DNA of 64,000 nucleotides from an uncultured Lachnospiraceae bacterium (GTDB lineage: Bacteria; Bacillota; Clostridia; Lachnospirales; Lachnospiraceae), in contig CANDGI010000005.1 in NCBI GenBank assembly GCA_947384285.1, positions 49,363-113,362 of the forward strand, written 5' to 3'. Position 1 is the first letter of the stretch. Each line of letters opens with the position of its first letter. The notes beneath the pieces were generated by a model, which saw only the letters and a program-made list of their open reading frames with translations, ran no database searches and was not told where the DNA came from. The position numbers and the translations under genes were made by a program. Shown here piece by piece: positions 1 through 64,000 of this stretch.

Positions 1-1607
1 AGGAAACCACAGGGCTAAAGCCCGGGGAACTGGTGGAAGGAGCGGGAAGAGCTCTCTGCGTGACCTTGGCGCCAGGCATTATCACCAATATTTTTGACGG
101 AATTGAACGGCCCTTGCAGTTAATCGGCCGGCAGTCTGGAGCCTATATTCCCAGAGGAGTCAGTGTGGACTTGCTGGACCGGCAGAAAAAGTGGGATACG
201 AAGATAACGGTAAAAAAAGGCGATATGCTCACAGGAGGCATGGTGATTGCCGAAGTGCCGGAGACACCTGCCATCCTGCATAAGGTTATGGTGCCGCCGG
301 ACGTGGAAGGGACGGTTATCGGGGCTGTGGAAGATGGAGCTTATACCATTGAGGAGCCATTGGTAACCCTTCGGACCAGGACAGGGGAGGAGCGGGAGCT
401 GATTATGGCCCAGCAATGGCCCATCCGCATTCCAAGGCCTATTCAGAAACGTTACCCGGCAGACCGTCTTCTGGTAACAGGCCAGCGTATTTTAGATACG
501 CTGTTTCCCATTGCAAAGGGCGGAACCGCAGCGATTCCAGGAGGGTTTGGGACAGGAAAGACCATGACCCAGCACCAGCTTGCCAAGTGGTCGGATGCAG
601 ATATCATTATCTACATTGGATGCGGAGAGCGGGGAAATGAGATGACCAACGTATTGGAAGAGTTTTCCCAGCTGGCGGACCCAAAGACTGGAAATCTTTT
701 GATGGGCCGAACGACATTGATTGCAAATACCTCGAATATGCCTGTGGCAGCCCGGGAGGCAAGTATTTATACAGGGCTGACCTTGGCAGAGTATTACAGG
801 GACATGGGGTATCATGTGGCGATTATGGCGGATTCCACCTCCCGGTGGGCGGAAGCCTTGCGGGAGCTTTCCGGGCGTCTGGAGGAAATGCCGGCAGAAG
901 AGGGATTTCCGGCTTATCTGGCAAGCCGGCTGTCTGCCTTTTATGAGCGCGCCGGATATGTGGAAAACTTAAACGGCACAGACGGAAGCGTTACCATTAT
1001 CGGGGCGGTTTCCCCCCAGGGCGGCGATTTCTCCGAGCCGGTCACCCAGAATACCAAGCGGTTTGTCCGCTGTTTCCTGGCCTTGGACAAATCCCTGGCT
1101 TACGCCAGGCATTATCCGGCCATCAATTGGCTTACCAGCTATACGGAATACCTGAATGATTTGGAGGGCTGGTACATTGCCAATGTGGGTGCAGATTTCA
1201 TTCCCTGTCGGAATGAGCTTTTAAATATCCTTACCACCGAAAGCCGTTTAAATGAGATTGTAAAATTAATCGGAAGCGATGTGCTGCCAGATGACCAGAA
1301 GCTGATTTTAGAGATTGCAAGGGTCATCCGGCTGGGATTTTTGCAGCAGAATGCTTTTCATGAGGAGGATACCTTTGTCCCTCTGGAAAAACAGCTGGAA
1401 ATGATGAAAGTGATTTTGTATCTTTACGAGAAATCCAAAGAGCTGATTGAAATGGGAATGCCTATGGCATTGCTGCGGGAGAACCGTATTTTCGAGAAAA
1501 TCATTGCCATTAAATATGATGTGGCAAATAAGGAGCTGTACAAATTTGGCGAATACCGGCAGATGATCGATGAATTCTATCATGGCCTGCTGGAAACCAA
1601 TGCATAG
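1..1607 (+). CDS. ntpA: V-type ATP synthase subunit A, 5' end cut by window
   Basis: Catalytic subunit of the V/A-type rotary ATPase, which couples ATP to H+ or Na+ movement across the cytoplasmic membrane. The reading frame is open from base 3, so the gene begins left of the window; a GTG at 33 is internal. About 534 residues are visible against a family length near 590, so roughly 55 N-terminal residues are missing. Seen directly: the P-loop GGFGTGKT near base 541, the following GCGERGNEM stretch, and the SRWAEALRE and [12 protein letters not shown] segments typical of A subunits. The B subunit gene follows 10 bp downstream and D after that, the usual operon order. Identity is very secure; whether the pumped ion is H+ or Na+ cannot be read from this subunit. 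Confidence 0.97.
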
Positions 1608-1617
1608 GAGGGTGGAT

Positions 1618-2985
1618 ATGTCGATTGAATATTTAGGATTAAGTGAAATCAATGGCCCCCTGATTGCATTGGAGGGGGTGCAGAATGCATTCTATGAAGA
1701 GATGGTAGAATTTGTGGTGGAAGGGGGACGGCGCAAAAAAGGGAGGATTGTTGCACTGAATGAGGACAAGGCAGTGATTCAGGTTTTTGACAACACCGAT
1801 GAAATGTCTTTGAAAAATACCCATACCAGGTTAAGCGGGCATCCCATGGAAATCGGGCTTTCTTTGGATATTTTAGGCCGGACCTTCAACGGGCTGGGAG
1901 AGCCCATTGACGGCCTTGGAAAAATCAAGCCGGAGGTGACCTTGGATGTGAACGGACTGCCATTAAATCCCTGCGTCCGGGAATATCCCAGAAACTATAT
2001 CCAGACAGGGATTTCTGCCATCGACTGTTTGACCACGTTAATCCGGGGGCAGAAGCTGCCGATTTTTTCAGGTAACGGCCTTCCCCACGACCAGCTTGCA
2101 GCGCAGATTGTAGAGCAGGCGTCCCTGGGAGAAGGCTCAGAGGAGGAATTTGGCATTGTATTTGCAGCGATGGGCGTTAAGTACGATGTGGCAGATTTTT
2201 TCCGGCGGAAATTTGAGGACAGCGGCGTAAGCTCCCATGTAACCATGTTCCTGAACCTGTCCAATGATCCGGTGGCAGAGCGTTTGATTACCCCGAAGGT
2301 GGCTCTGACCGCTGCAGAATACCTTGCATTTGAAAAGGGGATGCACATATTAGTTATCCTTACGGATATGACTTCCTATGCGGAGGCCATGCGTGAGGTG
2401 TCTGCTTCCAAGGGTGAGATTCCCAGCCGAAAAGGATATCCCGGTTATCTCTACAGTGAACTGGCTACCCTTTATGAGCGTGCCGGAATTGTCCAGGGAA
2501 GGAAGGGAAGCGTAACCCAGATTCCCATACTTACCATGCCAAATGATGATATTACCCATCCGATCCCGGATTTGACCGGATATATTACGGAAGGGCAGAT
2601 TGTGCTGGAGCGTTCTCTCCACCAGAAAAATGTCTATCCCCCCATCAATGTGCTGCCTTCCCTGTCCCGTCTGATGAAGGATGGAATCGGGGCAGAATAT
2701 ACCAGGGAGGATCATCAGGATGTTGCCAACCAGCTCTTTTCCTCCTACGCCCGTGTGGGGGAGGCAAGGGATCTAGCAAGCGTCATCGGGGAGGATGAGC
2801 TTTCAGCAACCGATAAGAAATATCTAAAGTTCGGGGTGCAGTTTGAGCAGGAGTTTGTGGCCCAGGGAGGGAATGAAAACCGTACCATGGAACAAACCCT
2901 TGATATTGGATGGAGGCTTTTGCATATCCTGCCCAAAGAGGAGTTAGACAGGATTGATACGAAAATATTAGAAAAACATTGGTGA
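1618..2985 (+). CDS. ntpB: V-type ATP synthase subunit B
   Basis: Non-catalytic nucleotide-binding subunit that alternates with A in the V1 head. The 455-residue protein starts [15 protein letters not shown]; this ATG has GGAGGGTGG just upstream, whereas an in-frame ATG at 1570 lies inside ntpA. Family hallmarks seen: [15 protein letters not shown] where A subunits have a P-loop, the [20 protein letters not shown]-like region (here [20 protein letters not shown]), and [17 protein letters not shown]. Length is normal for the family. It lies between A and D with short gaps (10 bp either side), so the three are almost certainly co-transcribed. Confidence 0.97.
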
Positions 2986-2995
2986 GGTGACCTGA

Positions 2996-3634
2996 ATGGA
3001 TCCGAATGCATTTCCAACGAAAGGTAATTTGATGCTTGCCAAGAATTCCCTGGCTTTGTCACGGCAGGGATATGAGCTGATGGATAAGAAGCGCAATATT
3101 CTGATTCGTGAGCTGATGGAATTGATTGAGCAGGCAACGGATATCCAGCGGGAGATTAATGTTACTTTTACCAGCGCTTACCAGGCACTGCAGAAGGCAA
3201 ACATCCAGATGGGCATCCATGAGGTGGAGGCATTAAGCCTAACCATACCTGTGGAAGATTCCATTTCGATTAAGCGCAGAAGCGTAATGGGAACAGAGAT
3301 TCCGAAAGTAGAATACGAACAGCAGGAATTGAAGCCCGCCTATCCTTTTTATGGAACGAAGATGTCCTTGGACGAGGCCTGTGAAAAGTTCCAGAAGGTG
3401 AAGGAATTGACCATACGCCTTGCCCAGATTGAAACTTCTGCCTACCGTCTTGCTTATAATATTAAGAAGACCCAGAAACGTGCCAATGCGCTGCAGAATA
3501 TTACTATTCCCAAATATGAAGCGCTTACGAAAAGCATCCAGGGTGCTTTGGAGGAAAAAGAGAGAGAAGAATTTACCAGGCTGAAAGTGATTAAGCGAAG
3601 GAGCGGCAAAAAAAATGGCAGCAGAGTCATATAA
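2996..3634 (+). CDS. ntpD: V-type ATP synthase subunit D
   Basis: Central-stalk subunit D of the V/A-ATPase, a long helical hairpin that turns inside the A3B3 head. The 212-residue protein opens with the family pattern PTKGNLMLAKNSLALSRQGY and is dominated by charged, heptad-like helices at both ends. The start ATG follows AGGTGACCTGA, which places the ribosome site over the ntpB stop. The last 20 bp overlap the next gene (MoxR). Normal length and position; last ATPase subunit of the operon in this window. Confidence 0.95.
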   Translation: MDPNAFPTKGNLMLAKNSLALSRQGYELMDKKRNILIRELMELIEQATDIQREINVTFTSAYQALQKANIQMGIHEVEALSLTIPVEDSISIKRRSVMGTEIPKVEYEQQELKPAYPFYGTKMSLDEACEKFQKVKELTIRLAQIETSAYRLAYNIKKTQKRANALQNITIPKYEALTKSIQGALEEKEREEFTRLKVIKRRSGKKNGSRVI

Positions 3635-4562
3635 GGGACGGCTCCCTGCCTTTGCCGTGATTCAGGAAGTAAAAAAGGCAGTGATTGGCAAGGATGACTG
3701 TATTGTAAAAGCGATGGCCGCAATTTTGGCAGGCGGCCATATTCTGTTTAATGATATTCCGGGGGTGGGAAAGACCACCCTCGCTATGGCGCTGTCAAAA
3801 TCCATGTCATTACAGCAGAACAGGGTGCAGTTCACCCCGGATGTGATGCCTTCAGACCTGGTAGGTTTTTCCATTTACCAGAAGGAGACGGAGCAGTTTG
3901 TATACCAGCCGGGAAGCGTTATGTGCAATCTGCTTTTGGCGGATGAAATCAACCGTACCTCGCCAAAGACCCAGTCCGCCCTTTTGGAGGTCATGGAAGA
4001 ACAGCGGGTGACGGTAGACGGCGTCAGCCGGAAGGTTCCCTCCCCTTTTATTGTGATTGCTACCCAGAATCCCTTTGGAAGTGCCGGAACCTGGATGCTG
4101 CCGGAAGCCCAGCTGGATCGTTTTATGGTCTGCCTGCAATTGGGATATCCCAGACTGGAAGATGAAATCAACATTTTGAAGGGCAGGCAGGTGAAGGAAG
4201 AGGTACAGCCAGTGATTTCCAAGGAAGATTTGCTGAGGATGCAGAAAAATGCAGAGCAGGTCTTTGTACAGGAGGAGATATACCAGTATATTGGAGATTT
4301 GGTGAACCGGACGCGCAATCATCCGATGATTGATTTGGGCATCAGCCCAAGAGGCTCCATCCATATTTTACAGATGGCAAAATCCCTTGCATTTTTAAGG
4401 CAGAGGGATTATGTGGTGCCAGAGGATATCGGGAATATTTTCTTTTCTGCCTGTGTCCACCGAATCGTACTGAATGCCAAAGCCAGGGCAGCGCATTTGG
4501 ACGCGGAACAGATTTTAAGGGGAGTGTTGAAACAGACGCCGATGCCCAAAGCGATGAGGTAA
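3615..4562 (+). CDS. MoxR-family AAA+ ATPase
   Basis: A 315-residue AAA+ ATPase of the MoxR family, chaperone-like proteins usually encoded with a DUF58 protein and a membrane transglutaminase. Seen: Walker A GVGKTTLA near residue 50, Walker B LLLADEINR, the sensor-1 region ATQNPFGSAGTW and a C-terminal lid. The chosen ATG has GAAGGAGCGG 8 bp upstream and overlaps the end of ntpD, so it may be read from the ATPase operon transcript. The DUF58 gene follows 34 bp later; the transglutaminase partner lies farther downstream behind an inserted cassette. The substrate is unknown. Confidence 0.93.
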   Translation: MAAESYKGRLPAFAVIQEVKKAVIGKDDCIVKAMAAILAGGHILFNDIPGVGKTTLAMALSKSMSLQQNRVQFTPDVMPSDLVGFSIYQKETEQFVYQPGSVMCNLLLADEINRTSPKTQSALLEVMEEQRVTVDGVSRKVPSPFIVIATQNPFGSAGTWMLPEAQLDRFMVCLQLGYPRLEDEINILKGRQVKEEVQPVISKEDLLRMQKNAEQVFVQEEIYQYIGDLVNRTRNHPMIDLGISPRGSIHILQMAKSLAFLRQRDYVVPEDIGNIFFSACVHRIVLNAKARAAHLDAEQILRGVLKQTPMPKAMR

Positions 4563-4596
4563 GGGACTGCCGGATGGAAAGGAAAGGATAGAAAAA

Positions 4597-5676
4597 ATGA
4601 GGAATCTGCTTTTGTATGTATCTGCCATTGCAGGTACATGTTATCTGGCAATCCTTTATAACAGCAAAAGTTTGTTTATGTTGTTTGCGGCTGTAGTGTT
4701 ACTGCCGCCTTTTTTCTTATGTATGCTGTGGCAGAGCAAAAGGCGGCTGGTATGCAGGCTTTCTGTCTCTTCTTATCCTGATGAAGAGGGAAAGTACCAG
4801 GTCTGCCTTGAGGCAGACAATAAGAGCATCTTTTATCTGCCGGAAATCAGGACGAAGGTAATCTTGAAGAATGCCAGGAACGGCAGAAAAGTCAAGGTGA
4901 AACTGGCTGGGCAGGCGGGGGAGCGGGTAACCCTGGAGAAAACAGCAGGATACCTGGAATTCGGCTTGTGGCAGGCCGACTGCCGTTTTGTCACCTGCTA
5001 TGACTGCCTGGGGATATTCCGTTTGAAGAAAAAGGTAAGGCAGACGGTACAGGTGGTTGTTCTGCCGGGCTGCTATGAGACGAATATTAAGGCGGGCCTG
5101 AAAACAAGATTTTTTTTGTCGGACGGGGATTGGCATCATCCCCAGATTGGCGGTGATGATCCAACGGAAATCTTGAAGCTGCGGGAATATCAAGAGGGTG
5201 ACCGGCTAAACCAGATTCACTGGAAGCTGTCTGCCAGGAACGATGCGCTGATTGTGGCGGAAAGAAGTATGCCCATTGGGTGCAATGTGGTGGTTTTTCT
5301 GGATGCCCAGATGGATGCTTTGGGCAGGAAGAAGGGCAGGGCATATTGGGAGGCGGCCCACACCATTTCCCAGGGACTGCTTTCCCAGGAATGCTGCCAT
5401 TTCCTGGTATGGTATGAGGAAAAGGAGCAGAGGCTGCAGCGGAAGGCAGTCCGGGAATTTGAGGATTTGGCAGATTTCTGGGGTGGGATTTTGAACCATC
5501 GGATGGGCCGGTGTGATTTTCTGCAAAAGTACGGGCAGCAGTTTCCGGGAGAGGCTTATGTGTCTTATATTTGGTGGAACCAGGAGCTGGAATTGTATTG
5601 CAATGGGGAATTCCAGGTGAAGATTGCGCCGGAGCGTGTGAAAGAGCAGCTGCTGGAGGTGGAGCTTAGGGTTTGA
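4597..5676 (+). CDS. DUF58 domain-containing membrane protein
   Basis: A 359-residue protein of the DUF58 family, the standard partner of MoxR ATPases. Two hydrophobic segments lie at the N-terminus (about residues 3-18 and 26-45), followed by a soluble part. The diagnostic block is GGDDPTEILKLREYQEGD, then HWKLSARNDALIVAE, which is the core of DUF58. A von Willebrand A-like fold is known for related proteins. The function in cell-envelope assembly or complex maturation is inferred only from the MoxR/transglutaminase linkage. Confidence 0.9.
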   Translation: MRNLLLYVSAIAGTCYLAILYNSKSLFMLFAAVVLLPPFFLCMLWQSKRRLVCRLSVSSYPDEEGKYQVCLEADNKSIFYLPEIRTKVILKNARNGRKVKVKLAGQAGERVTLEKTAGYLEFGLWQADCRFVTCYDCLGIFRLKKKVRQTVQVVVLPGCYETNIKAGLKTRFFLSDGDWHHPQIGGDDPTEILKLREYQEGDRLNQIHWKLSARNDALIVAERSMPIGCNVVVFLDAQMDALGRKKGRAYWEAAHTISQGLLSQECCHFLVWYEEKEQRLQRKAVREFEDLADFWGGILNHRMGRCDFLQKYGQQFPGEAYVSYIWWNQELELYCNGEFQVKIAPERVKEQLLEVELRV

Positions 5677-5720
5677 ATATGCATTGTATGTAACAAAAGT
5701 TAAGCATAAATAATCTGCTA

Positions 5721-5738
5721 TGTTATAATAATATAACA
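5721..5738. promoter_or_regulatory. Perfect inverted repeat, likely XRE operator
   Basis: TGTTATA-ATAA-TATAACA is an exact 7-bp inverted repeat ending 6 bp before the -35 box of the XRE gene. Position and symmetry suggest an autoregulatory operator for the XRE protein encoded immediately downstream; binding itself is inference. Confidence 0.6.
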
Positions 5739-5744
5739 TATTCC

Positions 5745-5772
5745 TTGACAATCGTTGATAAATTGGTAGAAT
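5745..5772 (+). promoter_or_regulatory. Sigma-A-type promoter of the XRE/ImmA cassette
   Basis: TTGACA (5745-5750), 16-bp spacer, TAGAAT (5767-5772), 29 bp before the XRE start codon. The flanking DNA is clearly AT-richer than the surrounding genes. It gives the inserted cassette its own promoter and could also drive the downstream transglutaminase gene. Confidence 0.75.
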
Positions 5773-5801
5773 AGATTGTATAAAAGCAAGGAGGGCAGGT
5801 C

Positions 5802-6131
5802 ATGAATGAATTGTTGGGAAGCCGTATTAAATCATTAAGAGACGCGAGACATTTTACACAGGAGCAGATGGCCAAACAACTTGGAATCAGCAGACAGAAA
5901 TATGCCCGTATTGAAAATGGAATTAATCATATTACTCTTGAAATGCTTTCAAAAATTGCTGGCATTTTAGAAGTGACAGTGGGAGATATCACAAAAATTC
6001 TGGATGAAGCGCCAATGGCTGCATATAGAGCTGGCTCTGAAAATGCTTCTTCCGAAAAGATATTTGAAATGTTGGATTTGTTTTATGCGAATAAGCATTT
6101 ATATATGAAGCTGCAGCATAAGGAAGACTGA
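5802..6131 (+). CDS. XRE-family helix-turn-helix regulator
   Basis: A 109-residue DNA-binding protein. The N-terminal Cro/C1 helix-turn-helix is visible at about residues 5-60, with the segment TQEQMAKQLGISRQKYARIE as the classic HTH. The C-terminal part is short and charged. Ribosome site AAGGAGGGCAG before ATG. It is paired, 14 bp apart, with an ImmA/IrrE metallopeptidase, the known arrangement in which the peptidase cleaves or relieves the repressor (as in ICEBs1 ImmR/ImmA). The AT-rich cassette interrupts the MoxR-DUF58-transglutaminase order, so it looks acquired. Confidence 0.93.
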   Translation: MNELLGSRIKSLRDARHFTQEQMAKQLGISRQKYARIENGINHITLEMLSKIAGILEVTVGDITKILDEAPMAAYRAGSENASSEKIFEMLDLFYANKHLYMKLQHKED

Positions 6132-6145
6132 TAAAGGAGCTGGCT

Positions 6146-6964
6146 GTGCAGAAGGACAAGAAAACAGAAATTAGGAAAAAAGCAGATGTTTTTCGAAATG
6201 GATGTAAAGTCAGCCATTATGGAATCATTGACTTATTTAAGGAATGTGAGCGGTGCGGTTATAAGTTATTAAGATATCCGCTTGGTGAGGATGCTGACTT
6301 GGGATTTGCAGTGAAAAAGGATGCGGATATTATTATATTTACAAATACATGCAGCCGGTTGTCCAGGGAGATTTTTACATTGGCACATGAGATTGGGCAT
6401 ATCATTCTGCATATGGAATCCATGACCTCTTTTATTGACGATGCCCTTACTGTTTCAGGGAAAAGTAAAGATGAAAAGGAGCAGGAAGCAAATTACTTTG
6501 CAGCTTGTTTATTGATGCCATCTGATGATGTGGGGAAGTTTTTGGAGTATGAGATAGAGGATTTTTGGGAAAATGGTTTGTCTGCCATGGATATAGCAAG
6601 AATAATGTCTGAGTTTCATGTAAGCTTCGATATGGTGTTAAATCGTCTGGAAAACCTGGGCAGGATTGATAAGAATGAAAGACTGTGTTTGGATAATGAA
6701 CGAAACCAGCTGCGTGCAGGGAATTTGCTCAGAAGTGTTGGAGGAAACAGACATTTGAACGAAGCAAGCCTGGAGGTGGATATTCCTCATGAATATATAG
6801 ATTATGTAATCTATAATTATAATCACAATGCAATACCATTAGAGACCCTTAAGAAGGCTTTGGAATGCTGCTATCTTACCATTGAGGATATCAGTGACAG
6901 GCTTGTAGAGCATTCGCAAGAGGAGGAAGGACTGGATGGTTTGATAGGGGGATTGGAAGATTGA
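6146..6964 (+). CDS. ImmA/IrrE-family metallo-endopeptidase
   Basis: A 272-residue protein with a zinc-protease motif HEIGH at about residues 81-85 and a downstream acidic helix (EQEANYFAACLLMP) that would supply the third zinc ligand, as in ImmA and IrrE. The GTG start is chosen because AAAGGAGC lies 7 bp upstream. Residues beyond about 150 form a helical extension with no motif I recognise. Family members usually cleave or inactivate the neighbouring XRE repressor; here the XRE gene lies 14 bp upstream. The stop overlaps a TTG at 6961 that opens a short PIN-like reading frame. Confidence 0.9.
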   Translation: MQKDKKTEIRKKADVFRNGCKVSHYGIIDLFKECERCGYKLLRYPLGEDADLGFAVKKDADIIIFTNTCSRLSREIFTLAHEIGHIILHMESMTSFIDDALTVSGKSKDEKEQEANYFAACLLMPSDDVGKFLEYEIEDFWENGLSAMDIARIMSEFHVSFDMVLNRLENLGRIDKNERLCLDNERNQLRAGNLLRSVGGNRHLNEASLEVDIPHEYIDYVIYNYNHNAIPLETLKKALECCYLTIEDISDRLVEHSQEEEGLDGLIGGLED

Positions 6965-7068
6965 AAGCTTCTTTAGACACAAATGCAGTAATTGGATCAG
7001 GCGATTTGGGAGAAGTTTATGCTATTTCATTGACACATTTATCATCAGTCCAGGAAGGCCGGGCAGGT
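6961..7068 (+). pseudogene. Possible remnant of a PIN-domain gene fused to the next frame
   Basis: The frame beginning with TTG at 6961, overlapping the ImmA/IrrE stop, reads LKASLDTNAVIGSGDLG, which resembles the first strand of PIN-domain nucleases (typically M-x-h-LDTNhhI). After about 36 codons it runs without a stop into the transglutaminase frame. I read it as the 5' stub of a third cassette gene whose body has been lost, leaving an in-frame junction. The resemblance rests on about ten residues, so confidence is low. Confidence 0.4.
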
Positions 7069-9501
7069 ATGTTATCCAGAGTGCAAAAGGCTTTTTGTCT
7101 GTTTCTGATATTGCTTGGCGTCTTTCTGTGTCTGGAAAGGTATCTGGCAGCAGATATTCTGGCTGGCGCGCTCATTGCCGTGGCAGGAATCAGCGCGGGG
7201 CTTACAGCAATTATGTGCTGTGGAAGGATACAGAAGCTTATCATTCTGCCGCTGTCCTTAGCTTTTTGCGGCCTGCTTTTCGCTGGAAACCAGGCAATGC
7301 TGGCAGAAGGAGGAAAAGAAATTGCAAATCAGGTTATCTATCTGGTAAACCGCCATTACCAGACGGAATATTTGTATTGGTTTGTAGAGCAGAAGGAAGG
7401 GGGAAAAGCCGGAGCTTTTTTGCTTCTCTGCTCTCTTTTTGGATGTTTGGAGGGGTTTTTAGTGTCTTTGTTTCAAAAGAAACGGAGCCGGAACCTTGCT
7501 TTATTGAGTGTGCCTTTCCTGGTATTTACAGCCGGCATACTGGTGGGGCGGACGCCTATTCCAGGAGCAGTGCTGTTTGTACTGGCTGGCTTTTTAGCCT
7601 ATCAGCTAGATTGGAAGCTGCGGGGAACCTGGATTTTGGGCATAGGCATGGCAGTAGTTCTTGTGCTGGCCGTCTTTTTTGGAAAAAGCAGCATGACCCA
7701 GCAGATCCTGGAAACCTGCCATGTGCCATGGCTGCAGCGGCAATTGGATTTTGAGGATAAAATATTAGAGCTTGCAGGCAGCTTTGGACAGAATAAGCTG
7801 TTTTCCCGCAGCCAGGTTCAGAAGGAATATGTGCTCACCAATGAGAAACCCAATCAGACGGGAAAAGAAGTGTTTCAGATTACCATGGACAAACGCCCGG
7901 AACAAAACGTTTATATCCGCGGCTTTATCGGCGGGGATTACGAAGAGGGAAGCTGGAAGGGCGTATCGGCACAGGAATTTTCCGATTGGGCTTTACAGCA
8001 GGGGCTGTCAAACCAGGAATGCCAGCAGACCGTGCAGAATTTCCCTTACTGGAAATTAGAGAAGCAGCAGGCAGGCGGAAGAGCGGCCAGGCAGGTTGCC
8101 ATGGAGCTGAAAACCGCTGTTCCTGGATATACGCTGATTCCTTACTATACCAGGATACCAGAGCATCAGGCGGCCAGGGGAGACGGTTCCCTGGTTTCAG
8201 GCAATGAACATATGTTTCAGTGGGATAGCTTTCTTTATACAGAAAACTGGCAGCAGCAAGGGTTCTTTCCGCTGGGGGAATGGCAGCAGGCGGAGGAAAC
8301 AGATATGCCAGCGGAGGAAGAGATTTGGGTGTCTTATGGCGCCTATGTGCAGCAGGTATATACCCGTCTGCCAGAACAGGGATTACAAAGCCTAAGGAAG
8401 CTTGCAGAAGAATATGAAAAAAAGGATATTCTGGAAGTCCAGCAGGAGAAGGATTTAGAAATAAAGGCTGCAGACATACAGAAGGCAGAAGAGGGTATCC
8501 AGATAACAGTGGATGAGACAGGAGCAAAAACCCAGCGGGTAACGGAGCTTTTATGGCAGAATGCAGACTACAGCCAGAACCTGGAGCCTTTGCCGGAAGG
8601 GGAAGATTATGCGGAGTATTTTCTGCTGAAGCAAAAGAAAGGATTCTGCGTTCATTTTGCCACAGCCGGGACGCTGGTTCTGCGGATGTATGGCGTTCCT
8701 GCCAGGTACGTAAGCGGATATGTGGTATTTCCTGAGGATTTTAAGGAGAACAGCGACGGAACCTTTACGGCAGCCGTAACAGATGAACGGGGACATGCCT
8801 GGACAGAAATATTCCAAAAGGACACAGGCTTTTATCCGTTGGAAGCAACTCCGCCCGCTTACTTTACAGCGCTTCAAAATTTGCAGCCAGGGGAACGTTT
8901 GGAGGACGCCCTTCAAAAATGGCAGGAAAAAGAAGCAGCAGAGGGCAGTGAAAAGGAAGGGGAGCCAGAACCAGAGCAGGAAGATAGCTCAAAGAAACAG
9001 GAACCAGAACCTTTCAAGGACAATGGGAAAGAGGAACAGCCGCAGCTAGGGGAAAACCAGGCAGAAGAAGACATTTCCAAAGGAAATGCAAAAGCAGGAA
9101 AAAAAGAAAATATGACAATGCATAAGGCTGGAACAGGAATTTCCATCTGCCTGATAGGAGCGCTTCTGCTGATTCTTCTGCTGTACCAAAAAAGAAAGCG
9201 GCAGGAAAAGCGGCGCAGAGCAGAATTTTTCCAGGAGGATTTAGATAAAGGGGCGCTGGCTTTCGGCGGTTCCATGCGGCAGATGCTGGAATCTCTGGGG
9301 CTGAGGCAAAAGAAAGATATGAGTGATTTGGAATACGGCGCATTTCTAGAGCGGGAGCTGCCGGGGATGGAATGGGAACGGATTATTTTCCTGCTGCAAA
9401 AAGCGGCCTTTTCGGAGCATGGGATTACAAAAGAAGAATTTCAGGCAGTTGCAAGGGTGCACAAGGAGCTTGCCAAAAAGGCTGGGAGTAGGAAACCATA
9501 A
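7069..9501 (+). CDS. Membrane transglutaminase-like protein
   Basis: An 810-residue protein (846 if read from TTG 6961). Several hydrophobic segments fill the first 200 residues, then an extracellular-type region with a transglutaminase core, a Lys/Glu/Pro-rich linker, one further transmembrane segment (ICLIGALLLILLLYQK) and a cytoplasmic tail. Core residues: Cys in KKGFCVHFATA (residue 527), His in RGHAWTEIF (residue 576), and Glu in YPLEATPP (residue 592) where most relatives have Asp. ATG 7069 is preferred because AGGAAGG lies 10 bp upstream and the protein then begins at its first membrane helix. It is the third member of the MoxR/DUF58/transglutaminase locus, displaced by the inserted cassette. 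Confidence 0.85.
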   Translation: MLSRVQKAFCLFLILLGVFLCLERYLAADILAGALIAVAGISAGLTAIMCCGRIQKLIILPLSLAFCGLLFAGNQAMLAEGGKEIANQVIYLVNRHYQTEYLYWFVEQKEGGKAGAFLLLCSLFGCLEGFLVSLFQKKRSRNLALLSVPFLVFTAGILVGRTPIPGAVLFVLAGFLAYQLDWKLRGTWILGIGMAVVLVLAVFFGKSSMTQQILETCHVPWLQRQLDFEDKILELAGSFGQNKLFSRSQVQKEYVLTNEKPNQTGKEVFQITMDKRPEQNVYIRGFIGGDYEEGSWKGVSAQEFSDWALQQGLSNQECQQTVQNFPYWKLEKQQAGGRAARQVAMELKTAVPGYTLIPYYTRIPEHQAARGDGSLVSGNEHMFQWDSFLYTENWQQQGFFPLGEWQQAEETDMPAEEEIWVSYGAYVQQVYTRLPEQGLQSLRKLAEEYEKKDILEVQQEKDLEIKAADIQKAEEGIQITVDETGAKTQRVTELLWQNADYSQNLEPLPEGEDYAEYFLLKQKKGFCVHFATAGTLVLRMYGVPARYVSGYVVFPEDFKENSDGTFTAAVTDERGHAWTEIFQKDTGFYPLEATPPAYFTALQNLQPGERLEDALQKWQEKEAAEGSEKEGEPEPEQEDSSKKQEPEPFKDNGKEEQPQLGENQAEEDISKGNAKAGKKENMTMHKAGTGISICLIGALLLILLLYQKRKRQEKRRRAEFFQEDLDKGALAFGGSMRQMLESLGLRQKKDMSDLEYGAFLERELPGMEWERIIFLLQKAAFSEHGITKEEFQAVARVHKELAKKAGSRKP

Positions 9502-9521
9502 TTTGAATTGAAAAAATACAC

Positions 9522-9551
9522 TTGACAGAAAAACCCATAAATGTATACAAT
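9522..9551 (+). promoter_or_regulatory. Promoter of icd
   Basis: TTGACA (9522-9527) with TACAAT (9546-9551, spacer 18) or the overlapping TATACA (9544-9549, spacer 16) as -10, 32 bp before the icd start codon. No operator or riboswitch is evident. Confidence 0.7.
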
Positions 9552-9582
9552 GATCCAAGGATTTCAAATAGGAGGGACAAAC

Positions 9583-10797
9583 ATGGAAAAAATTAAAATG
9601 ACGACACCATTGGTTGAGATGGACGGGGATGAAATGACCCGCATTCTCTGGAAAATGATTAAAGACGAATTAATCTGCCCCTTTGTGGATTTAAAGACAG
9701 AGTATTATGATTTGGGGCTGGAGCACCGGAATGAGACGGACGACCAGGTAACCTTTGATTCTGCAAACGCTGCCAAAAAATACGGCGTGGCAGTAAAATG
9801 TGCAACCATCACCCCCAATGCAGCCCGCATGGACGAATATGATTTGAAAGAGATGTGGAAAAGCCCAAACGGTACCATCCGTGCGATTTTGGACGGGACA
9901 GTGTTTCGGGCGCCGATTACGGTAAAGGGCATAGAGCCATGCGTTAGAAATTGGAAGAAGCCGATTACCATTGCAAGGCATGCCTATGGGGACGTGTATA
10001 AAGCAAGTGAGATGAAGATTCCCGGGGCAGGAAAATGTGAATTGGTATATACCGCTGAGGATGGAGCTGAGACCAGGGAGCTGATTCATGAATTTGACGG
10101 GGCAGGCATTATCCAGGGGCAGCACAATCTCAACGGCTCTATTGAGAGCTTTGCAAGAAGCTGTTTCAACTATGCATTGGATACCAAGCAGGATTTGTGG
10201 TTTGCAACTAAGGATACCATTTCCAAAAAGTACGACCATACCTTCAAAGATATTTTCCAGGAAATCTATGATAAAGAATATGATGAGAAATTTAAGGCAG
10301 CTGGGCTTGAATATTTCTACACCTTGATTGACGATGCAGTTGCACGTATTATGAAGGCAGAAGGCGGCTTCATCTGGGCATGCAAGAACTATGACGGGGA
10401 TGTGATGAGCGATATGGTAAGCTCTGCGTTTGGCTCCCTTGCTATGATGACCTCTGTGCTAGTGTCTCCAGAGGGATACTATGAGTATGAGGCGGCTCAT
10501 GGAACTGTACAGCGCCATTATTATAAGCATTTGAAGGGGGAGGAAACCTCCACCAATTCCGTAGCAACCATTTTTGCATGGACCGGGGCGCTGCGCAAGC
10601 GGGGAGAATTAGATCATCTGCCAGAACTTTGTGAATTTGCGGATAATTTGGAACGGGCCTGCCTGTCCACCATTGAATCCGGGAAAATGACCAAGGATTT
10701 GGCATTGATTACCACATTAGAGAATCCTGTCGTGTTAAACAGCGAAGAATTCATCCAGGCAATCCGAAGGACGCTGGAAGCCGGAAGCGTTGCCTGA
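9583..10797 (+). CDS. icd: NADP-dependent isocitrate dehydrogenase (dimeric type)
   Basis: Oxidative decarboxylation of isocitrate to 2-oxoglutarate, feeding glutamate synthesis in an anaerobe. The 404-residue protein belongs to the subfamily shared with eukaryotic cytosolic enzymes rather than the E. coli type: [18 protein letters not shown] at the N-terminus, [19 protein letters not shown] for substrate binding, and [12 protein letters not shown] near the C-terminus for NADP. ATG 9583 has GGAGGG 6 bp upstream; an in-frame ATG at 9541 overlaps the promoter. The gene appears monocistronic in front of an ABC-F gene. Normal length, high confidence. Confidence 0.97.
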
Positions 10798-10838
10798 TTA
10801 TGTTCCGGCTTGCCGGATGAAGATAAGGAGAGAGGATC

Positions 10839-12758
10839 ATGATTTTAGCCTGCCAAAATATCAGCAAAGCCTTTGGCACCGATGAAATCATACAGCATGC
10901 TTCCTTTCATATAGAAGAAAATGAGAAGGCAGCAATTGTAGGAATTAACGGAGCAGGAAAAACCACCCTGCTTCGGATTATTATGGGAGAGCTTAAGGCA
11001 GATGAAGGGGAAGTAACGCTTGCAAAGAACAAGACCATTGGATATCTGCCCCAGAACCCGGATATTGCCGGAAACCGCACGATTTATGAAGAGGTGCTTT
11101 CTGCCAGGCAGGAGCTTATTGATATGCAAAAAGAGCTGGTTGAGATGGAACGGAGCATGAGCCGCATGCAGGGGGAGGCACTGGAAAAGCTGATGGAAAG
11201 CTACAGCCGCCGGAACCTGGAATTTGAACAGAAGGGCGGTTCCTCCTATCAAAGCGAGATTGTGGGCGTCCTCAAAGGGCTTGGGTTTTCGGAGGAAGAA
11301 TTTACAAAACATATGCAGGAATTATCTGGCGGCCAAAGGACCAGGGTGTGCCTGGGCAAGCTGTTAGTCACGAAGCCGGATGTGATTTTGCTGGATGAGC
11401 CAACCAACCATCTGGATATCGGCTCCACCACCTGGCTGGAAACCTTTCTTTTGAATTACAAGGGCGCTGTGGTGATTGTGAGCCATGACCGCTACTTTTT
11501 AGACCGTGTGGTATCCAAGGTGGTGGAGGTAGACCGCTGCAAGGTATCGGTATTTTCCGGCAATTACAGTGATTATGCCGTAAAGCGGGCCCAGGTGCGT
11601 GAGGCGCAGCTGAAACAGTATTACAACCAGCAGCGGGAAATCAAACACCAGGAAGAGGTGATTGCCAAATTAAAATCCTTTAACCGGGAAAAATCCATCC
11701 GCCGGGCAGAGAGCCGGGAAAAGATGCTCAACAAGATAGAGCGTTTGGAAAAGCCCACGGAAGAGAATACGGATATCCATTTGAACCTGGAGCCCAGGAT
11801 AGCCAGCGGAAATGATGTGCTTACGGTGGAGCATCTTGCAAAATCATATCCAGGCCAGCGGTTGTTTGATGATTTGTTTTTTCACATCAAACGGGGGGAA
11901 CGGGTGGCATTGATTGGCGATAATGGGACAGGGAAAACCACCATATTAAAAATCATCAATGATATGATAAAGGCAGACAGAGGATGCGTAAAGCTTGGAG
12001 CCAATGTCCATATTGGATATTATGACCAGGAGCATCAGGTGCTCCATTTAGAGAAAACCCTGATGGAAGAAATTTCAGACGCATATCCGAGCCTGACGAA
12101 TACACAGATACGGAATGTGCTGGCAGCCTTTCTTTTTACAGGAGACGAGGTGTTTAAACGGATATCGGAATTAAGCGGCGGAGAGCGGGGACGGGTATCC
12201 CTGGCGAAATTAATGCTTTCGGAAGCGAATTTTCTGATTCTGGACGAGCCTACCAACCATCTGGACATCACTTCCAAGGAGATTTTGGAGCAGGCGTTGA
12301 ATCGTTACGCGGGGACTGTGCTTTTTGTGTCCCATGACCGATATTTTATTAATAAAACGGCAACCAGGATTTTGGATTTAACAGGGGAGACTCTTGTCAA
12401 TTATATTGGAAATTACGATTATTATCTGGAAAAATGCAAAGAACTGACCCAGATTTATGCCCCGGGGAAAGAAGCTGGACAGAAAGAGGAATCCATAGGA
12501 AGCGGAAAGGCGGATTGGAAACAGAAAAAAGAAGAACAGGCAAGACAGCGGAAGCTGGAAAATGACAGGAAGCGTACCGAAGACAAAATAGAAGAAACAG
12601 AACAGCGCATACAGGAGCTGGAGGAAGCTTTTTCGGATCAGGAGATTGCAACCAATTCTGTGAAACTGCAGGAGCTTCACCAGGAATATGAGGGAAAGCA
12701 GAAAGAATTGGAAGCTTTGTATGAGCGGTGGGAAGCCTTGATGCAGGATGGCGAATGA
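10839..12758 (+). CDS. ABC-F family ATPase (YdiF-like)
   Basis: A 639-residue soluble protein with two ABC ATPase domains and no membrane segments, the layout of ABC-F translation factors that act on the ribosome. Walker A motifs GINGAGKTT and GDNGTGKTT, signatures LSGGQRTRV and LSGGERGRV, and two LLDEPTNHLD-type Walker B motifs are present; a charged linker of about 80 residues separates the domains and a coiled-coil tail ends the protein. In Bacillus subtilis ydiF lies close to rex (ydiH), and rex follows here too, supporting a YdiF-type assignment. Which translation step it serves, or any antibiotic role, cannot be told. Confidence 0.93.
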   Translation: MILACQNISKAFGTDEIIQHASFHIEENEKAAIVGINGAGKTTLLRIIMGELKADEGEVTLAKNKTIGYLPQNPDIAGNRTIYEEVLSARQELIDMQKELVEMERSMSRMQGEALEKLMESYSRRNLEFEQKGGSSYQSEIVGVLKGLGFSEEEFTKHMQELSGGQRTRVCLGKLLVTKPDVILLDEPTNHLDIGSTTWLETFLLNYKGAVVIVSHDRYFLDRVVSKVVEVDRCKVSVFSGNYSDYAVKRAQVREAQLKQYYNQQREIKHQEEVIAKLKSFNREKSIRRAESREKMLNKIERLEKPTEENTDIHLNLEPRIASGNDVLTVEHLAKSYPGQRLFDDLFFHIKRGERVALIGDNGTGKTTILKIINDMIKADRGCVKLGANVHIGYYDQEHQVLHLEKTLMEEISDAYPSLTNTQIRNVLAAFLFTGDEVFKRISELSGGERGRVSLAKLMLSEANFLILDEPTNHLDITSKEILEQALNRYAGTVLFVSHDRYFINKTATRILDLTGETLVNYIGNYDYYLEKCKELTQIYAPGKEAGQKEESIGSGKADWKQKKEEQARQRKLENDRKRTEDKIEETEQRIQELEEAFSDQEIATNSVKLQELHQEYEGKQKELEALYERWEALMQDGE

Positions 12759-12769
12759 TTTTTCACACA

Positions 12770-12798
12770 TTGACATCTATTATTTCGTCTATTATAAT
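12770..12798 (+). promoter_or_regulatory. Consensus promoter of rex
   Basis: TTGACA (12770-12775), exactly 17 bp, TATAAT (12793-12798): a perfect sigma-A consensus, 49 bp before the rex ATG. No clear Rex box overlaps it, so autoregulation is not supported by sequence. Confidence 0.85.
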
Positions 12799-12847
12799 AA
12801 AATAAGTATGTGACAGAATGATTGTCAGACATAAAGGAGAAGGAGAC

Positions 12848-13492
12848 ATGGAAAAGGAAATATCACAGGCAGTCATTCGTAGAATGCCCAGGTATTACCG
12901 ATACTTAGGTGAGCTTTTAGACGATGGGGTAGAGCGGATTTCTTCCAATGACCTAAGTACGAGAATGCGTGTGACTGCATCCCAGATACGCCAGGATTTG
13001 AATAATTTCGGCGGTTTTGGGCAACAGGGATATGGGTATAATGTGAAATACCTCTATGATGAGATTGGCAAGATTATGGGGATGAACCAGCAGCATAATA
13101 TCATTGTAGTAGGTGCGGGGAAGCTAGGCCAGGCGCTGGCTAATTATATTAAATTTGAAAAAAGGGGATTTGTAATTATCGGGCTGTTTGACGTGAACCC
13201 TGCATTGAAGGGAATTTCAGTGCGGGGGATTAAGGTGCGTATGCTGGATGAGCTGGAGGATTTTTTAAAGGAGAACCAGGTGGATATTGCCACGCTTACC
13301 CTGCCCAAGGAAAAGGCGGACGAGGTGGCAAATATGCTGGTGGATCTTGGGATCAATGCCATTTGGAATTTTGCCCATCTGGATTTGCAGCTGCCGGATC
13401 ATGTGGTGGTAGAGAATGTACATCTTTCTGACAGCCTGATGCAGTTATCCTACAATATTGTCAAGACAGAGAAATCGAAAGATAAGAAGTGA
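12848..13492 (+). CDS. rex: Redox-sensing transcriptional repressor Rex
   Basis: NADH/NAD+ ratio sensor that represses fermentative and hydrogenase genes when NAD+ is high. The 214-residue protein has an N-terminal winged helix (ERISSNDLSTRMRVTASQIR, then RQDLNNFGGFGQQGYGYN) and a Rossmann domain with GAGKLGQALANY. ATG 12848 follows AAGGAGAAGGAGAC; an upstream in-frame ATG at 12818 would place start codons inside the ribosome site. Normal length. A Rex-like box lies in front of hydCBA in this same window, giving an obvious target. The next gene begins 4 bp after its stop. Confidence 0.96.
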   Translation: MEKEISQAVIRRMPRYYRYLGELLDDGVERISSNDLSTRMRVTASQIRQDLNNFGGFGQQGYGYNVKYLYDEIGKIMGMNQQHNIIVVGAGKLGQALANYIKFEKRGFVIIGLFDVNPALKGISVRGIKVRMLDELEDFLKENQVDIATLTLPKEKADEVANMLVDLGINAIWNFAHLDLQLPDHVVVENVHLSDSLMQLSYNIVKTEKSKDKK

Positions 13493-13496
13493 GCGT

Positions 13497-14117
13497 ATGA
13501 GCAAGAAAAAGAATTCAGGCCTTGGATTTGCAAAAATTGCACAGAATAAAAATCTTCCGCCGCTGGTGCTGGATCAGAAATGGCATCATCTGTTTACCGA
13601 GGACGGCAAGCCAAAAGAGGTGGCAAAGCTGGAACAGAAGGTAAACAAGCATCTGTCCAGGCAGGGACATCTGAACCAGGAAATGAAGGAATTAAAAGCC
13701 TTGAAAAACAAGCTGATGAAAAATATCATGGATAACATGGAGGAAACCAGCGAGAAAGAAAGCCTGAGGCTCCAGGAAAACGGCAGGCTGATTACGGAAA
13801 TTAATCAGCGGATGGAAGCTGCCCGGAAGGAATTAGACGAACTGCAGGATTTGATGAAGATGGACAATGATCAGTTGATGGTGGAAACCATGGAATTCTG
13901 TTATGGGATTATGAACCATAATGAAACAGAAAGGGAGGAGCTGGCCAGCTGGATTTCCAAGACCCGCGTGGAATTGAAGAAGAAAATCATCCGAAAAGAT
14001 GCCATTGAGGATAAGAACAAGGAAATCTATGCGTATCTTCATGATATTTTCGGCGCCCAGGTAACAGGGGCTTTTGATTTGAAATACGCAGATGAATATA
14101 GGAAGACGGGAAAGTGA
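13497..14117 (+). CDS. Conserved coiled-coil protein of unknown function
   Basis: A 206-residue, strongly charged protein I do not recognise by name. The middle (about residues 35-130) is heptad-rich with runs such as KELKALKNKLMKNIMDNM and predicts a long coiled coil; no membrane segment, signal peptide or cysteine motif. It opens MSKKKNSGLGFAKIAQNKNL and begins 4 bp after the rex stop, so the two are probably co-transcribed. The ribosome site is weak (AAGAAGTGAG), consistent with translational coupling. No function is claimed. Confidence 0.8.
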   Translation: MSKKKNSGLGFAKIAQNKNLPPLVLDQKWHHLFTEDGKPKEVAKLEQKVNKHLSRQGHLNQEMKELKALKNKLMKNIMDNMEETSEKESLRLQENGRLITEINQRMEAARKELDELQDLMKMDNDQLMVETMEFCYGIMNHNETEREELASWISKTRVELKKKIIRKDAIEDKNKEIYAYLHDIFGAQVTGAFDLKYADEYRKTGK

Positions 14118-14203
14118 AAAGGCGGTCTTAGCAGAAAGATGTTAGGAGTGCCTTTTTGGATATGCCTGTGCGCCAGCAGGGTTTGGCTGGCTGGAGGAGA
14201 AGG

Positions 14204-15826
14204 ATGAAGATTGTAGTTGACGGCGGTCTGATGAAGCAATGTGATAAAAATACCATAGAGCATTTTGGAGTTCCTTCCTTAGTGCTGATGGAGCGTGCAG
14301 CCCTTGGGGTTGTGGAAGAAATTGAGGGCTGTTTCCAGGAAGAGCTGCAAAGCGTCAAGGATACTTCAAGCATTGAAGAAGAAATGAAATGGCATATTCG
14401 GAGAGAAGGGCAGGGCGCCAAGGCAGGAAGGGACAAAGATTTAAAAAAAAGGAACAAGAAAAGGCACTCGGCTCTTGCAGTCTGCGGATGGGGAAATAAC
14501 GGCGGGGACGGCCTTGCCATCGGCCGGCTCCTGTGGCAGAGGGGATATGATGTTACCATTGTTATGCCTCCGGGAAACGGGAGGCTGTCAGAGGAAACAA
14601 GAACCCAGAAAGAGATTTTAAATAATTATGGCATTACAGCAGAAGAAGCTATACCGGACAAAGAGTTTGATGTAATCATAGACGCCTTATTTGGAATCGG
14701 GCTTACCAGGAACCTGGAAGGGGTTTACCGGGAATATCTTATGGGAATGAATGAAAAAGAGGGGCTTAAGGTGGCTGTGGATATCCCTTCCGGCATCCAT
14801 GCGGACACAGGGGCAGTGATGGGGATTGGGTTCCAGGCAGATTTGACCGCCACCTTTGCATTTGCCAAGCCAGGCCTGCTTCTCTATCCAGGGGCGGAAT
14901 ATGCAGGAAGGGTTCTGGTCAAGGAGATTGGAATCGACGCCCATAGCTTTCTGCAGGAAAAGCCGTCTATGTATTGCCTGGAGCAGCAGGATTTTGCATG
15001 GATTCCCAAGCGCAAGGCTCATTCCAACAAAGGAAGCTTCGGGAAAATCTTAACGGTGGCGGGCCAGAAAAATATGGCTGGGGCAGCTTTTTTAAGCGGA
15101 AAGGCCTCTTATGTTACCGGGGCAGGATTGGTGAGGATTTTTACAGAGGATAAGAACCGCACGATTCTGCAGCAGCTGCTGCCAGAGGCAATCCTTACCA
15201 CTTATGAGGGAACAAAATTTCTGGCGGAATCATTGTCAGAAGCAATTTCCTGGGCGTCAGCTATCGTGGCAGGCCCGGGAATCGGAACTGGAAAGGCAGC
15301 GAAAAAGTTAGTAAAAACCATATTGAAGCAGGCAAAGGTCCCAGTGGTTTTGGATGCAGATGGATTGAATGTGGCGGCAGAATTCCCAGAATGGCTGAAA
15401 GAAGCGAAAGCTTCTGTCATTGTAACGCCCCATTTAGGGGAAATGGCAAGGCTGATTGGAAAAGAAATTTCTGAAATACAAAAGCAGTTAGTGGAGACGG
15501 CACGGGAGTTTGCAAAAGAATACCATGTCATATGCGTCCTGAAGGATGCCAGGACAGTCACAGCGCTGCCGGATGGCAGGGCATACATGAATACCAGCGG
15601 AAATTCAGGAATGGCAACGGCAGGCGCAGGGGATGTGCTGACGGGTGTGATTGCAGGCTTGCTTGGGCAGGGCATGGAGCCAGAGCAGGCGGCGCCAGTG
15701 GGAGTGTTCCTCCATGGAGCGGCGGCGGACAAAAAAGCGGCAGAGACAGGGGAATATTCCATGCTGGCCCAGGATATCATAGATGGAATCAGGGCTGTTC
15801 TTTGGGAAAAGGAAGGGAAGACATGA
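14204..15826 (+). CDS. nnr: Bifunctional NAD(P)H-hydrate epimerase/dehydratase
   Basis: Repairs hydrated NAD(P)H: an N-terminal epimerase (NnrE, YjeF_N) and a C-terminal ADP/ATP-dependent dehydratase (NnrD). The 540-residue protein shows CGWGNNGGDGLAIGRLL in the first domain and GNSGMATAGAGDVLTGVIAG in the second, where the GAGD motif binds substrate. ATG 14204 follows GGAGGAGAAGG. The epimerase half carries an unusual charged insertion of roughly 45 residues (about residues 43-85, including KDLKKRNKKRH) before the nucleotide loop. The stop is embedded in an ATGA overlap with alr, within a 69-bp tandem duplication. The order nnr-alr-mazF is common in Firmicutes. Confidence 0.94.
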   Translation: MKIVVDGGLMKQCDKNTIEHFGVPSLVLMERAALGVVEEIEGCFQEELQSVKDTSSIEEEMKWHIRREGQGAKAGRDKDLKKRNKKRHSALAVCGWGNNGGDGLAIGRLLWQRGYDVTIVMPPGNGRLSEETRTQKEILNNYGITAEEAIPDKEFDVIIDALFGIGLTRNLEGVYREYLMGMNEKEGLKVAVDIPSGIHADTGAVMGIGFQADLTATFAFAKPGLLLYPGAEYAGRVLVKEIGIDAHSFLQEKPSMYCLEQQDFAWIPKRKAHSNKGSFGKILTVAGQKNMAGAAFLSGKASYVTGAGLVRIFTEDKNRTILQQLLPEAILTTYEGTKFLAESLSEAISWASAIVAGPGIGTGKAAKKLVKTILKQAKVPVVLDADGLNVAAEFPEWLKEAKASVIVTPHLGEMARLIGKEISEIQKQLVETAREFAKEYHVICVLKDARTVTALPDGRAYMNTSGNSGMATAGAGDVLTGVIAGLLGQGMEPEQAAPVGVFLHGAAADKKAAETGEYSMLAQDIIDGIRAVLWEKEGKT

Positions 15827-15899
15827 ATTCTGCTGGCTCAGGATATCATAGATGGAATCAGGGCTGTTCTTTGGGAAAAGGAAGGGAAAACATGAATTC
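15762..15899 (+). repeat. 69-bp tandem duplication across the nnr-alr junction
   Basis: Two adjacent 69-bp units, 15762-15830 and 15831-15899, differ at only two positions (C/T and G/A). Each holds the last codons of nnr, its stop and the ATG of alr. Because 69 is a multiple of three, the alr frame stays open through both copies, so alr can start at 15823 (overlapping the nnr stop) or 15892. The two copies are so alike that the event should be recent. Confidence 0.95.
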
Positions 15900-17061
15900 A
15901 TATCGCAGAGTATTTGCAGAAATAAACCTGGATGCAGTGCTTCACAATTTAAGCCAGATGGAGAAGCACATAAAAAGGGACACGAAAATTATGTGTGTCA
16001 TTAAGACCGATGGATATGGCCATGGCGCTGTTCCCATCGGGAAGGAACTGGAACAGCTTGCAGCTGTCTGGGGCTATGCGGTAGCGACAGCGGAAGAGGC
16101 GGAAATCTTGCGCAGGAATGGATTGCATAAGCCGATACTGGTACTTGGGGTTACATTTCCAGAACAGTATGGAAAGCTGATAGAGCAGGAAATACGGCCT
16201 GCGGTATATTCTCTGGGGCAGGCCAAGGAGTTGGAGCTGTCCGCCGGAAAAGCTGGAAAAAGCATACGGGTACACATTAAAATTGACACCGGCTTAAGCC
16301 GTCTTGGGTTCCAGGTGACAGAGAAGGCGGCAGAAGAAATAGCACAGATTGCAAGGATGCCTCATATCATAATAGAAGGGGTGTTTACCCATTTTGCAAA
16401 ATCAGATGCAAAAGACAAGACAATGGCAAATGATCAGATGGAGAAATTTCAGGCCATGAAGAAGATGCTGGCAGAACGGGAAGTAGAAATTCCCATCAGC
16501 CATTGCTCCAACAGCGCGGCAATCATTGATATGCCGGAAGCAAATATGAGTTTGGTACGTGCTGGAATCAGCCTGTATGGCATGTGGCCTTCTCAGGAGG
16601 TTCAAAAGGAAAATCTGGATTTGCAGCCGGTGCTTTCCTTAAAAAGCTGTATCGCCTTTTTAAAAGAACTGGAGAAAGGCAGGACCATCAGCTATGGAGC
16701 CGCTTATGAGACCAAGGAAAACCAGAAAATCGCCACCATCCCGGTGGGATATGGGGATGGGTATCCCAGAAGCCTTTCTGGCCGGGGGTATGTGCTGGTA
16801 CATGGGCAGAAGGCTCCCATCTGCGGCCGTATCTGCATGGATCAGTTTATGGTGGATGTGACCCATATTAAGGAAGCAGGGGAAGGGGATATGGTGACAT
16901 TGGTTGGAAGGGACGGCCAGGAAGAGATTTCCATGGAGGAAATCGGGGAGCTGTCCGGCAGGTTTAACTATGAGTTTGCCTGTGATTTGGGAAAACGCAT
17001 CCCAAGAGTATATAGAAAGGACGGGAAAGTGATAGGGACGAAGGATTACTTTGGAGAATAA
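15892..17061 (+). CDS. alr: Alanine racemase
   Basis: PLP enzyme converting L- to D-alanine for peptidoglycan. The 389-residue protein has the lysine motif VIKTDGYGHGAVP near residue 38, RAGISLYGMWPS in the barrel, and GYGDGYPR and CGRICMDQFMVDVT in the C-terminal domain with the second catalytic tyrosine region. ATG 15892 fits the family start (MNSYRRVFAEINLDAV). An alternative ATG at 15823, created by the tandem duplication, would add 23 residues (MNSAGSGYHRWNQGC...). The ribosome site GGAAGGGAAA precedes both ATGs. Upstream nnr overlaps the 15823 ATG by ATGA. Confidence 0.95.
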   Translation: MNSYRRVFAEINLDAVLHNLSQMEKHIKRDTKIMCVIKTDGYGHGAVPIGKELEQLAAVWGYAVATAEEAEILRRNGLHKPILVLGVTFPEQYGKLIEQEIRPAVYSLGQAKELELSAGKAGKSIRVHIKIDTGLSRLGFQVTEKAAEEIAQIARMPHIIIEGVFTHFAKSDAKDKTMANDQMEKFQAMKKMLAEREVEIPISHCSNSAAIIDMPEANMSLVRAGISLYGMWPSQEVQKENLDLQPVLSLKSCIAFLKELEKGRTISYGAAYETKENQKIATIPVGYGDGYPRSLSGRGYVLVHGQKAPICGRICMDQFMVDVTHIKEAGEGDMVTLVGRDGQEEISMEEIGELSGRFNYEFACDLGKRIPRVYRKDGKVIGTKDYFGE

Positions 17062-17086
17062 AAATAAAATTATCATGCAGCCTTTG

Positions 17087-17151
17087 AGGTTATTTTATGG
17101 AGTAAGCTGTATACACACGAAAAAATTGGGAAGAATAGGAAATAACCTATA
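17087..17151. promoter_or_regulatory. Inverted repeats between alr and mazF
   Basis: AGGTTATTT (17087-17095) is matched exactly by AAATAACCT (17140-17148), and the second arm also forms a local hairpin, ATAGG-AAATAA-CCTAT (17136-17151), which ends 7 bp before the GGAG ribosome site of mazF. No antitoxin reading frame is present in this 110-bp gap. A regulatory role on mazF expression is inferred. Confidence 0.4.
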
Positions 17152-17172
17152 AAGTTTTGGAGTGTGAGAAAT

Positions 17173-17520
17173 GTGATTATTCATAGAGGAGATATTTATT
17201 ATGCAGATTTGCGCCCTGTGATAGGGTCTGAGCAGGGCGGCGTCCGTCCGGTGCTGATTATACAGAATGATGTGGGAAACCGCCACAGCCCAACTGTAAT
17301 CTGTGCAGCAATTACCTCTAAGATGAACAAGGCGAAGCTGCCTACCCATGTGGAGCTGGAAGCCTCAAGATATGATTTGATGAAGGATTCCGTGGTGCTT
17401 TTGGAGCAGCTGCGCACCATTGACAAGCAGAGGTTAAAGGACAAAATCTGCCGGTTGGATAATGAAATATTGAAAAAAGTAGACAGGGCGCTTGAAATCA
17501 GTCTGGAACTATATACATAA
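17173..17520 (+). CDS. mazF: MazF/PemK-family endoribonuclease
   Basis: A 115-residue mRNA interferase close to Bacillus NdoA/EndoA. Family blocks: [49 protein letters not shown], and [20 protein letters not shown] 17173 is chosen because GGAG at 17159 has normal spacing; a GTG at 17164 is too close. In Bacillus subtilis the order is alr-mazE-mazF; here mazF follows alr directly with no mazE-like frame, so the toxin is either controlled otherwise or its antitoxin lies elsewhere. All conserved regions look intact. Confidence 0.93.
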
Positions 17521-17523
17521 ATC

Positions 17524-17552
17524 TTGACTAATATGCACGAAAATGGTATATT
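17524..17552 (+). promoter_or_regulatory. Promoter of the CNNM/CBS gene
   Basis: TTGACT (17524-17529), 17-bp spacer, TATATT (17547-17552), 42 bp before ATG 17594 and just after the mazF stop, so the downstream gene has its own start of transcription. Confidence 0.7.
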
Positions 17553-17593
17553 TCAAGTGTTTTAGAATACAAATGCAAAAAGGAGCAGAAAGA

Positions 17594-18961
17594 ATGGATG
17601 ATGGTGGGAGTCCGGCCATAGGACTGATTGTATTTTTGGTTTTGATTATCGCAAATGGAGGGTTGTACGGGTTTCTGGCCGCACTGGAGGAGATTACAGA
17701 AAGCCAGGTGCTAAAGAGGGCAGACGAGGGAAGCAAGCGGGCAGCCTGGCTGCTTGCCGTGATGGATGCCCCTTACAAGACCAGGCATGCAATCCAGATT
17801 ATGGTGACGTTTGTCAATGGGATATTTGGAGTTTACCAGATACGCCTCTTAGGAAATTTTCTGATTCGCAGTTTTCTGGAAAGAGAGACAGGGCTTGGGC
17901 TGCAGCTTTTATGCTTTGTACTGGCAATTGTGGCGGGCGTTTTTCTTTTCGCGGTGGCTGGGATTATTGCACCCCAGAAAATTGCAGCAAGGCGGCCGGA
18001 AAAGTGGCTGTTTGCATTGGCAGGAATCATTTATGGCATGGTATCAGCGTTAAAGCCCTATATGTACCTGGCAGAGAAGCTTTCCAACCTTGTAGTCAGG
18101 CTTGCGGGGGTGGATCCCAATGCAAGCTTTGATGATGTGACGGAGGAAGAGATTATTTCCATGGTAAAAGAGGGCCATGAACAAGGGGTGCTTCAGGCAA
18201 GTGAAGCAGAAATGATCCATAATATTTTTGCCTTTGACGACAAGGAGGCAAAGGATATTATGACCCACCGCAAACATGTGGCAGCTATTGAGGGGAAAAT
18301 GCAGCTTCGGGATGTGCTGGAATTTATCCTGGAAGGAAATAATTCCCGGTTTCCAGTATACAAAGAAGATATTGATAATATTATCGGCATCATACATATG
18401 AAGGACGTTATGATCGAAAGCCGGAAAGGAGAGCATTTAGACTGGGCAGTCCAGGATATCCCGGGCCTGGTGCGGGAGGCAATCTTTATTCCAGAAACAA
18501 GGAATATCAACGAGCTGTTTAAGGGAATGCAGTCCAGGAAGAGCCATATGGTCATTGTGGTGGACGAATACGGACAAACAGCTGGGATTGTGGCTATGGA
18601 GGATATTCTGGAAGAAATCGTCGGCAATATTTTTGATGAGTATGATGAGGAGGAAACTACCATCATAAGCCAGCCGGACGGCAGCTTCATCATGAGCGGG
18701 CTTGCGCCTTTCCACGAAGTATGTGAAATTCTGGAAATCGTTGTAGAGGAAGCAGAATATGAGACATTGAACGGTTTTTTGATTTCGCTGATCGGGAAAA
18801 TTCCTGGGGAGCAGGAACAGTTTGAGCTTGATTGCCAGGGATGGCATTTTCATGTATTTTCTGTCAGGGACAAGATTATCCATACGGTCAAGGTAACGAA
18901 AAAAATGGAAGCGCCAGGCGGGCCGGATGAGGAAACTCATGGAAAGGATGCAGAAGCCTAG
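17594..18961 (+). CDS. Hemolysin-family CNNM/CBS membrane protein
   Basis: A 455-residue protein of the HlyC/CorC (CNNM, DUF21) family, implicated in Mg2+ or Co2+ handling in related bacteria. Three to four N-terminal membrane segments (about residues 8-165), paired CBS domains (MTHRKHVAAIE; FPVYKEDIDNIIGIIHMKDV; SHMVIVVDEYGQTAGIVAMED) and a C-terminal CorC_HlyC domain ending in VTKKMEAPG. ATG 17594 has AAAAGGAGC 8 bp upstream; an in-frame ATG at 17543 lies inside the promoter. Length is normal. The transported ion is not established by sequence. Confidence 0.92.
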   Translation: MDDGGSPAIGLIVFLVLIIANGGLYGFLAALEEITESQVLKRADEGSKRAAWLLAVMDAPYKTRHAIQIMVTFVNGIFGVYQIRLLGNFLIRSFLERETGLGLQLLCFVLAIVAGVFLFAVAGIIAPQKIAARRPEKWLFALAGIIYGMVSALKPYMYLAEKLSNLVVRLAGVDPNASFDDVTEEEIISMVKEGHEQGVLQASEAEMIHNIFAFDDKEAKDIMTHRKHVAAIEGKMQLRDVLEFILEGNNSRFPVYKEDIDNIIGIIHMKDVMIESRKGEHLDWAVQDIPGLVREAIFIPETRNINELFKGMQSRKSHMVIVVDEYGQTAGIVAMEDILEEIVGNIFDEYDEEETTIISQPDGSFIMSGLAPFHEVCEILEIVVEEAEYETLNGFLISLIGKIPGEQEQFELDCQGWHFHVFSVRDKIIHTVKVTKKMEAPGGPDEETHGKDAEA

Positions 18962-18970
18962 CAGAAAATC

Positions 18971-18999
18971 TTGTCATATTTATAAGAACATGATAGAAT
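18971..18999 (+). promoter_or_regulatory. Promoter of yebC
   Basis: TTGTCA (18971-18976), 17-bp spacer, TAGAAT (18994-18999), 35 bp before the yebC ATG. Confidence 0.7.
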
Positions 19000-19033
19000 A
19001 GAGAAAGAAGAGAAACAGAAAAGAGGAAAACAT

Positions 19034-19762
19034 ATGTCAGGACATTCTAAATTTGCCAACATCAAGCATAAAAAAGAGAAGAATGATGCGGCAAAGGGAA
19101 AAATTTTTACCATTATTGGTAGGGAGATTGCAGTTGCAGTGAAAGAAGGTGGTGCGGATCCTGCGAATAACAGCAGGCTTCGGGATGTAATTGCAAAGGC
19201 AAAGGCCAACAATATGCCGAATGATACCATTGACCGGGGAATCAAAAAGGCAGCGGGCGATGCGGGTTCTGTCAATTATGAATTTGTGTCCTATGAGGGC
19301 TATGGGCCTAGTGGAACAGCAATTATTGTGGATGCGTTGACAGACAATAAGAACCGTACTGCCGCGAACGTAAGAAGCGCCTTTACCAAAGGAAATGGGA
19401 ACGTAGGGACACCGGGATGCGTGTCGTATATGTTCGACAAAAAGGGTCAGATCATCATCGGAAAGGAAGACTGTGGGCTGGACGCGGATGAATTGATGAT
19501 GGCTGCACTGGATGCAGGAGCCGAGGATTTTTCCGAAGAAGAAGACAGCTTTGAAGTTATTACCGATCCGGATGCTTTCAGCGAAGTCCGCCAGAAGCTG
19601 GAAGAGCAGGGAATTTCCATGGCGTCTGCGGAGGTGACCATGATTCCCCAGACCTGGGTGGAATTAACAGATGAAACTGCAGTTAAGAATCTCCAGAAAA
19701 CCTTGGATATGCTGGACGAAGATGATGATGTGCAAGCTGTGTATCATAATTACTTAGAATAG
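19034..19762 (+). CDS. yebC: YebC/PmpR-family regulatory protein
   Basis: A 242-residue YebC family protein. It begins [20 protein letters not shown] and carries the block [20 protein letters not shown] and [19 protein letters not shown]. Members have been described as transcription regulators and, more recently, as translation factors easing ribosome stalling; which applies here is unknown. Ribosome site AGAGGAAAAC before ATG. Normal length; promoter found 35 bp upstream. Confidence 0.95.
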
Positions 19763-19779
19763 AATACAGGGGGACAAAC

Positions 19780-21534
19780 ATGAAGAATCTAAAAATTGGT
19801 GTAAAATTATTAATAACATTTATGATTATTATTATACTGTTCTGTGCAACAGTAGTAACTTCCATTAAGGGATTGAATGAGAATGCAGATAAGTATTCAG
19901 AATTTTATAACGTAGGTTATCAGATTACCAACAAAGTCATGAATATGCGCCGAGGGCTGCAGATTATTGTAAAAGACCTTTCTTTTATTACAATTGAAGA
20001 TGATGCAGCAGAGGTAGAGGAATATCAGGCTGATATGCAGAAAGAGCTGGATTTATTGTCAGAAAACGGCAACTGGCTTTTTGCAAATTTCACAGGAGAC
20101 AAAGAGCTGCTGGATGCTTTTTCTGAAAAAATTACAGCAGCCGTAGAGATGCAGGGAACCGTGCTGGAAACCATCCAGACAGACCGCCAGGCAGCGCAGA
20201 CGATGCTGCTGGAGGAGTATCAGCCCTTGGTGGATGATGCTGTGGATGCTTTGATTCACGTCAGCGAGGTGGCGGAGTCCGAAGCAGAGACGGATTACAA
20301 TGAGACGGTTGCTATACAGGATCAGCTGATATACATACAGCTTGGCATGGCTGGCGGCGCACTGTTTATTACCATCGTTCTTTCCTTATATTTGACAAGG
20401 TCAATTACAAAGCCAATCCGCGATCTTGAGAAATCTGCAGAGAAGATTGTGAACGGAGACTTTAATGTCAACATCACCTATCAGTCGAGAGATGAGATGG
20501 GTAAACTGGCAAATGCTTTCCGCAATATGACGGAGATCCTGGAGGAAGTAATTACAGATGCTTCCAGGCTGTTAAGCGAGATGGCCGACGGCAATTTTGA
20601 TGTGCGCACCCATGCTGAGGACCGGTATGTGGGAGAATTCCAGAGCTTGTTATCCTCAATCCGCAAGCTGAACAGCGGCTTAAGCTCTACCTTGGGACAG
20701 ATTAACCGCAGCGCTGACCAGGTTGCTGCAGGATCCGATCAGGTATCCATCGGTGCACAGGCGCTTTCCCAGGGCTCTACGGAGCAGGCAGCTGCAGTGG
20801 AAGAGCTTGCTACCACCATTGCAGGTATTTCCACCCAGGTGAAGGATACGGCAAGTGATGCATTGGAGGCAAAGAAACAGTCAACCATGGCTGGAGATGA
20901 AGCAGAAGAATGTAATCAGCAGATGCGTGATATGATGAATGCTATGGAAGAGATTACACGTACTTCCGATGAAATCGGCAAGATTATCAAAACCATTGAA
21001 GATATTGCATTCCAGACAAATATACTTGCCCTGAATGCGGCAGTGGAGGCGTCCCGTGCAGGTACGGCAGGAAAAGGCTTTGCCGTGGTTGCAGATGAAG
21101 TGCGTAATTTAGCAAATAAGAGTACGGTGGCTTCCCAGAATACAGCTGAATTGATTGAAGGCTCTATCAAGGCAGTGTCTCGTGGTACGCAGATTGCAGA
21201 TTCTACGGCACAGTCCTTAGTGAAAGTGGTAGAAGAAGTCCGTTCTGCTTCTGGCAAAGTGGATAAGATTGCAGATGCAGCAGAAGAGCAGGCAGGTGCG
21301 ATTGAACAGGTTACTTTGGGCATTAACCAGATTTCCAGTGTGGTACAGACCAATTCCGCTACTGCGGAAGAAAGCGCGGCAGCCAGCCAGGAGCTTTCCG
21401 AGCAGGCAGACATGCTCAAACAGCTTGTTGCCAAATTTATTCTCCGGGCAGAGTATGCAATGGCTTCTACGCCCAGCATGGAAACAGGTTACAACAGTAC
21501 ACGTCCGTCTGGGGATTACATAAACTTGGATTAG
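19780..21534 (+). CDS. Methyl-accepting chemotaxis protein
   Basis: A 584-residue chemoreceptor. Transmembrane helix 1 at about residues 10-31, a periplasmic/extracellular four-helix sensor (to about residue 185), helix 2 at about 187-208, a HAMP domain, then the cytoplasmic signalling domain with the hairpin tip [19 protein letters not shown] near residues 410-430. The tail ends SGDYINLD, with no NWETF-type CheR docking pentapeptide. Ribosome site CAGGGGGAC. It implies a chemotaxis system and probably motility in this organism, though no che or flagellar genes are in the window. Ligand unknown. Confidence 0.95.
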
Positions 21535-21558
21535 CATGCATACGGGAGGCGACAATAG

Positions 21559-22842
21559 ATGAGTAATTACCAGATAGAAACGAAATGTATTCAATCCGGT
21601 TGGCATCCAAAGAAAGGAGAGCCTAGAGTTCTTCCGATTTATCAAAGCACTACCTTTAAATATGATACCAGTGACCAGATGGGAAGGCTGTTTGATTTAG
21701 AAGACAGCGGGTACTTTTATACCAGGCTGCAGAATCCTACCAATGATGCAGTGGCAGAAAAGATTTGCGAGCTGGAAGGCGGAGTGGCAGCAATGCTTAC
21801 GTCTTCCGGACAGGCTGCCAATTATTATGCGGTATTTAATATTTGCGAGACAGGGGATCATATGATATGCTCCTCCACCGTATACGGGGGAACCTTTAAC
21901 CTGTTTGGCGCCACATTGAAGAAGCAGGGCATAGAATGCACCTTTGTTGACCCGGATGCATCCCTGGAAGAACTTGCCCAGGCATTTCAGCCCAATACCA
22001 AAGTGGTATTTGCAGAGACAGTGGCGAATCCTGCGCTGGTGGTTTTGGATATTGAGAAGTTTGCAAAGGCAGCCCATGACCATGGGGTTCCGCTGATTGT
22101 TGATAATACTTTTCCCACGCCCATTAACTGCCGTCCGTTTGAATGGGGGGCAGACATCGTAACCCATTCCACCACAAAATACATGGATGGCCATGCAATG
22201 TGCGTGGGCGGCTGTATTGTGGACAGCGGCAATTTTGACTGGAACCAATATGCAGATAAATATCCGGGATTGACACAGCCAGACCCCACATATCACGGAA
22301 TTGTCTATACGGAGAGGTTTGGCAAGGGGGCATACATTACCAAGGCAACGGCGCAGATTATGAGAGACTTGGGTTCCATCCAGTCTCCTCAGAATGCATT
22401 TTTATTAAACGTTGGATTGGAAACCTTGCATTTGAGAGTGCCAAGGCATTGTGAAAATGCCCAGAAAACTGCAGAATTTTTAAACAGCCATGAGAAAGTT
22501 GCCTGGGTGAACTTTGCAGGATTGGAAGATAATAAATACCATGCATTGGCACAGAAATATATGCCCAATGGCACTTGCGGCGTTATTTCTTTTGGATTAA
22601 AAGGCGGACGGAAAGTGTCTGTGGAATTTATGGATCAATTGAAGATGATTGCAATCGTAACTCATGTGGCAGATGCCCGGACTTGCGTGCTGCATCCTGC
22701 CAGCCATACCCACAGGCAGATGACAGATGAGCAGCTTGTGGAAGCAGGCGTTGCCCCGGATCTGATCCGGCTGTCGGTTGGAATAGAAAATGTGCAGGAT
22801 ATTATTGCTGACCTAGAGCAGGCATTGAATGCGGTATCTTAG
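21559..22842 (+). CDS. metY: O-acetylhomoserine sulfhydrylase
   Basis: PLP enzyme of the Cys/Met gamma-type family that makes homocysteine from O-acetylhomoserine and sulfide (methionine synthesis). The 427-residue protein shows YQSTTFKYDTSDQMGRLF, SSGQAANYYAVFNICETGDH, the PLP-lysine region HSTTKYMDGHAMCVGG, and LSVGIENVQDIIADLEQAL at the end. The indel pattern and length of about 430 residues fit MetY rather than the 380-residue cystathionine enzymes. Ribosome site GGGAGGCG. It follows the chemoreceptor by 24 bp; a shared transcript is possible but functionally unrelated. Confidence 0.94.
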   Translation: MSNYQIETKCIQSGWHPKKGEPRVLPIYQSTTFKYDTSDQMGRLFDLEDSGYFYTRLQNPTNDAVAEKICELEGGVAAMLTSSGQAANYYAVFNICETGDHMICSSTVYGGTFNLFGATLKKQGIECTFVDPDASLEELAQAFQPNTKVVFAETVANPALVVLDIEKFAKAAHDHGVPLIVDNTFPTPINCRPFEWGADIVTHSTTKYMDGHAMCVGGCIVDSGNFDWNQYADKYPGLTQPDPTYHGIVYTERFGKGAYITKATAQIMRDLGSIQSPQNAFLLNVGLETLHLRVPRHCENAQKTAEFLNSHEKVAWVNFAGLEDNKYHALAQKYMPNGTCGVISFGLKGGRKVSVEFMDQLKMIAIVTHVADARTCVLHPASHTHRQMTDEQLVEAGVAPDLIRLSVGIENVQDIIADLEQALNAVS

Positions 22843-22895
22843 AGCATGTGTTTGGGGATTGGCAGAGAAAATAATTGATTTTGGAGGAGTTTAGT

Positions 22896-24350
22896 ATGAG
22901 AAAAATTCTGTTTGCAGCATCGGAATGTGTGCCTTTTATTAAAACTGGCGGACTTGCCGATGTATGTGGGGCATTGCCCAAAGAATTCGATAAGAATGAT
23001 TGGGATATCAGGGTTGTGCTTCCCAATTACACTTGTATTCCAGAAAAGTGGAGGAATCAGTTTGAATATGTGACTCATTTTTATATGAGCTGCGGAAGCT
23101 ACATACAGAATAAGTATGTGGGGGTTTTGCAATATAAGCTGGATGGAATCACCTATTACTTTATTGATAATCAGGAATATTTTGACTGCTTCCTGCCTTA
23201 TGGCGATATCAGGTTTGATGTTGAGAAGTTTGTATTTTTTGACAAGGCAGTGCTTTCCATGCTTCCGCTTATCAATTTCCAGCCGCAGATTATCCACTGC
23301 CATGACTGGGAGACAGGTTTTATCCCGGTATATTTGAAGACGGAGTTCCAGGGGGATATGTTTTTCTGGGGCATGAAGTCCATTATCACGATCCACAACC
23401 TGAAATTCCAGGGAATCTGGGATGTGAAAACCATGAAGGGATTGACAGGATTCCCCACAGATTTGTTTGTTCCAGACAAACTGGAATTCAAGAAAGATGC
23501 CAATATGCTCAAAGGCGGGCTGGTTTATGCAGATTATATTACCACGGTAAGCGATACTTACGCACAGGAAATCCAGACCAATTATTATGGAGAAGGCCTG
23601 AATGGGCTGCTTGCCGCACGCCACATGGATATGCAGGGGATTGTGAACGGTATTGACTATAATGTTTACAATCCAGCTTCAGATGAAAAGCTTTATGTAA
23701 ATTATGATGCGCAGAACCACAGGAAGAAGAAAGCACTGAATAAGGAAAGATTACAGCAGGAGTTAGGGCTTGCGGTAGATAAGAAGCGTTATATGATTGG
23801 TTTGATTTCCCGTTTGACAGACCAAAAAGGCCTGGATTTGATTAATTATGTCATTGAGCGGATTATTGACGATTATACCCAGCTGGTTGTAATCGGAACG
23901 GGAGATCCCCAATATGAGAACATGTTCCGTCATTTTGCCTGGAAGTATCCAGATAAGATTTCAGCAAATATCTGCTATTCGGACGACTTGGCACATAAAC
24001 TGTATGGCGCAGCAGATGCATTCTTGATGCCTTCCAGATTTGAGCCCTGCGGATTGACCCAGATGATTTCTTTCCGCTATGGGACGATTCCCATTGTGCG
24101 TGAGACTGGCGGATTGAAGGATACGGTACAGCCTTACAACGAATACGATAATGTGGGAGATGGCTTCTCCTTTACCAATTACAATGGGGAAGAAATGCTC
24201 AAGGTCATCAATTATTCCAAGCAGATTTTCTTTGATAAGAAACGGCAGTGGAATCAGATGATTGACCGGGCAATGGCAAATGATTATTCCTGGAATGCTT
24301 CTAAGTTCCGTTATGAAGGATTGTATAAGTATTTGATGGGTGAATGCTAA
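22896..24350 (+). CDS. glgA: Glycogen synthase
   Basis: ADP-glucose-dependent starch/glycogen synthase of glycosyltransferase family 5. The 484-residue protein starts MRKILFAASECVPFIKTGGL, whose KTGGLADV motif binds ADP-glucose; the C-terminal half has GLISRLTDQKGLDL and PSRFEPCGLTQMISFRYGTI, with the catalytic Glu in FEPCG. ATG 22896 follows TTGGAGGAG; an in-frame start at 22875 lies before that site. No other glg genes are adjacent. A strong terminator follows immediately. Confidence 0.95.
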   Translation: MRKILFAASECVPFIKTGGLADVCGALPKEFDKNDWDIRVVLPNYTCIPEKWRNQFEYVTHFYMSCGSYIQNKYVGVLQYKLDGITYYFIDNQEYFDCFLPYGDIRFDVEKFVFFDKAVLSMLPLINFQPQIIHCHDWETGFIPVYLKTEFQGDMFFWGMKSIITIHNLKFQGIWDVKTMKGLTGFPTDLFVPDKLEFKKDANMLKGGLVYADYITTVSDTYAQEIQTNYYGEGLNGLLAARHMDMQGIVNGIDYNVYNPASDEKLYVNYDAQNHRKKKALNKERLQQELGLAVDKKRYMIGLISRLTDQKGLDLINYVIERIIDDYTQLVVIGTGDPQYENMFRHFAWKYPDKISANICYSDDLAHKLYGAADAFLMPSRFEPCGLTQMISFRYGTIPIVRETGGLKDTVQPYNEYDNVGDGFSFTNYNGEEMLKVINYSKQIFFDKKRQWNQMIDRAMANDYSWNASKFRYEGLYKYLMGEC

Positions 24351-24361
24351 AGGGACTGCTG

Positions 24362-24406
24362 AAAATGGCAGGTTCACAAGATACGGTTGTGAACCTGCCA
24401 TTTTTT
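24362..24406 (+). terminator. Rho-independent terminator of glgA
   Basis: A perfect 18-bp stem (24362-24379 with 24387-24404) around a 7-base loop, flanked by A and T runs, so it can work in both directions. Confidence 0.95.
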
Positions 24407-24520
24407 GGCAGTCAATTTTTTGCTATCTGTCATATGCCCCAAACCTCCTTTTGTAGAAGTATACCACATTCAGGGTGTAAAATCTATGGAAGTGTCAAGG
24501 TACTTTCTGCTTGAAAAACT

Positions 24521-24595
24521 TTATTCTTTGCTGCCTCATTCTTTGCCGCTTTATTCTTTGCTGCTTTATTCTTTGCTGCTTTATTCTTTGCTGCT
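24521..24595 (+). repeat. 15-bp tandem repeat, five copies
   Basis: Unit TTATTCTTTGCTGCT repeated five times (24521-24595); units 1 and 2 differ at one and two positions, the last three are identical. It lies in a gene-poor stretch. The reading frame through it (residues like LYSLLLYSLL) is not supported by a good ribosome site. Confidence 0.95.
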
Positions 24596-24612
24596 TTTTT
24601 CTTTCTGTTCTT

Positions 24613-24816
24613 CTAAGAGACGCTGCATATATCCATATAAATATTTTTTATTATGCTTTCGGGCGCTTTGTTATTGAATGAATACAAAGGATTTTCAAAA
24701 AAAGTGATGTTTAAAATTCCTTTGGTAAAGAGGGACATTAAATGTTGATGAGTTTGACCGTGCATTAGTCTGCCGTTTTCAATAATTTCCCAACAAGCAT
24801 TTGTATAAATTCCCAT
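24613..24816 (-). CDS. Doubtful small reading frame or gene remnant
   Basis: Codes for 67 residues starting MGIYTNACWEIIENGRLMHG; the frame stays open a further 10 or so codons upstream without a start. The composition looks protein-like, but I see no family match, no strong ribosome site, and it abuts the 15-bp repeat. The 539-bp gap between the glgA terminator and the next gene holds nothing else I can support. Confidence 0.2.
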   Translation of the reverse strand: MGIYTNACWEIIENGRLMHGQTHQHLMSLFTKGILNITFFENPLYSFNNKAPESIIKNIYMDICSVS

Positions 24817-24944
24817 ATGATTTTCTATACTAAGGTTAGAGTTTGCGGCGCAGATCTGATGTTAAATTTTAAGATGCAGATGTCCATAGAGCCTGTCAGG
24901 CGGCAGATTGCGCAAAGCGGAAATTTAAATGATGGAGGAAAGAC

Positions 24945-25649
24945 ATGGAAGAAAATATAACGCAGCAGGAAAAGAACGAGAATGAAAATGAAGAAATTAA
25001 AGAGATGGGCCAGCTTACGCTGGAGCAGGGAAAATCCCACCATAAAATCCACCTGCTTTCCATTATCGGAGAGGTGGAAGGCCACGAGACTCTCTCTCCC
25101 AATGCGAAGACCACGAAATATGAGCATGTATTGCCAAAGCTGGCGTCCATTGAGGATGATGACAGTGTGGACGGGGTTCTGGTGATTATCAATACAGTGG
25201 GAGGGGATGTAGAATCCGGACTGGCCATTGCGGAGATGATATCATCCTTAAGTAAGCCTACCGTTTCCCTTGTGTTAGGGGGCAGCCATTCCATCGGGGT
25301 TCCCTTGGCAGTCTCCACAGATTATTCCTATATTGTGCCTACGGGAACCATGGTAATACATCCAGTGCGCTTAAACGGGCTTGTGATTGGAGCACCCCAG
25401 ACTTATGATTATTTCCAGCAGATGCAGGACCGGATTACCGGATTTGTGGCAGGCCACTGTTTTGCCACCCAGGAGCAATTGGAACGGATGATGATGAATA
25501 CCAGCATGCTTACCAAGGATTTGGGAACCATCCTTGTGGGAAGCCAGGCGGTGGCGGAAGGAATCATCAATGAAGTGGGAGGGATTGACGAGGCCATGAA
25601 GAAGCTTCATGAGATGATAGAAGAAAATAAAAGCCAGGAAGAAGAATGA
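24945..25649 (+). CDS. ClpP-class serine protease, TepA-like
   Basis: A 234-residue member of the ClpP/crotonase fold group close to Bacillus YmfB/TepA. Seen: INTVGGDVESGLAIAEMI, then LGGSHSIGVPLAVSTD with the nucleophile-position Ser, and PTGTMVIHPVRLNG with the His. The N-terminal 25 residues are acidic. Good ribosome site GGAGGAAAG. TepA-type proteins lack an AAA+ partner and have been linked to secretion or sporulation; the gene usually lies near ftsK/spoIIIE, which is not visible here. Confidence 0.88.
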   Translation: MEENITQQEKNENENEEIKEMGQLTLEQGKSHHKIHLLSIIGEVEGHETLSPNAKTTKYEHVLPKLASIEDDDSVDGVLVIINTVGGDVESGLAIAEMISSLSKPTVSLVLGGSHSIGVPLAVSTDYSYIVPTGTMVIHPVRLNGLVIGAPQTYDYFQQMQDRITGFVAGHCFATQEQLERMMMNTSMLTKDLGTILVGSQAVAEGIINEVGGIDEAMKKLHEMIEENKSQEEE

Positions 25650-25715
25650 TAGAGGAAACCCCAGAAGGAAAGAAGTACTATTCATTGGAAAAGATAAGAT
25701 AATTCAGAAAATAAG

Positions 25716-25744
25716 TTGAGTTTTTCTTCATAATGAGGTATATT
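25716..25744 (+). promoter_or_regulatory. Promoter for the phage-like small gene
   Basis: TTGAGT (25716-25721), 17-bp spacer, TATATT (25739-25744), about 70 bp before ATG 25817. Confidence 0.55.
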
Positions 25745-25816
25745 ATTAGTAAGAGAAGATAAAGCTGGAATCAGAACAATGCTGAACATAATATATAGTA
25801 AAGGGCGGTGGCACAT

Positions 25817-26116
25817 ATGAAGAAATACAGAAGAAAGTCTTTAGAGGTGGAAGCAGTCGCATATGAAATTGGAAAAGGGATGGAAGATGGATTTATGCCT
25901 TGGACTTCCGTTGTAACAAATGTTTGGACAGCTACAGATAACCTTGTGAAGTTTACCAGAGAAGACGGCGTTGTGGTTTGTCCATTTATTCAAAACCGGC
26001 GAGGGCTTGTTTTCCTAAGAGAAGGGGATTATATCATAACAGAAAGTGATACAGAACGGCATGTATGCGGGCGGGATAAGTTTTTCCAGAGATTTTGCCC
26101 GATAGAGGAAGAGTAG
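25817..26116 (+). CDS. Small phage-like protein
   Basis: A 99-residue protein, MKKYRRKSLEVEAVAY..., ending with REGDYIITESDTERHVCGRD, which resembles the C-terminal GDWIITG-(x)-YPCKPDIF block seen in many small phage-encoded proteins of unknown role. ATG 25817 follows AAGGGCGGTGG. It has its own promoter and hairpin, and lies in an accessory stretch with a decayed Fic gene, so it may be a prophage leftover that is still intact. Function unknown. Confidence 0.7.
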   Translation: MKKYRRKSLEVEAVAYEIGKGMEDGFMPWTSVVTNVWTATDNLVKFTREDGVVVCPFIQNRRGLVFLREGDYIITESDTERHVCGRDKFFQRFCPIEEE

Positions 26117-26131
26117 GGTGAAAGGCCATTG

Positions 26132-26175
26132 AATCAGGGCTTCCGGCACAGTTTTTGTGGCCGGAAGCCCTGATT
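26132..26175 (+). terminator. Long hairpin after the phage-like gene
   Basis: An exact 16-bp inverted repeat (26132-26147 with 26160-26175) around a 12-base loop, 15 bp after the stop at 26116. The arm is GC-rich but only a weak T run (TTTGTG) follows, so termination is likely but not certain. Confidence 0.65.
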
Positions 26176-26215
26176 TGTGTGCACCCGGTGGCCTGCGTGC
26201 TATAATTTGATTTGC

Positions 26216-26546
26216 GCCGGGAAATTCTGGAAGGTGAAAAGCAGCGTATGCCGGATGAGTTATACTGCTGTCCCAGCTTCAACGATATGTTCTGCAATGT
26301 CATGTTCCGTTCCAGACAGAAGAGATTTTTGGGAAGCTGAAAGCAAAGAATCATCTGGATGGGCTGGAGGAGGATGGCTTTGCTGTCCAGCTGGCATATT
26401 TTTTTCTGAAATTAATGCTCTGCATCCGTTCCGGGAAGGCAGCGGCCGGTGCCAGAGGGAATTCATCCGCTGCCTAGCACTGCATAATGGATATGTGATA
26501 AATTTTGTCCTGGAGCAGAAGAATTGTTTGAAGGAGGCGGCGGCAG
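26216..26546 (+). pseudogene. Decayed Fic-family protein gene
   Basis: One frame encodes VPFQTEEIFGKLKAKNHLDG...VQLAYFF (from 26304), and after a run of seven T (26399-26405) a second frame continues SEINALHPFREGSGRCQREF...NGYVINF. Joined, these read as the C-terminal half of a Fic domain with the active-site motif HPFREGSGR (26423-26449; usual form HPFREGNGR). The N-terminal half is missing or unreadable, and the 3' end runs into addB. Intact Fic proteins AMPylate target proteins. The frameshift at a homopolymer could be tested as a sequencing error, but the absence of an N-terminus argues for true decay. Confidence 0.8.
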
Positions 26547-29500
26547 ATGTCACTGCAATTTATTTTTGGAGGTTCCGGCAGCGGAAAATCCGACTATATA
26601 TACCGAAAAATATTGGAGGAATCAAAAGAAAGAAAAGATAAAACCTTTTTTGTCCTGGTGCCGGAACAGTTTACCATGCAGACACAGCGGGAATTTGTAA
26701 AACGCCAGGAGAACCACAGCATCATGAATGTGGATGTGGTAAGCTTTCCAAGGCTTGCCTACCGGATTTTTGATGAGCTGGGGATGGGAAGCCTTAATAT
26801 CTTAGAGGAAACCGGAAAAAATTTTCTGCTGCGGCGGGTAGCGGAAAAGCAGCAGGATAAGCTGAAATTGATTAAGGCCAGCATGAAGAAAACCGGTTAT
26901 ATTTCAGAGGTAAAATCTGTGATTTCTGAACTGACCCAGTACCGGGTGATGCCAGAGCAGTTGGATTTTTTTATCCAGGACGAGGAGCAGTCTCCACTGT
27001 TCCGTTATAAGATTCAGGATATCCAGACCATGTACCAGGGATTTTTAGATTATTTGAAGGGGAAATTCATTACGGCGGAAGAGCTGTTAGAGGTATTGGC
27101 CCAGGTGGCGGCGCAATCACAGATTTTAAAAAACTCTGTGATTGTGCTGGATGGATTTACCGGGTTCACTCCCGTGCAGTATTATCTGCTGGAGACCCTT
27201 CTTCTGCTGACCGATGAGATAGTGGTGACAATTACCTTGGATGAACGGGAAAACCCCTATCAATGCCAGGGCATCCAGGAGCTTTTTTATATGAGCAAAA
27301 AGACCGTCGGGACTTTCCTGGAGATTGCCCAGTGCAATTTTATTGAGGTAAAGGAACCCTTTTGGGTGCATCACGGTGGGAAGAGCCGTTTTGCGGGCTC
27401 CCCTCCGCTGCTGTGGCTGGAGCAGAATTTATTCCGTTCCCGGCCAAAACCTTACCCAGGGGAGCGGTTGCCGGAGCAGACAGCCAGCTGGGAGAGCAAT
27501 CTGCCAAAACCAGCAGCTGTCCAGGAGAACAATTTGCTAAAGGCGACAGCCAGCCAGGATATTCAAATGCTTTCCTTGCAGAATCCCAGGCAGGAATTGC
27601 ATTTTATCGCAAAAGAGATAGCAAGGCTGGTGCGAGAGGAAAACTACCGTTACAAAGACATTGCCATTGTGTGCGGCGACGTGGAAATGTACGGGAATTA
27701 CGCAGATGAGATTTTTGATACCTATCAGATTCCCTTGTTTTTAGATGCCAGGAAGAATATTGTCTTTCATCCAATGACTGAATTTTTAAAACAGGCGCTT
27801 TTTTTGGTGGAGCAGGATTTTTCCTATGAAGCGGTATTGGGATACTTCCGCTGCGGGCTTTCCGGCTGGACCATGGAAGATGTGGATATCCTGGAAAATT
27901 ACCTTCTGTCTGAAGGAATCCGGGGATTTGGGAGATGGCAGCAGAAATGGGTGCGCCGGGGATGTGTAAAATCCCAGGAGGAATTGGATCATATCAATAG
28001 GCTCCGGGAAAAGTTTGCAGACCAGATGGAGCCTTTGCGGAACATTTTTCAGAAAGAGGATGGGAATTACCATACGGTTTTGGAGGAATCCAGGGTTTTG
28101 TATATGCTGGTGTCCGGGCTGGATGTGGAGGGGCAGTTAAGAGAATATGAGGAATCCTTTCACCAGCAGGGGGAAACTGCCTTGGCAAAAGAGTATGCCC
28201 AGATTTATAAAATCGTCATGGATTTGATGGATAAAATGGTAGAGCTTTTGGGCGAAGAGCGGATGAATGTGCGGGAATACCGGGAAATATTGGAGGCAGG
28301 CCTGGAAGCGGCGGCTGTTGGCATCATTCCGCCAGGATATGACAGGGTGGTATTTGGCGATATTGAAAGAACAAGGCTTTCCGATATTAAAGTGTTGTTT
28401 TTTGCCGGAGTGAATGATGGGCTGATACCAAAGGCAGAGGAGCATGGGGGAATTATTTCCCAGGCCGACCGGGAATGGTTTGCGGCCCATGGCATGGAGC
28501 TTGCGCCTACTGACCGGGAAAGAAGCTTTATCCAGAAATTTTATCTGTACCTGAACCTGACAAAGCCGTCCGAAAAACTTTATATTACTTGGTTTCGGGC
28601 CAGCCAGGATGGAAAGGAAGCCAGAAAATCCTATTTAATAGGGACAATTTCTAAGATGTTCCCAGAACTTCATCCCTTACAGGCAGAGGAAGGAGTTTTG
28701 GGAAGAACAGCGGAAACCTCCGCAATAACCGGGAGAGATGCTGGTGCCTGGGATGACAGGCCGCATGGACATCCTGCTGTGGAGGCTGGAGGCTTTTCTT
28801 GCAATGGAAAAAGGAGCCTGGATTTTATCACTACACCAGGCAGCAGCCTGAAATTTCTTGTGGAGGGAATCAAAGAAGCCAAAATGGGAAGGATTGATCC
28901 TGCATGGAAAGGCCTGTACCGCTGGTATCTGTCACAGGATGCATGGCGTGAGAAAGTCCAGCCATTATTAGAAGCTGCTTTTTACCAATATCATGCCAGC
29001 CCTATGGGGGAGGAGGCCACCCATGCGTTGTACGGCATGGTATTGGAAAACAGCGTTACCCGGCTGGAGCAGTTTGCGGCCTGTGCCTTCCGCCATTTCC
29101 TGCAATATGGATTAAGGTTGGAGGAGCGGATGCTGGGGGAATTTGCCCCGGTGGATATGGGAAATCTGTTCCATGAGGCCTTGGAGCGTTATTCCAACCA
29201 TATGGAGCAGGCGGGCTACCACTGGTTTGACGTACCGGAGGAAGTAAAAGAAGAATTGATGGATTTGGCCATAGAGGAAACCCTGGGAGCAGGATTTGGC
29301 AGTATCCTCTTTCAGGAGGCCCGGACAGCATACCTGCTGGAGCGGATGAAACGGATTTTACGGCGCACCATAGAGACCATTGCAGGACAGGTGGAAACCA
29401 GCCATTTTACGCCGGAGGGCTATGAGATATCCTTTTCCTTTGCAGAAAATTTAGACGCAGCCAATTTTCTATTAAGCGAAAAAGAAAAGATGCGGCTGAG

Positions 29501-30098
29501 AGGAAGGATTGACCGGATTGACACGAAAAAAGAGGAAAACCAGGTCTATGTAAAGGTAATTGATTATAAATCCGGGAACAAGGAGTTTCAGCTGTTATCC
29601 TTGTACCATGGCCTGCAATTACAGCTTGTGGTGTACATGAATTCTGCCATAGAGCTGTTGAAGCGGAAATACCCGGACAAGGAGGTGGTTCCTGGCGGCA
29701 TGTACTATTACCACTTGGACGACCCGATTGTGGAAGGAAATTCTGGCAGTACAGAGGAAGAGATACAGGAAAAAATCTTAGAGGAATTGAAGCTGAAGGG
29801 AGTTGCCGGGGAGGCAGAGGACGGCAGCGTCAGCAAGAAGGCAAAGAAGGCGGGGAGAGAAGAGTTCCAGATTTTATCCCAGTATGTAAACCATAAAATC
29901 AGAGATATCGGAAGAAAGATTTTTGATGGGGAAATAGAGGCGAAGCCGTATCAATTGGGAGATGATACCGGATGTGATTACTGCCCTTATTATGGGGTGT
30001 GCGGGTTTGACGTTTCTTCCCCGGGGTGGGAATACCGGAAGCTTGAGAACATCAAGGATGAAAAAGAAATCCTGGAAAAAATGAAAAAGGAGATTTGA
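26547..30098 (+). CDS. addB: ATP-dependent nuclease subunit B
   Basis: Subunit of the AddAB helicase-nuclease that processes double-strand breaks for RecA recombination. The 1183-residue protein has the N-terminal P-loop FGGSGSGKSDYIYRK and a C-terminal RecB-type nuclease domain (VKVIDYKSGNKEFQL). Cysteines for the 4Fe-4S cluster are seen in FAACAFRHFLQ and DTGCDYCPYYGVCGFD. Start ATG 26547 follows AAGGAGGCGG. Odd features: a Gln/Ala/Pro-rich insertion around residues 305-335, and at residues about 732-751 a stretch matching a dispersed 78-bp repeat found elsewhere in the window. addA begins 4 bp after its stop. Confidence 0.95.
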   Translation: MSLQFIFGGSGSGKSDYIYRKILEESKERKDKTFFVLVPEQFTMQTQREFVKRQENHSIMNVDVVSFPRLAYRIFDELGMGSLNILEETGKNFLLRRVAEKQQDKLKLIKASMKKTGYISEVKSVISELTQYRVMPEQLDFFIQDEEQSPLFRYKIQDIQTMYQGFLDYLKGKFITAEELLEVLAQVAAQSQILKNSVIVLDGFTGFTPVQYYLLETLLLLTDEIVVTITLDERENPYQCQGIQELFYMSKKTVGTFLEIAQCNFIEVKEPFWVHHGGKSRFAGSPPLLWLEQNLFRSRPKPYPGERLPEQTASWESNLPKPAAVQENNLLKATASQDIQMLSLQNPRQELHFIAKEIARLVREENYRYKDIAIVCGDVEMYGNYADEIFDTYQIPLFLDARKNIVFHPMTEFLKQALFLVEQDFSYEAVLGYFRCGLSGWTMEDVDILENYLLSEGIRGFGRWQQKWVRRGCVKSQEELDHINRLREKFADQMEPLRNIFQKEDGNYHTVLEESRVLYMLVSGLDVEGQLREYEESFHQQGETALAKEYAQIYKIVMDLMDKMVELLGEERMNVREYREILEAGLEAAAVGIIPPGYDRVVFGDIERTRLSDIKVLFFAGVNDGLIPKAEEHGGIISQADREWFAAHGMELAPTDRERSFIQKFYLYLNLTKPSEKLYITWFRASQDGKEARKSYLIGTISKMFPELHPLQAEEGVLGRTAETSAITGRDAGAWDDRPHGHPAVEAGGFSCNGKRSLDFITTPGSSLKFLVEGIKEAKMGRIDPAWKGLYRWYLSQDAWREKVQPLLEAAFYQYHASPMGEEATHALYGMVLENSVTRLEQFAACAFRHFLQYGLRLEERMLGEFAPVDMGNLFHEALERYSNHMEQAGYHWFDVPEEVKEELMDLAIEETLGAGFGSILFQEARTAYLLERMKRILRRTIETIAGQVETSHFTPEGYEISFSFAENLDAANFLLSEKEKMRLRGRIDRIDTKKEENQVYVKVIDYKSGNKEFQLLSLYHGLQLQLVVYMNSAIELLKRKYPDKEVVPGGMYYYHLDDPIVEGNSGSTEEEIQEKILEELKLKGVAGEAEDGSVSKKAKKAGREEFQILSQYVNHKIRDIGRKIFDGEIEAKPYQLGDDTGCDYCPYYGVCGFDVSSPGWEYRKLENIKDEKEILEKMKKEI
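28741..28800 (+). repeat. Degenerate in-frame copy of the 78-bp repeat inside addB
   Basis: Bases 28759-28798 match the intergenic copy at 54740-54779 at roughly 34 of 40 positions with one single-base gap: GGCCGCATGG, CATCCT, CTGTGGA and GGAGGCTTT are shared blocks. Here it is translated as RPHGHPAVEAGGF and the addB frame is preserved. Confidence 0.7.
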
Positions 30099-30102
30099 TG
30101 CA

Positions 30103-33100
30103 ATGGGAAAACAATGGACCAGGCAGCAGCAGCAGGTCATTACGCTGAAAAACCGGAATCTCCTGGTTTCCGCAGCGGCAGGAAGCGGCAAGACGGCCGT
30201 GCTTGTAGAACGGATTATCCGTAAAATTACAGATAAGGATACGCCGGTAGACATTGACCGGCTTTTAATTGTGACATTCACCAATGCGGCAGCGGCGGAA
30301 ATGCGGGAGCGTATTGGCATTGCCATTGGGGAAGCCTTAGAGCAGCAGCCGGAAAATACTCATTTGCAAAGACAGCAGACCCTGCTGCACAATGCGCAGA
30401 TTACCACCATACATAGTTTCTGCCTGTATGTGATACGCAATTTTTTCCACCGGACCCAGTTAGACCCTGAGTTTAGGGTGGCAGAGGAAGGGGAGCTGAA
30501 GCTTTTAAAAAGCGATGTGTTAGATCAGGTGCTGGAGAAATATTATAAAGAGGCAAAGCCGGAATTTCTTGCTTTATCGGAAACCATAGCCACCGGGAAG
30601 ACGGATTTGCCTTTGAAGGAGGCCATATTAAAATTATTTGAATTTGCCATGAGCTATCCCTGGGTGGAGGAATGGCTGGAAAGCTGCAAAAAGCCCTTCC
30701 ATGTGGAGGATATGGAGGAATTTATGGCGCTTCCTCTGGCAGAGGAGCTGCTGTCTTATCTTGGCAGCGTCAGCGGCCAGTGGGCATTGCAGATGAAAAT
30801 CTGCCGGAACCTCTGCATGGAGGAGGATGGCCCTTCTATGTATGAGGAGCTTTTGGAGAAAGAAGCAAAGGCCATGGAGAAGATTGCAGAAAGCAGCAGT
30901 TATCAGCAATATTATGAGGGAATCCGGGGCTTTTCCTTTGGGCGGCTGCCAGCTGCAAGGAAATTTGGGGGAGATCCAAAGAAGAAGGAACGGGTGCAGA
31001 AGCTGCGCAATGAGGTAAAAGCTTCCCTGAAAAAGGTAACCGAGCAGTTTTTTTTCCAGAGCCCGGAGGGGATGATTGAGGATTTGAAGAAGAACCGCCC
31101 GGTGGCAGACATGCTGATAGAAGTTACCCTTGCATTTATGCAGGAATTTGCGGCAGAAAAGCGGGAGAGGAATATGTTGGATTTCAACGACCTGGAGCAT
31201 TTTGCCTTGGAGATTCTTGTGGAGGGGGAGACGAAAAAGCCCACCCGGACAGCGGCAGAGCTTCGGAAAAATTATGAGGAAATCATGGTGGACGAATACC
31301 AGGATTCCAATTATGTCCAGGAGACGATTTTAAAAGCAGTCTCGAAGGAAACGGAAGGGATATTCAATATCTTTATGGTGGGGGATGTGAAGCAGAGCAT
31401 TTACCGGTTCCGCATGGCAAGGCCGGAGCTGTTTATGGAAAAATACAATACCTATGCACAGGAGGAAAGCCAAAGGCAGCGGATTGATTTGAGTATGAAT
31501 TTCCGCAGCAGGCCCCAGGTGCTTCGGTGTGTCAATGATATTTTTTACCGGATTATGAAGGAGGATATCGGGGATATCACCTATGACCATAAGGCAGCGC
31601 TGTATCCTGGAGCCGCATTTCCAGAGGGTGGAATGGGGATGTTTGAACCGGAATTTCTGGTGGTTGAGCCAGAGGAGGAAGAAAAGGACAAAAAAAAGCC
31701 TCAGGAATTAGAAGCAAGAGCTGTAGGCATGGAAATCAAAAAACTGATGGAAGGCCAGCAGGTGACAGAGAAAATGCCAGAGGAAGGCTCTCCGGGAACC
31801 CTTCGCCCAGTACGCTATTCTGATATGGTGATTCTGCTTCGTTCCATGAGCGGCTGGGCAGATACGTTTGTGAAGGTTCTGGGAGAAATGGGAATTCCCG
31901 TGCGCGCGGCTGCAGGAACCGGGTATTTTTCAGCCATTGAGGTGCAGACAGCCTTAAACCTGTTAAGGCTTTTGGATAATCCCAGGCAGGATATTCCCAT
32001 GGCGGCTGTGCTATCTTCCCCGATCGCAGGGATGACAGGGGAAGATTTGGCAAGGATCCGGGCTGCCTGCCCGAAAGAAAGCTTTTATCAGGCTGTGATG
32101 AGCCTGTATGAGGAACATGCCGAAGGCGGCATGTCCCAAACGGCATCCCGCAAGGAAGGCGGGAGAGAGGATGCAGCGGAGATTGTCTTGGCAGAAAGCC
32201 AGAGGAAAAGGCTTTTTGATTTTTTGGAGCTGCTTAAAAAATTCCGGGAAAAAACCAGCTATACGCCCATTCATGAATTGCTTTACCAGGTGCTGGAGGA
32301 GACTGGCTATCAGGCCTACGTTTATGCCCTCCCTGGGGGAGAGGTGAAGCGGGCAAATCTGGAGATGCTGATAGAGAAGGCAATTGTCTATGAGAATACC
32401 AGTTACCGTGGGCTGTTCCATTTTATCCGCTATATGGAGCAGCTGCAGAAATATGAGGTGGATTTTCCCCTGGCAGAAGGGGAGGGAGCGCAGGATGCGG
32501 TGCGGATTATGAGCATCCATAAAAGCAAGGGGCTGGAATTTCCGGTGGTGTTTGTGTCAGGCCTTGGAAAAATGTTCAACACCCAGGACGTGCGGGAACG
32601 GGTGACGCTTCATCCCCGGCTTGGCATTGGCATGGATGTGGTTGACGTGAAACGCCGCTTACGGACGCCAGGCATTACCAGGCAGTTTTTGGCTCGGAAA
32701 ACCACCATGGAAAATGTGGGAGAAGAGCTGCGCGTACTCTATGTGGCATTGACAAGAGCCAAAGAGAAGCTGATTCTCACGGGAGTATTGAAAAAAGCGG
32801 AGGAAAAGCTGGCGTCTATGCAGGCAATTGCTGGGGAGGATGGATTTTTAACCTTTCTCAGCCGATTAAACAGCAATACATTTTTACAATTTTTATTGCT
32901 GGCAAGAGCCTGTATCCTGGAGGAGGCTCCGGCTGCTGTGAAAGTTCCCCAGCTATCCGGTATGGAGGATCCTTCAGCCTGCCAGGAGGAAGGAACGCCA
33001 GCGGTGGAAGCATACAGGCTGCCTGGCGTGGATGCTTATGGAACCTGCCAGAGGCCGGGCAGGGGGGCATGGGGACTTACGCTGGTGAAGCAGAAGGAAT

Positions 33101-33921
33101 TGGAGCACATAGAGGTGCAGGAGGCTGCAAGGGAAGGCCTTACCAGGATTGAGCTTCTTGCAAAACTGCAGGAGCCGGAGCCGGAATGGGAGAAATGGAT
33201 GGGGGAACGTTTTTCTTACCAGTATCCTTATGAGAATGAGGCTGCTATGAAAACCAAGGTGTCTGTGTCTGAGTTGAAGCACAGGGCAATGGACCGCATT
33301 ATGGCAGAGGAAGCAGGCGAAGAACCTGCCCAAAAAATTGCCAGCGAAGGACTTCCCCAAAAAGAGCAGGAGCGGTATATCCCAGCCTTTATGGAAGGGG
33401 TGCAGGAAGAAAACATAGGCGCTAAACGGGGAACAGCCATGCACCGGGTTCTGGAATGCTTTGATTTCACCAGGCCCTTTGAAACATTAAAAGAGCAGCT
33501 TTTGGAATTAAAAGAACAGCATAGAATTGAGGAAGGGCTCTATGATTTGGTTTCCCTGCCTTCCCTGAAAAAATTTTTGGCTGCCAGGCTGGCGCTTCGG
33601 ATGCAGGAAGCGGCAAAGAGGGGAAAGCTATACAGGGAAAAACCCTTTGTCATGGGAAAGCCCGCCAGCCAGGTGCTGGAGGAAAGCGGCAGTGAGGAGA
33701 TGATACTGATTCAGGGGATCATTGACGTTTTCTTTGAAGAGGAGGACGGAATTGTCCTTTTGGATTATAAAACGGATAAGGTAAAGACAGCGGGAGAGCT
33801 GGCAGACCTCTACCGTGCCCAATTGGAGCTGTACCAGGAGGCCATAGAACGGGCGGTGGGAAAAAAAGTAAAAGAGCGGCTTTTGTATTCCTTCTGCCTG
33901 AATGAAGTGGTTTCCCTGTGA
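30103..33921 (+). CDS. addA: ATP-dependent helicase/nuclease subunit A
   Basis: UvrD-like helicase plus RecB-type nuclease, partner of AddB. The 1272-residue protein shows Walker A AAAGSGKTAVLVERI near residue 29, VTFTNAAAAEMRERI (motif Ia), VDEYQDSN (motif II), GDVKQSIYRFRMARPELF (motif III), SIHKSKGLEFPVVFVSGL (motif V region), VALTRAKEKL (motif VI), and the nuclease block LLDYKTDKV near the C-terminus. A poorly conserved Pro/Gly/Ala-rich stretch lies near residues 945-990. Start ATG 30103 follows AAGGAGATTTGATGCA; the 4-bp gap after addB implies one operon. Confidence 0.96.
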   Translation: MGKQWTRQQQQVITLKNRNLLVSAAAGSGKTAVLVERIIRKITDKDTPVDIDRLLIVTFTNAAAAEMRERIGIAIGEALEQQPENTHLQRQQTLLHNAQITTIHSFCLYVIRNFFHRTQLDPEFRVAEEGELKLLKSDVLDQVLEKYYKEAKPEFLALSETIATGKTDLPLKEAILKLFEFAMSYPWVEEWLESCKKPFHVEDMEEFMALPLAEELLSYLGSVSGQWALQMKICRNLCMEEDGPSMYEELLEKEAKAMEKIAESSSYQQYYEGIRGFSFGRLPAARKFGGDPKKKERVQKLRNEVKASLKKVTEQFFFQSPEGMIEDLKKNRPVADMLIEVTLAFMQEFAAEKRERNMLDFNDLEHFALEILVEGETKKPTRTAAELRKNYEEIMVDEYQDSNYVQETILKAVSKETEGIFNIFMVGDVKQSIYRFRMARPELFMEKYNTYAQEESQRQRIDLSMNFRSRPQVLRCVNDIFYRIMKEDIGDITYDHKAALYPGAAFPEGGMGMFEPEFLVVEPEEEEKDKKKPQELEARAVGMEIKKLMEGQQVTEKMPEEGSPGTLRPVRYSDMVILLRSMSGWADTFVKVLGEMGIPVRAAAGTGYFSAIEVQTALNLLRLLDNPRQDIPMAAVLSSPIAGMTGEDLARIRAACPKESFYQAVMSLYEEHAEGGMSQTASRKEGGREDAAEIVLAESQRKRLFDFLELLKKFREKTSYTPIHELLYQVLEETGYQAYVYALPGGEVKRANLEMLIEKAIVYENTSYRGLFHFIRYMEQLQKYEVDFPLAEGEGAQDAVRIMSIHKSKGLEFPVVFVSGLGKMFNTQDVRERVTLHPRLGIGMDVVDVKRRLRTPGITRQFLARKTTMENVGEELRVLYVALTRAKEKLILTGVLKKAEEKLASMQAIAGEDGFLTFLSRLNSNTFLQFLLLARACILEEAPAAVKVPQLSGMEDPSACQEEGTPAVEAYRLPGVDAYGTCQRPGRGAWGLTLVKQKELEHIEVQEAAREGLTRIELLAKLQEPEPEWEKWMGERFSYQYPYENEAAMKTKVSVSELKHRAMDRIMAEEAGEEPAQKIASEGLPQKEQERYIPAFMEGVQEENIGAKRGTAMHRVLECFDFTRPFETLKEQLLELKEQHRIEEGLYDLVSLPSLKKFLAARLALRMQEAAKRGKLYREKPFVMGKPASQVLEESGSEEMILIQGIIDVFFEEEDGIVLLDYKTDKVKTAGELADLYRAQLELYQEAIERAVGKKVKERLLYSFCLNEVVSL

Positions 33922-33984
33922 TAATATTTCTTGCAGTATATAGAAACCGTGGCAATTTGGAATATGAAAAGCCATAATCTGCGA

Positions 33985-34013
33985 TTGTAATTTTATCAAC
34001 AGTGAAGTATAAT
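33985..34013 (+). promoter_or_regulatory. Promoter of the zinc-ribbon membrane protein gene
   Basis: TTGTAA (33985-33990), 17-bp spacer, TATAAT (34008-34013), 34 bp before ATG 34048. Confidence 0.75.
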
Positions 34014-34047
34014 AAAAAAAGCTTAAATTTAAGGGAGGAAACGAGAG

Positions 34048-34971
34048 ATGAATGTACAGATGGAATATGTTGTACCAGATGGATTTGTGTTTGAAAAGGC
34101 ACAAAATGTGATGCACGGCAGGTACGGCAGCATGGAATTTTTGATTGTGCCTATGATGACGGAGAACCAGTTCCAGATACAGCTTTATGCAGATATGGAA
34201 AAAAGCAGCAAAAAGAATCAATTTTTGGAATACCTGAAAGCTTTGCAGCAGCGCCATTCTTTTGTGCAGTATGCTGGATATGATGGAAAAGATATGGTTT
34301 CTGTCTATGTAGCGTCAAAAGAGCAGGAGGATAAGGAGAATTTAACCCTTGTAATCTCTGAATTGACTGGAAAATGTGAGGAATACGGGTTACATAATTG
34401 CTGTTCTTCTTGCAGGAAGGTGCGGCCCTTGCATGCGGTTACGGTAGATAGGGTGCCTGCATTGCTCTGCCAGGATTGCGAAACACAGCTGGCAAGGGGA
34501 ATGGATGAAAAAAGGGAACATCTGCTTCTTGGCGTGATTGGGGCGGTTCTTGGCGCTTTGCTAGGCTCTGTTTTATGGGTTGTGCTGGGGCAGATTGGAT
34601 TTATTGCGGGAATTGCAGGCTATGCCATCGTATTCTGCGCCATTAAGGGCTATGAACTGTTGGGGAAAAAGCTGTCAAAAAGCGGGATTGTTATCTGTGT
34701 GCTTCTTTCTTTTTTAATGATTGCAGGAGCAGAGTTTACATCTTTGGCGGTTACCGTTTATAAGGAAATGGGAAGCTTGTTTGTCTCTTCCATATGGGAT
34801 GCGTTTGGCTGGATTCCAGAGCTGATGCAGGAGCCGGAGTTAGCCATGGGCGTGGGAAAGGATCTGGTTGTTGGATACATTCTTGCAATCTGGGCAAGCT
34901 ATTCCCTGGTAAAATACAGCTGGAGACAGGCTGGGGAGCTGCAAAGGCCCCATACCATTGAGAGGTTTTAA
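34048..34971 (+). CDS. Zinc-ribbon membrane protein of unknown function
   Basis: A 307-residue protein I cannot assign to a named family. Residues 1-110 are soluble and mixed alpha/beta. A treble-clef-like cysteine set follows: CCSSCRKVRP, then LLCQDCETQ (two CxxC pairs about 25 residues apart), probably binding zinc. The last 150 residues contain about four hydrophobic helices (LLGVIGAVLGALLGSVLW; IAGIAGYAIVFCAI; IVICVLLSFLMIAG; VVGYILAIWASYSLV). Ribosome site AAGGGAGGAA and its own promoter. Downstream maf begins 8 bp after the stop. Confidence 0.8.
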   Translation: MNVQMEYVVPDGFVFEKAQNVMHGRYGSMEFLIVPMMTENQFQIQLYADMEKSSKKNQFLEYLKALQQRHSFVQYAGYDGKDMVSVYVASKEQEDKENLTLVISELTGKCEEYGLHNCCSSCRKVRPLHAVTVDRVPALLCQDCETQLARGMDEKREHLLLGVIGAVLGALLGSVLWVVLGQIGFIAGIAGYAIVFCAIKGYELLGKKLSKSGIVICVLLSFLMIAGAEFTSLAVTVYKEMGSLFVSSIWDAFGWIPELMQEPELAMGVGKDLVVGYILAIWASYSLVKYSWRQAGELQRPHTIERF

Positions 34972-34979
34972 GGGTTCCT

Positions 34980-35708
34980 ATGAAATATCGGTTGATTTTA
35001 GCTTCTGCATCGCCCAGAAGGAAGGAACTGCTGGAACAGATAGGAGCAGAATTTGAAGTTGTTCCGGCAGCAGGCGAGGAGAAAATTACCAGCACAGAGC
35101 CCGAGCAGATTGTATTGGAGCTGTCCAGGCAGAAGGCCTGGGAAGTGGCAGAGAAAATTTTCCTGCCAGGGACATGTGTTCCACAGGAAAAGCAGAAGAT
35201 TCTTTCAAGTTTGGAAGGGCATCCGGGGCCTAAGGCATCCGAGGAAGGAGCTGCGGAGCCTAAGCCTTCAGGCTTGGATGGGTGTCCGGAGATGAAAGCG
35301 TCTGGGGGCATTGTGGTTCTGGGAGCGGATACCCTGGTGGCTTTCCATGGACAGGTTCTTGGAAAGCCCAAAGATGAGGAAGACGCCGCCCGTATGCTTA
35401 AGATGCTTTCTGGCAATACCCATAGCGTCTTTACCGGGGTGACTATGGCTGTGCTGCACAAGGACAAAGAAATAGAGGAATTATCTTTTTATGAAGAGAC
35501 AAAGGTTACCATGTATCCTATGACAGAGCGGCAGATCCAGGCTTATGTGAAAACAGGAGAGCCGATGGATAAAGCGGGGGCTTACGGCATTCAGGGGAAG
35601 TGTGCAGTTTACATTGAAAAAATTGCAGGAGACTACAATAATGTGGTTGGGCTTCCGGTAGCGGAAATTTATCAAAAAATGGAAAAATCAGGCATTGAAA
35701 TTTTGTGA
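34980..35708 (+). CDS. maf: Maf-family nucleotide pyrophosphatase with insertion
   Basis: House-cleaning nucleoside triphosphate pyrophosphatase (dTTP/UTP class in Bacillus). Signature LASASPRRKELLEQIG at the N-terminus, then VVLGADTLVAFHGQVLGKPK and MDKAGAYGIQGKCAVYIEKI. At 242 residues it is about 50 longer than usual. The excess is a low-complexity segment at about residues 65-115 (GHPGPKASEEGAAEPKPSG, then LDGCPEMKASGG) inserted between two conserved blocks and containing an internal degenerate repeat. Catalytic regions look intact. ATG 34980 has a weak ribosome site (AAGGGTTCCT). Confidence 0.93.
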   Translation: MKYRLILASASPRRKELLEQIGAEFEVVPAAGEEKITSTEPEQIVLELSRQKAWEVAEKIFLPGTCVPQEKQKILSSLEGHPGPKASEEGAAEPKPSGLDGCPEMKASGGIVVLGADTLVAFHGQVLGKPKDEEDAARMLKMLSGNTHSVFTGVTMAVLHKDKEIEELSFYEETKVTMYPMTERQIQAYVKTGEPMDKAGAYGIQGKCAVYIEKIAGDYNNVVGLPVAEIYQKMEKSGIEIL

Positions 35709-35749
35709 GAATCATACTATCATAGAATCAGTGAAAAGGAGGGAATAAT

Positions 35750-36013
35750 ATGAGTGAGTATGATGAAATCTGTCTGGAATATTTTTTGAAGCATCAATTA
35801 CAGCTGTTTGATGAAAAGGTGGCTAAGAATCCCGAAGAGGCGGAGGAGTTTTTGGAGGACTGCATGGCGGTTGTCTGCCAGGATATCCAGGAAGTCAGGG
35901 CATATTTTGAGGAGGAAGGCGCTGATATTACCCAGATGAGCAATGAGGATCTGGAAGAGGCATCAGAAGTATTTCCGCTGCCGGACGGAAGATATCTGGT
36001 GGTGGAAGCGTAA
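35750..36013 (+). CDS. Small acidic conserved protein
   Basis: An 87-residue, strongly acidic and probably all-helical protein (MSEYDEICLEYFLKHQLQLF...). No cysteine motif, membrane segment or recognised family. Excellent ribosome site AAAAGGAGGGAA 8 bp before ATG supports it as real. It lies between maf and the FAD oxidoreductase, 20 bp before the latter, so probably co-transcribed with it. Confidence 0.8.
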   Translation: MSEYDEICLEYFLKHQLQLFDEKVAKNPEEAEEFLEDCMAVVCQDIQEVRAYFEEEGADITQMSNEDLEEASEVFPLPDGRYLVVEA

Positions 36014-36033
36014 ACAAAGAACAGGAGAGAACT

Positions 36034-37464
36034 ATGAGTAACTACGACGTGATTATCGTAGGGGCAGGACCATCCGGTATTTTCTGTGCCTATGAATTGA
36101 TCCATCAAAAACCAGAACTTAGAATCTTAATGCTGGAGAAGGGCAGAAGGATTGAGGAGCGGCAATGCCCCAAACGGAAGACAAAGGTCTGCGTAGGATG
36201 CCAGCCTTGTTCTATCACAACAGGATTTGCAGGCGCAGGAGCCTTTTCCGACGGCAAGCTGTCTCTTTCCCCGGATGTGGGAGGGAACCTTCCAGAAATA
36301 TTAGGCTATGAGAAGGCAGCGGAATTGATTCAGGAATCGGATGATATTTATCTGAAATTCGGCGCAGACACTAGTGTTTATGGGGTAGGAAAGGAAAAAG
36401 AAATCCGGGAAATCAGAAGGAAGGCCATTAATGCCAATCTGAAATTAGTAGAATGCCCCATCCGCCATTTGGGTACTGAGGAAGGATATAAGATTTATAT
36501 GCGCCTGCAGGAGCATCTGCTAACCCAGGGCGTAGAAATGAAATTCGGAACCATGGTGGAAAATATCATTGTGGAGGATGGCAGGGCAAAAGGTGTGATT
36601 GCTATGAAAGTCTCCGGTTTCCACAGCGGGATGGACAGACAGGCTGAAAAATTTTATGGAACGGAGATTGTCTGTGCCATAGGAAGGGAAGGCGCAGACT
36701 GGTTCAGCCATGTGTGCAAAGAGCATAGGATTGAGACAAAAGTCGGCACAGTGGATATCGGCGTCCGGGTGGAAGTCCGGGATGAAGTGATGGAATTTTT
36801 GAACCAGAATCTTTATGAAGCCAAATTGGTTTACCACACGCCCACCTTTGATGATAAAGTGAGGACTTTCTGCACCAACCCGTCTGGGGAGGTGGCAACA
36901 GAATATTATGACGACGGCCTTGCGGTGGTCAATGGCCATGCCTACAAATCCAGCGATTTGAAAACATGCAATACGAATTTTGCGCTGCTGGTGTCCAAGA
37001 ATTTTACCAAACCCTTTAAGACGCCCATCGAATATGGCAAACAGATTGCCCAGCTGTCCAATATGCTTTGCGACGGCAGGATTTTAGTCCAGACCTTTGG
37101 AGATTTCCGCCGGGGAAGACGGACCACAGAGGAGCGGCTTTGCAGGAATAATCTGATTCCCACGTTGAAGGATGCGGTGCCGGGAGATTTATCCTTGGTT
37201 TTTCCCCACCGGATTATGGTAGATATTGAGGAGATGATTCTGGCTCTGGATAAGGTGACGCCGGGAATCGCCAGCGACGAGACGCTGCTCTACGGGGTGG
37301 AGGTAAAATTCTATTCCAACAAAGTTGTGGTAAATCAAGATTTTGAAACGAATGTTGCTGGCCTTAGGGCTATTGGGGATGGGGCTTCTGTCACAAGAGG
37401 GCTCCAGCAGGCATCTGCCAATGGTCTGAGCGTGGCGCGCAGCATTTTAAATAAAATCAATTAG
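36034..37464 (+). CDS. FAD-dependent oxidoreductase (NAD(P)/FAD family)
   Basis: A 476-residue flavoprotein with the FAD-binding Rossmann start YDVIIVGAGPSGIFCAYEL, a cysteine-bearing stretch CPKRKTKVCVGCQPCSITTG, the AGAFSDGKLSLSPDVGG block, and RAIGDGASVTRGLQQASANG at the C-terminus that closes the FAD site. Such proteins are widespread in Clostridia; the substrate is unknown. Residues about 190-206 (AMKVSGFHSGMDRQAE) coincide with a copy of the dispersed 78-bp repeat, apparently an in-frame insertion ahead of the conserved GREGADWF block. Ribosome site AGGAGAGAAC. Confidence 0.92.
   Translation: MSNYDVIIVGAGPSGIFCAYELIHQKPELRILMLEKGRRIEERQCPKRKTKVCVGCQPCSITTGFAGAGAFSDGKLSLSPDVGGNLPEILGYEKAAELIQESDDIYLKFGADTSVYGVGKEKEIREIRRKAINANLKLVECPIRHLGTEEGYKIYMRLQEHLLTQGVEMKFGTMVENIIVEDGRAKGVIAMKVSGFHSGMDRQAEKFYGTEIVCAIGREGADWFSHVCKEHRIETKVGTVDIGVRVEVRDEVMEFLNQNLYEAKLVYHTPTFDDKVRTFCTNPSGEVATEYYDDGLAVVNGHAYKSSDLKTCNTNFALLVSKNFTKPFKTPIEYGKQIAQLSNMLCDGRILVQTFGDFRRGRRTTEERLCRNNLIPTLKDAVPGDLSLVFPHRIMVDIEEMILALDKVTPGIASDETLLYGVEVKFYSNKVVVNQDFETNVAGLRAIGDGASVTRGLQQASANGLSVARSILNKIN
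36602..36648 (-). repeat. In-frame, internally deleted copy of the 78-bp repeat inside the FAD oxidoreductase gene
   Basis: Bases 36602-36626 match 43376-43400 at 23 of 25 positions. The homology then continues after a gap as GGATGG and CAGGCTGA, the same order as in the intergenic copy but lacking about 15 internal bases. Orientation is opposite to the copies at 54629-54784. The gene's frame is preserved. Confidence 0.75.
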
Positions 37465-37479
37465 CAGGTGAGAGCACGA

Positions 37480-38469
37480 ATGAAGAAATATATAAAATAC
37501 AAGCTTTTGGCAGTTTTTGCCCTTCTGGTTTTGAACCTGGCAGGATGTACGTTAGGCGATACCCAGGTGATGGTCAGCGCTGAGCTTACAGATAATGAAG
37601 TGTTTAAAATGAAAGACGAGGTCTGTACGCTGCCGGAAGCAAGAGTTGTGATGACAAATTATCAGAACATGTATGCTACCATGTATGGGATTGATTTGTG
37701 GAAACATGAGTTTGGAAATAATGATTTGGAAAATTATGTGAAGGATTTGACGATTTCCAGAATGGCTCAGATTATGGCTATGGATTTTTTGGCAGAAGAA
37801 AAGAAGATTGAGCTTTCAAAAGCAGAGAAAGAAAAAGTGGAAGAGGCTGCAGAAGAGTATTATGAATCTCTCAACGAGACGGAAAAGGAATACATGCATG
37901 TGAAGCAGGGGGATATAGAGAATCTTTACCGCCGGTATGGCCTTGCCAATAAGCTGTATACTCATTTGACCCAGGGCGTGGATGATGAAGTCAGCGATGA
38001 CGAGGCAAGGGTGATGGAGGCTCAGCAGATTTTTGTGACAGAGAAGGAGAAAGCCCGGGAAGTGGGGAAACAGTTAAAGGATGGGGCGGATTTCCTTTCC
38101 GTTGCCAATATTTATAATGAGGCTGCGGAGATTGATATCACATTTGGCAGGAATGACGTGCTCCCAGAAGTGGAAGAGGCCGCCTTTTCTCTGGAAAATG
38201 ACCAGGTCAGCAAGCGGATCAAGACAGAAAAGGGCTTTTATTTTTTGAAATGCATCAATCATTATAACCAGGAGAAAACAGATGACAATAAGTCGGTAAT
38301 CCTGGAAAAGCGCCGGAAGGAAGCCTTTGATGATGTGTACATGGAATTTTTGGATACATTGTCCTCTGAATTTAATGAAGATGTCTGGAAAACTGTGAAG
38401 GTGGAGATTCACAAGAAAGTAAAAACAGACAATTTTTTTGATGTGTATGAGAAATACTGTAATTGGTAG
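37480..38469 (+). CDS. PrsA/SurA-like lipoprotein (peptidyl-prolyl isomerase family)
   Basis: A 329-residue secreted lipoprotein. Lipobox LNLAGC at about residues 19-24 after a hydrophobic signal. The rest resembles foldases of the PrsA/SurA type: a helical chaperone part (LSKAEKEKVEEAAEEYYESL) and a parvulin-like part (AQQIFVTEKEKAREVGKQLK...GFYFLKCINHY), although the catalytic parvulin residues cannot be confirmed by eye. Likely role: folding of exported proteins at the membrane. ATG 37480 follows AGGTGAG; a GTG at 37468 overlaps that site. Confidence 0.82.
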   Translation: MKKYIKYKLLAVFALLVLNLAGCTLGDTQVMVSAELTDNEVFKMKDEVCTLPEARVVMTNYQNMYATMYGIDLWKHEFGNNDLENYVKDLTISRMAQIMAMDFLAEEKKIELSKAEKEKVEEAAEEYYESLNETEKEYMHVKQGDIENLYRRYGLANKLYTHLTQGVDDEVSDDEARVMEAQQIFVTEKEKAREVGKQLKDGADFLSVANIYNEAAEIDITFGRNDVLPEVEEAAFSLENDQVSKRIKTEKGFYFLKCINHYNQEKTDDNKSVILEKRRKEAFDDVYMEFLDTLSSEFNEDVWKTVKVEIHKKVKTDNFFDVYEKYCNW

Positions 38470-38655
38470 TTCAAGATACTGTTTGGCGGCTTCTGGATAA
38501 GGCGGCAGCGGTATAGCAGGGAGCGTGATAGGAATGCAGTATTTTTAAATAGGGATCATCAAATCTATCTTGAGCCTGAAGAAGCTGGAATATATGAAGA
38601 CTTTGAAATTGATTTCGCAGAAATGAATATGGGATAGCTGTGATATGGACAGTAT
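38470..38655 (+). other. Gap with an in-frame protein-like tail after the lipoprotein stop
   Basis: The lipoprotein frame continues open for 55 codons after its TAG, to a TAG at 38635-38637, and the last part (LEPEEAGIYEDFEIDFAEM) is protein-like. It may be a fragment of a lost gene or chance. No start codon with a ribosome site is evident. Confidence 0.3.
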
Positions 38656-38682
38656 AAAAGGACTGGTTTTCCAGTCCTTTTT
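38656..38682. terminator. Bidirectional terminator between lipoprotein and LRR genes
   Basis: AAAAGGACTGG-TTTT-CCAGTCCTTTT: an exact 11-bp stem with A and T flanks, between convergent genes ending at 38469 (+) and 38716 (-). It can serve both. Confidence 0.92.
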
Positions 38683-38715
38683 GTGTGCGCCCGGGGAGTC
38701 CCCTCCTGTACGGCA

Positions 38716-41700
38716 TTATTTCTTTTGTACAATGATTTTCATTTTGGCCTTTTTCCCGTTATATGTCTTTACGGTGATGATGGCCGTCCCTTTTTTCCTG
38801 GCGGTAACTTTCCCGGTGGGGGAAACAAAGGCTACGGATTTCCGATTGGAAGTATAGGTAAGCTTATGGCTGGCTGTCCCTTTTGGGAGTTTGGCTCTTA
38901 TCTGGAATTTCCATCCGGTGCGTATGGTTTTAGTTTTTGCGTTCAGCTTCAGCTTTGTGGGCTTCTTTTTAATGGTGACCCAAACATTAGCTTTTTTCCC
39001 GTTGGAGGATTTTACCGTAATTTTGGCGGATCCTGTTTTCCTGGCGGTTATCTTCCCTTTGGAGGTTACGGTGAGCTTCTTGTTGGAGGCGGTGTAGCTA
39101 AGCTTCCGGTTTTTGGCTTTTGCCGGGAGGGCGGATGCCTGTAAGGTGTAGGTTTCGCCTACGCCCAGGGTGAGCTTTTTCACATTTACTTTTATGCTTG
39201 TTACGGCCTGTTCCCGTTTTGAAGCGGATGGCTTTTGGCTGGTGGAGCTGCTGGAGCCAGGTTTTTTGTTTCCAGAATTGTTATCGTTCCCGGAGCTTGG
39301 CCGATTGCTGCCAGAATTATCGGAACCCGGTTCTTTTCCACCGGAACTGCCACCGTTCCCGGAGCCTGGCCGATTGCTGCCAGAATTATCGGAATCCGGT
39401 TCTTTTCCACCGGAACTGCCACCGTTCCCGGAGCCTGGCTGGCTGCTGCCAGAATTATCGGAATCTCCACTGTCTGTGCTCTTCGGGAAGGAGAAGGAGG
39501 CCTGCCCATCCTGCAGGGATATTTTTTCGCCGTCCACAGTGATGGAATCCTGCCCCGGAGCCTGTATCTTGATGGCATCGTTTGTTTCCAGGGAGATGGC
39601 AGCGCTGCTGCTGTTAAGCCCGATGCTGCGTTCCTTCCCTTGGGAATTGACGAGGGTAATAGATGCAGTTTCCCCTTCCGTGGAACTGGATTTTAACTCC
39701 AGCACAAGGGCGCCGTCCTGCGTTCCGGTTTTGGATACATTTAAAGCCGCCTGTTCATCGGAGGTGGCAACTTCTGCAAAACAGTCCTTGGATCCCATAT
39801 AAAAGGTAATGGAATCAGTGTCCCCATCTCCGCCTTCTGGCATATTTGCAGAAAGCTGGTAATTCCCTTCTGGGAGCACAAAGCTGCGGATGCCGGTAAA
39901 GGTATCCCCATCCCCAGCTGCCAGGGGCTTTTGCTCATATGCGCCGGCAATCCCATCAATGCCGTTTTCAGAAGCGTCGGTTACCATCCCCTGTCTCTTG
40001 TCAATGGACAGGTACAGGGAGTCATCCTCTGGATTTTGGCGGCCTGATCCTGAGCGTTGTATCCCACCGCTTTGGGAATCTATGCTGCAGGATGCGGCAA
40101 TGGTGCGGTAGGGCACATAGGAAATGCCGTTGTAGGAGCCTTTGACGCCGCTGAAATCCTTATTTATGGTGATGGCCTCCAATCCAGCGGGGGCGTTTGG
40201 GTTATAAGCCATAATCAGGAAATCGCCTTCTGCAGTCTGGCTGACGGAAACCGGGATTACCACATGGCCGCTGAAGCTGGCGTAGAGCACGAGGGCAAGG
40301 GGTTCTGCATTGGAGTCTACCCTAAGCCCGCCGGAACGCTCAAATTCCTCAATTTTCTGCACCAGCCCCCGGTAGTCGTCCCGGTTGGCGTTTAACGCCC
40401 CTGCGCACCCGGAAATCAGGGGGTGGTACTGGGAAATCTGGCAGGATTCAATTAATTGCGTCAGGGGCGCGTCTTTATGCCCGGGCGCAGCAATTCCATA
40501 GAGTGTCCCTGCAGAGGGGCTGTAGCTGGAAACGGGGAACCTGCCTGGGTTCTCGTAAAATTCCAGCGTGGCTGCAGCCATGCCGTAGCAGGAGCCGGTC
40601 CAGCTGGGGCTGATGATGTAATAGTAAGTCCCAAGGCAAGGATTCCCTAGAGCTTCCCAATACCTGCGCTTGGGGAAATGGTAGTCTGCCGGGTAGCCAA
40701 AGGATTCCGAGCTGTTGGCAAAGGAGAAATGATCCTCTCCTTCCTGGTAGAAGCGTTCCTGCCTAAGGAGGGGGATGCCGTTCCAAGTTCCATTAAGCCT
40801 TGCCCAGCTCGTCTGTCTGGCGCGGTAGCAAAGGTTCAGGCTGCTGTGGCATCCTTCAAAGCTGTCCTCGGCCCAGTTGGCCGGAATAGTCCCATAGAAA
40901 TATACTTTTTCCAAGGAAGCGTCCCCCGAAAAGGCCTGTGCGCCGATGGAGCAGGTGTCGCTTGGAATGTTGATGGAGCGCAGGCTGGTGCAGCCCTGGA
41001 AGGCTCCCTCGCCGATGGTGGAAACGCTGTCCGGGATGAGGAAGGAGGAAAGCCTGGTGCAGCCTTTAAATACCTCTTTTTCCAAATCCGTCAGGCAGAA
41101 GCCCAGGGTGGCGGAGGAAATGGAGGTGCAGCCTTGGAACGCGCCTTCGCCCATAGAGGATACTTTTTCCAGCGTCAGGTTTTCTGGCAGGCTGGTGTTC
41201 TCTGCAAATGCAGCAGCGCCTATGGTGCGGATGGCGGAAATGTTTATGGATTTTAATTTCCCACAGCCGGAAAATGCATAGTCGCCTGCATATTCCAGGC
41301 TGGCGGCTGTTTCCACCTGAAACAGCTTGGATGCGTTGCAGAATCCGTAATCTCCGATTCCGGTGATGTTGTCCCCTTTTACGGACTGGATGGCGCCCAT
41401 GTAGAGGCTCCATGGGGCTGGGGACGCTTTAGAGAAGTCCGCAAGCTGGCCGGAGCCGGTAAGGGTAAGGCGGCCTTCGCTGCCGGTGTATTCCCAGCTT
41501 ATTCCACCCAGGGAGCCGGAATCCTGGGTGGTATTTGAGGGATCCCAGTCTGCCGTGGGGGAGCCGAAGGCGGTATCCTTCCATCCTGTGGCGGACGCTG
41601 ATTTATAGAGGATAAGGTTCTTTGCGTTGTAGCAGATACGGTTGTTGGAGCCAGAGGATTCTGGGGCATTTCCGGCGAAGTAGATGGAGGCTAAATGAGG

Positions 41701-43323
41701 GTTGCTGGAAATGCCATAGATGCTGATGGTTTTCAGTGATGCCGGGAAGTAAAGTTTTTCCAGTGCATCAGCATCTTCAATGGCTCTAGAGCATACTTCC
41801 TGTACCTGTTCCAATATGTGGTAGGAAGTGTCTTGCTTTTTTGGGGCATAATAATATAATTTGGTATGGTCTTTGCTATAGACAACATTTTCCGAAGATT
41901 CCAAATAAGGGTTTTCTGGCGAAACTGTGACTTTAGCGATGTTTTTGGAGAGTATAAAAGGAGTCTCCAGGCTGGGAACGCTTTTGCCGATAGATACGGT
42001 TGTTAGAGCCAGGCATTGTTGGAAAACGCTGCTTCCAAGCGCACTTACATTGTCCGGGATACTCGCTTCTGTTATGCTGCTGCAATAAGAAAATGCATGA
42101 GAGCCAATTTGGGTGAGATTGGCTGGAAGGTGCAGTTCATGCAGCAGCTTACATTCGGAAAAAGCATTCTGGCCAATCGCAGTCAGGGATTCTGGCATTT
42201 TAACAGAAGACAAGGACTGGGCGTGGTAAAAGGCAAAATTATCAATCAGCTCTGTCCCATCTAAAATTTCAACGGAGCTGGAGGAGTCGGAATTGGCATA
42301 TGCAATGGCTCGTTTCGGGGAACCGTCTTCCTTCTTTTCGTAAAGGGTATTGTTTGCCACAAAAAAATGCTGGCTGCCAGCGTCAACCTCTATTGTGGCT
42401 AAGGGTGCGCCGGGGAATGGGGAGTGTGTAATTTCCGCCACATTGCTAGGAATGGCAATGCTGGATAAAGACGTATGGTAAAATGCACATTCTCCGATTG
42501 CAGTAAGGCTTTCCGGCAAGGTGATTTCTGCAAGGCTGCAGTCAGCAAAGGCCCAGGCGCCAATCTTTTTTAACCCTTCGTTAAGCTGCACAGATTCCAG
42601 CTTGCTGCCCCGGAAGGCTTCATAGCCGATTTCTTCTACATTGCCTGGGATACGGATGCTGGTAAGGGATGTTGTCTTAAAGGCAGAGTTTTTGATTGTG
42701 GTAAGGCTTTCCGGCAGGGTAATTTCCGTTAATTTATCGCAGCTCTGGAAAGCGTTCATGCCGATTTCTTTTAACCCATCGTTTAACTGGACATTTGTGA
42801 GAGAGAACAGGCTGCTGAAGGCAGAGCTGCCGATTGTTTCCAGGCCGCTGCCGCATATGATGGTTTCCAGGGAAAGGTCACCGTTGAAAACATATGACCC
42901 AATGGAAGTTACGCTGTCCGGCAGGGTAATGGATTTTAGGCTGTAAAGGTTAGCAAGGCCCATACTCCCGATGGCGGTAATCCCTTCGTTGATTGTAACA
43001 GTAGTAATATAGGCAGAATAGCTCCCCCAATAGGCTATGCCGTTGTCGAATCCCCCCGTCCCGGTAAGGATAAGCTCATAACAGGCTGGCTGCGTATCCG
43101 CGCCTTCTTCCGGGAAAAGTTCGCCGTCTGGGTCTTCCACAAGCTCCCATGTGATATTGTTTCCCTCCACCCCGCAGGTTCCGGAGAGGGGGCCGGAGGG
43201 CTCTTCCAGTTCCGCAGCCTGCACCTTCCCAAGGGAGGCAGAACTGGAAGGCGAGGAGCCAAAGGATCCCAGCGCAAGGGAAACTGCCAGCAGGAGGCTT
43301 AAGGTTTTTCTTCTTTTTCTCAT
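38716..43323 (-). CDS. BspA-type leucine-rich-repeat surface protein with cysteine-protease-like domain
   Basis: A 1535-residue secreted protein. Signal peptide MRKRRKTLSLLLAVSLALGS; then about 20 LRR_5 (BspA/TpLRR) repeats in two blocks, of the form LTEITLPESLTTIKNSAF. Around residues 880-1060 comes a papain-like segment: Cys in WTGSCYGMAAATLEF (residue 912), His in SGHVVIPVSV (1020) and Asn in IMAYNPNAP (1041), spaced as a possible catalytic triad. A beta-rich region, a Gly/Ser/Asn linker made of 23-residue repeats, and two bacterial Ig-like (BIG2) domains complete it. No LPXTG or S-layer anchor is visible. ATG 43323 has AGAAGGGG upstream; the frame stays open 34 codons farther without a good site. 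Likely adhesion or host-protein interaction. Confidence 0.9.
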   Translation of the reverse strand: MRKRRKTLSLLLAVSLALGSFGSSPSSSASLGKVQAAELEEPSGPLSGTCGVEGNNITWELVEDPDGELFPEEGADTQPACYELILTGTGGFDNGIAYWGSYSAYITTVTINEGITAIGSMGLANLYSLKSITLPDSVTSIGSYVFNGDLSLETIICGSGLETIGSSAFSSLFSLTNVQLNDGLKEIGMNAFQSCDKLTEITLPESLTTIKNSAFKTTSLTSIRIPGNVEEIGYEAFRGSKLESVQLNEGLKKIGAWAFADCSLAEITLPESLTAIGECAFYHTSLSSIAIPSNVAEITHSPFPGAPLATIEVDAGSQHFFVANNTLYEKKEDGSPKRAIAYANSDSSSSVEILDGTELIDNFAFYHAQSLSSVKMPESLTAIGQNAFSECKLLHELHLPANLTQIGSHAFSYCSSITEASIPDNVSALGSSVFQQCLALTTVSIGKSVPSLETPFILSKNIAKVTVSPENPYLESSENVVYSKDHTKLYYYAPKKQDTSYHILEQVQEVCSRAIEDADALEKLYFPASLKTISIYGISSNPHLASIYFAGNAPESSGSNNRICYNAKNLILYKSASATGWKDTAFGSPTADWDPSNTTQDSGSLGGISWEYTGSEGRLTLTGSGQLADFSKASPAPWSLYMGAIQSVKGDNITGIGDYGFCNASKLFQVETAASLEYAGDYAFSGCGKLKSINISAIRTIGAAAFAENTSLPENLTLEKVSSMGEGAFQGCTSISSATLGFCLTDLEKEVFKGCTRLSSFLIPDSVSTIGEGAFQGCTSLRSINIPSDTCSIGAQAFSGDASLEKVYFYGTIPANWAEDSFEGCHSSLNLCYRARQTSWARLNGTWNGIPLLRQERFYQEGEDHFSFANSSESFGYPADYHFPKRRYWEALGNPCLGTYYYIISPSWTGSCYGMAAATLEFYENPGRFPVSSYSPSAGTLYGIAAPGHKDAPLTQLIESCQISQYHPLISGCAGALNANRDDYRGLVQKIEEFERSGGLRVDSNAEPLALVLYASFSGHVVIPVSVSQTAEGDFLIMAYNPNAPAGLEAITINKDFSGVKGSYNGISYVPYRTIAASCSIDSQSGGIQRSGSGRQNPEDDSLYLSIDKRQGMVTDASENGIDGIAGAYEQKPLAAGDGDTFTGIRSFVLPEGNYQLSANMPEGGDGDTDSITFYMGSKDCFAEVATSDEQAALNVSKTGTQDGALVLELKSSSTEGETASITLVNSQGKERSIGLNSSSAAISLETNDAIKIQAPGQDSITVDGEKISLQDGQASFSFPKSTDSGDSDNSGSSQPGSGNGGSSGGKEPDSDNSGSNRPGSGNGGSSGGKEPGSDNSGSNRPSSGNDNNSGNKKPGSSSSTSQKPSASKREQAVTSIKVNVKKLTLGVGETYTLQASALPAKAKNRKLSYTASNKKLTVTSKGKITARKTGSAKITVKSSNGKKANVWVTIKKKPTKLKLNAKTKTIRTGWKFQIRAKLPKGTASHKLTYTSNRKSVAFVSPTGKVTARKKGTAIITVKTYNGKKAKMKIIVQKK
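39284..39470 (-). repeat. 69-bp coding repeats in the LRR protein linker
   Basis: Units at 39284-39352 and 39353-39421, and a partial third from 39422, nearly identical, encoding the Gly/Ser/Asn/Lys-rich 23-residue unit (SGNGGSSGGKEP core). Copy number probably varies between strains. Confidence 0.9.
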
Positions 43324-43375
43324 AAATACCCCTTCTTTCTTATAATTTAATTTGTAATGTCTGATGCCCAGTGTA

Positions 43376-43446
43376 CTATGAAAGTCTCCGGCTTCCATAG
43401 TAAGGATGGCCATGCGGCCCGCCAAACGGCAGGCTGAGCATGATGG
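43376..43446 (-). repeat. Intergenic copy of the dispersed 78-bp repeat
   Basis: On the minus strand this matches the tandem pair at 54629-54784 along almost its whole length (shared blocks GGCGGGCCGCATGGCCATCC and GGAAGCCGGAG). It lies 53-123 bp upstream of the LRR gene start, so it may sit in that gene's leader or promoter region. Confidence 0.9.
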
Positions 43447-43548
43447 TGGATTTACTTTGGATTATACTGGGATTTCCAGGATATGGCAAGAGAATTGAAT
43501 GGGAAATCTTGGGAAAATCTCTTCCGCATTAGAGCGAACAATCAATAT

Positions 43549-43655
43549 TTCGATACACAGGAAAGGCAGGATAGCCCTTTGGCTAAGCAAACGATTCATG
43601 GGCGTCCTTAGTTTGCCGGAACGTTGCCCAGTTTGCGTGCCAAAGGGCTATCCTG
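43549..43655 (-). repeat. Large hairpin with the TTTCSAWASACAGGAAA motif, downstream of htpG
   Basis: A 17-bp perfect inverted repeat (43567-43583 with 43639-43655) closes a 55-base loop; next to it lies TTTCGATACACAGGAAA (43548-43564). The loop shares a block (ACGCAAACTGGGC on the minus strand) with the hydA hairpin loop at 52821-52833. On the minus strand it begins about 40 bp after the htpG stop, so it probably terminates htpG. Bases 43447-43547 and 43656-43696 hold nothing else I can support. Confidence 0.8.
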
Positions 43656-43696
43656 TCTTGAACTCTGTATCCAATATATGATCAAAGAGTCTATGA

Positions 43697-45784
43697 TTAT
43701 TTCGCCAACAGCATCATAATCTGGTTACTCCTTGCCACAAATTTACTCATGGCGTCGGTAGACAATGGATGGTTGCTCAAAAGCGCAAGGTCATAAAGCT
43801 GTTCACAGAATACAGGCACATGCTCCGAATCCTTATGATTCAGAATATATTGCACCAGTGTGTTGCCTACATTCAATATGAGAGTCTGGTCGCCGCCGAA
43901 CATGGAAGGATCCATGCCCGCCATACCATACATTTTCATCATATCCTGCATTCTCCGTCCCTCTTCGGAAAGGGTAATTACCGATGCGATATCTGCATTT
44001 TTCAGCTTTTCTACAGATACATTCAGCTTTTCATTGCCCAGGGCTTTGCGGAAGGTTTCTGTCAAGGTATCTTTTGCTTCCTTCAATTCTTCTTCGGAAA
44101 CTTCTTCTTTTAAAGATTCTGTTAAATCAGCGTCAATGCGGACAAATTTAATTTTCTCATTTCTCCGCTCCAGCTGTGTGATGAAGGAGGTATCGATGTT
44201 GTGGTCCAGGATAACGGCATCCATGCCCTGTTCCTTGAACATGTTGATGTATTGTCCCTGCTGCAAAACGTCAGTCACATAATAAACAGGCTTGCGGGTA
44301 TCTTTTTCCTCCTCAGGAGCGTCAGTGCTTTCCTCCCCGGCAGTTTCCTCTTCTGCGGATGCGTCAGCGTTTTCCGCTTCTGTGGGCGCATCTGTTCCCC
44401 GTTCTTCTACTTTTAAGCATTCTGGAAGCGTAAGGTACTTATCATCCAGGTTTTTAAACAGGATATAGTCATTCATTTTGTCACAGAATTTCTCATCCTT
44501 CAAGCAGCCGAATTTGATGAAGGGGCTGATGTCGTCCCAGTATTTTTCATAGGATTCCTTGTCTGTTTTGCACATGCCGCTCAGCTTGTCTGCCACTTTC
44601 TTGGTGATGTAATCGGAAATTTTCTGTACAAAACCGTCATTCTGCAATGCGCTTCTGGATACATTTAAGGGCAGGTCCGGGCAGTCAATCACGCCTTTTA
44701 GCAGCATAAGGAACTCTGGAATGACTTCTTTGATGTTATCGGCAATGAATACCTGGTTATTGTATAGCTTGATGGTGCCTTCAATGGAATCGTATTCCGT
44801 ATTGATTTTCGGGAAATACAGGATACCCTTTAAGTTGAAGGGATAATCCATGTTCAAGTGAATCCAGAACAACGGCTCCTTGTAGTCCTGGAATACCTTG
44901 CGGTAAAAGGTCTTGTATTCCTCGTCCGTGCAGTCGTTGGGGTGCTTAGTCCAAAGAGGATGGATATCATTTAAAGCCACGGGGCGTTTGATGATTTTGG
45001 CTTTTTCTGTGCGCGGGGATACCTCAACCTGTTCCTTGGTTCCATCCTCATTTTCTTTTTCTTCGAATTTTGCTTCTTCCACGATAGTCTCAACGACGGT
45101 ATCCTTTTCGGTTACTTCATCGGCAGGAATTGTCTCGTATTCTGTCTGGGCATTTTCCTTTTTCAGGAAGATTGGCGTAGGCATGAAGGAGCAGTATTTT
45201 TCAATGACCTCCCTTGCCCGGTATTCATTGGCAAATTCCAGGCAGTCTTCATTCAGGTATAAAGTGATTTCTGTACCAACCGTGTCCTTTGAGCCGTCAG
45301 ACATGTCAAATTCTGTTCCGCCGTCACATTCCCAGTGGACAGCCGCAGCATCCTTCTGCCAGGAAAGGGAGTCAATGTGAACCTCATCCGCTACCATGAA
45401 TGCAGAATAGAAGCCTAAACCGAAATGGCCGATAATCTGTTCCTCGCTGGCCTTGTCCTTGTATTTTTCCAGGAAATCCGTTGCGCCGGAAAATGCAATC
45501 TGGTTGATATATTCTTCTACTTCATCGGCGGTCATGCCAAGGCCGTTGTCGATAAATTTCAATGTCTTTTCTTCCGGGTTGACGATAATCTGCATCTTGG
45601 GCTCAAAATCCTCTGGCAGTTCATATTCTCCCATTAAGTCTAATTTCTTTAATTTGGTAATGGCGTCGCATCCGTTGGAAATTAATTCACGGTAGAAAAT
45701 ATCATGGTCGGAATACAGCCATTTTTTTATAATAGGAAAAATGTTGTCGCTGTTAATGGAAAGGTTTCCATGCTTATTGCTCAT
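43697..45784 (-). CDS. htpG: Molecular chaperone HtpG (Hsp90)
   Basis: ATP-dependent cytosolic chaperone. The 695-residue protein has the GHKL ATPase start (YRELISNGCDAITKLKKL), FIDNGLGMTADEVEEYI and IGHFGLGFYSAFMVAD. The N-terminal, middle and C-terminal dimerisation regions are present. Two acidic stretches are unusual: near residue 240 (KFEEKENEDGTKEQVEV) and near 465-495 (TEAENADASAEEETAGEEST). ATG 45784 follows AAAGGAGTG. A consensus promoter and a perfect CIRCE operator lie upstream, implying HrcA control. Confidence 0.96.
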   Translation of the reverse strand: MSNKHGNLSINSDNIFPIIKKWLYSDHDIFYRELISNGCDAITKLKKLDLMGEYELPEDFEPKMQIIVNPEEKTLKFIDNGLGMTADEVEEYINQIAFSGATDFLEKYKDKASEEQIIGHFGLGFYSAFMVADEVHIDSLSWQKDAAAVHWECDGGTEFDMSDGSKDTVGTEITLYLNEDCLEFANEYRAREVIEKYCSFMPTPIFLKKENAQTEYETIPADEVTEKDTVVETIVEEAKFEEKENEDGTKEQVEVSPRTEKAKIIKRPVALNDIHPLWTKHPNDCTDEEYKTFYRKVFQDYKEPLFWIHLNMDYPFNLKGILYFPKINTEYDSIEGTIKLYNNQVFIADNIKEVIPEFLMLLKGVIDCPDLPLNVSRSALQNDGFVQKISDYITKKVADKLSGMCKTDKESYEKYWDDISPFIKFGCLKDEKFCDKMNDYILFKNLDDKYLTLPECLKVEERGTDAPTEAENADASAEEETAGEESTDAPEEEKDTRKPVYYVTDVLQQGQYINMFKEQGMDAVILDHNIDTSFITQLERRNEKIKFVRIDADLTESLKEEVSEEELKEAKDTLTETFRKALGNEKLNVSVEKLKNADIASVITLSEEGRRMQDMMKMYGMAGMDPSMFGGDQTLILNVGNTLVQYILNHKDSEHVPVFCEQLYDLALLSNHPLSTDAMSKFVARSNQIMMLLAK

Positions 45785-45834
45785 AATAATTACACTCCTT
45801 TATCTTTTTATTCAATAACAATAACTTGAAATAG

Positions 45835-45863
45835 ATTGTAATACCCATTTTTTTAAAAGTCAA
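45835..45863 (-). promoter_or_regulatory. Promoter of htpG
   Basis: On the minus strand TTGACT (45863-45858), 17-bp spacer, TACAAT (45840-45835), 50 bp before the start codon. Confidence 0.85.
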
Positions 45864-45870
45864 TAGAAAA

Positions 45871-45897
45871 TTAGCACTCTTTTTGAATGAGTGCTAA
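45871..45897. promoter_or_regulatory. CIRCE element (HrcA operator)
   Basis: TTAGCACTC-N9-GAGTGCTAA, an exact match to the CIRCE consensus. It sits 7 bp upstream of the htpG -35 box; the divergent phosphoesterase promoter is about 70 bp away on the other side. Confidence 0.97.
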
Positions 45898-45968
45898 CAA
45901 AGTGCTGGAAGTATAGAAAAATCAAGGGTTTGGCTAATTATTAAAAGTTTATAAACTGGCGTGTAAGC

Positions 45969-45998
45969 TTGACAGTGGAATCCTTTCCATGCTATAGT
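45969..45998 (+). promoter_or_regulatory. Promoter of the metallophosphoesterase gene
   Basis: TTGACA (45969-45974), 18-bp spacer, TATAGT (45993-45998), 56 bp before ATG 46054. Confidence 0.75.
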
Positions 45999-46053
45999 CA
46001 GGCAAATTGGGGCATTTTGCCAGTGGAAATTTCGTTGATGCAAAGGAGAAAAA

Positions 46054-47172
46054 ATGTGGATCTTAATTTTGGGCGGTTTAATCGCAGGAACTATCCTGGG
46101 AATCGTGTATTTGGCAGCCAGGTTTTCAAAATTTTCTATTGTACAGAAAGCGGCAAAGGAGAGAAGGATTTTTTGTTTTGCGCTGGGGCTCCTTCCGGTT
46201 TTTCTGGTTCTTCTGGGTACAGGGATGGTTCTAGGCCCGATCAATGGGGAAATCTGCATTCTGCATATGATGGTAATATGGATGGCATGCGATGGAATTA
46301 GTAAGCTTGTGGAAAAGAAGCGGAAGAAAGAATTTACCAGATACTATGCTGGAATATTTGCAGTGGGAATTTCTGCCGTCTATCTGGCGTGGGGATGGTA
46401 TCAGGCAAACCATGTATGGCGGACAGAGTACATCCTGGAAACGGAAAAGCAGGTGGGAAGCCTGCGTATCGTGCAGTTTGCAGATTCTCATGTTGGGAAT
46501 ACCTTTGATGGAAAGGAATTTTTGGAACAGGTAAAGGCCATGCAGGCCGAACACCCAGATATTGTTGTGATAACCGGGGATTATGTGGATGATGATACCT
46601 CAAAGGAAGATATGGCTGCGGCATGTGAGGCTCTTGGCACCCTAGAGACAACCTACGGCGTTTATTATGTGTTTGGAAATCATGATAAGGGGTATTATGG
46701 CTCGGAATACCGGGGATACAGCGGAGATGATTTGATTGCAGAGCTTCAAAAAAATAATGTGAGGGTACTGCAGGATGAAACGGTTTTACTGGATGGTTCT
46801 TTTTATCTGATTGGAAGGCAGGACCGCTCGGAAGGCCAGAGAGGGACAGAACGGGCGTCCATGGAGGAGCTGACGGACGGTTTGGATGAGGAAAAATACA
46901 CCATTGTCCTGGATCATCAGCCCTATGAATATGAGGAGCAGGCGGCAGCGAGCGTGGATTTGGTGTTGTCCGGGCATACCCATGGGGGACAGCTGTTTCC
47001 GCTGAACCGTATGGGGGAATGGCTGGGGATAGACGCCAAAAGCTACGGGCTGGAACGGTGGGAGAGTACGGATTTTATCGTTACCTCCGGCATTTCCGAC
47101 TGGGCAATCCAATTTAAGACAGGCTGCAGGTCGGAATATGTGGTGGTTGACGTAAAAGGAATGTTACAATAA
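46054..47172 (+). CDS. Membrane-anchored metallophosphoesterase
   Basis: A 372-residue calcineurin-like phosphoesterase. Three to four N-terminal hydrophobic segments (residues 1-125), then the catalytic domain with metal ligands in FADSHVGNTF, VITGDYVDDD, VFGNHDKGYYG, VLDHQPYEY and LSGHTHGGQLFP. The layout resembles YaeI/YkuE-type enzymes, some of which act on lipid substrates; substrate unknown. Ribosome site AAAGGAGAAA. A MATE exporter follows 26 bp later and is likely on the same transcript. Confidence 0.9.
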   Translation: MWILILGGLIAGTILGIVYLAARFSKFSIVQKAAKERRIFCFALGLLPVFLVLLGTGMVLGPINGEICILHMMVIWMACDGISKLVEKKRKKEFTRYYAGIFAVGISAVYLAWGWYQANHVWRTEYILETEKQVGSLRIVQFADSHVGNTFDGKEFLEQVKAMQAEHPDIVVITGDYVDDDTSKEDMAAACEALGTLETTYGVYYVFGNHDKGYYGSEYRGYSGDDLIAELQKNNVRVLQDETVLLDGSFYLIGRQDRSEGQRGTERASMEELTDGLDEEKYTIVLDHQPYEYEEQAAASVDLVLSGHTHGGQLFPLNRMGEWLGIDAKSYGLERWESTDFIVTSGISDWAIQFKTGCRSEYVVVDVKGMLQ

Positions 47173-47198
47173 ACAAAAAGACAGGAGCGTACAAAGTT

Positions 47199-48545
47199 AT
47201 GGCAGAACAGATAAAAGGAAGCATGGTAACGGGAAATCCCACAAAGGCATTGATTGGCTTTGCTTTGCCTATGGTAGCTGGGAACCTGTTCCAGCAGTTT
47301 TATAATATTATGGATTCCGTCATTGTGGGAAATGTGGTAGGTGAGGATGCGCTGGCCGCCGTTGGGGCATCCACCGCCATCACAATGCTGTTTGTAATGG
47401 TAGCGATGGGAACGGGCATTGGCTGCTCTGTGGTGATTTCCCAGCTATTCGGGGCGAAAAAGCTGGAAGAAATGAAGACGGCTATTTCTACCGCTCTTTT
47501 GTCGATTCTGGGGTTCAGTATTTTCCTAAGTGTTTTGGGACTGGCCATCAACAGGCCGTTGATGCACCTGATGGGAACGCCGGAAAATATTTTTGAAAAT
47601 GCAGCAAAATACATGCAGATTTATTTTTTCGGGTTTGTGTTCTTGTTTTTATATAATGCCTTTTCAGCGATTTTTAACGCGTTGGGAGATTCCAAAAAGC
47701 CGTTAATGTTTTTGATATTTTCCTCCCTTTTGAATATCGGGCTGGATTTGTATTTTGTGGCAGAGCTTCATATGGGAGTGCCGGGAGTGGCATGGGCCAC
47801 CCTGATTGCCCAGGGAATCTCAGCCCTCTTGTCCTTCGGGTTTTTGATGCGGAAGCTAAAAGGAATCCAGACGGGACAATATAGGCGCTTTGACCAGGCC
47901 ATGCTGAAAAATATGGTAAAGGTGGCGATACCTACGATTGTACAGCAGTCTATCGTGTCGGTGGGGATGGTGCTGATCCAATCGGCGGTGAACCGGTTTG
48001 GCTCCACATTTTTAGCAGGATACACGGCGGCCACCAAGATTGACGGGATTGCCATTACCCCTATGGTAGCCGTGGGGAATGCCGCCTCCACCTATGTGGC
48101 GCAGAATATGGGAGCCAGGAAACCGGAGCGTATTGGGCAGGGCTACCGAATCTGCCTGGCCTTGGCAGCAGGCATCGGCCTTGCCATTGCAGTGATTTTG
48201 CATTTTGCCGGAAATGGGTTTGTAGGGTTGTTTTTGGACGCTGATTCCAGCAGGGAGGCTATAGCCATAGGGGCAGAATATTTAAGTACGGTCTCTTTGT
48301 TTTATTTTATGATGGGGCTGATGAATGTCAGCGGCGGCGTGCTGCGGGGAGCCGCGGATATGAGATGGTTCTTATCCTGCAGCCTTTGCAACCTGGCGGT
48401 TCGTGTGGGGCTGACCTACGCGCTGGCAGATATTACCCAGGGGATGATTATTATGTGGGCCAATCCTGCCGGATGGGCGGTAGGGCTTACAATCGCCCTG
48501 TTCCGGTATTTCCAGGGCGGGTGGAGGAATAAGAAAATTATATAA
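47199..48545 (+). CDS. MATE-family efflux transporter
   Basis: A 448-residue integral membrane protein with about 12 hydrophobic helices. MATE features: PMVAGNLFQQFYNIMDSVIV at the N-terminus, NALGDSKKPLMF before the domain break, and the repeat-like second half starting MLKNMVKVAIPTIVQQSIVS. It exports cationic or organic compounds using Na+ or H+; substrate not predictable. Ribosome site ACAGGAGCG. Normal length. Confidence 0.93.
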   Translation: MAEQIKGSMVTGNPTKALIGFALPMVAGNLFQQFYNIMDSVIVGNVVGEDALAAVGASTAITMLFVMVAMGTGIGCSVVISQLFGAKKLEEMKTAISTALLSILGFSIFLSVLGLAINRPLMHLMGTPENIFENAAKYMQIYFFGFVFLFLYNAFSAIFNALGDSKKPLMFLIFSSLLNIGLDLYFVAELHMGVPGVAWATLIAQGISALLSFGFLMRKLKGIQTGQYRRFDQAMLKNMVKVAIPTIVQQSIVSVGMVLIQSAVNRFGSTFLAGYTAATKIDGIAITPMVAVGNAASTYVAQNMGARKPERIGQGYRICLALAAGIGLAIAVILHFAGNGFVGLFLDADSSREAIAIGAEYLSTVSLFYFMMGLMNVSGGVLRGAADMRWFLSCSLCNLAVRVGLTYALADITQGMIIMWANPAGWAVGLTIALFRYFQGGWRNKKII

Positions 48546-48550
48546 AATGA

Positions 48551-48579
48551 TTGAGTTAATTATTTAACAATGCTATACT
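48551..48579 (+). promoter_or_regulatory. Promoter of the hydCBA operon
   Basis: TTGAGT (48551-48556), 17-bp spacer, TATACT (48574-48579), about 69 bp before the hydC start. The spacer is covered by a Rex-like operator. Confidence 0.75.
48553..48570. promoter_or_regulatory. Putative Rex operator
   Basis: GAGTTAA-TTAT-TTAACAA matches the Rex consensus TTGTTAA-N4-TTAACAA at 12 of 14 fixed positions (right arm perfect) and lies between -35 and -10 of hydCBA, where a bound repressor would block RNA polymerase. rex itself is in this window. Confidence 0.7.
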
Positions 48580-48647
48580 ATGGTGGAAACGGTTAATAGA
48601 GCGAAGGAATATATCTGTAAAACGATAGTTTGCAAGGAGGAGAAGGA

Positions 48648-49151
48648 TTGGAGAAAAAGGATCAAAAGGTACTGGATGAGATTTTGGAATCTCATGGCTG
48701 CAGCCAGACAGCGGTGATTGGAATTATGCAGGATATCCAGAAAGTATACCGTTATCTGCCGGAAGAAATGCTTTGCTATATGGCGGAAAAGCTGCATTTG
48801 AGCGAAGCGAAGGTGTATGGGGTGGCAACTTTTTACGAGAATTTTTCCCTGGAGCCAAAGGGAAAATATGTGATTAAAATCTGTGATGGAACCGCATGCC
48901 ATGTACGGCAGTCTACGGCAATTTTAACGGAAATCCGCAGTTTATTAGGGGTAACGGAGGAAAAGCCTACCACAGAGGACATGATGTTTACCGTTGAAAC
49001 CGTATCCTGCCTGGGAGCCTGCGGGCTGGCGCCGGTCTGCACGGTAAATGATGTGGTGCATCCGGCTATGACCCCGGAAAAGGCGAGAGCTTTGATTCAG
49101 GAGTTAAAAGAAGGCTTGGGAGCCGGAGAGGAGGCTGCAGATGAGAATTAA
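48648..49151 (+). CDS. hydC: Electron-bifurcating hydrogenase, NuoE-like subunit
   Basis: A 167-residue thioredoxin-fold 2Fe-2S subunit of the trimeric NAD-and-ferredoxin-dependent [FeFe] hydrogenase. Cluster ligands are in CDGTACHVRQ and CLGACGLAPVC. The start is TTG 48648, preceded by AAGGAGGAGAAGG; an upstream in-frame TTG at 48630 would begin inside that site. It overlaps the NuoF-like gene by 11 bp. Gene order C-B-A and the FeFe hydrogenase downstream separate it from complex I. Confidence 0.93.
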   Translation: MEKKDQKVLDEILESHGCSQTAVIGIMQDIQKVYRYLPEEMLCYMAEKLHLSEAKVYGVATFYENFSLEPKGKYVIKICDGTACHVRQSTAILTEIRSLLGVTEEKPTTEDMMFTVETVSCLGACGLAPVCTVNDVVHPAMTPEKARALIQELKEGLGAGEEAADEN

Positions 49152-51030
49152 TACCAGGGAAGAATTGGAAGCCAGAAGGAAAGAATATGCAGCATCCTTA
49201 AGGACACAGAAAAAGCAGATTTTAATCTGTGCCGGAACCGGATGTGTGGCTGGCGGTTCTTTGAATATTTACGCGCGATTGCAGGAAATCATGATAGAGC
49301 GGGGGATTAAATGTGCGTTAACCCTTGAGAAAGAACCCCACAATGACAGCATAGGATTGAAGAAATCCGGCTGCCACGGATTCTGTGAAATGGGGCCTTT
49401 GCTTCGGATAGAGCCGGAGGGGATTCTATATATTAAGGTAAAGGCAGAAGATTGTGAAGAAATTATCGAAGAGAGCATTGTAAATGACAGGATCATTGAC
49501 CGTTTGGTGTATCATGACCAGGAAGGAAAGCCTTATGAAAAGCAGGAGGATATTCCTTTCTATAAGCAGCAGACCCGGGTGGCTTTGGAGGATTGCGGGC
49601 GCATCAATGCGGAATCCATCAAAGAATACATAGCGGTAGGCGGTTACCGTGCAGTTGCCAAGGCATTGTTCGATATGACGCCAAAGCAGCTGGTGGATGA
49701 AGTATCTGAAGCGTCCCTGAGAGGCCGGGGCGGCGGTGGATTTCCCACTGGAAGAAAATGGTCCCAGGTGCTGGCACAGAAGGAAGAGATTAAATATGTG
49801 GTCTGTAACGGGGATGAGGGCGACCCAGGAGCATTTATGGATCGCAGCATGATGGAAGGCGATCCTCACCGTGTCATTGAGGGGATGCTGATTGCAGGAA
49901 TTGCAACGGGAGCCCGCTATGGCTATATCTATGTGCGGGCAGAGTATCCCCTGGCGGTAGAGCGGTTACAGACTGCCATCTGCAAAGCAGAGGAAAAGGG
50001 GCTGTTAGGCAGAAATATCCTTGGCTCCGGCTTTGACTTTGATTTGAAAATCAGCCAGGGAGCAGGAGCCTTTGTCTGTGGGGAAGGCTCTGCATTGACA
50101 GCTTCGATTGAAGGAAACCGGGGCATGCCCAGGGTAAAGCCGCCGCGCACAGTGGAAAAGGGGCTGTTTGAGAAACCTACGGTTTTGAATAATGTGGAGA
50201 CCTACTGTAATGTGCCGCCGATTATCAACAAAGGGGCAGAATGGTACAAGACGATAGGGCCGGATAAGAACCACGGCACCAAGGCCTTCGCCCTAACCGG
50301 AAATGTTATGAACACTGGTCTGATCGAAGTTCCCATGGGAACCACATTGCGGAAAGTTATTTTTGATATTGGAGGCGGCGTCAAGGGCGGCGAATTTAAG
50401 GCTGTACAGATTGGCGGGCCTTCCGGCGGATGCCTTTGCATCAATCCGACGGAGGACCACCTTGACCTGCACCTTGATTTTGATTCGCTGAAAAAGGTGG
50501 GTGCTATGATTGGAAGCGGCGGCCTTGTGGTGATGAATGACAAGAGCTGTATGGTGGAAGTGGCAAGGTTTTTCATGAATTTCACCCAGAATGAATCCTG
50601 TGGAAAATGCATTCCCTGCCGGGAAGGAACCAAGCGGATGCTGGAATTGTTAAACGATATCTGTGAAGGCCGGGGAACCATGAACCATATCACCCTGTTA
50701 GAAGAACTGGCTGAGACCATTTCTGCCACGGCGCTGTGCGGGCTGGGAAAAACAGCCGCTTCCCCGGTGGTAAGCACCATGAAGTATTTCCGGGAAGAAT
50801 ACCTTGCCCATGTGGCAGATAAGAAATGCCCAGCCGGCCAGTGTAAGGCTCTGGTGAATTATCAGATTGACCCAGAGCTTTGCAAAGGCTGCAGCAAGTG
50901 TGCAAAAGTCTGTCCAGTGGGCGCAATTTCTGGGGAAATCAAGAAACCATTTACCATTGATACCACAGCATGCATTAAGTGCGGCGCCTGCAAGGAAGGC
51001 TGTAATTTCCATGCAGTAAAAGAAGTGTAG
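49141..51030 (+). CDS. hydB: Electron-bifurcating hydrogenase, NuoF-like NADH-binding subunit
   Basis: A 629-residue flavin and iron-sulfur subunit. Order of domains: N-terminal 2Fe-2S thioredoxin-like (ICAGTGCVAGGS, GCHGFCEMGP), NuoF core with NADH/FMN loop LRGRGGGGFPTGRKW and CNGDEGDPGAFMDR, a 4Fe-4S site ESCGKCIPCREGTKRM, and two C-terminal ferredoxin clusters (CKGCSKCAKVCPVGAI, CIKCGACKEGCNFHAV). This fused layout is characteristic of HydB of bifurcating hydrogenases. Ribosome site GGAGAGGAGGC lies within hydC. Confidence 0.95.
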   Translation: MRINTREELEARRKEYAASLRTQKKQILICAGTGCVAGGSLNIYARLQEIMIERGIKCALTLEKEPHNDSIGLKKSGCHGFCEMGPLLRIEPEGILYIKVKAEDCEEIIEESIVNDRIIDRLVYHDQEGKPYEKQEDIPFYKQQTRVALEDCGRINAESIKEYIAVGGYRAVAKALFDMTPKQLVDEVSEASLRGRGGGGFPTGRKWSQVLAQKEEIKYVVCNGDEGDPGAFMDRSMMEGDPHRVIEGMLIAGIATGARYGYIYVRAEYPLAVERLQTAICKAEEKGLLGRNILGSGFDFDLKISQGAGAFVCGEGSALTASIEGNRGMPRVKPPRTVEKGLFEKPTVLNNVETYCNVPPIINKGAEWYKTIGPDKNHGTKAFALTGNVMNTGLIEVPMGTTLRKVIFDIGGGVKGGEFKAVQIGGPSGGCLCINPTEDHLDLHLDFDSLKKVGAMIGSGGLVVMNDKSCMVEVARFFMNFTQNESCGKCIPCREGTKRMLELLNDICEGRGTMNHITLLEELAETISATALCGLGKTAASPVVSTMKYFREEYLAHVADKKCPAGQCKALVNYQIDPELCKGCSKCAKVCPVGAISGEIKKPFTIDTTACIKCGACKEGCNFHAVKEV

Positions 51031-51043
51031 GAGGGTGGCTGGC

Positions 51044-52747
51044 ATGAAAAAATACATGATAATTGACGGGGAACGGATTGAATTCACCGATGAGAAAAAT
51101 ATTCTTGCAGTCATTCGCAAAGCAGGAATTATCTTACCGACTTTTTGCTATTATTCCGATTTGTCCATTTACGGCGCCTGCCGGATGTGCGTGGTGGAGG
51201 ATCAGTGGGGCGGCATTATTGCGTCTTGTTCTACGCCGCCCAAGGATGGCATGGAAATCCGCACCAACACGCCCCAGCTTTATTACCACAGGAAGCGTAT
51301 CCTGGAGCTGCTGCTGGCAGCCCATTGCAGGGATTGTACCACCTGTGAGAAAAATGGAAAATGCAAGCTGCAGGAGCTGGCAACCAGGTTTGGGATTCCG
51401 GGGGTAAGATTTGAAAATACCAATCCAATCCGGCCTATTGACACTTCCTCAAAGGCAATTGTGCGCAATCCCAATAAGTGTATTTTATGTGGAGACTGTG
51501 TACGTGTCTGCAGCGAAATTCAGCATGTGGGAGCCATCGACTTTGCACACCGTGGGTCGAAAATGGAGATTTCTACGGCATTTGGCAGGGATATTGCGGA
51601 TACCAACTGCGTCAGCTGCGGACAGTGTGCAGCGGTATGCCCCACAGGAGCCATTACCATTAAACGGGACAGCCATGATGTGTGGGAAGCCATCCATAAT
51701 CCTGATAAGCGCGTGGTAGTCCAGATTGCCCCGGCAGTCCGGGTGGCAATCGGGGAAGCCTATGGATATGAGCCAGGGGAGAATACCATTGGAAAGCTGG
51801 TAGCTTCCTTAAGAAAATTAGGCGTAGATGCAATTTTTGATACTTCTGTAGGGGCAGATTTAACCATTATGGAAGAGTCCGAGGAATTGCTTGAGGCCTT
51901 GGAAGAAAAGGACCGGAAATATCCGCTGTTCACATCCTGCTGTCCTGGATGGATCCGGTTTGTAGAAACCCAGTATCCCCATATGATGAAGTATGTGTCC
52001 ACATCCAAATCCCCCATGGAAATGTTTGGCGCAGTGATCAAGGAATATTACCGGAAACAGGATAAGAAGGAAGGAAAAGAAACCGTGTCAGTGGCAATTA
52101 TGCCCTGCACTGCGAAAAAATTTGAGGCATCCAGGGAGGAATTTAAGCGCAAAGGAGTCCCTGATGTGGATTATGTGCTTACCTCAGCAGAAGTCATCAC
52201 TATGCTGCAGGAAATCGGCATCCGTTTTGACCGTCTGGAGCCGGAAGCCTATGATATGCCTTTCTCCATTTATTCAGGAGCCGGAGTCATCTTTGGAGCC
52301 ACCGGAGGGGTGACAGAAGCGGCAGTACGCCGGGTGATTGCAGACAAGAGCCCTAAGGCTCTGAAGGAAATTGAATTTATCGGCGTCCGGGGAATGGAAG
52401 GGGTAAAGGTATGCCAGTTTGCCTTAGGAGAGCGGCAGATACGGATTGGCATTGTCAGCGGCCTTGGCAATGCGGATAACCTGCTGCAGAAGATAGAAAG
52501 CGGGGAAGAGCACTTTGATTTTGTGGAAGTCATGGCCTGTCCAGGAGGATGCGTGGCAGGAGCAGGACAGCCCTTTGCCCGTTCTACCGAAAAAAGGATG
52601 CGCGCCGAAGGGCTTTACAAGAATGATAAGGCGCTCCAGATTAAACGGAGTGAGGAAAATCCCCTGGTGGAGACTCTGTATGGGGATTTGCTGAAAAACC
52701 GGGAGCATGAGCTTTTGCATGTGGATTATATGCATGAATCGGACTAA
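51044..52747 (+). CDS. hydA: NADH-dependent [FeFe] hydrogenase, catalytic subunit
   Basis: A 567-residue group A [FeFe] hydrogenase making H2 from ferredoxin plus NADH together with HydBC. Domains in order: N-terminal 2Fe-2S (FCYYSDLSIYGACRMCVVE), His-Cys3 cluster (HCRDCTTCEKNGKC), two 4Fe-4S clusters (CILCGDCVRVC, CVSCGQCAAVCPTG), and the H-cluster with the three diagnostic motifs TSCCPGW, MPCTAKKFE and MACPGGCVAGAGQP. ATG 51044 has AGGAGGG 8 bp upstream, so the ATG is preferred over GTG 51035. A strong hairpin follows the stop. Confidence 0.97.
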   Translation: MKKYMIIDGERIEFTDEKNILAVIRKAGIILPTFCYYSDLSIYGACRMCVVEDQWGGIIASCSTPPKDGMEIRTNTPQLYYHRKRILELLLAAHCRDCTTCEKNGKCKLQELATRFGIPGVRFENTNPIRPIDTSSKAIVRNPNKCILCGDCVRVCSEIQHVGAIDFAHRGSKMEISTAFGRDIADTNCVSCGQCAAVCPTGAITIKRDSHDVWEAIHNPDKRVVVQIAPAVRVAIGEAYGYEPGENTIGKLVASLRKLGVDAIFDTSVGADLTIMEESEELLEALEEKDRKYPLFTSCCPGWIRFVETQYPHMMKYVSTSKSPMEMFGAVIKEYYRKQDKKEGKETVSVAIMPCTAKKFEASREEFKRKGVPDVDYVLTSAEVITMLQEIGIRFDRLEPEAYDMPFSIYSGAGVIFGATGGVTEAAVRRVIADKSPKALKEIEFIGVRGMEGVKVCQFALGERQIRIGIVSGLGNADNLLQKIESGEEHFDFVEVMACPGGCVAGAGQPFARSTEKRMRAEGLYKNDKALQIKRSEENPLVETLYGDLLKNREHELLHVDYMHESD

Positions 52748-52796
52748 AACCATAGATTAGAGTATTATGGCGGACTCTTGATATTTGGATGGGGAC

Positions 52797-52847
52797 GGAA
52801 ATAGCGGATTGCCCTTTTACACGCAAACTGGGCAATCCGCTATTTCC
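52797..52847 (+). terminator. Terminator-like hairpin after hydA
   Basis: A perfect 18-bp stem (52797-52814 with 52830-52847) and a 15-base loop, 50 bp after the hydA stop. It overlaps the TTTCCTGTATATTGAAA motif (52843-52859) of a family also seen after htpG and aroC, and its loop block recurs at 43627-43639 on the other strand. Confidence 0.85.
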
Positions 52848-52937
52848 TGTATATTGAAAAATCAAAAGTTGTTTTATGATTAATTTGATGTGGTATTGCC
52901 CGATGTGCCTGTGTTTTCTGTATATCAGGATATTATC

Positions 52938-53344
52938 TTATTTTTGTTTGTTTTTGTGGCAGCCATAGAGGGCGAGAAGCCACATGGCTGTGAATGCGCA
53001 TACAGTTATGGGGATTCTGGCCAGCAAAAGAAACATGGTTAGGATAAAACCGATTGCACCGGTTAGGAGCATAGCTGTCTGAATCTTTTCCTTCTTTTTT
53101 TCTTCTATATGTATCTTACCCAAAAAAAGCAATATGGTGGCGGCTGCGAAGACTGCCAGGCTGATGATGAGGAATACTGCGCCTAATTGATAGTCGTTTT
53201 TAAATCATAGCCTTTTATGTAAAATTCACTGGGGGCTTGGGGATTATACCAAATGGTAACGTATTCTCCCAGTTTGAAGGGGTTTGGGAATTGAGATAGC
53301 GATAACTGTAATGGCAGATAATAGGGTGGGATTCATATTTTTCC
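52938..53344 (-). pseudogene. Decayed DUF3592-like membrane protein gene
   Basis: Minus-strand frames: an upstream part reading QFPNPFKLGEYVTIWYNPQ and SEFYIKGYDLK, then, after a one-base shift in an A run near 53196-53200, NDYQLGAVFLIISLAVFAAA continuing through two hydrophobic helices to CHKNKQK at 52938. GEYVTIWYNPQ is like the VGDxVxVYYNP signature of DUF3592 proteins. The 5' part also appears to change frame. Bases 52860-52937 hold nothing else I can support. Confidence 0.6.
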
Positions 53345-53556
53345 TCCAAATCATAAAAAATTTTATTTTATTATAGCATTACTGAAGAAATTATGCTATA
53401 ATCTTAGACTTATGAGGAAGGAAAATTGTCATAGCATGTAATCGTTTAATGGTTTTCTGAACGGCTGCCATGGTTCAATTTCCGGCTTTCCAGTAAGGGA
53501 AAACGATTCTGGATGGGTCTGGTTTCAGGAGAGAATAGAAATTGAAAAAATATAGA
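53345..53556 (+). other. Intergenic stretch before ireB
   Basis: About 210 bp with no supportable gene. A GTTTTC...GAAAAC pairing (near 53452 and 53500) suggests some RNA structure, but no T-box or riboswitch signature is recognised. The usual alaS neighbour of ireB is absent. Confidence 0.4.
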
Positions 53557-53585
53557 TTGAATTTTCCGAACATTTGTATTAGAAT
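53557..53585 (+). promoter_or_regulatory. Promoter of the ireB operon
   Basis: TTGAAT (53557-53562), 17-bp spacer, TAGAAT (53580-53585), 54 bp before the ireB ATG. Confidence 0.75.
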
Positions 53586-53638
53586 AGATAGAAAGAATAC
53601 TTTAAGAACCAAAGAGCATTCGATAAGGGCGTGAAAAA

Positions 53639-53902
53639 ATGCAGGATAAAAACAATACTCAATATTTTAAAGTGGAAAAAGAACAACAGATAAAGGTGGA
53701 TGATGTGCTGGAAATTGTATATAGCGCTTTGCGTGAGAAGGGCTATAATCCAGTGAACCAGATTGTAGGGTATATTATGTCTGGGGATCCTACTTATATT
53801 ACCAGCCACCGGAACGCCAGAAGCATGATTATGAAAGTAGAGCGGGACGAGCTGGTGGAGGAGATTCTGCGCCAGTATATCAGAAACAATTCCTGGGGAT
53901 AG
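53639..53902 (+). CDS. ireB: IreB-family regulatory phosphoprotein
   Basis: An 87-residue protein of the IreB/YrzL (DUF965) family, a target of the PASTA kinase IreK in Enterococcus, where it affects cephalosporin tolerance. Family features: [20 protein letters not shown] and [20 protein letters not shown]. Normal length. First gene of the conserved series ireB-ruvX-DUF1292-fur-rnj, 10 bp before ruvX. Ribosome site AGGGCGTGAA is modest. Confidence 0.94.
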
Positions 53903-53912
53903 GAGGAAGCAT

Positions 53913-54365
53913 ATGCGGATCATGGGCCTGGATTTTGGCTCTAAGACGGTAGGTGTTGCAGTGAGCGATGCTTTGCTGGTTACTGCCCAGGGAATAGAGA
54001 CCATTCAGAGGAAGTCGCCAGGAAAGCTTCGGCAGACCCTTGCCAGAATCAAGGAATTAGCGGAAGGCTGCCAGGTGGAAAAAATTGTGCTGGGCTTTCC
54101 GAAAAATATGAATAATACGGAAGGAAAGCGGTGCCAGGAAACATTGGAATTTAAGGAGATGCTGGAAAAAAGATGCAGCATTCCTGTGATTCTTTGGGAT
54201 GAACGGCTGACGACGGTGGCAGCAGAGCAAAGCCTGATGGAAAGCGGCGTGCCCAGAGAGAACCGGAAGGAATATGTGGATACGGTTGCGGCTGTGCTGA
54301 TTCTGCAGGGCTATTTGGATTCCTTGGCATTTGCCAGAGAAAATAATCTGGAAGGACAGTCATAG
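53913..54365 (+). CDS. ruvX: Putative Holliday junction resolvase / pre-16S rRNA nuclease YqgF
   Basis: A 150-residue RNase H-fold protein: [20 protein letters not shown] at the N-terminus with the first catalytic Asp, [14 protein letters not shown] in the middle, and [14 protein letters not shown] followed by [15 protein letters not shown] with later acidic residues. Known mainly as the YqgF nuclease maturing 16S rRNA. Ribosome site ATAGGAGGAAGC overlaps the ireB stop; the DUF1292 gene begins on the next base after its stop. Confidence 0.95.
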
Positions 54366-54626
54366 ATGGATAAAGTAGTGTTTCAGGCTCCCCAGAATGG
54401 GGAAGCCATTGAATTTTATGTGGTGGAACAGACCAAAATTAATGGTATTGACTACCTCTTGGTTACAGAAGAGGAAGATGGAGATTGCGACGCCTATATT
54501 TTAAAAGAGGTATTGCAGGAAGAAAATGATGAAGCCACGTATGAATTGGTGGAATCTGAGGAAGAATTGGAATATATGTCCAGAATTTTTGGGGAAATTC
54601 TGGAGGAAGTGGATTTTATTATGTAA
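54366..54626 (+). CDS. DUF1292 domain-containing protein (YrzB-like)
   Basis: An 86-residue acidic protein; the core INGIDYLLVTEEEDGDCDAYILKEV is typical of DUF1292. Role unknown. Its ATG directly follows the ruvX stop, which means translational coupling. Next expected gene is fur, which is broken here after a repeat insertion. Confidence 0.9.
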   Translation: MDKVVFQAPQNGEAIEFYVVEQTKINGIDYLLVTEEEDGDCDAYILKEVLQEENDEATYELVESEEELEYMSRIFGEILEEVDFIM

Positions 54627-54628
54627 AT

Positions 54629-54784
54629 AAACTCCCATCATGCGCAGCCAGCCGTCTGGCGGGCCGCATGGCCATCCTTACTGTGGAAGCCGGAGGTTTT
54701 CATAGTAAACCTTTATCATGCACAGCCAGCCGTCTGGCGGGCCGCATGGCCATCCTTACTGTGGAAGCCGGAGGCTTTCATAGT
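54629..54784 (+). repeat. Tandem pair of the dispersed 78-bp repeat
   Basis: Copy 1 54629-54706 and copy 2 54707-54784, over 90% identical, beginning 3 bp after the DUF1292 stop. Each contains a hairpin (CTGTGGAAGCC-GGA-GGCTTTCATAG type) and a GGCGGGCCGCATGGCC block. They sit between DUF1292 and a broken fur, where the operon would normally be tight. Confidence 0.97.
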
Positions 54785-54824
54785 AAACCCTCATCCAATA
54801 TGAACTTTACAGAAAGGTGTTGCG

Positions 54825-54993
54825 ATGCTCCAGGATGATTTTGAAAGAATTTTAAAAGAGCACGGATTGAAGAAAACAAAACAAAGAGTTTTGGTATGAA
54901 AGGCCTTATCATCCTGTGGAGATAAACATCGGACTGCGGAAAAAATATAAAATAATGAAGGCAGAGTTCCCGGAAATAGGATTTGCGAGATGA
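54825..54993 (+). pseudogene. Decayed Fur-family regulator
   Basis: ATG 54825, with AGAAAGGTG upstream, opens MLQDDFERILKEHGLKKTKQ RVLV, then an in-frame TGA (54897-54899). The same frame continues KALSSCGDKHRTAEKI, then stops at TAA; a shifted frame continues YKIMKAEFPEIGFAR. Together they spell the DNA-binding half of a Fur/PerR protein (LKKTKQR, then HxTAEEIY, FPEIGLATVYR). The metal-binding half is not recognisable; 54994-55134 only holds a frame with YGYCEACLDQKRR before rnj. At least one nonsense and one frameshift, so it is inactive. Confidence 0.85.
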
Positions 54994-55134
54994 ATGAGAG
55001 AAACGGATGAAAGAGCCAGTTTCTTTTCAAGCCACGGACCGCGAAGGAAAGCCCTACGGTTATTGTGAAGCATGTTTAGACCAGAAGCGTCGGATAGAAA
55101 AACAGGGAACCTGCACAGCATTTGGAGGTGCAAG

Positions 55135-56799
55135 TTGAAGAAAGAACATAACTCAAAATTGAAAATCATTCCATTGGGCGGATTGGAGCAGATTGGAATG
55201 AACATTACTGCCTTTGAATACGAAGACAGTATTATTGTGGTGGATTGCGGATTGTCTTTTCCAGAAAATGATATGCTGGGCATTGACCTGGTAATCCCGG
55301 ATGTGACCTATTTGAAGAATAACCTGGATAAGGTAAAAGGGTTTTTTATCACCCACGGGCATGAGGATCATATCGGTGCCATTCCTTATATTCTGCGGGA
55401 TATCAATGTACCCATCTATGCAACAAAATTGACCATAGGAATTATAGATAATAAGCTCAGAGAGCATAACATGCTTTCCAAAGTGAAGCGCAAAGTGGTA
55501 AAATACGGGCAGCATATCAATCTAGGCTGTTTCCGGGTGGAATTCATAAAGACCAACCATAGTATCCAGGATGCGGCCGCGCTGGCTATTTATTCCCCCG
55601 CGGGGATTGTGGTCCATACCGGGGATTTTAAGGTGGATTATACGCCGGTCTTTGGCGACGCCATTGATTTGCAGCGTTTCGGGGAAATCGGGAAAAAGGG
55701 CGTGCTGGCTCTGATGTGCGACAGTACCAATGCAGAGCGGCCAGGCTTTACCAATTCCGAGCGCACCGTAGGAAAAACCTTTGACAATATATTTGCAGAC
55801 CATTCTGACACCAGGATTATCATTGCGACGTTTGCATCCAATGTGGACAGGGTACAGCAGATTATTAATTCTGCTTATAAATTTGGACGTAAAGTGGTAG
55901 TGGAAGGCCGCAGCATGGTCAATATCATCACCACAGCTACCGAGCTTGGGTATCTGCAGATACCAGAGAATACACTGATTGACATTGAACAGCTGAAAAA
56001 TTATCCAGATGAGCAGACGGTGCTGATTACCACCGGAAGCCAGGGGGAATCTATGGCGGCATTGTCCCGTATGGCAGCCAGCCTCCATAAAAAGGTTACC
56101 ATTAAGCCGGGGGATACGATAATTTTCAGCTCTAATCCAATACCGGGAAATGAAAAAGCAGTTTCCAATGTAATTAATGAGCTTTTCATGAAGGGAGCGG
56201 AGGTTATTTTCCAGGATGCCCATGTGTCCGGCCATGCCTGCCGGGAGGAAATTAAGCTGATTTATTCTTTGGTAAAGCCCAGATATGCCATTCCGGTTCA
56301 CGGCGAATACAAGCATTTGCGCGCTCATGCCACCATTGCCCAGGAACTGGGATTTGACAAGGATGATATTTTTATCCTTTCTTCTGGAAATGTACTGGAA
56401 TTGGATGAAAACGGCGCGGCGGTTACCGGCCAGGTTCCGGTAGGTTCCATACTGGTAGACGGGCTTGGCGTGGGAGATGTAGGGAATATTGTCCTAAGAG
56501 ACAGGCAGCATCTGGCGGAAGACGGGATTATTATTGTGGTTATGACACTGGAATCAGGCAGCGGACAGGTTTTGGCGGGGCCGGATATTGTCAGCCGTGG
56601 GTTTGTATATGTCAGGGGTTCCGAAAGCCTGATGGATGAAGCCAAAAAAGTCCTGGACGGAACCATGGATTATTGCATGAGCAAGAATATTACAGACTGG
56701 GGCAGAATAAAGACAGAGATTAAAGATGAATTGGGAGAATTTGTCTGGAAGAAAACAAAGAGAAGGCCGATGATTATGCCTATTATTATGGAAGTTTGA
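55135..56799 (+). CDS. rnj: Ribonuclease J
   Basis: Metallo-beta-lactamase/beta-CASP exo/endoribonuclease for mRNA decay and rRNA maturation. The 554-residue protein begins LKKEHNSKLKIIPLGGLEQI at TTG 55135, chosen because GGAGGT lies 6 bp upstream and the length then equals the family norm. Metal ligands in FITHGHEDHIGAIPY, GDFKVDYTP and the later HVSGHA; the beta-CASP motif region TTGSQGESMAALSRMA is clear. It normally follows fur in this operon; here the decayed fur and repeats intervene. Confidence 0.95.
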   Translation: MKKEHNSKLKIIPLGGLEQIGMNITAFEYEDSIIVVDCGLSFPENDMLGIDLVIPDVTYLKNNLDKVKGFFITHGHEDHIGAIPYILRDINVPIYATKLTIGIIDNKLREHNMLSKVKRKVVKYGQHINLGCFRVEFIKTNHSIQDAAALAIYSPAGIVVHTGDFKVDYTPVFGDAIDLQRFGEIGKKGVLALMCDSTNAERPGFTNSERTVGKTFDNIFADHSDTRIIIATFASNVDRVQQIINSAYKFGRKVVVEGRSMVNIITTATELGYLQIPENTLIDIEQLKNYPDEQTVLITTGSQGESMAALSRMAASLHKKVTIKPGDTIIFSSNPIPGNEKAVSNVINELFMKGAEVIFQDAHVSGHACREEIKLIYSLVKPRYAIPVHGEYKHLRAHATIAQELGFDKDDIFILSSGNVLELDENGAAVTGQVPVGSILVDGLGVGDVGNIVLRDRQHLAEDGIIIVVMTLESGSGQVLAGPDIVSRGFVYVRGSESLMDEAKKVLDGTMDYCMSKNITDWGRIKTEIKDELGEFVWKKTKRRPMIMPIIMEV

Positions 56800-56818
56800 G
56801 ATGGACTAAGAGGTTGCT

Positions 56819-57154
56819 ATGAATCATATAGACGAGAAAATAAATGGGCTGATACGTGCCGTGAAAGAAAGTCCTGAATATAAGGAGTATCAAAGAGTGC
56901 GGGAGCTGGTTCACATGGATCCGGAAAAAGAAAAGGCAATCCATGAGTTCCGCAGAAGGAATTTTGAATTGCACAAACGCCGGGATGTGGATTTGTATTC
57001 AGAAACGGATCGTCTGGAAAAAGAGTTTGCGCCTTTGCGGGCAGAGCCGTATGTGAATGAATATTTGTCAGCGGAGCTTGCAGTATGCCGTATGGTACAG
57101 CGGATCAATTACCGGCTGATGGAAGAGATTGAATTTGACTTAGGGTTTGAGTAG
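56819..57154 (+). CDS. YlbF/YmcA-family protein
   Basis: A 111-residue helical protein of the YlbF/YmcA (com_ylbF) family. Relatives in Bacillus form a Fe-S complex with RNase Y that influences mRNA processing. Seen: LIRAVKESPEYKEYQRVRE, IHEFRRRNFELH and PYVNEYLSAELAVCRMVQRI. Located 19 bp after rnj, which supports a link to RNA metabolism. Ribosome site AAGAGGTTG is modest. Confidence 0.85.
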   Translation: MNHIDEKINGLIRAVKESPEYKEYQRVRELVHMDPEKEKAIHEFRRRNFELHKRRDVDLYSETDRLEKEFAPLRAEPYVNEYLSAELAVCRMVQRINYRLMEEIEFDLGFE

Positions 57155-57185
57155 CAGAGATTTTGCCAAAGGATAGGGGATTGTT

Positions 57186-57560
57186 ATGAAAAGCAGCAAA
57201 ATCGTACTGAGTATTGTGAACAGCGTGTTGAGTGTCCTGATGTTTGTCCTGATCTTGTTTTTGATTGCACGGGCAGGAAATGCAGCATATGATTTGGGAT
57301 ACCGGATTTTTACGGAGCCTGCCGTGGAAAAAGCGCCTGGAAGGGATGTTTCAGTACGGATTTATGATAAAATGTCCGAAATAGAGCTTGGCAGCCTTTT
57401 GGAAGAGAAAGGGCTTGTGGAAAGCGGGCTTCTTTTTGCCATACAGTTTCGTCTTTCTTCCTATGATAACAAGGTGAAATCTGGGAAATATACCTTGAAC
57501 ACTTCCCAGACAGCGGAAGAAATCATACAGTTTTTAGCTGGGGAGGAAGTAGAAGAATGA
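57186..57560 (+). CDS. MltG-like membrane stub
   Basis: A 124-residue protein with one N-terminal membrane helix (about residues 8-30) and a small domain like the N-terminal LysM-like part of endolytic transglycosylase MltG/YceG (VRIYDKMSEIELGSLLEEKG, SGKYTLNTSQTAEEIIQFL). The catalytic YceG domain is absent, so it cannot cleave glycan. Ribosome site AGGGGATTGTT. It overlaps the O-methyltransferase by ATGA. Whether such a stub is a regulator or a relic is unknown. Confidence 0.8.
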   Translation: MKSSKIVLSIVNSVLSVLMFVLILFLIARAGNAAYDLGYRIFTEPAVEKAPGRDVSVRIYDKMSEIELGSLLEEKGLVESGLLFAIQFRLSSYDNKVKSGKYTLNTSQTAEEIIQFLAGEEVEE

Positions 57561-58210
57561 TCGTAGGAGAACGCTTGATTACGTATATCAATTCCCTGGA
57601 CACTGGAAACAGCCCTTTCCTGGAAGAAATAGAAGCGGAGGCAAATCGCGGGCATGTACCGGTAATCCGAAAAGAAACCCAGCAATTCCTAAAACTGCTG
57701 CTGGCTATGAATTGTCCCAAAACTATTTTGGAAATTGGAACTGCCACAGGGTTTTCCGCATTATTGATGGAAGCAAGCAACCCAGTTTCCTGCCATATTA
57801 CCACCATTGAAAATTATGAAAAAAGAATTCCCATAGCAAAAGCAAATTTTTTGCGCGCAGGGAAAGAAAATGTGATAGAATTATTAGAAGGGGATGCCAG
57901 CCAGGTCATGAAGGGGCTTGGCGGCCCATACGATTTTATTTTTATGGATGCTGCGAAGGGGCAGTATATCCATTTCCTTTCAGAGGCGCTGCGCCTGCTG
58001 GGTCCTGGAGGGGTGTTAGTAGCAGATAATGTCCTGCAGGATGGCGACATCATAGAATCGCGTTTTGCAGTTACAAGGAGAAACCGCACCATCCATAAAA
58101 GGATGCGTGATTATCTCTATGAGATTACTCATATGGAATCATTGACAACCTCCATACTTCCCATCGGGGATGGAGTGACTGTCAGTGTGAAAGAGAGGAA
58201 TGGGGAATGA
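57557..58210 (+). CDS. O-methyltransferase (SAM-dependent)
   Basis: A 217-residue class I methyltransferase close to the YrrM/caffeoyl-CoA O-methyltransferase group. SAM motif LEIGTATGFSALLMEASN, acidic motif FIFMDAAKGQYIHFL, and GGVLVADNVLQDGDI. Related YrrM/TrmR proteins methylate 5-hydroxyuridine at tRNA wobble positions, and the U32 peptidase gene that follows by an ATGA overlap (a hydroxylation factor in that pathway) supports TrmR function. This is a pairing argument, not proof. Confidence 0.9.
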   Translation: MIVGERLITYINSLDTGNSPFLEEIEAEANRGHVPVIRKETQQFLKLLLAMNCPKTILEIGTATGFSALLMEASNPVSCHITTIENYEKRIPIAKANFLRAGKENVIELLEGDASQVMKGLGGPYDFIFMDAAKGQYIHFLSEALRLLGPGGVLVADNVLQDGDIIESRFAVTRRNRTIHKRMRDYLYEITHMESLTTSILPIGDGVTVSVKERNGE

Positions 58211-59448
58211 AAAAGCCGGAGTTGCTTGTACCGGCAAGCAGTCTTGAAGTCCTGAAGGTAGCTGTCATATTCGGAGCAGACGCAGTGTATATCGGCGGAG
58301 AGGCATTTGGCTTGCGGGCAAAGGCAAAGAATTTTTCCATGGCAGATATGGAAGAAGGGATTCAGTTTGCCCATGAGCGGCAGGTGAAGGTATACGTCAC
58401 TGCCAATATCCTGGCTCATAATGAGGATTTAGAAGAAGCCAGGGAATATTTTGCGGAGTTAAAGAGAATACAGCCGGATGCACTGATTATTTCCGACCCG
58501 GGAATATTTCTGATTGCAAAAGAGATCTGCCCGGAGATTGAAATACATATTTCTACACAGGCAAACAATACCAACTATGGGACATACAGGTTTTGGCATA
58601 AGCTGGGGGCAAAACGGGTGGTTTCTGCACGGGAGCTTTCACTGCGGGAAATCTCAGAAATCAGGGAAAATATACCAGAAGAGATGGAGATTGAAACCTT
58701 TATCCATGGGGCTATGTGCATTTCCTATTCTGGCAGATGTCTGCTCAGCAATTATTTTACCGGCCGCGACGCCAACCATGGGGCATGTACCCACCCTTGC
58801 CGCTGGAAGTATGCGGTGGTGGAGGAAACCAGGCCGGGAGAGTATCTGCCAGTGTATGAAAATGAAAGGGGAACCTACATTTTCAATTCGAAAGATTTGT
58901 GCATGATTGGCCATATCCCCCAACTGATACAGGCTGGGATTGACAGCTTTAAGATAGAAGGAAGGATGAAGACCGCGCTTTATGTGGCAACCGTGGCAAG
59001 AACTTACCGGAAAGCCATTGACGATTACTTTATCTCGGAGGAGGTTTGGCGGGAACAAATGCCCTGGTATCTGGAACAGATTGTGGGATGCACCTATCGG
59101 CAGTTTACCACAGGTTTTTTCTTTGGAAAGCCGGATGAAACATCACAGATTTATGACAGCAATACCTATGTGAAGGATTACACATATTTGGGGATGGTTG
59201 GGGAGGAGAAAGAAGGATGCTATCAAATAGAGCAGCGGAACAAATTTTCCGTTGGGGAAGCCATTGAGGTAATGAAGCCAGATGGAAGAAATATAAAAGC
59301 AGCCGTAAAGAGGATTCTGGATGAAGATGGCAATGAGATGGAGTCAGCGCCCCATCCCAAGCAAGTGTTATATATTGATTTAGGGCAGCCGTTGGCTGAG
59401 TTTGACATTTTGCGCAGACAGGAAAAGGAGGAGCAGAAAAATGAGTGA
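58207..59448 (+). CDS. trhP: U32-family peptidase / tRNA hydroxylation protein
   Basis: A 413-residue U32 family protein. Features: KPELLVPASSLEVLKVAVIF, GADAVYIGGEAFGLRAKAKN, then the cysteine signature CISYSGRCLLSNYF...DANHGACTHPCRW that holds the Fe-S cluster. Bacillus YrrO/YrrN and E. coli TrhP act in 5-hydroxyuridine formation on tRNA, which fits the adjoining YrrM-like methyltransferase (4-bp overlap). Good length for the family. Assignment to TrhP is inferred from similarity and context; the overall family is secure. Confidence 0.88.
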   Translation: MKKPELLVPASSLEVLKVAVIFGADAVYIGGEAFGLRAKAKNFSMADMEEGIQFAHERQVKVYVTANILAHNEDLEEAREYFAELKRIQPDALIISDPGIFLIAKEICPEIEIHISTQANNTNYGTYRFWHKLGAKRVVSARELSLREISEIRENIPEEMEIETFIHGAMCISYSGRCLLSNYFTGRDANHGACTHPCRWKYAVVEETRPGEYLPVYENERGTYIFNSKDLCMIGHIPQLIQAGIDSFKIEGRMKTALYVATVARTYRKAIDDYFISEEVWREQMPWYLEQIVGCTYRQFTTGFFFGKPDETSQIYDSNTYVKDYTYLGMVGEEKEGCYQIEQRNKFSVGEAIEVMKPDGRNIKAAVKRILDEDGNEMESAPHPKQVLYIDLGQPLAEFDILRRQEKEEQKNE

Positions 59449-60496
59449 AGAAAGATATGTAGCATATGTAGGGACATATACCCATGGAACCAGTGTGGGC
59501 ATCCATATTTATGATATGAATGTGGAGGAAGGAACCATGAAGGAACGCAAGGTAGTTCCCATCAATAATCCATCACATTTGACGGTTTCTGCAAATGGAA
59601 AATTCCTGTATTCCATTGCAGATGAAGGGGTAGCTGCCTTTCGGATACTTCCAGACGGGGATCTGGAGGCCATCAATGAGAAGTGGATTGGCGGCATGAG
59701 GGGATGCTATGTGGATGTGGATAAGGAAAACCGTTATCTGTTTGTAGGCGGTTACCATGACGGCCGGGTTACTATGATGCGGCTGAATGAGGATGGAAGC
59801 ATCGGGGAGATTGCAGACGGTATTTTCCATACAGGCATGGGAAGAAGCATTGCGGAGCGCAATTACCGGCCTCATGTCAATTGTGTGAAGCTGACGCCAA
59901 AGCAGCGTTTTCTCTGTGCGGTGGACGGCGGCCTGGATCAGGTGAAGATTTATCAGATCGACTATGAAAAAGGAAAGTTAAAAATCGCGGATATTCTGCG
60001 TGCCCATATGGACTCTTCCCCCAGGATGATCCGGTTTACCCGGGATGGAAGATTTGCTTTTGTGCTGTGCGAGGAGAGCAATGTGGTGGATGTCTACACC
60101 TACGAATGCACCCCTCAGGGGCCGGAATTTGAGCGGATCCAGACGGTTCCTACCGTAGAAGAAGAGGAAAAGCGCAACTGCGGCGCGTCCGGCATGGAAA
60201 TCAGCAGGGATGGAAAGTATCTTTTCTGTTCCAATGCAGGCGCAAATTCTGTCATCATATATTCCATTAACCAGGAAACAGGCGAGCTGACGCTGGTATG
60301 CGATTCCAAAATCAGCGGGGACTATCCCAAATCCATTGCCATTTTTCCAGACGGGCAGCATTTCCTAAGCCTGAACCACGACACCAATGAGATTATGACA
60401 TTCCACGTAGATTATGAGAAAAAGTATTTCCTAATGAAAGGCAGGCCCATAGCAGTAGACCAGCCCAATTGCATCCGCATCCACAAATTATCCTAA
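59441..60496 (+). CDS. Lactonase-family seven-bladed propeller protein
   Basis: A 351-residue protein of the YkgB/Pgl lactonase family (6-phosphogluconolactonase in E. coli). Repeats include YVAYVGTYTHGTSVGIHIYD, NPSHLTVSANGKFLYSIAD, RPHVNCVKLTPKQRFLCAVD and SPRMIRFTRDGRFAFVLCEE. ATG 59441 with GGAGGAG 7 bp upstream overlaps the U32 stop by 8 bp. Role in the pentose pathway is possible but unproven; many relatives have unknown substrates. Confidence 0.88.
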   Translation: MSEERYVAYVGTYTHGTSVGIHIYDMNVEEGTMKERKVVPINNPSHLTVSANGKFLYSIADEGVAAFRILPDGDLEAINEKWIGGMRGCYVDVDKENRYLFVGGYHDGRVTMMRLNEDGSIGEIADGIFHTGMGRSIAERNYRPHVNCVKLTPKQRFLCAVDGGLDQVKIYQIDYEKGKLKIADILRAHMDSSPRMIRFTRDGRFAFVLCEESNVVDVYTYECTPQGPEFERIQTVPTVEEEEKRNCGASGMEISRDGKYLFCSNAGANSVIIYSINQETGELTLVCDSKISGDYPKSIAIFPDGQHFLSLNHDTNEIMTFHVDYEKKYFLMKGRPIAVDQPNCIRIHKLS

Positions 60497-60503
60497 AACA
60501 CAC

Positions 60504-60598
60504 CTGGGAATCTATCCCAGTATATAAGGAATGTTCCAAATATCACAAAAAGGCTCCTTCACCAATGATTTTTCAATCACCAGTGCAGAAGCCTTTTT
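60504..60598. terminator. Hairpins downstream of the lactonase gene
   Basis: CTGGGA-ATCTA-TCCCAG (60504-60520), then a second structure: AAAAAGGCT (60547-60555) pairs with AGCCTTTTT (60590-60598) and an inner TGATT-TTTC-AATCA stem, ending in a T run. The second can terminate transcription in both directions between the convergent lactonase and aroC genes. The remaining gap to 60760 holds only the motif copy listed next. Confidence 0.7.
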
Positions 60599-60701
60599 AA
60601 ACGCTGAATGTGGCATATTCAGATTACATCCCCCTCGCCCTTCATTTGGCACAAATATCATGTTAAATAGGGCGCATAGGGCGAGAATGATTTTCAAACA
60701 C

Positions 60702-60745
60702 ACGCAAGAGCGAATGTATCTTTCCATACACAGGAAAGGCAGGAT
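60702..60745 (-). repeat. TTTCSAWASACAGGAAA-family copy after aroC
   Basis: TTTCCATACACAGGAAA (60721-60737) extended to the exact 20-base match ATACACAGGAAAGGCAGGAT (60726-60745) with 43553-43572, plus an upstream AGAGCGAA block (60707-60714) also found at 43531. It begins 16 bp past the aroC stop in the aroC sense direction. Confidence 0.85.
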
Positions 60746-60760
60746 CCCAATATAAAGAGC

Positions 60761-61894
60761 TTATTCTAAATTTCTGCCAAATCCCTCCAAAAATTTTATC
60801 TGGCTTCCCATATGCTCCATCGCCAAATCCAGCAGCGCCAGCGCTGCCATAGCTTCCACCACCACCACAGCCCGCGGGACAATCACAGGGTCATGCCGTC
60901 CGTGGATGGAAATTTCTATAGTTTCCCCCTCTTTGTTTACCGTGTTTTGCATAGCGGCAATGGAAGGGGTTGGTTTGACGGCCGCACGGAAAACAATCGG
61001 CATCCCATTGCTGATTCCCCCCAGAATACCGCCCGCATGATTGGTAGAAAGCACAGGTTTTTTATCTTTCATTTCAAAATTATCGTTATTTTCAGAACCT
61101 GCCGCCGCTGCCGCGGCAAAGCCGTCTCCAATTTCAAATCCTTTTACCGCGCCGATGGAGAAAATAGCTTTTGCAAGATTCGCATCCAGCTTGTCAAATA
61201 CGGGTTCCCCGATTCCAGCGGGCACGCCGGTAATGATGCATTCAATGACTCCTCCGGCGGAATCTTTGTTTTTCATGCATGTTTCCAGAAAACTTTGGGC
61301 TTTTTTGCAAGCAGGCTCTTCCGGCATATACAATGGATTGGACAGAATACCAGCGGCAGTTCCGGATGTGATTTCCGAGAGAAGCTCTTCGGATGATTTT
61401 GAAATAGAAACCGGGCCGATGGAGCGGGTATAGGTCAAGAAGGAAATGCCAAGCTGCCCTAAAATTTTGGCGGCAATTGCTCCCCCTGCAACCCTGCCGA
61501 TGGTTTCCCGGCCCGAGGAGCGGCCGCCGCCCCGGTAATCCCGGAATCCGTACTTTCTATCAAAGGTAAAGTCTGCATGTCCTGGGCGGTAGCAGGAAGC
61601 GATATCCCCGTAATCCCTGGAATTTTGATCCTGGTTTGGAACCATCAGGCTGATGGGGGTTCCAGTGGTTTTCCCTTCGAAAACACCGGAAAGAATTTGT
61701 ATGGCATCTGCCTCTTTTCTCTGGGTGGAATACCTGGACTGGCCAGGTTTTCTCCGGTCTAAAAATTTTTGTATATCTGTTTCATCCAGGGGAAGGCCTG
61801 CCGGGCATCCATCTACAACGACGCCGATTCCTTTGCCATGGGATTCCCCCCAGGTGGTGATTTTAAAATGAGTGCCAAATGTTGAACCTGCCAT
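60761..61894 (-). CDS. aroC: Chorismate synthase
   Basis: Last common enzyme of aromatic biosynthesis, 5-enolpyruvylshikimate-3-phosphate to chorismate, using reduced FMN. The 377-residue protein begins MAGSTFGTHFKITTWGESHG and has RPGHADFTFDRKYGFRDYRG, RSSGRETIGRVAGGAIAAKI and HAGGILGGISNGMPI, all family signatures. Start ATG 61894 follows an AGGAGGTCG-like ribosome site on the minus strand. No other aro genes are adjacent. Normal length. Confidence 0.97.
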   Translation of the reverse strand: MAGSTFGTHFKITTWGESHGKGIGVVVDGCPAGLPLDETDIQKFLDRRKPGQSRYSTQRKEADAIQILSGVFEGKTTGTPISLMVPNQDQNSRDYGDIASCYRPGHADFTFDRKYGFRDYRGGGRSSGRETIGRVAGGAIAAKILGQLGISFLTYTRSIGPVSISKSSEELLSEITSGTAAGILSNPLYMPEEPACKKAQSFLETCMKNKDSAGGVIECIITGVPAGIGEPVFDKLDANLAKAIFSIGAVKGFEIGDGFAAAAAAGSENNDNFEMKDKKPVLSTNHAGGILGGISNGMPIVFRAAVKPTPSIAAMQNTVNKEGETIEISIHGRHDPVIVPRAVVVVEAMAALALLDLAMEHMGSQIKFLEGFGRNLE

Positions 61895-62041
61895 AACGAC
61901 CTCCTGAATTTATAAATGTGCAATCTGATTATAGCCGACTTTGCAAAAAAAAGAAAGTATTTATTGCAAATTATTTGGCAAATAAGTATGCTCTGAGGTA
62001 TAATATGAAGAGAAAGTTTATGAATCAGAAAGGAAATGTTT

Positions 62042-63178
62042 ATGTACAAATTATTGAAGCAGGAAGGCCGCGCCAAACGAGGAGAATTCCATACAGTTCA
62101 TGGGGTGATACAAACGCCGGTATTTATGAATGTAGGGACTGTGGCCGCAATCAAAGGAGCAGTGTCTACCCAGGATCTGCAGGAAATAAAGACCCAGGTG
62201 CAGCTGTCCAATACCTACCACCTGCATGTGCGCCCAGGGGATGAGGTGGTAAAGGAGCTGGGCGGGCTTCACAAATTCATGGTCTGGGACAAGCCGATTC
62301 TCACCGATTCCGGCGGCTTCCAGGTGTTTTCCCTGGCGGGGCTGCGGAAAATTAAGGAGGAGGGGGTATATTTCCATTCCCATATCGACGGCAGGAAAAT
62401 TTTTATGGGGCCTGAAGAAAGCATGCAGATTCAGTCGAACCTGGCATCTACCATTGCCATGGCGTTTGACGAATGCCCTTCCAGCGTGGCGGAGCGTTCT
62501 TATGTGGAGAACTCGGTAGCCAGAACCACCCGCTGGCTGAAACGGTGCAAAAAAGAGATGGCAAGGCTGAACGGATTGGAAGGGGCGATTAATCCCCGGC
62601 AGTTTCTGTTTGGCATTAACCAGGGCGCGGTTTTTGATGATATCCGCGTGGAACATGCCAAGGAGATTGCAGAGCTGGATTTGGATGGCTATGCCATCGG
62701 CGGATTGGCGGTAGGGGAAAGCCATGAAGAGATGTACCATATCCTGGATGTGACTGTGCCGCATCTTCCGCTTAAGAAGCCTACCTATTTGATGGGCGTG
62801 GGAACGCCTGCAAATATTTTGGAAGGAGTTGCCCGGGGCGTGGACTTTTTTGACTGCGTATACCCAAGCCGGAATGGCCGCCATGGGCACTTATATACCA
62901 GCCAGGGGAAAATGAACCTGTTTAACCAGAAATACGAGAGAGACAAAAGACCCATCGAGGAAGGATGCCAATGCCCGGCCTGCCGGCATTACAGCAGGGC
63001 ATATATCCGGCATCTGCTGAAAGCCAAGGAAATGCTGGGAATGCGGCTATGTGTGCTCCACAACCTGTATTTTTACAACACAATGATGGAGGAAATCCGG
63101 GAAGCGCTTGACCAGGGACGGTTCCATGCGTACAAAGAAGAAAAATTGTATGGCATGAGCCAGGGACAGAATATCTGA
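62042..63178 (+). CDS. tgt: Queuine/preQ1 tRNA-ribosyltransferase
   Basis: Exchanges guanine-34 for preQ1 in tRNAs with GUN anticodons. The 378-residue protein has TPVFMNVGTVAAIKGAV, LTDSGGFQVFSLAGLRK with the catalytic Asp, FLFGINQGAVFDDIR, and a C-terminal zinc site CQCPACRHYSRAYIRHL. ATG 62042 fits the AAAGGAA site; ATG 62036, six bases upstream in frame, sits too close to it. In Firmicutes tgt often precedes yajC, as here (yajC starts 278 bp later, with its own promoter). Confidence 0.96.
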   Translation: MYKLLKQEGRAKRGEFHTVHGVIQTPVFMNVGTVAAIKGAVSTQDLQEIKTQVQLSNTYHLHVRPGDEVVKELGGLHKFMVWDKPILTDSGGFQVFSLAGLRKIKEEGVYFHSHIDGRKIFMGPEESMQIQSNLASTIAMAFDECPSSVAERSYVENSVARTTRWLKRCKKEMARLNGLEGAINPRQFLFGINQGAVFDDIRVEHAKEIAELDLDGYAIGGLAVGESHEEMYHILDVTVPHLPLKKPTYLMGVGTPANILEGVARGVDFFDCVYPSRNGRHGHLYTSQGKMNLFNQKYERDKRPIEEGCQCPACRHYSRAYIRHLLKAKEMLGMRLCVLHNLYFYNTMMEEIREALDQGRFHAYKEEKLYGMSQGQNI

Positions 63179-63267
63179 AATTTTATGTGCTTTAAATTAT
63201 AGATGTCTGCGGATGGCTTTTTCCTTTTCCAATTGTATAAAATTTTTATAAATCTACAAAAATAGCT

Positions 63268-63296
63268 TGCCCTTATCCCTTATATTGTGTACAATA
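63268..63296 (+). promoter_or_regulatory. Promoter of yajC
   Basis: TTGCCC (63268-63273), 17-bp spacer, TACAAT (63291-63296), with a leader of about 150 bp before the ATG. No known riboswitch is recognised in the leader. Confidence 0.65.
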
Positions 63297-63456
63297 GTAT
63301 AAGCGCGCAAAATTATGCCGTGAAAAAAGAGAATACTTGTCCAAAGGGACAGTGACATGGAAGGCTGATGCGAAGCATTATTAAAAATGTCTTCCGACGA
63401 TTTGCCGCCGGAGCGAAGGGAAGGGGGCATTTCATTGAAAAAAAGGAGGAAAACAA

Positions 63457-63774
63457 ATGTCTATTTTAGCTCAAACAGAGGCAGCGGCTGGATTTTCTAT
63501 CGTCTGGATTTTAATCATGCTGGTAGCCCTTTATTTCATGATGATACGTCCGCAGCAGAAGGAAACCAAGAGAAAGAATGCAATGCTGGCAGAATTGAAG
63601 GTTGGGGATACTGTTTTAACCACCAGCGGTTTTTACGGTATGGTCATTGACATCACAGAAGATACTGTCATTATGGAGTTTGGAAATAACAGGAACTGCC
63701 GTATTCCCATGCAGAAAGCTGCAATTGCAGTGGTAGAGAAGCCGGAAGATGCAATAGAAAAAGAAAGTAAATAA
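63457..63774 (+). CDS. yajC: Preprotein translocase subunit YajC
   Basis: Small accessory subunit of the Sec translocase. The 105-residue protein has a single membrane helix (FSIVWILIMLVALYFMMI) followed by the family block RPQQKETKRKNAMLAELKVG and GDTVLTTSGFYGMVIDITED. Ribosome site AAAAGGAGGAAAAC. A terminator follows 5 bp after its stop, so the operon ends here. Confidence 0.95.
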   Translation: MSILAQTEAAAGFSIVWILIMLVALYFMMIRPQQKETKRKNAMLAELKVGDTVLTTSGFYGMVIDITEDTVIMEFGNNRNCRIPMQKAAIAVVEKPEDAIEKESK

Positions 63775-63779
63775 TTATA

Positions 63780-63816
63780 GGACATTCTCAGGCAAGTCCA
63801 GAGAGTGTCTTTTCTT
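63780..63816 (+). terminator. Terminator of yajC
   Basis: GACATTCTC (63781-63789) pairs with GAGAGTGTC (63801-63809) with one G-U pair, around an 11-base loop, followed by TTTTCTT. Confidence 0.85.
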
Positions 63817-63819
63817 ATT

Positions 63820-63903
63820 CAGCCAGGAATGCTGCTGCATAAACCCGTATTCCTTCTATATCAGCTAGGAATGCCGCTGCATAGACCTGCTTTCCTGCTA
63901 TAG
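63820..63903 (+). repeat. 42-bp tandem repeat, two copies
   Basis: Units 63820-63861 and 63862-63903, about 83% identical, each able to form a small hairpin (AGGAAT...ATTCCT in unit 1). They follow the yajC terminator. The rest of the right edge (63904-64000) contains a motif copy listed separately and no supportable gene. Confidence 0.85.
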
Positions 63904-63945
63904 TGGGCGCGTACTATAAGAAACATGTATGATAGAGAACGTTTC

Positions 63946-63968
63946 ATATTTCGAAAGACAGGAAATGC
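63946..63968 (-). repeat. TTTCSAWASACAGGAAA-family copy at the right edge
   Basis: TTTCGAAAGACAGGAAA (63949-63965) with the preceding AGAGAAC block, aligning with 43531-43564. By analogy with the other copies a minus-strand gene should end just right of the window. Confidence 0.7.
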
Positions 63969-64000
63969 AAAAGTTTTTTCTATATCTGGATATAATGGAA

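Follow-up and report, generated by a model that had tools for sequence, protein, structure and literature searches.

A dispersed two-hairpin repeat, probably mobile, between and within genes of a Lachnospiraceae genus

Background

In-gene palindromic repeats are best known from Rickettsia. The Rickettsia palindromic elements (RPEs) are hairpin repeats located both between genes and in frame within genes for conserved proteins, and are tolerated by at least one tested product; a review (PMC2229807) describes them as 105-146 bp long, with terminal inverted repeats, and specific to Rickettsia. Protein-coding palindromes of Wolbachia appear there as a reference title. REPs are palindromic sequences of 20-40 bp present in many copies, mainly downstream of coding regions but also inside genes, including recombination-repair genes of the recBCD type. 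According to the source (PMC3733652) they carry a GTAG or CGTC tag and occur predominantly as head-to-head dimers, those with the GTAG tag being tied to RAYT genes. Bacterial MITEs (for example, RUP, Correia/NEMIS and ERIC) are short, non-autonomous and dispersed (PMC2229807).

The repeat described here was identified in an uncultured Lachnospiraceae bacterium (GCA_947384285.1). As the first-pass annotation of the locus had proposed, it behaves like an RPE: it is palindromic and occurs in frame within protein genes as well as between genes. Instead of 105-146 bp with terminal inverted repeats, it has a 75-nt unit with two hairpins, ends that match in direct orientation, head-to-tail arrays and a host among the Lachnospiraceae. 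It resembles REPs in being palindromic, in its many copies, mainly 3' of coding regions, and in its presence within genes. It differs in that the unit ends in GTAA with no GTAG or CGTC tag, in that none of 18 arrays is of mixed strand (REPs form head-to-head dimers), and in that no link to RAYT genes was found, either in the incomplete source assembly, which holds a sub-threshold fragment, or at 19 Y1 loci of the genus. Like MITEs it is short, dispersed and apparently non-autonomous; MITEs, however, have terminal inverted repeats, whereas the ends of this unit are alike in direct, not inverted, orientation and no inverted pair was reported in 54500-54900 (9-base exact seeds). With no such tag, no RAYT link found and no terminal inverted repeats, the repeat is not filed as an RPE or a REP. 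The best reading, by analogy, is that it would work like one or the other.

Our literature search, with subscription papers mostly outside its reach, found nothing relevant on such a repeat in Lachnospiraceae or on its core sequence. The proposal of a protein-tolerated repeat family in this lineage is supported: of the two findings named in the first-pass annotation as refuting it, restriction to the window and presence of the segments in repeat-free orthologues, neither was obtained. In-gene REP-like repeats as such had already been described outside Rickettsia (PMC3733652).

Results

The repeat unit and its copies in the window

The window is the whole stretch of DNA analysed, 64,000 nt of contig CANDGI010000005.1. 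Copies were scored with a covariance model, R1, built on 75 aligned copies from three genomes: the source genome, G007 and G009. The features are as follows.

54635..54709, + strand: repeat unit 1 of a head-to-tail pair (R1 95 bits, E=4e-21; direct repeat)
54713..54787, + strand: repeat unit 2 of the pair (R1 95 bits, E=4.1e-21)
54639..54670, + strand: hairpin SL1 of unit 1 (fold of unit 2 and of the inverted copy; pair counts in 75 copies)
54679..54707, + strand: hairpin SL2 of unit 1, arms TACTGTGGAAGC and GTTTTCATAGTA (fold of unit 2; pair changes in 75 copies)
43372..43446, - strand: single intergenic copy, inverted relative to the pair (R1 98.3 bits)
28733..28805, + strand: eroded copy in addB (26547-30098), sense, residues about 729-753 (R1 26.2 bits, E=1.4e-4; orthologue alignment)
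36598..36650, - strand: eroded copy in the FAD-dependent oxidoreductase gene (36034-37464), antisense (R1 22.9 bits, E=9.1e-4; orthologues)

The unit is 75 nt long and recurs head to tail with a period of 77-78 nt. SL1 occupies columns 5-36, followed by a conserved joint and then SL2 in columns 45-73. In unit 1, SL1 comprises an outer stem (CATGC/GCATG), an inner seven-pair stem with one mismatch and a four-base loop. Most rows of the 75-copy alignment end in ATAGTAAA, that is, GTAA. Sequence like ATAGTAAA is present at the end of each unit and also ahead of the first, and the 12 nt ahead of the first unit tend to resemble ATAGTAAACCC, the end of the unit (45 flanks).

All the copies listed in the first-pass annotation proved to be real, with coordinates right to within about ten bases. 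For the tandem pair (given as 54629-54784) a direct-repeat comparison shows 92% identity between 54628-54705 and 54706-54783 with a 78-nt period, and the inverted intergenic copy (given as 43376-43446) has the highest R1 score listed above. The two degenerate genic copies were recovered in a plain alignment scan with scores of 29 (addB) and 24 (oxidoreductase); five first-order Markov shuffles of the window gave top scores of 15 to 17. They lie in opposite orientations and different phases, and both reading frames are open, also as described.

Two neighbouring features were observed in passing. An Rfam GA-cis RNA (RF02987, 47.2 bits, above the gathering score) lies at 63352-63438 (+). Just downstream of the two units, a short frame (54826-54900, +; about 25 codons) starts like a sequence of the sister genome G002, which then diverges; we take it to be, perhaps, the remnant of a Fur-like regulator.

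Covariation and folding

Among the 75 copies, 93.5% of cells hold standard pairs. Cells changed on both sides number 60, compared with 19.5 in shuffles, and none of 500 shuffles is as high. Of the five measures of covariation one is not unusual: the count of pairs showing a both-side change (6 versus 4.6, a value reached by 98 of 500 shuffles). Five of the six covarying pairs belong to SL2, where 5 of 12 pairs show both-side changes. G-T cells outnumber A-C cells in SL2 by 107 to 15, although 60 of the 107 derive from one consensus wobble. The corresponding figures in SL1 are 65 and 25, with 52 of the 65 from one consensus wobble; without it A-C cells (25) exceed G-T cells (13), which counts against strand-specific pairing in SL1. 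RNAalifold, unaided, predicts SL2 together with a short hairpin of the GGCC block in place of SL1 as drawn. Clearly, one hairpin, SL2, covaries; SL1 is the less certain of the two. The structure suggested for the repeat from its hairpin resolves into two hairpins of unequal certainty. When the two strands of each copy are compared, the element strand gives the more stable fold in 68 of 75 cases using RNA parameters and in 64 of 75 using DNA parameters.

Copy number, arrays and spread

The repeat is not confined to the window. In the source genome it occupies 73 sites with at least 97 copies, of which 95 are model matches at E<=1e-3 and two are the weaker genic copies of the window; the number is a lower bound since 150 of 1922 candidates were scored. 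Counting units less than 40 nt apart as one site, 55 sites are single, 13 double, four triple and one quadruple; the 18 arrays of two to four units are each of a single strand. Adjacent units in arrays are 93.5% alike compared with 83.3% for other pairs of the same group (these pairs are not independent), which points to local duplication. Contigs C3 and C47 of the source genome (end of L016 and start of L019), which are adjacent in G002, both break inside a repeat array; the repeat thus breaks the source assembly.

By DNA similarity, matches are present in 14 of 29 genomes of the genus, the source included: G009 has at least 51, G007 at least 32 and eleven others 1 to 7. The counts for the three copy-rich genomes are lower bounds, as part of the candidates was scored. 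In a sample of 299 genomes of the family, nearly all from other genera, the source genome alone matched at E<=1e-5, under stricter filters that sacrifice weak matches. Searching GTDB contigs with an exact pattern, which detects near-consensus copies only, names Eubacterium sp. S35_Bin1 (G009), Lachnospiraceae C51_74_MI_BP (G007) and Lachnospiraceae bacterium 3-1 (G002). Plasmid and phage records contained no repeat match. Six exact 17-base matches in viral contigs were taken as chance because the sequence around them reaches no more than 9.8-14.2 bits with the repeat profile.

Filled and empty sites in a sister genome

Of 67 sites with enough flanking sequence, 14 could be placed in the stretches of G002 analysed. 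Thirteen look empty by alignment, and at the remaining one, C11:13717, the two genomes share an eroded copy (40 bits in G002). The 13 were assigned by an automatic rule and include one doubtful case, C2:46668, where G002 may keep an eroded remnant; two further empty sites, one across C3/C47 and the other C47:10534, are hand-placed and come on top of the 14. In the shared copy (L042 992-1065; L303 2881-2959) SL1 is partly lost but SL2 still pairs, which hints that SL2 may be retained once inserted. G002 is not free of the repeat: the covariance model gave six matches at E<=0.1, in four places, in 460 kb of its other stretches. One G002 copy (L301 1456-1528, -) lies in the same intergenic region as the source C20 array in the opposite orientation; the two are separate insertions into one region.

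At some empty sites there is sequence resembling the end of the element, most clearly at the site spanning contigs C3 and C47. A test for a target motif gave p=0.03 to 0.076 on the 13 automatically placed sites with three motifs, and p=0.0005 to 0.0025 only when the two hand-placed sites were added. With TTTCATAGTAAA as the motif, the reverse strand scores equally well. The target signal, which would correspond to insertion at AGTAA-like sites, is weak, and since the element end and the empty site look alike, duplication and similarity at the target are not separable.

Copies in and around genes

Among the 73 sites, using a simple codon-usage gene caller, 42 are intergenic, 13 have a whole copy inside a called ORF, 13 lie over the end of an ORF and five have no called gene on one side. 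In our judgement four of the 13 whole-copy sites come from a miscalled start codon or from an ORF at the end of a contig (L007, L015, L139 and L041), which on this reading leaves nine. Clear internal copies occur in genes for a PseudoU_synth_2 protein, two Rce1-like proteins and an elongation-factor-like GTPase (Pfam names) as well as in addB and the oxidoreductase gene; in a PRTase_2/TRSP protein a copy lies between the two domains. Two readings occur among the sense copies and a third among the antisense ones. Repeat-encoded residues also form the C-terminal end of a histidine kinase and of an MscS-type mechanosensitive channel, the G002 channel having a shorter, different tail without them. 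From its sequence, an in-gene copy seems to lengthen its protein by about 10 to 25 amino acids and to leave it apparently functional.

Of 93 copies in loci of G007, G009 and Lachnospiraceae bacterium 3-1, one overlaps a called ORF by more than 30 nt; these loci were picked via near-consensus copies, include some regions twice and would let eroded genic copies escape. In 14 further regions of other genomes, six of 17 copies overlap a called ORF, mostly at its end or in a doubtful ORF. G001, a second species of the genus, has a near-intact copy (L288 1492-1564, +) within a DUF4135/LANC_like gene, presumably LanM-like.

Comparison with orthologues

If these copies were inserted, orthologues should lack the corresponding residues. 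Where the source oxidoreductase has 13 residues, 2 are present in 25 of 25 orthologues, a net insertion of 11. For the pseudouridine synthase, 20-21 residues are absent from 25 of 25 orthologues (self rows excluded). In both, the extra residues are sharply bounded. The PRTase linker is different and variable in 21 of 21 orthologues (self rows excluded). For addB, a recognisable copy is present in none of 26 genomes, by alignment or covariance model; at the place of 41 source residues, 18 have 2 and the other 8 have unrelated stretches of 6 to 42 (the count omits the truncated L102, and L106 and L107, second matches of counted genomes). The AddB linker holding the repeat (window 28660-28840; orthologues L079-L105) varies in length among relatives. 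The insertion first proposed for both genes is thus borne out more firmly for the oxidoreductase; that for addB is the weaker case, because eight genomes carry other residues at that place. The oxidoreductase and the pseudouridine synthase are the cleaner cases.

Between the source genome and G002, dN/dS is 0.023/1.275 for the oxidoreductase, 0.079/1.14 for addB, 0.159/2.037 for the pseudouridine synthase and 0.179/0.98 for the PRTase, giving ratios of about 0.02, 0.07, 0.08 and 0.18, which are rough because dS is near or above 1, and which also span time before insertion. On these values the host genes stay under purifying selection. Amino-acid changes on the source and G002 branches, with two outgroups each, number 11-12 versus 4 for the oxidoreductase, 50-59 versus 46-50 for addB, 20-21 versus 12 for the pseudouridine synthase and 18-29 versus 25-29 for the PRTase; slight relaxation is therefore possible in two of the four.

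Discussion

It is hardly credible that the genic matches reflect chance similarity in variable protein segments, with only the intergenic repeat being real. The addB and PRTase segments do sit in length-variable linkers, and the addB and oxidoreductase copies have low scores. However, other copies within genes reach 82.4 and 71.3 bits, which already refutes this explanation for the strong copies; the inserts in the oxidoreductase and pseudouridine synthase have sharp bounds; and neither the 95 orthologue loci scanned (398 kb) nor 239 kb of relatives' regions matching the window gave a covariance-model match at E<=0.5. Selection for a regulatory RNA or mRNA element (a terminator, leader or stability element), with the genic copies as by-products, also seems very unlikely, although it would accommodate the covariation of SL2, the strand-specific folding and the pairing retained by SL2 in the copy shared at the same site with G002. 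It would also fit the proximity to stop codons: 16 of 39 stop-codon distances are within 12 nt compared with 5 of 45 start-codon distances (Fisher p=0.002), a limit picked after viewing the list and with starts called less surely than stops. Against it, copies between same-strand genes show no significant orientation bias (21 sense, 12 antisense, p=0.16), only one of the 14 placed sites is common to the sister genome, and the pair in the window has no T-run after its hairpins. Nor does any Rfam family reach its gathering score at the repeat, where three weak microRNA-model matches fall far below theirs.

A non-autonomous relative of IS200/IS605 elements or REPs, moved as single-stranded DNA by a Y1 HUH transposase, is a possibility that we consider unlikely. 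The greater stability of the element strand with DNA parameters too, the AGTAA-like sequence at the junction and in several empty sites, and the frequency of Y1 genes in the genus (above the cut-off in 17 of 29 genomes) speak for it; the distribution of Y1 genes does not. The source assembly (83% complete) has only a sub-threshold Y1 fragment, and the repeat is found beside none of the 19 Y1 loci of the genus (best E=0.22). Y1 presence does not track copies: copy-rich G007, 96% complete, has no Y1 match, whereas G013 has eight and no copy. A RAYT/IS200 partner is thus not supported by the search of the source genome and 29 genus genomes, which yielded no mobilising enzyme. The repeats may also be the boundaries of a longer autonomous element, for which the genes called in loci L043, L044 and L046 were inspected through their first 60 residues.

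In our view the repeat is likely to be a mobile palindromic element, small and non-autonomous, whose single strand is probably recognised in its folded form and which has spread within a Lachnospiraceae genus with sites differing between sister species. Its movement is inferred from these site differences, from dispersal on both strands and from the in-gene copies. An enzyme acting in trans would move it, and insertion would occur at AGTAA-like sites resembling the element's own end, while arrays would grow by local head-to-tail duplication. Most copies lie between genes, often a few bases past a stop codon, and a minority inside genes or over gene ends; in-gene copies would survive where the phase reads through and the position falls in a linker, loop or terminus. 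A bolder version, which we hold to be doubtful, is that this is a class of protein-tolerated mobile repeat particular to this Clostridia lineage, which arose independently of RPEs and REPs and seeds new linker and tail residues in proteins. A putative enzyme would recognise the folded element strand and insert it at sites like its own end; this would account for the head-to-tail arrays and for insertion at AGTAA-like positions, among them the ones at stop codons.

The repeat is a family of in-gene palindromic repeats in a gut Lachnospiraceae lineage, which is unrelated to Rickettsia. As many of its sites look empty in G002, the two genomes provide before-and-after pairs, from which it could be learnt how foreign segments are accommodated in proteins and by what route repeats of this kind move.
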